From positions 1 to 25,953 of the IMG/VR virus record IMGVR_UViG_3300042542_001237: a stretch of 25,953 nt of DNA; one strand, 5' to 3'. Under the pieces are notes generated by a model. It was not told the DNA's origin. It searched no databases and saw nothing but the letters and a program-made list of their open reading frames with translations. Each line of letters starts with the position of its first letter. The stretch's first letter is position 1. Of this stretch, positions 1 to 25,953 are shown piece by piece. The translations under genes were made by a program, and so were the position numbers. Source of the stretch: a virus.

Positions 1-55
1 GGTCAGCAACGATGTACTGCTCTGTGGACAGTTCAAACTGGGAAGGTTGTGCCAT
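1..55 (-). CDS. Partial gene after major capsid (N-terminal 18 residues)
   Basis: An ATG at 55 (minus strand) opens a frame that runs off the left edge. Only 18 residues are visible, beginning MAQPSQFEL. A GAGGT ribosome-binding sequence overlaps the capsid stop and sits about 8 bases before the ATG, so this is very probably the next gene of the head operon. In comparable phages the gene after the capsid is often a head-completion, decoration or connector protein, but 18 residues are too few to identify it. Confidence 0.7.
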   Translation of the reverse strand, partial: MAQPSQFELSTEQYIVAD

Positions 56-66
56 GGTTAGTTACC

Positions 67-1098
67 TCAATCAAAGTTGGAGGTGTTGCTGGCACGCACG
101 ATGCCGAGGTTCTTCAGCTCGTACACCCTCGACCAGTTGCCAACTGTTTCCAGTTGAGCGCGGGTCGGGTTGGTGGTGGTGACGCCCCACTTGGCACCAA
201 CAGGGTGGTAGCAGTAGTGCAGATCGATCGACATGGCATCGCTCTTGGCGAGGATGTCACGATCGGTTTCGGTCTGCATTGCGAGCTGTTCGCCGGAGGC
301 AACAGCACCCTGGGTGAAGAAGTAAGTGGCGTACTCAGTCGAGCTGCCGCTACCGTCGGTCTGCACATCGTCAGACACGATCACGCGCAGACCCATGTAG
401 GTCGGCACGCTCACGGGTCCGTAAGCGCCAGCAATGCTGCCGCCGACGAAGTCAGTGACGCTAGAGGTCAGACGTGCGTCTGTCTCGGTCACATAGTCGA
501 TTGCCTTGCGCTCGACTAAGTCGTAGTACACCTTGCTGTGCATAGCAACAGCGGCCAGCTTGTCGCCTTGATCGCCCAGCAGGCTGCGGGCTTCAGCAAC
601 GTGACGGGGGCTCAGCGTGGTGGGGGTATCACCAGACTCGCCGTCAATGGTCAGGCCAAAGAAAGCAGCAGAGCTGGAGGTGGAACCAATGCTGCCGAAC
701 ACACCGGCCAGGCAAGACAGAAGGTCCTTTTGGCGCTGGTTGGCAACGTAGTCAGCGATCTTGGCGCCGATAGCGGCCATGGGATCGGCACCAGCAGCCA
801 GGGCTGCCAGGTCACGAGCCTCAAAGGCACGGCCACGGTGCAGAATGACGCCGACTTGCTTGTCAGCAGTGATCTTGCCGGGGGTCAACGAAGTGCTATC
901 GGTCAGCACCTCAAAGTCGCCGGAAAGGTTGGCTTTCCAGAATGGGACGTTGATAAAATCACCACCCTCAGTTGCATTCAGCTCCGCCAAGGGCTGCACC
1001 ACACCGCTAGCCAGGAAGGCATCACGCTGCGTGGTTTGCTCAATGACGTAAGGCGTAAAAACCTCTGGGATGATGATGTCAGAGCGAAGAGTCGCCAT
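67..1098 (-). CDS. Major capsid protein (HK97-fold, Gp13/P22-coat-like)
   Basis: This 343-residue protein should form the icosahedral head shell. It begins with a segment typical of phage coat proteins of the Gp13-like group (SDIIIPEVFTPYVIEQT). It has an aromatic- and glycine-rich middle, an E-loop-like region near residues 50-95, and a C-terminal part with YFFTQGAVASGEQ and a YHPVGAKWG stretch, a common pattern for HK97-fold coats lacking a protease domain. It follows a scaffold gene directly, the usual order. A GAG Shine-Dalgarno-like sequence lies 7 bases before the ATG. No prohead protease gene is seen, consistent with a scaffold that is not cleaved. The fold assignment is by pattern, not by alignment. 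Confidence 0.85.
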   Translation of the reverse strand: MATLRSDIIIPEVFTPYVIEQTTQRDAFLASGVVQPLAELNATEGGDFINVPFWKANLSGDFEVLTDSTSLTPGKITADKQVGVILHRGRAFEARDLAALAAGADPMAAIGAKIADYVANQRQKDLLSCLAGVFGSIGSTSSSAAFFGLTIDGESGDTPTTLSPRHVAEARSLLGDQGDKLAAVAMHSKVYYDLVERKAIDYVTETDARLTSSVTDFVGGSIAGAYGPVSVPTYMGLRVIVSDDVQTDGSGSSTEYATYFFTQGAVASGEQLAMQTETDRDILAKSDAMSIDLHYCYHPVGAKWGVTTTNPTRAQLETVGNWSRVYELKNLGIVRASNTSNFD

Positions 1099-1169
1099 GA
1101 TTCATCTCGGGGGAATGGTTTACGGTGTGGGCGCAGCCCAAAGCACCAGCGCAGCCGGTTGCTGGCAGC

Positions 1170-1850
1170 TTAACGGTTAGCCGCTGCCTTCATGCGATCG
1201 TACAAATCACGATCAGTGCGGAACAGTCGCGCCTGTTCTGTCAAATTGAAGCTATCACGACTGAATGGGTTTGCCATGCCTGCAGGGATGCCGCCAGTGC
1301 TGGCGCCGGCTGATGGTGCGCCGCTGCCTTGAGGCTTGGGTTGCTTCTGCATCCATGCCGGCAGAGTCTTAGCCCACTCGCTGACGGGCGTGCGTTGGTA
1401 GCCATCGACCACTACCACAGTGCCGTCAGGGTCACGCTCGATCTGATCGGCGCTCAGCTTGGTCTTAAGCACCAAGTCAGGGTCATGCACGATGTCGGCC
1501 AGTGCCGTCACTGCTGGCGTGACCAGCTCCAGCTCGCGGACGCGGCTTTCCAGTGCGGCAATGCGCTGGTCCTTTTCCGTCGTCGCCTCACGGAACTGCT
1601 GCTCCAAAGCCTGTCGCGCCTCTTGATACTTACCTTGCGACTCAAGCTGCTGCTGCTCGTGGTTGCGCTTGAACTCCAATAGCTCATTGACATCAACCCC
1701 ATCAGGCAACGCTGGCGCCTTTTTGGCAGCGCGCAGTTCTGCAATCAGCTCTTTGTTTTTGCGCTCTAATGCCTCAACGCTGCGTTGCAGTGCGTCGGTA
1801 TTGTCACCCCCGGTAGCCGCAGGCTCCTGGGTTTGTGTTTCATCAGACAT
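1170..1850 (-). CDS. Head scaffolding protein
   Basis: This is a 226-residue, highly charged protein with a low-complexity acidic N-terminus (MSDETQTQEPAATGG). A long predicted coiled coil (about residues 22-110, rich in E, K, Q, L and A) follows. The C-terminus is Pro/Gly/Ala/Ser-rich and ends in a basic helix. This is the usual architecture of phage scaffold proteins that guide capsid assembly and then leave the head. Its position immediately before the major capsid gene supports the call. The start at the ATG at 1850 gives the typical MSDE beginning. No strong ribosome-binding site precedes it. Confidence 0.8.
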   Translation of the reverse strand: MSDETQTQEPAATGGDNTDALQRSVEALERKNKELIAELRAAKKAPALPDGVDVNELLEFKRNHEQQQLESQGKYQEARQALEQQFREATTEKDQRIAALESRVRELELVTPAVTALADIVHDPDLVLKTKLSADQIERDPDGTVVVVDGYQRTPVSEWAKTLPAWMQKQPKPQGSGAPSAGASTGGIPAGMANPFSRDSFNLTEQARLFRTDRDLYDRMKAAANR

Positions 1851-1892
1851 GGATAAGCCGCAGGCTTAATTACGCTGCCATCGTAATGGCGC

Positions 1893-2168
1893 GTGGTGAT
1901 CGTGTCAAAGCGTGAATGGGACACACCAACCCGTGAGCCATGGAATCCGCTGATCAAGCAGTGCCTTGACGCAGTGGATCGTCATGAGCACCTGTACCGC
2001 AGCACCGGCAACGGCTGGCATGCGGCCAAAGCGCAAGACCTGCGGTGGTACGTCGCTGAGCTAAAGGACTGGATTCACCGGCAGGAGGCGGCTACCACTT
2101 CACCTTGTCCGCCCAAAACGCCGGCGACATCTTCCCGCGAGCAATGTTACTGGCGTGCCTTGCCTTGA
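1893..2168 (+). CDS. Hypothetical protein on the opposite strand inside the head operon
   Basis: This is a frame of up to 91 residues on the plus strand, filling the 240-base gap between the minus-strand scaffold and DUF6321-like genes. GTG codons at 1893, 1896 and 1902 are possible starts. The first 65 residues look like a genuine folded protein: Trp-rich and helical, with WNPLIKQCLDAVDRHEHLY and LRWYVAELKDWIHRQEAA. The last 25 residues overlap the convergent gene at 2092 and look like read-through. I do not recognise a family with certainty. No good promoter was seen, so it may be expressed from an unseen promoter or be a decaying insertion. Confidence 0.5.
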   Translation: MVIVSKREWDTPTREPWNPLIKQCLDAVDRHEHLYRSTGNGWHAAKAQDLRWYVAELKDWIHRQEAATTSPCPPKTPATSSREQCYWRALP

Positions 2169-2364
2169 AGGATGCCCGCCTGGCTTTGTCCGCGTCTGAT
2201 TCACCTTTACGCGGTGGGCTGCCGCTGACGCCTTGCTGGCCGAACCGGATCAGCTTGACGGTCTCGCCTTCTTTGGCCAGCACCGCATGGGATTTGGTCG
2301 GATGGTTTGGCGTCCGCTTGGGTTTGTTGTAACCCTCAAACTGCTCGCCGCGATAGGTGATCAT
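2092..2364 (-). CDS. DUF6321-like conserved phage protein
   Basis: This 90-residue basic protein of unknown function has a central KEGETVKLIRFGQQGVSG segment, then a charged SDADKARRASFKARHASNI stretch and the ending SPAFWADKVKW. That pattern recurs in small phage head-operon proteins (DUF6321, from memory). It overlaps the upstream Tudor-like gene by 4 bases (ATGA), so the two are probably translationally coupled. The location between MuF and scaffold suggests a minor virion or assembly role, but none is established. Confidence 0.8.
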   Translation of the reverse strand: MITYRGEQFEGYNKPKRTPNHPTKSHAVLAKEGETVKLIRFGQQGVSGSPPRKGESDADKARRASFKARHASNIARGKMSPAFWADKVKW

Positions 2365-2582
2365 CGCCGTGGCGCAGGTTTCAGCTCTGACCGCTTTTTG
2401 ATGACCGCGTTGCCGGTTGACTCGGATTTGATCCGCACGATCGGATCGTCCATGCTGCCGACGCGGGTGACGCTACCGCCGCCTTGCGTTGGTATGGTCG
2501 CCCGCTCGCCGCCAATGCTGGTGATCACGCCAAAGGTGCGTGTGCCTTGGTAGTTCCAGCTAACCCGGTCGCCGCGTTTCAT
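2361..2582 (-). CDS. DUF2945-like Tudor/SH3-type small protein
   Basis: This 73-residue protein starts KRGDRVSWNYQGTRTFGVI and ends IKSESTGNAVIKKRSELKPA. That matches the small beta-barrel family known as DUF2945 or hypervirulence-associated Tudor domain, which is common in phages and bacteria and has no proven function. A basic barrel of this kind could bind nucleic acid or protein partners; that is inference. The start ATG overlaps the stop of the 22-residue peptide gene (ATGA), and its own stop overlaps the following gene, so it sits in a fully coupled string. Confidence 0.75.
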   Translation of the reverse strand: MKRGDRVSWNYQGTRTFGVITSIGGERATIPTQGGGSVTRVGSMDDPIVRIKSESTGNAVIKKRSELKPAPRR

Positions 2583-2647
2583 TTCTTCTTGCCGCCTTTC
2601 TTGGGCATGGGCTTTTGAGGCTTGGCTGGTCCGGTGTACTTAGGCAT
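2579..2647 (-). CDS. 22-residue Lys/Pro-rich peptide
   Basis: A short frame begins [17 protein letters not shown] and ends in four lysines among glycines. It fits exactly between two genes: its ATG overlaps the stop of the 47-residue upstream gene (GTGATG), and its stop overlaps the start of the Tudor-like gene (AATGA). This perfect fit and the strong composition suggest it is translated, but it is so short that it could merely be a coupling leader. No function can be assigned. Confidence 0.5.
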   Translation of the reverse strand: MPKYTGPAKPQKPMPKKGGKKK

Positions 2648-2790
2648 CACTTTTTACCTTTGGGTTTACGGGCTTTGCCGGCTTTGGACAGGGCGATGGC
2701 GACGGCTTGCTTTTGCGGCTTGCCGGCCTTCATCTCAGCTTTGATGTTCGCTGAGATGGTTTTCTGTGAGCTACCTTTCTTTAACGGCAT
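2647..2790 (-). CDS. DUF6496-like small basic phage protein
   Basis: This 47-residue lysine-rich protein begins [20 protein letters not shown] and continues with [20 protein letters not shown]. The pattern is very common in small phage head-operon proteins (called DUF6496, from memory). Its start lies 20 bases inside the end of the MuF gene and its stop overlaps the next ATG. The function is unknown; the high positive charge suggests contact with DNA or with an acidic protein. Confidence 0.8.
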
Positions 2791-3994
2791 CGTACCGAGC
2801 CCGCAACTGATCTAATGTTAGCTCTGACCCGTCGTCGCGGACCAGCTTGGCGATGGCGTCCTTGGGTCCGTACTTGGCCGACAGCTTGTCGAAATAGGCA
2901 ACCTTGTTGGCACCGAGTGCCTTTGCCTTGACCGGCAGCGGCTGCTTGGCAAGCCACTGGCCGTAGGACTCATTGACCGGCACCTGACCATCGGCACTGG
3001 CGCGGGTGCCTGCTGGCGGCGGCGTGAAACCAAGCGCTTTGTAGTCAATGACCGGCACGGTGGTGCTGCGACAGTTGAAGTGCTGCGGCGGCGTTGGTCC
3101 TTTGCCGTATTCAAACTCGCGGCCATCGAGCGCCCGGCAGATTGCGCTGGTGCGGGTGTCAAGCGTAGCGACGTACCGATAGCGCGGCGTGATGTCCTGG
3201 TTCGCCTCGTAGACCTGCTGGCTGGCGGTGTTGGCCACTTGGTTGATGCTCGTGCGCACCAGGGCAATGACTTGGTTGTCCGCCACTGCTGTTGCCTGCC
3301 CGCCTGCAGCAATGAGCTGCTTGACGGTCTTTGCTTCCTCGCCAAACTGCAGGCTGCCGATCAGCCGCTTAGCAATGGCTGGCGTTGGCTCACCAGTCAG
3401 CAGCCCCTGCCGGACCACTTGCGAGAACCGCTCAGCCTGATCGACGGCGATGCCCCTGAATGCCTTGGTAACTGTCTCGCCATTGGGCAGCGTGATTGTT
3501 GCGCCCTTGGCAGCGGTCAGATTGAATACGCCAGTGCCGGCTTGTTGAGCCAGTGCCTCTGCGCCATAGACGGACTTGAACAGGTCATCGCTTAGCGCCA
3601 CCACATTGAGTTGCGTTGGATCCGTCGTGACCACGCTTTGGGCAAACTGCGGGCTGATTTCAACGGTGCGCACTGCATCACGAGCGCCAGCAGGCAATGC
3701 ACGCCGCAGTTGATCAGTCACAAACTCAGACTGCAATTGCGCGATGCCTTGCAGCTCGGTTGCTGTGATCTCCGTTGCATCACCTGCCCAGGTGCCGAGG
3801 CTGTCCTTTAGCTGCGCCAAGATCGCCCGCAACCGTGCCGCCTTGACCGGCGCTGCTAGCTCATCAATCGTCCGCAGTTGATTAACTGCATCAATGATGA
3901 TGTCGTTGTATGCATTTATGATGCGCCGTGCAACGCTATTGCTGAACCTGTTTAGGTCAATGGCATTGCGGTATAGCGCTTCTGGTGTAGCCAT
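2771..3994 (-). CDS. MuF-like head morphogenesis protein
   Basis: This 407-residue protein is mostly helical over residues 1-240. It has a MuF-type module at about 245-316, recognised by [21 protein letters not shown], a short linker, then [14 protein letters not shown]. MuF proteins are minor head proteins placed next to the portal gene that may enter the cell with the DNA. The conserved Cys and His residues of the module (CRALDG, HFNCRS) are present. About 90 residues follow the module and show no toxin or other domain that I recognise. The start ATG overlaps the stop of the small upstream gene (TAATG). Confidence 0.88.
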
Positions 3995-4254
3995 TAGATC
4001 ACACCAAGTTGCTCAGGGCGATATTGCGACCTGATGCTTACATTGGCGCCACGGGTTAATGCACCCTGCACTGCTGCAGCGAAGGCGTCGTAACCGTTCT
4101 GGCCGTCTTCCATAATGCGCAGCTCATCCACTTCATCGGCTTTGCCGTCTTTGTACCATGTCAGCCGGATGACAGCTAGCACCTCATCAGGCAGGTCGCA
4201 AACGGTGTAGTCAAGTTCCTGTTTCCTGGGCTTTTTCGGCTCCATCCATATCAT
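3994..4254 (-). CDS. Hypothetical protein between portal and MuF
   Basis: This is a small acidic protein whose core reads ELDYTVCDLPDEVLAVIRLTWY, KADEVDELRIMEDGQNGY and a final RSQYRPEQLGVI. The frame is open back to 4311, but that would overlap the portal by 100 bases. I chose the ATG at 4254 (86 residues) because TGGA lies 4 bases before it; the ATG at 4245 (83 residues, MEPKKPRKQ) is equally possible. It overlaps the portal C-terminus and is coupled to MuF. The family and function are unknown. Confidence 0.65.
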   Translation of the reverse strand: MIWMEPKKPRKQELDYTVCDLPDEVLAVIRLTWYKDGKADEVDELRIMEDGQNGYDAFAAAVQGALTRGANVSIRSQYRPEQLGVI

Positions 4255-5656
4255 CAGGTCCACTAGCCAGTCTGTCAGCTTGTCCAGCAGACGGTAGATC
4301 AAGCCCCGCATTGGATGTGGCCTCCAGCTCCTCGTCTACATCAAAGTTATCGCCCAGCACATCGCCTTCGGCCAGCTCACGCAGCAGGGTCTCTTGGCTG
4401 ATGGTGCCAGCGGTGTAGAGCGACAGCAGCGCGGTAATGTCCTGCGGTTCAAGGCGTGCGCCGAGGAAGTCGCGGTTGACGTAAGCGCTGCCGGCAGCGG
4501 TGGCGTTACCGAGGTACTGCGCGTGAAACTGCAGGCAGTTGTCGATCATGTCCTGCATATTTTGCGCGATCACCATCATGGTGCTATCGCCTTGGCTGCG
4601 GTCAATGCGCTTGGCTTCTGCGGTCTCGGCGCTCAGCTTCTGGCCTAGCACTGCCGACAGCCCTAGCTCGTTGATCTGCAACGCAAGCTGCTCAAGACGG
4701 CGGAACTGCGCCTCAAAGCTGCGGCCTGCTGGTTCGATGTACTCAGCGCGGCCTTCAGCAGGAAATGCGATCGCCTCACCAGGTCCGGCTGATACCTCTT
4801 CGGCGCTGGACGGGAAGCCGAACAGCGCCAGCATGGGCACCGCTGAGACATGGAGGATATTGTCGAGGTCAGATTGAATCTGGTAGGTCTTTAGGTTCAG
4901 CTCTGCGATGTCTTCCAGCGGCGGGCGCGACTCCATAAAACCATGCCGCTGCGCGTAGGCGATGCTGAACGGGATTTGGCTAAGGCTGGTTCGGCCTTCA
5001 TCGACGACGGTAAACTCACCGCTGTCCTGTTTGCGGTGAATGCGGTACTCGCCAGGCGTTAGGACACGAACCTGCTCGACGGACTTCTCGCCAAACTCGC
5101 CATCAGGCACTGTGACGACTTCAGATAGCCGCAACTGGGTCAGCACCTGCCGGCCTTCTTGCGTCTCGGTGCGCCAACCAAGGATCTGCCTAGGCGTGTA
5201 GGTCACCCAATAGGGTCGACCCCCATTAGCTGGTGCATCCACCAATGTACCAATGTGGCCATAACGAACCATCTTCCGGGCGGCTTCATAGGTCCAGACA
5301 TTGAGGTCATTGCCTTGCAGGTCGACGTCGAACAGTTGCTCGCGGATGATGTCGGCAGTGTCATCCAATCGCACTGGTTTACGGGTCAGCATGCCGCCCA
5401 GCATGCGCTCTAGGCGGATGTAATACGGCGGGCAAACGCTACGGGCTAGGCGGTTGTCGTAGGACTCGTCTAGCTCGCGTGGCTCTTGCGGCAGGTAACG
5501 ACGATGCTTTTTGCGCATGCCATAGGTGCCCTGCAGCAGATCTTCGATCAAGATCCAATGCGGCTCTTGCGCGTACCAGCTTGTATTGGGATCGTTGACC
5601 TTCGATACGGTGCGCTGTGCTAGCGGCCGGTCGTAGAAGTTGTACCCGCTATACAC
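4211..5656 (-). CDS. Portal protein (DUF4055-type)
   Basis: This 481-residue portal forms the dodecameric ring at the head vertex through which the terminase pumps DNA. The N-terminal part contains YLPQEPRELDESYDNRL and PPYYIRLERMLGGMLTRKPV. A central VTYTPRQILGWR strand and the helix LKTYQIQSDLDNILHVSAVP next to FGF are typical of the DUF4055 portal family. An acidic C-terminal tail follows. The start is GTG at 5656, because the frame has no earlier ATG compatible with the 47-residue upstream gene. The neighbours are large terminase upstream and MuF downstream, the canonical order. Confidence 0.9.
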   Translation of the reverse strand: MYSGYNFYDRPLAQRTVSKVNDPNTSWYAQEPHWILIEDLLQGTYGMRKKHRRYLPQEPRELDESYDNRLARSVCPPYYIRLERMLGGMLTRKPVRLDDTADIIREQLFDVDLQGNDLNVWTYEAARKMVRYGHIGTLVDAPANGGRPYWVTYTPRQILGWRTETQEGRQVLTQLRLSEVVTVPDGEFGEKSVEQVRVLTPGEYRIHRKQDSGEFTVVDEGRTSLSQIPFSIAYAQRHGFMESRPPLEDIAELNLKTYQIQSDLDNILHVSAVPMLALFGFPSSAEEVSAGPGEAIAFPAEGRAEYIEPAGRSFEAQFRRLEQLALQINELGLSAVLGQKLSAETAEAKRIDRSQGDSTMMVIAQNMQDMIDNCLQFHAQYLGNATAAGSAYVNRDFLGARLEPQDITALLSLYTAGTISQETLLRELAEGDVLGDNFDVDEELEATSNAGLDLPSAGQADRLASGPDDMDGAEKAQETGT

Positions 5657-5685
5657 GACCGCTAGCTGCTGACAATGCCGTCAGT

Positions 5686-5829
5686 TTACGGCTTCAGTCC
5701 CTGATGACAGGCCGGGTGGTTGTGATGCGCCTCGGCGGCCTGGTCACGGCCGACGCTGATGCCGACGGCATACATCATGAACAGCAGCGCCAGGGCAGCG
5801 CAGCGGTTGATCCAAGGATTGGTGGTCAT
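5686..5829 (-). CDS. Small single-pass membrane protein between terminase and portal
   Basis: This 47-residue protein has one hydrophobic segment at about residues 10-26 (CAALALLFMMYAVGISV), then a polar, His-rich tail (HHNHPACHQGLKP). It fits the 245-base gap between the large terminase and portal genes on the same strand. It is too small to recognise. A role in lysis timing or superinfection exclusion is possible for such peptides but is only inference. Confidence 0.6.
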   Translation of the reverse strand: MTTNPWINRCAALALLFMMYAVGISVGRDQAAEAHHNHPACHQGLKP

Positions 5830-5901
5830 GGTTGGGATGGTAGGTGGGCGGCCGTGCTGGCCGTGAGCAAAAGATACCAGCGTTTGCCGCCGTGGTCAAC
5901 C

Positions 5902-7251
5902 CTAGTAAAGCCTGACGCCAGTGCCGCGGCCAGCGCCAGCGTGCAGCGGGTTGAACTCACGCCAAACCAAGTAGCCGAGCGCGTCGTTCATGTGATCGAA
6001 CCCCGCGTCCTTGTCCGGCTCGCCCTTGTCGCTGTAGCACTGCAGCTCCAGGCACTCGATCACGCGACGGCAGCCCTGCGCCACCTGTAGCCGCACCTGC
6101 CCTTTGCCGTTCTCTAGCAGTGCCTGCACGGCTGCTACGCGATCACGCACTGGTGGGTTGCTGCGTGGTGACTGGTTGGACATGCCATAGGACTCCAGGA
6201 TCTGGATGTCGGTCTGGCTTGCGTTGGTGCTGCGACTGCCACCGCTGGCGTCGGGGTAAATGTAGATCTGCTGCTGCGGATGCCGGCGGCGGATCTCTTG
6301 CGCCAAGGCATCGGTGTCATGGGCGCCTGCAATCTCGTCGATCACCAGCAGGCCGTTGTTCAGCCGAACGGCGATCACCGCAGACATGTTGCCCACGTTG
6401 AAGTCGATGCCAACGCGCACCGGTTCGCGGGTGATGTCGGGCACTGTGGCCGTGACGTGCTTCGCCCGGTCGAAACGGTCATACACCTGCCCAGTTGTCA
6501 GGTTGACGAACTCGCCGTCGAGGTACGCCCGCAGCAGGCTGGGGTCGTAGTTGGCTTCCAGCCGCTCGATGAAGTCTGGAGGCAGGTGTGGGTTGTCTGC
6601 CGTGCGCATCTTGATGAGCTGCCGATCTGGCCGCTGCTTGGCCTCGTCGCTACCGAATGTGTTCCACATCCAGCGGAACCCCTCTGGCGTCGATGCCGCG
6701 CCAAACTGCCGGACATTGCCGGAGCGCAAACGGCCGAGGATCTTTGGAAATGCCTTGTTGGCAATACTGGGCGTCACGGTATCGATCTCGTCAGCCAATA
6801 CCCAGGCAAGGTTCAAACCGATGATGCGTGACCAGTTTTCAAAGCTGCGGCACAGGATCTTGGTGTCACCACCTGGCAAGTGCAACATGTATTCCGGCAA
6901 CGGCGACGCCCTGAACGTATAGGGAATGTCATACGCCTCAAGGAATGCCTCGAAGTCCGTCTGCCAAATGTCCCGGATCAGCGGTCCAGTCGGCTCCATC
7001 ACGCAGCCGATAAAGCCCTGATTGACTGCCGCCAGCATCACAGCCTTGGCACACAGCGCCCTGGTCTTGCCGGCGCCGTAGCCCGCACTGATGCCAAGGA
7101 TCTGCGTAGCGGTGTCATCCACAAACGCAAGCTGCCCAGGGTGCAGGTCAGCTCGGATGCGGGTGATCAAGTCGTCAGTGTCCTCTGGCGTCTGCTGCTG
7201 CATAAACGCAAGCAGCGGCACTGGTTCGCAGATGCCGCTGACAATGCTCAC
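5902..7251 (-). CDS. terL: Terminase large subunit (ATPase and nuclease)
   Basis: This 449-residue motor protein packages DNA into the prohead. The N-terminal ATPase has Walker A GYGAGKT (57-63), Walker B VLADEID (151-157) and a coupling motif GAASTPEG (184-191). The C-terminal RNase-H-fold nuclease has its acidic residues in GIDFNVG (D283), YPDASG (D334) and DHMNDALGY (D419, D423). All key residues look intact and the length is normal. It starts with GTG overlapping the TGA of the small subunit (GTGA). A T4/T7-like or cos/pac packaging mode cannot be decided from sequence alone. Confidence 0.95.
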   Translation of the reverse strand: MSIVSGICEPVPLLAFMQQQTPEDTDDLITRIRADLHPGQLAFVDDTATQILGISAGYGAGKTRALCAKAVMLAAVNQGFIGCVMEPTGPLIRDIWQTDFEAFLEAYDIPYTFRASPLPEYMLHLPGGDTKILCRSFENWSRIIGLNLAWVLADEIDTVTPSIANKAFPKILGRLRSGNVRQFGAASTPEGFRWMWNTFGSDEAKQRPDRQLIKMRTADNPHLPPDFIERLEANYDPSLLRAYLDGEFVNLTTGQVYDRFDRAKHVTATVPDITREPVRVGIDFNVGNMSAVIAVRLNNGLLVIDEIAGAHDTDALAQEIRRRHPQQQIYIYPDASGGSRSTNASQTDIQILESYGMSNQSPRSNPPVRDRVAAVQALLENGKGQVRLQVAQGCRRVIECLELQCYSDKGEPDKDAGFDHMNDALGYLVWREFNPLHAGAGRGTGVRLY

Positions 7252-7571
7252 GACATCTCGAACCGCAGCAGCCGAGCTTGCTTGTCCAGTGCAATCAGCG
7301 CGGTATTGAGTTGATCCTTCTCAGCAGCGCGGCGCTCGTATTCCATCGCTCGTGCAATGGCAGCCTCTAGCCACTGGGACCGCTCCAGCTTGGCATCAGC
7401 AGACAGCAGCTCACGAGCGCGGGCAATATAAGCATCAGCTTGACGCTCACCGACCCCCCAGTTTTCTGCGGCAAACTGAATGATTTGCTTTCTACTGTGA
7501 GCGCGCAAGAGCAAGTCATAGACAGCATTTGTGCGCTGTTCTGACTCTGTATTGTTGCACTTGCGCGCCAT
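7248..7571 (-). CDS. terS: Terminase small subunit-like DNA-binding protein
   Basis: This 107-residue protein has a helix-turn-helix-like N-terminal half (SRKQIIQFAAENWGVGERQADAYIARARELL, in two halves near residues 26-56) and a helical, charged oligomerisation region after it (EAAIARAMEYERRAAEKDQL). That architecture and its overlap with the large subunit gene identify it as the DNA-recognition subunit of the terminase. It lies 4 bases after the clamp gene stop. The family resembles small terminases of cyanobacterial and proteobacterial siphoviruses. Confidence 0.85.
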   Translation of the reverse strand: MARKCNNTESEQRTNAVYDLLLRAHSRKQIIQFAAENWGVGERQADAYIARARELLSADAKLERSQWLEAAIARAMEYERRAAEKDQLNTALIALDKQARLLRFEMS

Positions 7572-7575
7572 TGTA

Positions 7576-8616
7576 TTACTCCCGGATTTGAATCGGCATG
7601 ATGAGATACGTCTGCTCTGTCATGCTAGTCGGCCTCAGCACGACCGGCGTTGTTGCACTATTGGCCGACAGTGTAACAGTCTCCGCTTGGCGCATGGCTT
7701 TAAGGCCATCGAGCAAGTAATGCACATTGAACGCCCAGGTGCCGGTTGCGGTGCATTCGTAAGTGATCAGCTCCTTGCCGTTGTTGGCATCGGCCTCGGC
7801 CGTGATGGCCAGAGCGCCAGCAGCGGCGACTAGTTTGACCACGGAGTTGTGCGCTTCTGCGATCAGCGCGACGCGCTCCAGGCAACGGGTGAAGCGGTGC
7901 CGGTCCAAGGTCATGGAGTGCTCAAAGCTGGCGGGCACCAGCGCTGCTACGTCGGGGTACTTGCCGTCAAGGATGCGGCTGTAGATGGTGATGCCATCAC
8001 CTGCATCGATGACTGCCTGACCGGATGCGGCAGCAATGCCGACGACTCGATCCTGCAACAGCTTCATCGTGCTGGCGGGCATCACCAGGTCAATGCCGTC
8101 TGGCAGCGCTACTGGCACACGCATCAGCCGGTGGCCGTCAGTGGCCTCCATGAACCCGGCTGCCATGTGGATGCCTTGGAGAATCTGCTTGCTGCTGTCG
8201 GTGCTGACGGCTGCCATGCAAGCGCGCACGCCAGCGGTTAGGTCCAGCTCAGCGCTAGGAGCCTCTACAGCGGGCAATGCCGGGTAATCCGCTGCATCCT
8301 GCACGGCAAGCCCGTAGGAGCCACTGGAGGCGCTCACAGCGCCGTCTGAGAGCGTTACAGGCTCGCCGTCGTCCATGCGGCTGACCAAGCCCGCCAGCAG
8401 CCGATACGGCAGCGCCACGGTGCCAGGTGTGTCGATGGCTGCCGGCACGGAGACCGTGATACCAAGTTCCAGGTTGAAGCCGGTCAAGGTCATGGTTGCG
8501 CCATCAGCAGCAATCAGGCAGCAGCTCAGGATCGGGTGGCTGTTGCTGGTACTGATGGCTGGGGCAATGGTGCGCAGCGCATGGCTTAGGTCAGCCTGCG
8601 TGGTGATGAGTTTCAT
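7576..8616 (-). CDS. dnaN: DnaN-like beta sliding clamp
   Basis: This 346-residue protein has a complete three-domain clamp layout. Domain 1 includes HALRTIAPAISTSNSHPILS and a TGFNLELGI strand. Domain 2 includes FMEATDGHRLMRVPV, the well-conserved clamp ATDGHRL motif. Domain 3 ends YLIMPIQIRE, like the YLIMP-R-L end of bacterial beta clamps. The clamp encircles DNA and tethers polymerase and other partners. It is slightly shorter than the usual 366 residues. The gene is coupled to the small gene upstream (ATGA) and sits between the iteron array and the terminase genes, so clamp and packaging genes share one operon. No polymerase or clamp loader is visible, so it must work with host or off-window proteins. 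Confidence 0.92.
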   Translation of the reverse strand: MKLITTQADLSHALRTIAPAISTSNSHPILSCCLIAADGATMTLTGFNLELGITVSVPAAIDTPGTVALPYRLLAGLVSRMDDGEPVTLSDGAVSASSGSYGLAVQDAADYPALPAVEAPSAELDLTAGVRACMAAVSTDSSKQILQGIHMAAGFMEATDGHRLMRVPVALPDGIDLVMPASTMKLLQDRVVGIAAASGQAVIDAGDGITIYSRILDGKYPDVAALVPASFEHSMTLDRHRFTRCLERVALIAEAHNSVVKLVAAAGALAITAEADANNGKELITYECTATGTWAFNVHYLLDGLKAMRQAETVTLSANSATTPVVLRPTSMTEQTYLIMPIQIRE

Positions 8617-8813
8617 GTGGCGGCTTCGGTAAGGATGGAGATGAGCCGGTGGTAATCGGCTTCAAACGAGCTGACCAGTTCAGCCGGGATTGGCTGCTGG
8701 TCATCTTGAGCATTGTCGCGGATGGCAGCGGCATAGGCAAGCGCATGCTCCATGGCGTCATGGAGCCGGTTGATCACGGGTTGCTGCTTGGCTGCGATGT
8801 TGATGAGATCCAT
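8613..8813 (-). CDS. Hypothetical protein upstream of sliding clamp
   Basis: This 66-residue, probably all-helical protein (LHDAMEHALAYAAAIRD and ELVSSFEADYHRLISILTEA) overlaps the clamp start by 4 bases and the RHH gene by about 40 bases. I do not recognise it. Its position between a DNA-binding regulator and the clamp suggests a role in replication or its control, which is inference only. Confidence 0.65.
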   Translation of the reverse strand: MDLINIAAKQQPVINRLHDAMEHALAYAAAIRDNAQDDQQPIPAELVSSFEADYHRLISILTEAAT

Positions 8814-9046
8814 GTAATGACATAAGCGACAAGCTGCTCAACCATGCGGCGTGGGATGTCCCCGCGCACATTGGCTAGCGCGTCGGACACTAGCCGGTGG
8901 TAACGCGCCACGGTAAGGCCACTGTCGCAATTCGACACCAACGCCCTGCTGCGGATCAACTCAGCGCGGCTGACACCTGCCATAGCCGCTTGGTGGTCGA
9001 GCGCCATGAGGTCTGCAGGCTCAAAACGGACTTTAACTTCTTTCAT
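8774..9046 (-). CDS. Ribbon-helix-helix DNA-binding protein beside the iteron array
   Basis: This is a 90-residue protein. Residues 1-35 fit the RHH (CopG/Arc/MetJ) fold: a beta strand KEVKVRFEP, helix ADLMALDHQAAMAG, turn, then helix SRAELIRSRAL. The remainder (about 36-90) is helical and could mediate dimerisation or partner contact. One exact iteron (9052-9062) sits immediately upstream of the ATG at 9046, so this protein may bind the iterons and repress itself; that is inference. It leads the clamp-terminase operon. Confidence 0.75.
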   Translation of the reverse strand: MKEVKVRFEPADLMALDHQAAMAGVSRAELIRSRALVSNCDSGLTVARYHRLVSDALANVRGDIPRRMVEQLVAYVITWISSTSQPSSNP

Positions 9047-9051
9047 TTGGT

Positions 9052-9412
9052 GGCGGACGCAAGGAATGCAGCGTAGGACAGGGATCTCAGGTATGGCGGA
9101 CGCAAGTGAGCCATGAGCGGACGCAAAAAACCTAGTCGTAGCAAGGAAGGACGCAAAATCGGGTTTTTCCCTTACCCCCCCCTATACGTTCTACACCTTC
9201 CCCCCTCCCCGTTTTTCTATACACGATATTTATCCCCTATTTGCGTCCGCCAAGGTAAAAAGATAGATAGAGACAGGGTTTTTGCGTCCGCCATTTGCGT
9301 CCGCCTAGCGTCCGCCGTGACGCAAGTTGCGTCCGCCAACCGTCTCACCATGCGTCCATCCTGAGACCCTCGATAAGACGGTCACGGGATTTGCCGCCCC
9401 TGGCGGACGCAA
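9052..9412. repeat. Iteron array in two opposed clusters, candidate replication origin
   Basis: The 11-mer GGCGGACGCAA or its complement occurs exactly seven times. Forward copies are at 9052, 9095 and 9402. Reverse copies start at 9241, 9282, 9295 and 9327. Variants with one change lie at 9116 (forward) and 9306 (reverse), and one with two changes at 9146 (forward). The left cluster is all forward and the right cluster all reverse, apart from the 9402 copy inside the primase C-terminus. Start-to-start steps within clusters are 43, 21, 30 and 41, 13, 11, 21 bases, mostly near whole helical turns. The array lies between primase-helicase and clamp genes, which is typical of iteron origins. The binding protein is unknown. 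Confidence 0.85.
9157..9240. other. Pyrimidine-rich, partly AT-rich core between iteron clusters
   Basis: This non-coding stretch lies between the forward and reverse iteron clusters. The plus strand is strongly pyrimidine-biased, with runs of eight C (9175-9182), six C (9200-9205) and four C (9207-9210), then an AT-rich patch (ATACACGATATTTAT). In an origin this would be the likely unwinding element, and its G-rich complement could adopt a quadruplex. No gene with good coding character lies here. Confidence 0.55.
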
Positions 9413-11714
9413 GTTTTGGAAAGATCTGCCGCAGTGCTGGCACCAGCAGCCGTGGTGCCTTGACCGTCCGGTCTGTCGGTGGGTCCATGAGCCAGCGGTC
9501 ATTCTTATCTAGGTAGCCCTCATCTCTGTACCAGGTTTGCAGTGCTTCCCAGACCTTCTTTACGGATACTGTTGCACCTTCCTCATGGTGCAATCCAATG
9601 GCATCGCAGAACTCCCACAGATGACAACTTGCACGCCTGACATCCTCCATGGCCTGCCGACCTGAGCTATAGTCGATGCCGTATTCGATCGACAGCGACA
9701 AGCCCTCAAGCAACCAATTGAGAAACGCTGGGCATATCTGTTGCTGGATGAAGTCGGGGTCATCCTTTAGACGTGGATCGGCTTGGATGTGGCTTGATTC
9801 TGTAGGCGTTGCCATGAACGTCTTACGGAACCTGAACACATGGAACCGGGTCTCAATGGCCACCTGATCACCAGACAGCGACGGGTCTTTGTTCAGGTTA
9901 AACACGAACAACGACGACGGCACAAACTGCGACTCCTGCACACCTTTCAGCTCGTAAGATAGTTCCTCGCCGCTAATTGCAGCCTTAAGTGACTGCAGGT
10001 TGTCGATATGCACAAACTGACTATTTTCGCTGGACCAATTGACTGAGGCACCACGCAGCGGGGCAATGGGAAACTTGCGGCCTTGGTCGTACTGGCGAAA
10101 GTCGGCCAGAGAGCAGGACGTGAAATTGCGGCTGCCGAGGGTGTCGCGCAGGGCAGTGCGGATAGTGTCTTTGCCGTTGCTGCCCTCACCAATCATGAGC
10201 ACTGCCCGTGGCCTGCCGCGTGTGGCTCGGTATTTGGTCAGGTCAAGGCCGCTGCCAAGGATGCGCTGCAGCGTGTCACGGTCACCGGGCTCCACAGCTT
10301 CCAACAAGCGCCATAAGTGCTGCGGGTTTGCCTCGGGGTTGTAGGCGTAGGCGGTGACGTAGGTGAAGGCGGTGTCTGGGTCGTGTGGCGTAAAGGCGTA
10401 ATTGAGTTTGCGGCCTGCCCATGACCACGACACCACGCCATTGGCGCAGTTGATCGCATTGGCCGGGTTGACCGGCACAGGGTCCAGCAACCGCCGCATC
10501 CATGCGAGGGCTTCATCGACGTATTTAGGGCGCTTCCACGGGTAGCAACGCTCGCCGGTGTTGCCATTGACAACGTGCATCTGCGACAGCAGCGCAGCAA
10601 TGCTGGGCGCTAGCTCCTCGTCGGTAATCGGCTTGTAATGGGTGCCACACCAGCAATGGAGTACACCATCAACACAGATCCATCGTGGCGACTGGGCTTG
10701 GAACACATGCCGCACTACCAGGTCGAGCCATTCGGTGTCGGTTTTGTTGTAGAGCTGCAGGTTGATCACCTCAGGCTCTACTGCTGTGGTCTCACGGCTG
10801 CGCCTGCTGCGTGGTGCTGGCGTGGATGGCTTCCAGCCGTGATGCCGCGCCCAGTACCAGAACGTGCCAGCACTGATCTGATTACCGCCGGAGCTGGCGA
10901 TCTGCTGCAGACCATGCCACTCAGGGCTGTGCTGCTGCATCAGGGCAATGGCCTGGTCGGCGTCACCGCAGGCTTTGATCAGCCCCCAGAAGATATTGCG
11001 GTAGATGTGGTAGGTGCCGGTACCGGGCTGGCGCTGCGGGATAAAGGCAAGTGCCTCGCGCACCTCGTCAATGCTGCGCTCGATCGGTTCGGCGTAGGAC
11101 TGAGCCGGTCGCTCGTGCTGGTAGTAGGTCTCTGATGGGAGTGCAGCCTCAATGTCAGCCACGCTGTAGCGGTGCCCTGCATGGGATACCATCTGGCACA
11201 TCTCACCCAGCTCACCATCGGCACCGGCGTGGAAGGTGCCTGGCAGACGCATGACACGAGCTGGATTCTTGATGCTGCGGTCAGCATCGGCGTAGTCGAG
11301 CAGCCGGGTCTGCAGCAGACGCCAGTGCTCAATGGTGATCGGCTCGGACAGGACCCAGTAGTTGTGGATCGACTTTCCGCCGGTTGACACCTGCATGGTC
11401 GGCTCGGGCAGCCGCAGTTCTTGCCATGCGGTGAGTTGCCAGTCGGTTGGGCGGTCGTCCCATTCGCAGAAAAACGCACGGCAGGTCGTGATGTCAGCGT
11501 CCTTGTCGCCGCCATCGTTGATGACGACGTAAACGCCGCGGCCTTCGCGCTGCCACTCGTTGATACGGATGCGTGAGAACCCGCCTTTGCGGCCTGCATC
11601 GCCTGCTTTTTTGGGATTTTCAGCGTGGTAGAACGCCCGCAGCCGGATCTCACCAGCAGGTTTGCCCAGTGCATGGACAAACTGCCTGCCAAGGTCAAAG
11701 TCAATGTCCTTCAT
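9345..11714 (-). CDS. Primase-polymerase / D5-type SF3 helicase fusion
   Basis: This 789-residue replication protein has two parts. The N-terminal part looks like an archaeo-eukaryotic primase: acidic motif FFCEWDD (81-87), STGGKSIH (110-117) and NPARVMRLPGT (150-160). A PriCT-like helical linker follows (about 210-295). The C-terminal half is a D5/P4-type SF3 helicase with Walker A GEGSNGKDT (509-517), a downstream WSSENSQ segment (560-566) and a FVFNLNKDP segment (603-611). Such proteins prime and unwind at phage and plasmid origins. The 3' end contains an iteron, and the array lies directly downstream. It starts at an ATG overlapping the stop of the small RHH gene. Confidence 0.9.
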   Translation of the reverse strand: MKDIDFDLGRQFVHALGKPAGEIRLRAFYHAENPKKAGDAGRKGGFSRIRINEWQREGRGVYVVINDGGDKDADITTCRAFFCEWDDRPTDWQLTAWQELRLPEPTMQVSTGGKSIHNYWVLSEPITIEHWRLLQTRLLDYADADRSIKNPARVMRLPGTFHAGADGELGEMCQMVSHAGHRYSVADIEAALPSETYYQHERPAQSYAEPIERSIDEVREALAFIPQRQPGTGTYHIYRNIFWGLIKACGDADQAIALMQQHSPEWHGLQQIASSGGNQISAGTFWYWARHHGWKPSTPAPRSRRSRETTAVEPEVINLQLYNKTDTEWLDLVVRHVFQAQSPRWICVDGVLHCWCGTHYKPITDEELAPSIAALLSQMHVVNGNTGERCYPWKRPKYVDEALAWMRRLLDPVPVNPANAINCANGVVSWSWAGRKLNYAFTPHDPDTAFTYVTAYAYNPEANPQHLWRLLEAVEPGDRDTLQRILGSGLDLTKYRATRGRPRAVLMIGEGSNGKDTIRTALRDTLGSRNFTSCSLADFRQYDQGRKFPIAPLRGASVNWSSENSQFVHIDNLQSLKAAISGEELSYELKGVQESQFVPSSLFVFNLNKDPSLSGDQVAIETRFHVFRFRKTFMATPTESSHIQADPRLKDDPDFIQQQICPAFLNWLLEGLSLSIEYGIDYSSGRQAMEDVRRASCHLWEFCDAIGLHHEEGATVSVKKVWEALQTWYRDEGYLDKNDRWLMDPPTDRTVKAPRLLVPALRQIFPKLASARGGKSRDRLIEGLRMDAW

Positions 11715-11884
11715 GGCTCACGACGCCCGGTTGCCGGCAGCAGGCCGCGGCTATGCAGCTCCATGGACTGCTGCAGCAGCAGCCTGATGGCTGTGCCACG
11801 GGACATGCGGTCACCGCGCCAGGCATCCAGCCATTGCAACTGGTCTTGGCTGAGGCGCACTGGTGTTGGATGGGCTAATCGCAT
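11711..11884 (-). CDS. Short ribbon-helix-helix regulator coupled to primase
   Basis: This 57-residue protein has strand TPVRLSQ, helix DQLQWLDAWRGD, turn, then helix SRGTAIRLLLQQSMEL, a textbook RHH domain with little else. Its TGA overlaps the primase ATG (ATGA), so both are made from one transcript. RHH proteins of this size usually repress their own promoter; a palindrome lies 12 bases upstream of its start. It probably controls the primase and perhaps the divergent plus-strand operon (inference). Confidence 0.75.
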   Translation of the reverse strand: MRLAHPTPVRLSQDQLQWLDAWRGDRMSRGTAIRLLLQQSMELHSRGLLPATGRREP

Positions 11885-11895
11885 CTGCGGCGGCT

Positions 11896-11909
11896 GTGTG
11901 CTTGCACAC
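11896..11909. promoter_or_regulatory. Palindromic operator candidate between divergent operons
   Basis: GTGTGC-TT-GCACAC is a perfect 6-base inverted repeat with a 2-base centre. A second, looser one (GTAGC, 7 bases, GCTAC) lies at 11911-11927. Both sit between the RHH-primase start (11884, minus) and the HNH start (11956, plus). The palindrome covers the expected transcription start of the minus-strand promoter candidate, as an autoregulatory operator would. Confidence 0.5.
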
Positions 11910-11935
11910 TGTAGCCGTGGCTGCTACGCTTGCAA
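11908..11935 (-). promoter_or_regulatory. Sigma-70-type promoter candidate for RHH-primase
   Basis: On the minus strand TTGCAA (11930-11935) and TACAGT (11908-11913) are separated by 16 bases. Each matches 4 of 6 consensus positions. The expected start point, near 11900, lies about 16 bases before the RHH ATG and inside the palindrome at 11896-11909. The call is weak on sequence alone but supported by position. Confidence 0.4.
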
Positions 11936-11955
11936 GGCCACATGCCAACGGGAGC

Positions 11956-12360
11956 ATGGATCAAGACCACGGATCAATGGTGTGCCGAAAATGCGGTAGC
12001 ACCAGCATTGAAGTTTGGGAAACGCCTGAGCTGACCCATTACGGCAAGTTCATTTGCGTTGATTGCGATTGTTTTAATGGTTGGGCGCCAAAACCACAGG
12101 AAAACAAACACGATCGACCAAAACGTAACAAAAAATTGCATGACAAATTCGGCAAAGGATTTTGCCAGATGTGCTTGCGAGAGCCGGACAAAGCAGGATC
12201 ACTACCTAATGAGTCAGTGCTGGAAGCTCATCACGTCATTTCTTTGAAAGAAGGCGGCAGTGATGAGCCCGAAAATCTTTGGACTGTTTGCACTGATTGC
12301 CACAAGCTGATTCATGCTCGCAGGCTTGAATTGAGCAAATACCTCTTTGAGGGTGAATGA
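11956..12360 (+). CDS. HNH endonuclease with N-terminal zinc ribbon
   Basis: This 134-residue protein has an N-terminal zinc ribbon with CRKC and CVDC pairs, a basic linker (KHDRPKRNKKLHDK), then an HNH nuclease core: CQMC, EAHHVISLKEGG, ENLWTVCTDCHKLIH. Both metal-binding pairs and the catalytic His residues are present. HNH proteins nick or cut DNA and may act in packaging, homing or exclusion. I chose the ATG at 11956; a start at 11977 (MVCRKCGS) is also plausible, and neither has a well-spaced ribosome-binding site. The gene is visibly more AT-rich than its neighbours, which suggests recent transfer. It is the first gene of the plus-strand operon. Confidence 0.8.
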   Translation: MDQDHGSMVCRKCGSTSIEVWETPELTHYGKFICVDCDCFNGWAPKPQENKHDRPKRNKKLHDKFGKGFCQMCLREPDKAGSLPNESVLEAHHVISLKEGGSDEPENLWTVCTDCHKLIHARRLELSKYLFEGE

Positions 12361-12563
12361 CTGTTATGGACCCAACAACTGCATTTGATCATCGGCTACA
12401 GCACGTCCCTTATGAATGGAAAAGCCCAATTTCCGAGGTCGTAGACACGTTTGAAACAGTACAAATTGGGCTTAAAAGCATCGGCATTGAAGATCCTTTT
12501 GTGTTGATTGAAGCCGTAAGGCTTGTTTTTGATCGCTATGACAAAGCAAACCCTGAAGAATGA
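12357..12563 (+). CDS. Hypothetical protein between HNH and helicase-methylase
   Basis: This 68-residue protein contains HVPYEWKSPISEVVDTFETVQ and a C-terminal helix IEAVRLVFDRYDKANPEE. A GAGG sequence lies 5 bases before the ATG. Both ends overlap neighbours in ATGA style, so it is tightly coupled. It is AT-rich like the HNH gene, and the two may have arrived together. I do not recognise a family; HNH nucleases are often paired with small partner or immunity proteins, but nothing in the sequence proves that here. Confidence 0.65.
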   Translation: MTVMDPTTAFDHRLQHVPYEWKSPISEVVDTFETVQIGLKSIGIEDPFVLIEAVRLVFDRYDKANPEE

Positions 12564-14818
12564 CCTACTCCGACTTTCTAGCTTCCAAATCCACCGCTTG
12601 CCCTGCTGCTGGCTTTGATCCGCAGCAGTTCACCGCGCCACTGTTCCCGTTTCAGCGGGACATCGTCACCATGGCCTGCCGTGTTGGCAGGTTCTGCATC
12701 TGGGCCGACTGCGGCATGGGTAAAACCGCCATGCAGCTTGATTGGGCGCATCAGGTGCATCAGCACACTGGCGGCAACGTGCTGGTGCTGGCACCACTAG
12801 CAGTGGCACACCAGACCGTCCGCGAGGGTGCCAAGTTTGGCATCCCGTGCGCGTTCGCTGCAACCCAGTCCGACGTGCAACCCGGCATCACAGTCACCAA
12901 CTACGAGAAACTGAGCCACTTCGACCCGCCCAGCTTCGCTGGCGTGGTGCTCGACGAGAGCAGCATCCTCAAGGCGTACACCGGCAAGATCCGCAACCAG
13001 ATCATCGAGTCGTTCGCGCAGACACCGTTCCGGCTGGCCTGCTCAGCCACCCCGGCGCCCAACGATCACATGGAGCTTGGCAACCATGCCGAGTTCATCG
13101 GTGTGATGACCAGGACCGAGATGCTGGCCATGTTCTTCGTCCATGACGGCGGCGACACCAGCAAGTGGCGGCTCAAGGGTCACGCTCAGTCCAAGTTCTG
13201 GGAGTGGGTCTGCAGCTGGGCTGTCACCATCCGCAAGCCATCGGACCTGGGCTACGACGACGGCAGCTTCATCCTGCCTGACCTGCAGATCAATGACTGC
13301 ACGGTTGAGACACCACGCGAGGCCATGGCCGACGATGCCGGCCAGATGGCGCTGTTCGCCATGGAAGCCCGGACCCTCAGCGATCAGCGGCACGTCCGCA
13401 AGGCATCACTGCAGATGCGCGTTGATGCAGCCGCTGCCCTGGCCAACAACAGCACCGAGCAATGGCTGATCTGGTGTGATCTTAATGACGAGTCCAAAGC
13501 GCTTACCACTGCCATCGATGGCGCGGTCGAGGTGTCAGGCAGCGACAGTGATGACCACAAGCGCCGTGCCGCGATCGACTTTCAAGATGGCAAAATCCGA
13601 GTGCTGGTCAGCAAGCCCAGCATTTTCGGCTTTGGTCTCAACTTTCAGGGCTGCCACAACGTCGCCTTTGTTGGTCTGTCGCACAGCTACGAGGCGTTCT
13701 ATCAAGCGATCCGCCGGTGCTGGCGATTCGGGCAGCAGCACCCGGTCAACGCGCACATCATCTACGACGTGGCCGAGGGCCGCGTGATCGAGAACATCCG
13801 CCGCAAGGAAGCGGACAGCATCGCAATGGCTGAGTCAATGGTCACCATCATGAAGCAAACCACCATGGAACAACTCAAGAAGATCCAGCGCCAGGTTGCG
13901 CCACACATCACTGAGCACAAGACCGGCGACAACTGGGACCTGTACATGGGCGATTGCGTTGAGAGCATCAAGCAGCTCGACTCAGACAGCATCCACTACA
14001 GCATCTTCAGCCCGCCGTTTGCGTCGCTGTACACCTACTCCAACAGCGACCGCGACATGGGCAACAGCCGCAACGACCAGGAGTTCTTCGATCACTTCGT
14101 CTACCTGGCCAAAGAGCTGCATCGCGTGCTGATGCCTGGCCGATTGATCAGCTTCCACTGCATGAATCTGCCCAGCAGCAAAGAGCGCGACGGCTTCATC
14201 GGCGTCAAGGACTTCCGCGGCGACATGCTGCGCATCTTCCAGGCTGCTGGTTTTGTGTTTCATTCAGAGGTTTGCATCTGGAAGGACCCCGTCACTGCCA
14301 TGCAGCGCACCAAGGCGATCGGCCTGCTGCACAAGCAGATCCGCAAGGACTCAGCCCTGAGCCGTCAAGGCATCCCTGACTATCTGGTCACGGTGCGCAA
14401 GCTGGGCGACAACCCAGAGCCATGCGCAGGGCCGTTTACTGAGTTTGCTGGCGAGAACCCACCAGCCAAGAGCGGCGACGCCATCAAGGACAGCATCAAC
14501 ATCTGGCAGCGCTACGCCAGTCCGGTGTGGATGGACATCAACCCGTCCGACACCCTGCAATACCGCAGCGCCCGCGCCAACGACGACGAGCGGCACATCT
14601 GCCCGCTGCAGCTCGAGGTGATCCGTCGTGGCCTGCAGCTGTGGAGCAACCCAGGTGATCTGGTGCTCAGCCCGTTCGCTGGCATCGGCAGCGAGGGCTA
14701 CGTCAGCCTGCAGATGGGTCGCCGGTTCGTTGGCTTCGAGCTGAAGCACAGCTACTTCAACTGCGCTGTCAAGAACCTGCAGGCCGTCGAGTCGCACAAG
14801 CAGGGGGTGCTGGTGTGA
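12560..14818 (+). CDS. SNF2-type helicase / DNA methyltransferase fusion
   Basis: This 752-residue protein joins two enzymes. Residues 1-440 are an SF2 SNF2-like ATPase: Walker A ADCGMGKT (49-56), DEAH-box variant DESS (132-135), SATPAPND (162-169), GFGLNFQGC (357-365) and QAIRRCWRFGQ (382-392). Residues 455-745 are a beta-class amino-methyltransferase: catalytic SPPF (484-487) first, a target-recognition region (about 490-690), then the AdoMet motif LSPFAGIGSEG (703-713). SPPF rather than DPPY hints at N4-cytosine, though N6-adenine is not excluded. Similar fusions are known from phages. It may modify phage DNA while translocating. It is coupled to the next helicase gene (GTGTGA overlap). 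Confidence 0.9.
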   Translation: MTYSDFLASKSTACPAAGFDPQQFTAPLFPFQRDIVTMACRVGRFCIWADCGMGKTAMQLDWAHQVHQHTGGNVLVLAPLAVAHQTVREGAKFGIPCAFAATQSDVQPGITVTNYEKLSHFDPPSFAGVVLDESSILKAYTGKIRNQIIESFAQTPFRLACSATPAPNDHMELGNHAEFIGVMTRTEMLAMFFVHDGGDTSKWRLKGHAQSKFWEWVCSWAVTIRKPSDLGYDDGSFILPDLQINDCTVETPREAMADDAGQMALFAMEARTLSDQRHVRKASLQMRVDAAAALANNSTEQWLIWCDLNDESKALTTAIDGAVEVSGSDSDDHKRRAAIDFQDGKIRVLVSKPSIFGFGLNFQGCHNVAFVGLSHSYEAFYQAIRRCWRFGQQHPVNAHIIYDVAEGRVIENIRRKEADSIAMAESMVTIMKQTTMEQLKKIQRQVAPHITEHKTGDNWDLYMGDCVESIKQLDSDSIHYSIFSPPFASLYTYSNSDRDMGNSRNDQEFFDHFVYLAKELHRVLMPGRLISFHCMNLPSSKERDGFIGVKDFRGDMLRIFQAAGFVFHSEVCIWKDPVTAMQRTKAIGLLHKQIRKDSALSRQGIPDYLVTVRKLGDNPEPCAGPFTEFAGENPPAKSGDAIKDSINIWQRYASPVWMDINPSDTLQYRSARANDDERHICPLQLEVIRRGLQLWSNPGDLVLSPFAGIGSEGYVSLQMGRRFVGFELKHSYFNCAVKNLQAVESHKQGVLV

Positions 14819-16170
14819 ACCTCCGCCCTTATCAGCAGCAGCTCATCATCGACATCCGCCTGCAGTACCAGCTAGGCAAGCGCACGGTTCTAGCAGTGCT
14901 ACCGACCGGCGGCGGCAAAACGGTGTGCTTCAGCTACATCGCCCAATCCGCCGCCCGCAAGGGCAACCGCGTCTGCATCCTGGTGCATAGGGCTGAGCTG
15001 CTGGACCAAGCCAGCCGCAGCCTCACGGCTATGGGCGTCAGTCATGGCCGAATCGCGGCAGGCCGCAGCATGGACCTAAGCCATGCGGTGCAGGTTGCCT
15101 CAGTCCAGACCCTTGCCCGCAGGCTTCACAAACTGCCGAGAGAGTTCTTTCAGCTTCTGGTGGTGGACGAAGCGCACCACACCAATGCCGGTCAGTGGGC
15201 ATCGGTCATTTGCCATTTCCAAATAGCGCACGTTTTAGGAGTTACAGCGACCCCATGCCGTGGCGACGGGCGCGGGCTTGGCGACCACTATGAGGCCATG
15301 GTGCAGGGACCCAGCGCTGCTTGGTTGACTGATAACGGCTACTTGGCCAGTGCTCGTGTCCTGGCGCCGCCGGGATTCAATGCCACCGGCCTGCGCAAGC
15401 GGATGGGTGACTTTGACACCAAAGAGGCCGAGCAGCGCGTTGGCACCATCATGGGTGACTGTTGCAGTCATTACCGCAAGCATCTGGCAGGCCAGACGGC
15501 TATTGCGTTCTGCTGCTCGGTGGCGCATGCCGAGGCGGTGGCTGCCCTGTTTATGAGCCAAGGGATCCCAGCCGCCAGCATTGACGGCACCATGACCGCC
15601 GACCAGCGCAGCGACCTCTTAACAGCACTCGGAACTGGTCGGATCAAGGTACTTACATCGTGCTCACTTATTGGTGAAGGCGTAGACGTGCCAAGCGTTG
15701 GGGGTTGCATCCTGCTCAGGCCAACGCAGTCAGTCGGGCTGCACTTGCAGATGATCGGCCGCTGCCTGAGGCTAAGCCACGGCAAGACCGCTGTCGTGCT
15801 GGACCACGTCGGCAATACGCTGCGGCTCGGGCATCATCTCGAAGACCGCGACTGGACCCTGGACGGTGCCGCCAAGCGTGACCGCGAGCAGGCACCATCG
15901 GTCAAGGTGTGCCCGGTGTGCTTTGCCACCAGCATGAGCGCTACGCAGATCTGCCCTGACTGCGGGCATGTGTTTGCCCCGCAGGAGACCAGGGAGCTAA
16001 AGGTAGTTGAGGGCGAGCTGCAAGAGTTGACCACACGCGAGCGCAAACGCGAGCAGGGCACAGCCCAGTCCCTTGAAGACCTCCGCAAACTGGCGCAGCA
16101 ACGCGGCTACAAACGCGGATGGGCAGAGCGCGTCTACCAGGCTAGGTTGGCCAAGCGGCATGGGTTATGA
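14815..16170 (+). CDS. SF2 DEAH-box helicase with C-terminal zinc ribbon
   Basis: This 451-residue helicase is of the SSL2/UvsW-like group. Motifs are PTGGGKT (30-36), DEAH (118-121), TATP (144-147), GEGVDVP (287-293) and QMIGRCLR (312-319). A zinc ribbon with CPVC (366-369) and CPDC (380-383) follows, then a charged coiled region (about 395-450). Such helicases remodel branched DNA, forks or R-loops during phage replication and repair. It starts with GTG inside the end of the preceding gene. The nuclease seen in type III Res subunits is absent from this chain, but a separate VRR-NUC gene follows at once. Confidence 0.9.
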   Translation: MNLRPYQQQLIIDIRLQYQLGKRTVLAVLPTGGGKTVCFSYIAQSAARKGNRVCILVHRAELLDQASRSLTAMGVSHGRIAAGRSMDLSHAVQVASVQTLARRLHKLPREFFQLLVVDEAHHTNAGQWASVICHFQIAHVLGVTATPCRGDGRGLGDHYEAMVQGPSAAWLTDNGYLASARVLAPPGFNATGLRKRMGDFDTKEAEQRVGTIMGDCCSHYRKHLAGQTAIAFCCSVAHAEAVAALFMSQGIPAASIDGTMTADQRSDLLTALGTGRIKVLTSCSLIGEGVDVPSVGGCILLRPTQSVGLHLQMIGRCLRLSHGKTAVVLDHVGNTLRLGHHLEDRDWTLDGAAKRDREQAPSVKVCPVCFATSMSATQICPDCGHVFAPQETRELKVVEGELQELTTRERKREQGTAQSLEDLRKLAQQRGYKRGWAERVYQARLAKRHGL

Positions 16171-16518
16171 GTGAGCGAGCAGCAGATCCAGCAGGAAATC
16201 CGGCTGGCCATCAGCCACGGTGATACGAAGGTCTTCCGCAACAACACCGGCACCCTTAAGGACGCCAACGGCCGCCCAGTGCAGTTCGGTTTATGCAAAG
16301 GCAGTGCTGACCTGATCGGCTGGCGGACGGTCACGGTGACGCCTGAGATGGTCGGCACCCAGGTGGCTGTGTTCCTCAGCATTGAGGTCAAGACCCCAAC
16401 CGGCCGGCTGCGGCCAGAGCAGCAGCAGTGGCTCGACGCCGTCCAGGCAGCCGGCGGCATTGCTGGCGTGGCACGGTCTGTGGATGACGCGTTACGGATT
16501 GTGACTGAGCACGCTTGA
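16171..16518 (+). CDS. VRR-NUC domain nuclease
   Basis: This 115-residue protein matches the VRR-NUC branch of the PD-(D/E)XK fold: D47 in KGSADLIG, the E72-V-K74 pair in FLSIEVKTPTG, and Q84 in RPEQQQWLDAV. VRR-NUC proteins in phages are structure-selective nucleases that usually sit beside SF2 helicases, as here. It starts with GTG directly abutting the helicase TGA, so they are likely co-translated and may form a complex. Confidence 0.88.
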   Translation: MSEQQIQQEIRLAISHGDTKVFRNNTGTLKDANGRPVQFGLCKGSADLIGWRTVTVTPEMVGTQVAVFLSIEVKTPTGRLRPEQQQWLDAVQAAGGIAGVARSVDDALRIVTEHA

Positions 16519-16542
16519 CCACGGCGGCACATGGTGTAGGAT
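16515..16542 (+). promoter_or_regulatory. Sigma-70-type promoter candidate inside the early operon
   Basis: TTGACC (16515-16520, 5 of 6 consensus) and TAGGAT (16537-16542, 4 of 6) are separated by 16 bases at the end of the VRR-NUC gene. Transcription would start near 16549, about 20 bases before the GTG of the next gene. This would give the recombination half of the module its own promoter. Confidence 0.5.
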
Positions 16543-16568
16543 ATGGGGGTCCCAAACGGATTCCACCC

Positions 16569-16799
16569 GTGGCCACCATCACCGAAATCGAAACCATCCG
16601 CGACACCGATGCACTTCTGGTTGCCCCAAGCGGCAAGCATCTCGTGCAATTCCGCAACGTGGGCAGCAACCAAGCATGGACTGCTCAGTACCAATTGATC
16701 GACGGTCAATGGGTAATGCGCAGCAGCGGATTCAACTGGATCGGCATTTTGCATGATCGTTACCGTTCATTCAAAGCCAAGGGCTATCGCAAGCCATGA
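16569..16799 (+). CDS. Hypothetical protein after VRR-NUC
   Basis: This is a 76-residue protein if translation starts at the GTG at 16569, giving VATITEIETIRDTDALL as its beginning. The frame is also open from a TTG at 16515, but the extra 18 residues coincide with the promoter candidate and look non-coding. The protein contains SGKHLVQFRNVGSNQAW and GFNWIGILHDRY, suggesting a small beta-rich fold. No family is recognised. Confidence 0.6.
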   Translation: MATITEIETIRDTDALLVAPSGKHLVQFRNVGSNQAWTAQYQLIDGQWVMRSSGFNWIGILHDRYRSFKAKGYRKP

Positions 16800-16811
16800 C
16801 CCATGCGGCCA

Positions 16812-16836
16812 GCCGGGAGCCGCACCCAATCCCGGC
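16812..16836 (+). terminator. GC-rich stem-loop, possible terminator or RNA structure
   Basis: GCCGGGA and TCCCGGC form a perfect 7-base stem with an 11-base loop, 13 bases after the preceding stop. No U-tract follows, so it may be a partial terminator, RNA-stability element or attenuator. Confidence 0.4.
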
Positions 16837-16859
16837 ATCATTCCACCCGCGTTAACACC

Positions 16860-17039
16860 ATGACAACCACACTGACCCTGATCCTTGCCCTGTTGCTGCT
16901 GCCGTTGCTGGTGCTGCTATGGGCAACGGAGTCAACCGAGCAACGCGCCAAGCGGCTGCGTGGTTACGGCTGGTCGCAGCGCCGCATTGCGGAGCACATG
17001 CACATCAGCCGCTACCGCGTCCGCCTAGCACTGGCATAG
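16860..17039 (+). CDS. Membrane-anchored helix-turn-helix protein
   Basis: This is a 59-residue protein starting MTTTLTLILALLLL. One strong transmembrane segment (about residues 3-22) is followed by a basic linker (EQRAKRLRGY) and a C-terminal HTH of the resolvase/sigma-like type: GWSQRRIAEHMHISRYRVRLAL. The ATG at 16860 is preferred over an upstream start at 16803 that would add 19 basic residues and cover the hairpin. The combination predicts an inner- or thylakoid-membrane protein with a cytoplasmic DNA-binding head. It is flanked by stem-loops and stands apart from the coupled genes around it. The function is unknown. Confidence 0.7.
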   Translation: MTTTLTLILALLLLPLLVLLWATESTEQRAKRLRGYGWSQRRIAEHMHISRYRVRLALA

Positions 17040-17044
17040 AAAAC

Positions 17045-17067
17045 GACGGGGGCGCCACACCCCCGTC
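17045..17067 (+). terminator. Strong GC stem-loop after the membrane HTH gene
   Basis: GACGGGGG and CCCCCGTC form a perfect 8-base stem around a 7-base loop, 5 bases after the stop codon. No U-run follows. It could end transcription weakly, protect the 3' end or mark an attenuation point before the RecE/RecT block. Confidence 0.5.
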
Positions 17068-17091
17068 ATCCCTACCAAAACCATCCTACCC

Positions 17092-17280
17092 ATGACATCA
17101 GACGATTTCTGGACATTTCAGACCGCCAAGCAGCACGGCGGCGGGTTCATCTCACGCCTCGCCGATGCAGGGCTGGTTGCTGACCCGACCAACCGGCACA
17201 CCCTGCTGCAGGCGTTCCCGCAGCTGCAGCACTGCTTTGGACCCCAGACCCTGATCCACAAACAACTGAGGCAGAAATGA
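17092..17280 (+). CDS. Small protein upstream of RecE-like nuclease
   Basis: This 62-residue protein begins MTSDDFWTFQTAKQHGGGF and contains LADAGLVADPTNRHTLLQAFP. The pattern resembles small proteins encoded just before exonuclease genes in other phages, though I cannot name a family. Its stop overlaps the start of the nuclease gene (ATGA), so they are co-translated. Confidence 0.7.
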   Translation: MTSDDFWTFQTAKQHGGGFISRLADAGLVADPTNRHTLLQAFPQLQHCFGPQTLIHKQLRQK

Positions 17281-18065
17281 CGATCACTAACGAGCAGTAC
17301 CACGCCGACCCGGCTGTCAGCGCCAGCCACCTCAAGGCGGTAATGCAGTCGCCTTACCACTACTGGAGCCGGTACGTTGACTCCAACCGCAAGCCGGTTG
17401 AACCGACCGCTGCAATGAAGCTGGGCAGCCTTGCCCATTGCGCCATCCTTGAACCAGAGGAGCTGCTGCAGCGCTACGGCATCTGCGCACCACGCAACAC
17501 CAAGGCCGGCAAGGAGCAAGCCGCGGCCATGGAGACCGAGGGCATCGAGGTAGTTACCAGCAGCGACATGGCGCTTGCCATGGGCATGAGCGCTGCAGTG
17601 CAGGCGCACCCTGCAGCATATGCACTGCTCAAAGAGGGCAAAGCCGAGCAGTCGTTCTGGTGGGATGACCTAGCTACCGGCCTGCGTTGCAAGTGCCGCC
17701 CGGATTGGTATCAGGGCAGCACCGTGGTGGACATCAAGACCACCACCGACGCCAGCCCGCAGGCGTTCGCCCGCAGCGTGGCCACTTTCGGCTACCACAT
17801 CCAAGCAGCGCATTATCTCGCTGGCCTGCACGGCGCTGAGCGGTTTGTCTTCGTGGCAGTCGAGAAGACCTACCCGCACGCCGTGGCGGTGTATGAGCTT
17901 GACGCCGAAGCCCTTGCATTAGGGCGGACCATGCGGGACAATGGCATGGACGTGATCGCCGGATGCCATGCCGCCAATGTGTGGCCGGGTTACGGCGACA
18001 CGATCATCCAGACCATCAGCCTGCCTAAGTGGGCGACAAATCCCATCGAAACCCAAACCTTCTGA
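17277..18065 (+). CDS. RecE-like PD-(D/E)XK exonuclease
   Basis: This 262-residue protein is like the C-terminal nuclease domain of RecE (exodeoxyribonuclease VIII-like, DUF3799). The N-terminal segment [22 protein letters not shown] is the usual entry. Conserved residues follow in order: H54 in GSLAHC, D143 in CRPDW, D152 and K154 in VVDIKTT, and Q176/Y180 in [10 protein letters not shown]. The enzyme resects double-stranded ends 5' to 3' and leaves 3' overhangs for the annealase. It is paired with recT through a TGATG overlap, the classic single-strand annealing pair. Confidence 0.9.
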
Positions 18066-18817
18066 TGTCAACAGCAATCACCACCTGGACCCCTGATCAG
18101 GTCCAACTGATCAGCAGCACCATTGCACCGGGCTGCACCAATGACGAGTTGCGGCTGTTTGCCTATGCCTGTCAGCGCACTGGGCTAGATCCGTTCAGCA
18201 AGCAGATCTACGCCATCAAGCGTGGCGGCAAGATGACCATCCAAGCCGGTATCGATGGCCTCCGTGCCATTGCCGAGCGCACCGGGCAACTGGACGGCAG
18301 CCATACCGAGTGGTGTGGCGAAGAGGGCGGCTGGGCTGATGTGTGGCTTGGCACCAAGCCGCCCGCTGCGGCTAAAACCACCATTTGGCGCAAAGGCAGC
18401 CAGCACCCGTTCGTTGGTGTTGCCCGCTTTGCGGATTACAACGGCGGCCAAGGACTGTGGTCCAAGATGCCCGCCGCGATGATCGCCAAATGCTCTGAGG
18501 CACTGGCGCTGCGTAAGGCTTTCCCTGCCGACATGTCCGGCGTCTACACCACCGATGAGATGGACCAGGCCACCGAGCCTGTAACGGTCACCACTGAGGC
18601 CGCGCCGGCACTGCCTGCCGTCAAGGCCAAGGACACCAGCAAGACCTTTACCGCTGGTGCTGCCGCTATCGCTAAGGCCAAGAGCCTGCAGGACCTTGAA
18701 GACCTGCAACCCCGCATGGCAAAGCGGCTGGAAGATGGCGACCTGACGCAAGAGCAGCACGACAAGCTGCTGCAGCAGATGCTTGAGAAGGAGGCTGACC
18801 TTGTATCTGACGACTGA
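18065..18817 (+). CDS. RecT/Bet-family single-strand annealing protein
   Basis: This 250-residue protein has the N-terminal [20 protein letters not shown], then [20 protein letters not shown] and [18 protein letters not shown], typical of the Bet/RecT group. It coats and anneals complementary single strands made by the exonuclease. The C-terminal third (about 180-250) is Ala/Thr/Lys-rich, then helical, as usual. The start at the ATG at 18065 overlaps the exonuclease stop; an earlier start would duplicate coding for the nuclease end. Confidence 0.92.
18788..18794 (+). promoter_or_regulatory. Strong Shine-Dalgarno that fixes a TTG start
   Basis: AAGGAGG lies 6 bases before TTG at 18801, inside the end of the recT gene. 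It is one of the best ribosome-binding sequences in the window and decides the start of the next gene, although TTG is a rare initiator. Confidence 0.7.
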
Positions 18818-19004
18818 ACAGCTAGCAGCACGCTGGGGCTTGAAGCCAAGCACCATCAAATCCCAGCGGCTACGCAACCAGGGACCGTCCTATTACACGG
18901 TCCCACGGTTCGGCTTGCCCTTAGGTGAGTCGCGGGTTAGGTATCCCATAGCGGATGTGCTGGCCTTTGAAGAATTCAACTCTATTACCCCCATCAATCC
19001 ATGA
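18801..19004 (+). CDS. Excisionase/AlpA-like helix-turn-helix protein
   Basis: This is a 67-residue protein with the TTG start at 18801 behind [28 protein letters not shown] is a winged-helix HTH as in MerR/excisionase-like families. A wing with basic residues ([16 protein letters not shown]) follows, which is the standard excisionase pattern. It could be an excisionase partner of the integrase or a regulator of the early operon; its distance from the integrase gene favours regulation slightly. The stop overlaps the SSB ATG. Confidence 0.75.
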
Positions 19005-19342
19005 GCCTTTATGCTTCCGGCGTCGTTCGTATTATTAGCGAACCGCAAATTAAGTTTTTTGATTCTGGTACTTGTGTTTGCAACTTCGGTGGTGGCATCA
19101 GCGAAGGTAAAGACAAAGATGGCAATTACATCAACAATGCCATTGATGTAGAGGTCTGGGGCAAGGGCGGCGAGATGATTGCCGACAACTGCAAAAAAGG
19201 CGACAGCATCATGGTGACGGGTGCTATCCGCCGTCAAGACTGGACTGATAAAGAGTCCGGCACCAAGCGCAGCAAGCATGTGCTGAACGTGCAACGGTTT
19301 GAGTATCTGCCACGCACGAAGACTGAGGAGGCTGCATTCTGA
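19001..19342 (+). CDS. ssb: Single-stranded DNA-binding protein
   Basis: This 113-residue OB-fold SSB has GVVRIISEPQIKFFDSGTCV at its start, IDVEVWGKGGEMIADNCKKG in the middle, and a VTGAIRRQDW strand with KHVLNVQRFEYL near the end. It is shorter than bacterial SSB (about 170) and lacks the long linker. Its C-terminus, TEEAAF, is a reduced form of the acidic tip ending in Phe that recruits partner proteins. It protects single strands for RecE/RecT and replication. The gene is somewhat AT-rich at its start. Confidence 0.9.
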   Translation: MSLYASGVVRIISEPQIKFFDSGTCVCNFGGGISEGKDKDGNYINNAIDVEVWGKGGEMIADNCKKGDSIMVTGAIRRQDWTDKESGTKRSKHVLNVQRFEYLPRTKTEEAAF

Positions 19343-19485
19343 TGAATGAAGCCGCCATTAAAGCAGCATTTGATGCGTGGTGGCGTGACAGTTACAGGGT
19401 GCCTCCTGGCACCCACGCGGTCATGACCCATGTTGCCTTTGCTGCGCACATCCTCCGGCTTATGGAGCTGATGCAGGATGACTGA
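19342..19485 (+). CDS. Hypothetical 47-residue protein after SSB
   Basis: The frame begins MNEAAIKAAFDAWWRDSYR and ends HILRLMELMQDD. It overlaps the SSB stop (TGATG) and the next gene by 8 bases, filling the gap exactly. The AAFDAWWRDSY start resembles small phage proteins with an amphipathic Trp-rich helix, though I know no function. Confidence 0.65.
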   Translation: MNEAAIKAAFDAWWRDSYRVPPGTHAVMTHVAFAAHILRLMELMQDD

Positions 19486-19681
19486 CCTCGTCAACCACCC
19501 ACCGCACTACACGCAAGGCGGTATTGAGTGCATCGAGGCTATCCAGGCAGCACTGACCCCGGAGGAGTTCAGGGGTTACTGCAAAGGCAATGTGCTCAAA
19601 TATGTTTGGCGTGAAAAGCACAAACAGGGCACAGAGTCATTGCGCAAAGCCAATTGGTACATGCAGTGGCTGATAAGTTAA
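19478..19681 (+). CDS. DUF3310-family phage protein
   Basis: This is a 67-residue protein with the diagnostic start VNHPPHYTQGGIECIEAI and the later CKGNVLKYVWREKHK and LRKANWYMQWL. DUF3310 proteins are widespread in phages beside nucleotide and replication genes. They have been described as nucleotide-kinase-like, but the activity is unproven. The neighbours here are SSB and dCTP deaminase, which fits that context. Confidence 0.9.
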   Translation: MTDLVNHPPHYTQGGIECIEAIQAALTPEEFRGYCKGNVLKYVWREKHKQGTESLRKANWYMQWLIS

Positions 19682-19920
19682 ACGATCGCAAGCCTGACGG
19701 CAAAGGCCGCAACCTTACGGTCAACATCCGCATGAGCCGCGAAGAGATCGAAGCTGCTCGCAAACTAGGCGACGGCAACATTAGTATGGGTTTCCGTCAT
19801 GCAATTAGGTATGCCTGCTGGAAAAACATGCGGCCAATCAAACTCAGCACAATACTGCGTAGCGCAGCAGTCATGGCACAGGATCTAGAAGATGCCCGCA
19901 ATTCAAACTCGATGCCCTAA
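19666..19920 (+). CDS. Possible ribbon-helix-helix protein
   Basis: This is an 84-residue protein if it starts at the GTG at 19666 (ADKLNDRKPDGKGRNL). A strand NLTVNIRMS, helix REEIEAARKLGDG and helix ISMGFRHAIRYACWK fit the RHH pattern. A C-terminal helix (TILRSAAVMAQDLED) follows. A TTG start at 19654 is the alternative. It overlaps the DUF3310 gene by 16 bases and the zinc-ribbon gene by 29. It probably binds DNA or RNA; the target is unknown. Confidence 0.65.
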   Translation: MADKLNDRKPDGKGRNLTVNIRMSREEIEAARKLGDGNISMGFRHAIRYACWKNMRPIKLSTILRSAAVMAQDLEDARNSNSMP

Positions 19921-20104
19921 TTGCGAAGCGTTTCGCACTTATGTGACCGTCACCAACACCACACCTAAATACATCATTCGCGGCCGCAAATGCACTGCTT
20001 GTGATCATCGATGGTACACCTATCAGACGCATGAGCAAGTAGTTTCACGGTATGACATCATCACACCCAAGAAAAAACCACTACTGAGACATGATCCTTT
20101 CTGA
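19892..20104 (+). CDS. Zinc-ribbon protein resembling the NrdR N-terminus
   Basis: This 70-residue protein has a four-cysteine ribbon: CPNC (8-11) and CTAC (34-37) with IIRGRKCTACDHRWYTYQ. That spacing and the R-G-R-x-C pattern look like the DNA-binding zinc ribbon of NrdR, the repressor of ribonucleotide reductase genes. The ATP-cone domain of NrdR is absent. It may bind DNA alone, perhaps tuning nucleotide genes; this is inference. It overlaps the genes on both sides. Confidence 0.75.
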   Translation: MPAIQTRCPNCEAFRTYVTVTNTTPKYIIRGRKCTACDHRWYTYQTHEQVVSRYDIITPKKKPLLRHDPF

Positions 20105-20642
20105 CACCGAGATCCATGACCTGATCGAACAGGGCATGGTGCATCATCATCAGCCGGAGCTGATCAATCCTGCCAGCTTGGATCTTCGACTGGGCGACCT
20201 GATCATGCTGGAGTCGGTGCAGTCCCACCAGATGATTCCGCTGTCGATCAAGGATTACACCGCTGAGCACCCGTATCAGTTAGTGCCAGGGCAGTTCATC
20301 CTGGCGCAGACGATCGAAACCTTTGTCATGCCTGAGGACGTAGCCGGGCTGTTCTTCCTCAAGTCCAGTCGCGCCCGTGAAGGCTACGAAAACCTGCACG
20401 CCGGCTATGCCGATCCCGGCTGGCATGGCAGCGCGTTAACGCTGGAGCTGAAAAATGCCCGCCAGTTGCAGCCGCTGCCGATCTATCCAGGGCTCAAGAT
20501 CGGCCAAATGGTGTTCTTTCGCATGAGCCAGCGCCCAGCGCTTAGCTACGCCCTGACCGGTAGCTACAACAACGACCGGCTTGTGTCAGCCTCTAAGCAG
20601 TTCCTCGGCCGCAGCAAGATGCCACGGCTCGACGCTGCATGA
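20091..20642 (+). CDS. dcd: dCTP deaminase
   Basis: This is a 183-residue enzyme of the dCTP deaminase/dUTPase fold. Motifs include INPASLDLRLGD, LKSSRAREG, the core HAGYADPGWHGSALTLELKN (catalytic Glu within LTLEL) and YPGLKIGQMVFF. It converts dCTP to dUTP, feeding dTTP synthesis. Bifunctional forms that also hydrolyse dUTP exist and cannot be excluded. It is the last gene of the tightly coupled plus-strand block. No thymidylate synthase is in the window. Confidence 0.9.
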   Translation: MILSDTEIHDLIEQGMVHHHQPELINPASLDLRLGDLIMLESVQSHQMIPLSIKDYTAEHPYQLVPGQFILAQTIETFVMPEDVAGLFFLKSSRAREGYENLHAGYADPGWHGSALTLELKNARQLQPLPIYPGLKIGQMVFFRMSQRPALSYALTGSYNNDRLVSASKQFLGRSKMPRLDAA

Positions 20643-20822
20643 GCGCATAGCCTCACGCACCAGCCAGTTGATCTGCGATCGCTGGCTGGCCTCTTGCTCT
20701 GCTAATAGCAACGCATACTCCAACAGAGCGTTCCAATCCTGCTGCTGATGTAGCTCACGCAACATGCTGGCATTGGCAGCGCCGTGAAATTGTGCTTCTA
20801 TCGTATGAACCAATGGATTCAT
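20586..20822 (-). CDS. Hypothetical minus-strand protein between dcd and sigma factor
   Basis: This 78-residue frame begins MNPLVHTIEAQFHGAANASML. It then has DWNALLEYALLLAEQEA, SQINWLVREAMRSC and EPWHLAAAEELLRG. Composition and amphipathic helices look like a true protein. It overlaps the dcd end by 57 bases and starts back to back with the sigma gene: ATG codons on both strands share CATCATG at 20820-20826. A start at 20825 or 20840 is also possible. I recognise no family. If real, its promoter lies within the sigma gene. Confidence 0.55.
   Translation of the reverse strand: MNPLVHTIEAQFHGAANASMLRELHQQQDWNALLEYALLLAEQEASQRSQINWLVREAMRSCSVEPWHLAAAEELLRG
20660..20689. repeat. Inverted repeat containing a HIP1 octamer
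   Basis: CCAGCCAG and CTGGCTGG make an 8-base stem around 14 bases that include most of GCGATCGC (20675-20682), the octamer overrepresented in many cyanobacterial genomes. A second GCGATCGC is at 4767-4774. The hairpin lies 18 bases after the dcd stop and could act in termination, but it also overlaps the minus-strand hypothetical gene. Confidence 0.45.
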
Positions 20823-20823
20823 C

Positions 20824-21714
20824 ATGTCTGACAGTATCAAGGATTATCTCAACAGTATCGCTAAATATCCATTGTTGACACCGCAGCAAGAGATACAACT
20901 TGGCAGGCGGGTTGCAAGGCTTAAAGAGTTGCAACAACTGGAAAGGCCGTTAACAAAAGATGAACAGCGCGAGATGCGCAGCGGCGAACGCGCCCGGCAA
21001 CGGTTCATTCAGTCCAATCTGCAACTTGTGGTGCATATTGCCCGCAAATATGACAAGCGCCAGAACAAGACGCTTGAGTTCATGGACTTGATCCAAGAGG
21101 GCAACATCGGCCTGTCCCGCGCCGTGGATCTGTTTGATCCCACCCGCGGCTACAAGTTCTCGACCTATGCCTACTGGTGGATCCGGCAGGGCATCACTCG
21201 CGCATTGATCACTTATGACGCCATCATCAGGCTGCCGATCGGCGTGCATGAGATGCTTTACAAGGTCAACCGCACCATTCAAGACCTCGGCCATGAGTTA
21301 GGCCAGGCACCAAGTACTAGTCAAGTGGCAGCGCATCTGGACATGGACCCCAAAGATCTATCCATGTTGCTGCGGCAAAGCTATCGCGTAACCAGCCTTG
21401 ACCAATACATTGCAGACTCTGAAAGCAACACCATTGCAGAAACAATTGCAGATCCTGCATCCAATCAAGAGGACGTTTTAATCCGCCAAGATATACAAAA
21501 TGTGATGGAATGCTTTGCAAAATACCTTGATGAGACAACGCAAACAGTGCTTAAAGCACGCATGATTTACCAGCCAATTACCTGGTCAGAGCTGGAGCGC
21601 ACCACTGGCATTAACAAGACACGATTGCACAGCATTGAGCAACGTGGCATCATGCGCCTCCGTATGCTGATGAGCAATCCGCTGGCAGGCACGCCCCTTG
21701 GAACCAACGATTGA
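20824..21714 (+). CDS. Sigma-70 family factor, cyanobacterial group-2-like
   Basis: This is a 296-residue sigma factor. Region 1.2 is SIKDYLNSIAKYPLLTPQQE. Region 2 has NLQLVVHIARKY, FMDLIQEGNIGL, FDPTRGYKFSTYAYWWIRQG and ITRAL, almost consensus for core binding and -10 recognition and melting. Region 3 continues with LGQAPSTSQVAAHLDM. Region 4 is divergent: the usual LEEVG-x-x-x-x-T-RERVRQIE is replaced by WSELERTTGINKTRLHSIEQ. Thus it should bind host RNA polymerase and open -10 elements, but with altered or weak -35 contact. The resemblance is to cyanobacterial SigB/C/D-type factors. It likely redirects transcription to other phage genes (inference). Confidence 0.9.
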   Translation: MSDSIKDYLNSIAKYPLLTPQQEIQLGRRVARLKELQQLERPLTKDEQREMRSGERARQRFIQSNLQLVVHIARKYDKRQNKTLEFMDLIQEGNIGLSRAVDLFDPTRGYKFSTYAYWWIRQGITRALITYDAIIRLPIGVHEMLYKVNRTIQDLGHELGQAPSTSQVAAHLDMDPKDLSMLLRQSYRVTSLDQYIADSESNTIAETIADPASNQEDVLIRQDIQNVMECFAKYLDETTQTVLKARMIYQPITWSELERTTGINKTRLHSIEQRGIMRLRMLMSNPLAGTPLGTND

Positions 21715-21785
21715 AAGATACGGCAATGTATGGCGCGTTTGTCTAAATGGGATGTGCAAAGATCATGCGCAAGACTGGCAAGCAG

Positions 21786-22106
21786 TTATCTTTTATCATC
21801 AGATGTTGAATCAATCAACCAGTCCTGAATCTTTAGCACGCGATCAACGGTCCATGACTCCTGACGGTTAAACCACTCGCGCCATTCTTCGCTGCCTTTG
21901 CGACGGTTGCAATTCTGACATGCGGGAACAAGATTACCAGCAACTGTGGCGCCGCCCTTGTGGCGTGGTTTGACGTGGTCTAACGTATCAGCCGGCACAC
22001 CGCAGTACGCGCATTCATGCTGCCATGCCTCAAAGATTTGCTGTCTAAATTGATGCTTTGCGCTGCGTTTTGATACGAGGTTGGAGCCATCAATCAAATG
22101 ATCCAC
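21786..22106 (-). CDS. HNH endonuclease
   Basis: This is a 106-residue HNH nuclease with CAYCG, LDHVKPRHKGGA, NLVPACQNCNRRKG and a downstream WREWFNRQ helix. The metal-binding cysteines and the DH and N residues of the HNH motif are present. A GTG at 22106 or TTG at 22097 best fits the end of the upstream gene; an ATG at 22157 would overlap it by 68 bases. HNH proteins of this size are common in phages. Its convergent partner is the sigma gene, 71 bases away; nothing notable lies between them. Confidence 0.8.
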   Translation of the reverse strand: MDHLIDGSNLVSKRSAKHQFRQQIFEAWQHECAYCGVPADTLDHVKPRHKGGATVAGNLVPACQNCNRRKGSEEWREWFNRQESWTVDRVLKIQDWLIDSTSDDKR

Positions 22107-22272
22107 GCAATTCGGGGATAGGTAGCACCTGAACCGATAAGCCCAGGATGTGATCATTAGACGGCGCTAACTCAGTGAGCCGCGCCACAAAATCATCTGA
22201 TACCGCTTCCGGGTCGTCGCTGTCGCTTTCCACCACGATGGTGTATTCGATCTCAAGGACGTACTGCCTCAT
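22090..22272 (-). CDS. Hypothetical acidic small protein
   Basis: This 60-residue protein starts MRQYVLEIEYTIVVESDSDDP and has VSDDFVARLTELAPSNDHI, then a strand LGLSVQVLPI. It looks like a small alpha/beta fold. The start overlaps the phosphoesterase stop (ATGA), and its end overlaps the HNH start. The family is unknown. Confidence 0.65.
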   Translation of the reverse strand: MRQYVLEIEYTIVVESDSDDPEAVSDDFVARLTELAPSNDHILGLSVQVLPIPELRGSFD

Positions 22273-23120
22273 ACCGTTGGCCTGCAGGTGATGTCAACGC
22301 CGCCGCGCTCCCGTGGCCGCAGCGTTAGCCATATCCCTCCAAGTGATTTAGGCATCACAATGCGCTCAATTGCCCATCCACCCGTAGCGCCAAACTCCTG
22401 CTTATATGTGCCGGTCTGCAGATGCCAGCGCTGCTCAACCCATGCCTTGCCGTTCTCCGCGATGCGATAGCACGGGTGAGCGACCATGCTGCGCTCGTGG
22501 TTATGACCATTGACCATGATGTCTGCGTCAGGTGCAATCTGCGCATACCGGCCGCCGCCCATGGTGCCTTTGGTGACGATGCCGCCCCATGCGCCATGGT
22601 GAAAGAACAACGTACAGCGGCGTGTGCGGCCAGCTGGTTGGCGGAATGCAAACCGCACAAAGCCCTGATAGCCCATATGCTCGGTGACGGCGCCATCGTT
22701 GCGCATGAGCCGCACCACGTTCTCTAGCGGGTCGATCTCTTGATTGTTGAGCACGGCAGTCTCGTGGTTGCCATCGCCCATCATCAGGATCATGTTGCCG
22801 TATGGCCTGAGCAGGTCTGCCGACTCGCGGAAGACCAGATCGAAATAGTTGCCGCCGAGGTGCTCTGGTCTGATGTCACCCTTGCTACCGCGCCGATCCT
22901 TTTTGCCCTGCATCAGGCAAAGCACATCACCAAACATCAACGCATGACCACCAATCGCCTTGCACTCCTCAAGGTGCTGCAATAGCAGCTTGCGGTTACA
23001 TTTCGGGTTGTCTAGGTGGATGTCCGATAGCAGAAGAAAGGTTGCCTCTTCTTTGGTGCTGCTGTACGGTATCCGTATCTCCAAAAGCTCCGGCGATACT
23101 CTTGCAGACGTAATCGCCAT
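22269..23120 (-). CDS. Calcineurin-like metallophosphoesterase
   Basis: This 283-residue protein has the complete metal-site series: D33/H35 in LSDIHLD, D65 in MFGDVL, N118/H119 in GDGNHE, H174 in FFHHGAW and H206/H208 in NGHNHE. The fold hydrolyses phosphodiesters or phosphomonoesters with two metal ions. Related phage proteins are usually unassigned; candidates include a nuclease, a cyclic-nucleotide phosphodiesterase or a phosphatase. It lies 27 bases after the endolysin gene on the same strand and leads the small protein and HNH gene. Confidence 0.88.
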   Translation of the reverse strand: MAITSARVSPELLEIRIPYSSTKEEATFLLLSDIHLDNPKCNRKLLLQHLEECKAIGGHALMFGDVLCLMQGKKDRRGSKGDIRPEHLGGNYFDLVFRESADLLRPYGNMILMMGDGNHETAVLNNQEIDPLENVVRLMRNDGAVTEHMGYQGFVRFAFRQPAGRTRRCTLFFHHGAWGGIVTKGTMGGGRYAQIAPDADIMVNGHNHERSMVAHPCYRIAENGKAWVEQRWHLQTGTYKQEFGATGGWAIERIVMPKSLGGIWLTLRPRERGGVDITCRPTV

Positions 23121-23147
23121 GCCGTTTGTAGCGGCTTACACGGCAGT

Positions 23148-24215
23148 CTAATAGTCCCAGCGCACGCGTGGTCTGCCTTTACGGATGCCTAGGTGGACGA
23201 AACCCTTAGGCGCGCCATAGCCGACGCTGTACGGCCACTCACGATCAACCCATGCCTGCACCTTGTTGATGTCAGCGCCATCGACGTAGAAGTCCACAGC
23301 TCCCACATTGGGAGCATCGTAGAGATGCTCACTGCCTGATGCGCCACCGACAGCGCGGTTGATCGCTGCTGGCCTGTAGCCGCTGGTAATCGTGATGCGC
23401 TTGCCGCCAAATGCCGTGCGCACACGCTCCAAGAATGCTGCCAGCTCGGCCGCGGTGTCGATCTGATGTTGAGCAACAAACCGCCGTGCCGGATCACCCA
23501 GCGCAAACTCGCCAAGGGTGAAATGTGCCGACAGCTTGGTGCTGAACGGATCGCTGGGTTTCACCTTGTACGGCAACGCTTGCGCAGCTTCGCCCCACAG
23601 GCGCCCCTCAGCCTGCCGGCGACGCAGCAGCCCAGCTTCCACATTGGTGCCAGGATTGCGGTACAGCAGCATCGCCTCGGGGACTGCATCCCAGTCCTTT
23701 TCCTTTAGCCGCTTGCTGATCGTTTCAAAGCCCGGCGCGGCGTAGAAAGCAGAGCCCAAGTTATAGGCAAAGCTAATCAAGGCGCACTGCTTGTCGCCGT
23801 TCATGGCGTTCCAGTACGGCACGGTCGCCCGCAGCTTGTCGGCAGTGCGCTCGATCTCAAGATCCAGCAGCTTGCTGGCCTCAATGATGGTGATTTTGTC
23901 ACCGCGCTGCACCTTGCGGCCGTCGCTGTACCTAGTGGTGCCGTAGCCAATGGTCCAGGGATCGCCGCCGCTGAGCGGATCCGGGTAAGCCGACAGGTGG
24001 CACCCTTCAAACTCCTTGATCAGCTTTGCTGCCGCCTCATGGCTATGCAGCTTGCCATCTTGGCTCCAGGTCTGGAACCAAGGCTGGCTCCTGTCAAACA
24101 ACTCAGGCGCAACCTTTAATAGCTCGGCTTCTAGTTCAGAGATCGCCGCCTGCTGATGCGGCAGCCCTTTCCAGTAGCGGAACAGGTCGCTGGGCTTGAT
24201 TGGTGATTTGCTCAC
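23148..24215 (-). CDS. Two-domain endolysin: GH24 lysozyme plus M15 peptidase
   Basis: This 355-residue protein degrades the cell wall at lysis. After a helical N-terminal segment (1-60), a lysozyme-like muramidase spans about 62-210, with E70 in EFEGC, D79 in YPDP and T88 in WTIGYG forming the E-D-T catalytic set. A second domain, about 228-350, is an M15 D-Ala-D-Ala-type peptidase: SGYRP (278-282), H297 in SEHLYD, D308 in GAVDF and H341 in VHLGI as zinc ligands. Two cutting activities in one chain suit the thick cyanobacterial wall. No signal peptide is seen, so a holin is needed. The start is GTG at 24215. Confidence 0.92.
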   Translation of the reverse strand: MSKSPIKPSDLFRYWKGLPHQQAAISELEAELLKVAPELFDRSQPWFQTWSQDGKLHSHEAAAKLIKEFEGCHLSAYPDPLSGGDPWTIGYGTTRYSDGRKVQRGDKITIIEASKLLDLEIERTADKLRATVPYWNAMNGDKQCALISFAYNLGSAFYAAPGFETISKRLKEKDWDAVPEAMLLYRNPGTNVEAGLLRRRQAEGRLWGEAAQALPYKVKPSDPFSTKLSAHFTLGEFALGDPARRFVAQHQIDTAAELAAFLERVRTAFGGKRITITSGYRPAAINRAVGGASGSEHLYDAPNVGAVDFYVDGADINKVQAWVDREWPYSVGYGAPKGFVHLGIRKGRPRVRWDY

Positions 24216-24218
24216 AGA

Positions 24219-24359
24219 TCAGCGGCGCTTAGGAAACATCAGCCTCAGTGCCTGCAGCAGCAGTTGCACCCAGCTATTGGATTTAAGCGGCGTCAGCGCG
24301 ATGATCTCGCTGCCAGCAGCAAGAACGATGGCGATGACGGCGACAGTTTGCGCGTCCAT
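24219..24359 (-). CDS. Holin-like small membrane protein
   Basis: This 46-residue protein has one hydrophobic helix (about residues 5-22, VAVIAIVLAAGSEIIAL), then SNSWVQLLLQALRLM and a basic tip FPKRR. The AAGSEIIAL ... SNSWVQL pattern resembles small peptides I associate with cyanophage lysis regions (from memory). The position just before the endolysin gene, two bases after the preceding stop, supports a holin or holin-partner role. Confidence 0.7.
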   Translation of the reverse strand: MDAQTVAVIAIVLAAGSEIIALTPLKSNSWVQLLLQALRLMFPKRR

Positions 24360-24361
24360 GA

Positions 24362-24610
24362 CTAACCGTGTGGGCGTGCCTCTAGCGTAGCTACCCGCTG
24401 CTCGACGCCATTCAAACGGGCAAAGGTTTCTTTACGGTCTGACTTGATGTCGCCATGGAGCACCTCCAGTTGCGTGGCGATGTGCTCCACTGCAGCGGTG
24501 AGCCGGATCACTGCATCACGAGCCTCGTCGCTGCGGCGGCTGAAGCCCATCGCGCCCATCGCGGCCACGCTGATGGATGCCCCAGCAACAGCAGCGATGA
24601 CCTCGATCAT
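24362..24610 (-). CDS. Membrane protein with coiled coil, lysis cassette
   Basis: This 82-residue protein has one N-terminal membrane helix (about residues 2-22, IEVIAAVAGASISVAAMGAMG), then RRSDEAR and a long amphipathic coiled coil (about 30-78). This shape is shared by holins of one-helix type, pinholins and some spanin-like or peptidoglycan-contact proteins. It lies 4 bases after the DUF7936-like gene and just before the holin-like peptide, so the pair may form a holin/antiholin set (inference). Confidence 0.7.
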   Translation of the reverse strand: MIEVIAAVAGASISVAAMGAMGFSRRSDEARDAVIRLTAAVEHIATQLEVLHGDIKSDRKETFARLNGVEQRVATLEARPHG

Positions 24611-24614
24611 GCAC

Positions 24615-24932
24615 TCAGGTTAGCGCCTGCTGCCATGGCATCCCGCTGGCTTTGCTGGGATGACGCTGCTCGTCAAGCTGCGCCTGCAGGGCGGTCAAGA
24701 TCTCGGTGACCTTCTCAGCACCGAAGGCATCCTGGACCCAGCCGATCACCATCTGCTCAGTCAGGTCGGCATACGGGATCAGCTTGTCCGGGCGCTCAAA
24801 GCCCAGTGAACCGTAGGCGCCGCTGCTGTAGGTGCCGTCTTCGGCCGAAAGCGACCAATGAGCTGTCATCACAAACCCGTCGGCGGTTTCGCGTTCCAGG
24901 TTGGCGATGTGCCAGGTGAAGGTGGTGGCCAT
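24615..24932 (-). CDS. DUF7936-like conserved cyanophage protein
   Basis: This 105-residue protein begins TTFTWHIANLERETADGFV and has GTYSSGAYGSLGFERP and LIPYADLTEQMVIGWVQDAFG. The same pattern recurs in small conserved proteins of cyanobacterial viruses (DUF7936, from memory). The fold is probably a beta sandwich with a C-terminal helix. It is often placed among late genes, and a virion or host-contact role is possible but unproven. Confidence 0.8.
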   Translation of the reverse strand: MATTFTWHIANLERETADGFVMTAHWSLSAEDGTYSSGAYGSLGFERPDKLIPYADLTEQMVIGWVQDAFGAEKVTEILTALQAQLDEQRHPSKASGMPWQQALT

Positions 24933-24959
24933 GCAATGCCTTGATTTAGTGTCAATGTA

Positions 24960-25814
24960 TCAGATTTCAGGCATTGCGTACTCTTGCGTGGTGTTGCAGT
25001 AATGCTTAAAGATCACCTCGCTGGTATTGCCAGCCCAGGCTGCTACCTGCGGCACAGGGATGCCGGCCTCAATCCAGTGGCTGATGGCTGTATGCCGGCA
25101 GTCGTATGGCCGGTAAAGGTGTGAGATCAGTCCGGCCTGATGCAGCGGCTGTAGCTTCTTGCGGAAGTAGCTCTGGAATGCCAGCCGGTCCCACGGGAAC
25201 AGGTAATCGGACTCTCGGGGCAAGGTGTCGAGGATTGCCTGACACTTGCCGTTGAGCGGCACCCATCGTTTTTTGTTGGTCTTGGTGCTGTCCTTCAGGC
25301 CATGGGTCAGCGTCCAGTTCTGATGCACCAGGATCTTGTTGTCTTTGATGTCAGCCCACCGCAGCGCCCGCACCTCTCCGGTTCGCATGGCGGTCTGCAG
25401 CATGAACTCGGTATATTGCGACCAGTTCACGGTCCGATAGGTCAGCTTTGCCTCAAGCGCTGCCAGCACCAGGCCGATCTCATTGCGCGGGATGACGATG
25501 ATCTCTTCGTCCCGCTGCGGCGCCTTGGGCATCTTGAAACTGGCCAGCGGGTTGCGGTCCAGGTAGCCGACATCTTCTTGCGCCGCCCACTTGTACATCG
25601 TCTTGGTGTACATCGCCACGCGCCGCGATGACAGGACGGGCTTCTGCCCCAGCACCCAGATCATGACCTGCCGCGCCTGATCCAGGTCCTGCACCGGGCA
25701 GCGCCTGAGCCACTTGGTGACCTGCCGATAATCAGATGTCAGGCTGGTTGGGCACAGCGAGATGGAACGCTCTGCGAGGAAGGCGTCCCATAACTCGCTG
25801 ACTGTCAGTGACAC
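24960..25814 (-). CDS. int: Tyrosine recombinase (phage integrase)
   Basis: This is a 284-residue site-specific recombinase. The SAM-like core-binding domain spans about 1-95. The catalytic domain has R144 in AMRTGEVRALRW, Lys near 178-182 in TKTNKKRWVPL, R240 in DCRHTAI, and nucleophile Y272 in FKHYCN. The box-II His is Tyr (Y237) and the usual GH is AGN (N263), substitutions found in other integrase subfamilies. The short length suggests that no long arm-binding domain is present. The start is GTG at 25814. Its presence indicates the capacity for lysogeny. No attachment site is recognised. Confidence 0.9.
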   Translation of the reverse strand: MSLTVSELWDAFLAERSISLCPTSLTSDYRQVTKWLRRCPVQDLDQARQVMIWVLGQKPVLSSRRVAMYTKTMYKWAAQEDVGYLDRNPLASFKMPKAPQRDEEIIVIPRNEIGLVLAALEAKLTYRTVNWSQYTEFMLQTAMRTGEVRALRWADIKDNKILVHQNWTLTHGLKDSTKTNKKRWVPLNGKCQAILDTLPRESDYLFPWDRLAFQSYFRKKLQPLHQAGLISHLYRPYDCRHTAISHWIEAGIPVPQVAAWAGNTSEVIFKHYCNTTQEYAMPEI

Positions 25815-25830
25815 AGGGTGAGTATTGAGT

Positions 25831-25848
25831 AGGTCTAAGAGGTCTAGG
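25831..25848. repeat. Tandem 9-base repeat before integrase gene
   Basis: AGGTCTAAG is followed directly by AGGTCTAGG. The pair lies in the 29-base gap before the integrase start and reaches into the stop of the tail-fibre gene. It might be a protein-binding site, possibly for integrase itself, or chance. Confidence 0.4.
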
Positions 25849-25953
25849 CAATACCAGCATCAGCGAGACGCTGTTCGAGAACCTCAATGCGTTCCATTGC
25901 TTCCTGCAGCGCCTTCACTGCCTTCATGTAGAGCACCGAATAGTTGACCGACT
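25844..25953 (-). CDS. C-terminus of a tail fibre/spike with S74-type chaperone domain (partial)
   Basis: The last 36 residues of a minus-strand gene enter from the right edge and stop with TAG at 25844-25846. The sequence VNYSVLYMKAVKALQEAMER, then IEVLEQRLADAGIA, is the typical end of an intramolecular chaperone of endosialidase (peptidase S74) type: a conserved Tyr segment followed by a trimeric coiled coil. Such domains fold tail fibres and then cut themselves off. The bulk of the gene is outside the window. Confidence 0.75.
   Translation of the reverse strand, partial: SVNYSVLYMKAVKALQEAMERIEVLEQRLADAGIA

Follow-up and report, generated by a model that had tools for sequence, protein, structure and literature searches.

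In SaPIbov1, iterons lie on both sides of an AT-rich region. The C-terminal domains of SaPI Rep and of SCCmec Cch2 act on iterons that are located directly downstream of the protein's own gene (PMC7581432). The Streptococcus satellite Javan752 (L247, 3656-3956) has 11 AACCTAA iterons that flank an AT-rich core 3' of rep, and it also has a recurring AACGTTGATAT repeat. In P4, the crr annotations show opposed type-1 repeats (++/--) directly 3' of the alpha gene, and there is a second repeat type. The alpha protein is a primase-helicase-winged-helix initiator with a TOPRIM primase, the repeat word is GGTGAACA, and a separate second array is present at ori1.

A region directly 3' of the rep gene is also needed in pRN1, the Rep of which (ORF904) consists of an AEP primase, an SF3 helicase and a C-terminal winged helix (PMC4234260). 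The authors of that work describe a 100-nt stem-loop 3' of the Rep gene, without iterons, and propose stem-loops for this class of Rep proteins; a gene for a small DNA-binding repressor (orf56) is part of the operon (PMC4234260).

The locus described here is found in the IMG/VR record IMGVR_UViG_3300042542_001237. The window is this whole stretch of 25,953 bases, and all coordinates refer to it. Like SaPI Rep, SaPI5 Rep and Cch2, the locus combines a D5/AAA+ self-loading initiator and an apparent C-terminal reader with iterons 3' of the gene (PMC7581432), here too on both sides of an AT-rich region. The iteron words are unrelated, however, the host range is different, and the similarity of the helicase to Streptococcus satellite proteins is only 22-25%. 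Moreover, the SaPI/PICI elements are satellites, whereas the present array occurs in full tailed phages; the record has TerL, portal and head genes. With P4 the locus shares the type of initiator, the opposed repeats directly 3' of its gene and the presence of a second type of repeat, but there is an AEP domain instead of TOPRIM, and one array only. The domain order of Rep and the 3' position of the putative origin are those of pRN1, the SF3 assignment being made via DUF5906/D5_N matches. The small RHH gene of the locus has a counterpart in pRN1 orf56, the product of which is also an RHH protein. In contrast to the extended stem-loop described for pRN1, the present phages and plasmids have iterons.

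The repeat array and its surroundings

The features of the locus are as follows (coordinates, strand, description).

7576..8616, minus strand: beta sliding clamp, 346 aa
8613..8813, minus strand: small protein, 66 aa
8774..9046, minus strand: RHH (CopG/NikA-like) protein, 90 aa; not conserved with the array
9052..9062, plus strand: exact iteron immediately preceding the RHH gene
9095..9105, plus strand: iteron, exact, rep-distal cluster
9116..9126, plus strand: iteron, one mismatch
9132..9146, minus strand: second conserved box CCTTGCTACGACTAG (consensus CCYTTGSWANNACTRG), from conservation in relatives
9146..9156, plus strand: iteron, two mismatches; full CGGACGCAA in relative L017
9157..9240, no strand: core between the opposed clusters, with G-runs on the rep strand and an AT-rich segment
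9212..9246, no strand: probable DNA unwinding element, weakest 35 bp of the core
9241..9251, minus strand: iteron, exact, core edge
9282..9292, minus strand: iteron, exact
9295..9305, minus strand: iteron, exact
9306..9316, minus strand: iteron, one mismatch
9315..9325, plus strand: eleventh, degenerate iteron, core GACGCAA; full copy at this place in many relatives
9327..9337, minus strand: iteron, exact, rep-proximal cluster
9345..11714, minus strand: Rep, 789 aa; AEP/PrimPol primase, D5_N and SF3-like helicase, C-terminal winged helix (about residues 690-789)
9402..9412, plus strand: exact iteron within rep, at its 3' end; position shared with CGGACGC-class relatives

As the preliminary description stated, seven exact and three near copies of the 11-mer GGCGGACGCAA were counted in the 361 bases at 9052-9412. 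The exact copies start at 9052+, 9095+, 9241-, 9282-, 9295-, 9327- and 9402+; the near copies have one mismatch at 9116+ and 9306- and two mismatches at 9146+. No exact copy was found outside this interval in the whole record, and the number expected for the whole record from base composition is 0.025. In other words, several copies of one short word are clustered here and are rare elsewhere in the replicon, as in an iteron origin. The forward copies occupy 9052-9156 and the reverse ones 9241-9337; a further forward copy, at 9402, falls within the primase-helicase gene, at its 3' end. In the direction of rep, a single reverse copy within the gene comes first, then forward copies, an 84-bp core and reverse copies.

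The helical phasing that had been proposed is also seen, i.e. seven of the nine start-to-start distances in the window are within 0.15 of whole turns (at 10.5 bp per turn). In 38 distinct layouts, neighbours of the same orientation are separated only by 10-13, 21-24, 29-32, 40-44 or 50-52 bp, and these classes are about one helical turn apart.

The core has a GC content of 48%, as compared to about 59% for the record, and its plus strand is C/T-rich; the rep strand of the core is G-rich in most relatives. In terms of duplex stability, the segment 9212-9246 ranks in the lowest five of all 35-bp segments of the record. In 26 loci, the median share of same-size stretches that are as weak as the core is 3%, which is to say that the core is weaker than about 97% of them. 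These values indicate, with moderate strength, a low-stability unwinding element beside the iterons.

The second box, CCYTTGSWANNACTRG, was missed in the preliminary description. It occurs in one to three copies per array, in either orientation and flipping between relatives, at places near +70 to +100 from the end of rep on the left of the core and near +200 and +260-280 on the right. There are two exceptions: L085 has the left copy only, and L079 has one copy at two mismatches. The sequence of the box is constant while the iteron words change, and hardly any copies, even with one mismatch allowed, were found in other parts of the scanned records.

The array lies directly 3' of the gene for the 789-aa Rep. 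The nearest solved structure to the N-terminal AEP domain is that of the cyanophage S-2L PrimPol, 6zp9 (profile E 6e-39; Foldseek E 3e-13). The helicase half has D5_N and DUF5906 matches, on which the SF3 assignment rests; a profile match to 7ola (listed as DNA primase) is weak. The central helicase region is of low confidence in the AlphaFold model. The last 107 residues are predicted to adopt a winged-helix fold (pLDDT 79), and their nearest PDB structures are mostly winged-helix proteins, with no E-value better than 0.09. An initiator gene with a DNA-binding domain, the winged helix being a prediction, is thus adjacent to the iterons.

On the other side of the array the RHH gene, the small ORF, the beta clamp, one more ORF and the large terminase follow on the strand of rep; the earlier placement of the array between a primase-helicase and a sliding-clamp operon is therefore correct. 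The record also encodes SSB, RecT-like and exonuclease proteins, a sigma factor and an integrase. The TerL protein shares 81% identity with that of Synechococcus phage S-H1 and 78% with that of KBS-S-2A, and a Synechococcus-like host is therefore likely; these identities and the integrase gene support the original assignment to a temperate cyanobacterial phage. A full-length beta clamp (7576-8616) is found near the PrimPol, and no scanned window ORF is annotated as a separate replicative DNA polymerase. The phage clamp may serve PrimPol or host Pol III. We also note that 12560-14818 is a single ORF of 752 aa in which an N6/N4 DNA methylase domain comes after helicase domains, adjoined by a second SF2 helicase ORF at 14815-16170.

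S-H1 and KBS-S-2A are absent among the Rep matches with E below 1e-30. The only cultured phage record that matches Rep below this value is S-2L, via the primase domain: only the N-terminal part matches, and the AEP domains are 34-44% identical. Directly 3' of the S-2L PrimPol gene there is a 359-bp gap (L130, 6027-6330) with inverted G/C-rich repeats, in which no clear iteron word was seen. This gap is a candidate origin of the 2-aminoadenine phage.

Conservation of the array and variation of the repeat word

Viral-contig scans gave 131 relatives of Rep, of which 80 were kept, 57-98% identical. Over this whole range of identity the array is found 3' of rep wherever enough downstream sequence exists. 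The repeat word depends on relatedness: it is GGCGGACGCAA in close relatives and TCGGACGCAA in others, and more distant relatives have CGAAGGCAA, CGGAGGCAA or CGGAYCCAA. The change is concerted across each array (CGGACGCAA, CGAAGGCAA, CGGAGGCAA, CGGAYCCAA), and the layout, forward on the left and reverse on the right, is kept. A degenerate array was seen in a few of the most diverged relatives (L220, L239), and L086, L087 and L201 have a weak one. Opposed repeats 3' of the gene are also present in several phages that share only the AEP domain, e.g. TGTAACGG/CCGTTACA in L228. The suggestion that the 11-mer itself is an origin signature has to be modified accordingly: the word is common to close relatives, but the conserved features are the layout and the position. 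Nor is the symmetric layout unusual, as had been thought, since there are precedents in P4 crr and in Javan752.

In nine relatives of 22-45 kb the CGGACGCAA copies are confined to one array of about 0.4 kb. The tenth record of the CGGACGCAA search, L111, was rejected; its two-iteron pattern is an unrelated coding repeat and it has no Rep. A seeming natural Rep chimera (L105/G003) was also discarded, since its low N-terminal identity is due to frameshifts in the contig. The search of genome contigs yielded one relative only, a MAG contig of Xenococcaceae in which the array is spaced more widely.

The protein that reads the repeats was sought by comparing the distances between iteron words with the distances between Rep domains in 65 distinct Reps. 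The correlation is highest for residues 701-789 (r 0.83) and lower for the AEP domain (0.66), the linker (0.63) and the helicase (0.67). When the other domains are controlled for, the C-terminus retains a partial r of 0.65 (0 of 500 permutations, a procedure that leaves some shared ancestry), and no positive residual correlation with the word is left for the other Rep domains once the C-terminus is accounted for. Alignment columns without a residue shared between the CGGACGC class and the rest make up 8 of 89 in the C-terminus, versus 3 of 300 in the helicase. Most of the correlation between C-terminus and word comes from the separation of the word classes; for CGGACGC-class members alone the effect (partial value 0.14) cannot be told apart from general relatedness. 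From these sequence comparisons, we favour the C-terminal domain of Rep as the iteron reader.

Homologous Reps were also found on cyanobacterial plasmids. That of Cyanobacterium aponinum pAL20115e (4.6 kb) is 29.5% identical over 87%. Opposed arrays are located at the 3' end of the homologous rep in pAL20115e (GACTCAC, six forward then seven reverse), in pAL20118f (4.4 kb; TTGGGTAT then ATACCCAA) and in pCHL69-1 (86 kb; GACTCATT then AATGAGTC), in all three within a C-terminal extension of the rep reading frame. Only two other genes are listed for pAL20115e and pAL20118f, so the array is the natural candidate origin of both small plasmids, and we regard this as the strongest argument for the phage array being an origin. 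No array was found downstream of the DUF5906 genes of larger Nostoc-type plasmids that have a related helicase half. For three Cyanobacterium aponinum records of 4.4-4.6 kb (L128, L131, L132) the PLSDB gene table does not list the rep gene at the position of the match, and the putative origin array falls within the rep reading frame.

Probable origin function and alternative explanations

We consider it highly probable that the array is an iteron origin bound by Rep; the cluster beside the primase-helicase gene is very probably the docking site of that enzyme for copying the genome. The reading as an origin, already proposed in the preliminary description, has good support: within the record the array is unique, in the relatives it is fixed 3' of the primase-helicase gene, and in small plasmids it lies 3' of the homologous rep. 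This reading rests on position, layout, conservation, the concerted variation of word and C-terminus, the weak core and the plasmid arrangement. GC skew, which had been named as a check, gives no independent support and is uninformative here because it follows the gene strand.

A plausible course of events would begin with the binding of the Rep winged-helix domain to the iterons of this temperate cyanophage origin. The opposed, helically phased clusters would nucleate Rep oligomers that face the core, the SF3/D5-type helicase would melt the weak AT-rich/G-run core, and the N-terminal PrimPol would prime on the exposed strands; extension may then follow with the phage clamp, SSB and host polymerase. 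Physical binding, the loading of a double hexamer, bidirectional firing and the use of the clamp are all inferred. More speculatively, cyanophages and small cyanobacterial plasmids could share one replicon family, i.e. a PrimPol-helicase with a swappable winged-helix reader, in which the word was replaced wholesale several times and the opposed geometry and the constant second box stayed fixed; the box might be the site of another protein that aids the head-to-head loading of two helicases. We regard this extension as possible but doubtful.

The RHH protein had been put forward as a possible binder, in which case the repeats would be an operator of the RHH/clamp operon or a centromere that partitions a prophage plasmid. 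The start of the RHH gene is 6 bp from the last iteron, short repeats are commonly bound by RHH proteins, and a CopG-type RHH protein is also encoded by one of the small plasmids that have a Rep homologue. Nevertheless, the array need not co-occur with an RHH gene: about 30 loci have retained the array with no homologue detected by an RHH profile in the 3.5 kb downstream. No Pfam families were found in the genes downstream of the RHH-less arrays. In the 44 loci that do have the RHH gene, RHH distance explains none of the word change after the Rep C-terminus, the partial correlations with the word being -0.37 for RHH and 0.76 for the C-terminus. The RHH protein is therefore disfavoured as the binder, and we judge its operator or centromere role to be very improbable.

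Binding by Rep would also be compatible with a cis region of the crr kind, with replication starting elsewhere, and the position of P4 crr directly 3' of alpha, with its opposed type-1 repeats and a separate ori1, speaks for this. P4, however, has the same repeats at both crr and ori1, and here no second array of the same word was found in the record or in the 22-45 kb relatives, most of which are not known to be complete; such a role seems unlikely. Finally, the opposed repeats could act as an inverted repeat that extrudes a hairpin, i.e. a stem-loop origin as in pRN1, rather than as protein sites. The array does fold far better than shuffled sequences (as DNA, z -6.6). This fold strength, on the other hand, is a trivial consequence of inverted copies of one word: the number of copies per side and the spacings differ between the two sides, so the complementarity is mostly confined to the repeats, and single copies are out of register. 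We hold a hairpin origin to be quite improbable. These assessments, taken together with that of the Rep-bound origin, need not sum to one because the alternatives partly overlap; in a crr-like role the array would still be bound by Rep.

Searches of the open-licence literature gave no paper on this array. Plasmids and satellite viruses already provide examples of the layout, but the papers found do not describe its conservation in many uncultured cyanophages or the match to the DNA-reading end of Rep. The present analysis adds a phage and plasmid family that is new, the concerted variation of the repeat word and the second box. A large group of uncultured cyanophages thereby receives a concrete prediction of both origin and initiator, and the specificity of protein and DNA can be tested on about 65 naturally occurring combinations of reader domain and recognition word. 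The locus also shows that AEP-SF3-winged-helix initiators can pair with iterons, where the work on pRN1 proposed stem-loops. For Synechococcus, a cassette of rep and array could serve as a new origin for plasmids.

A further example of repeats at such a place is seen in Mycobacterium phage TM4 (L249, 3777-4037), where the end (3') of the DNA polymerase/primase gene has an over-represented word, TGACGG, in either orientation; this region is a possible origin.
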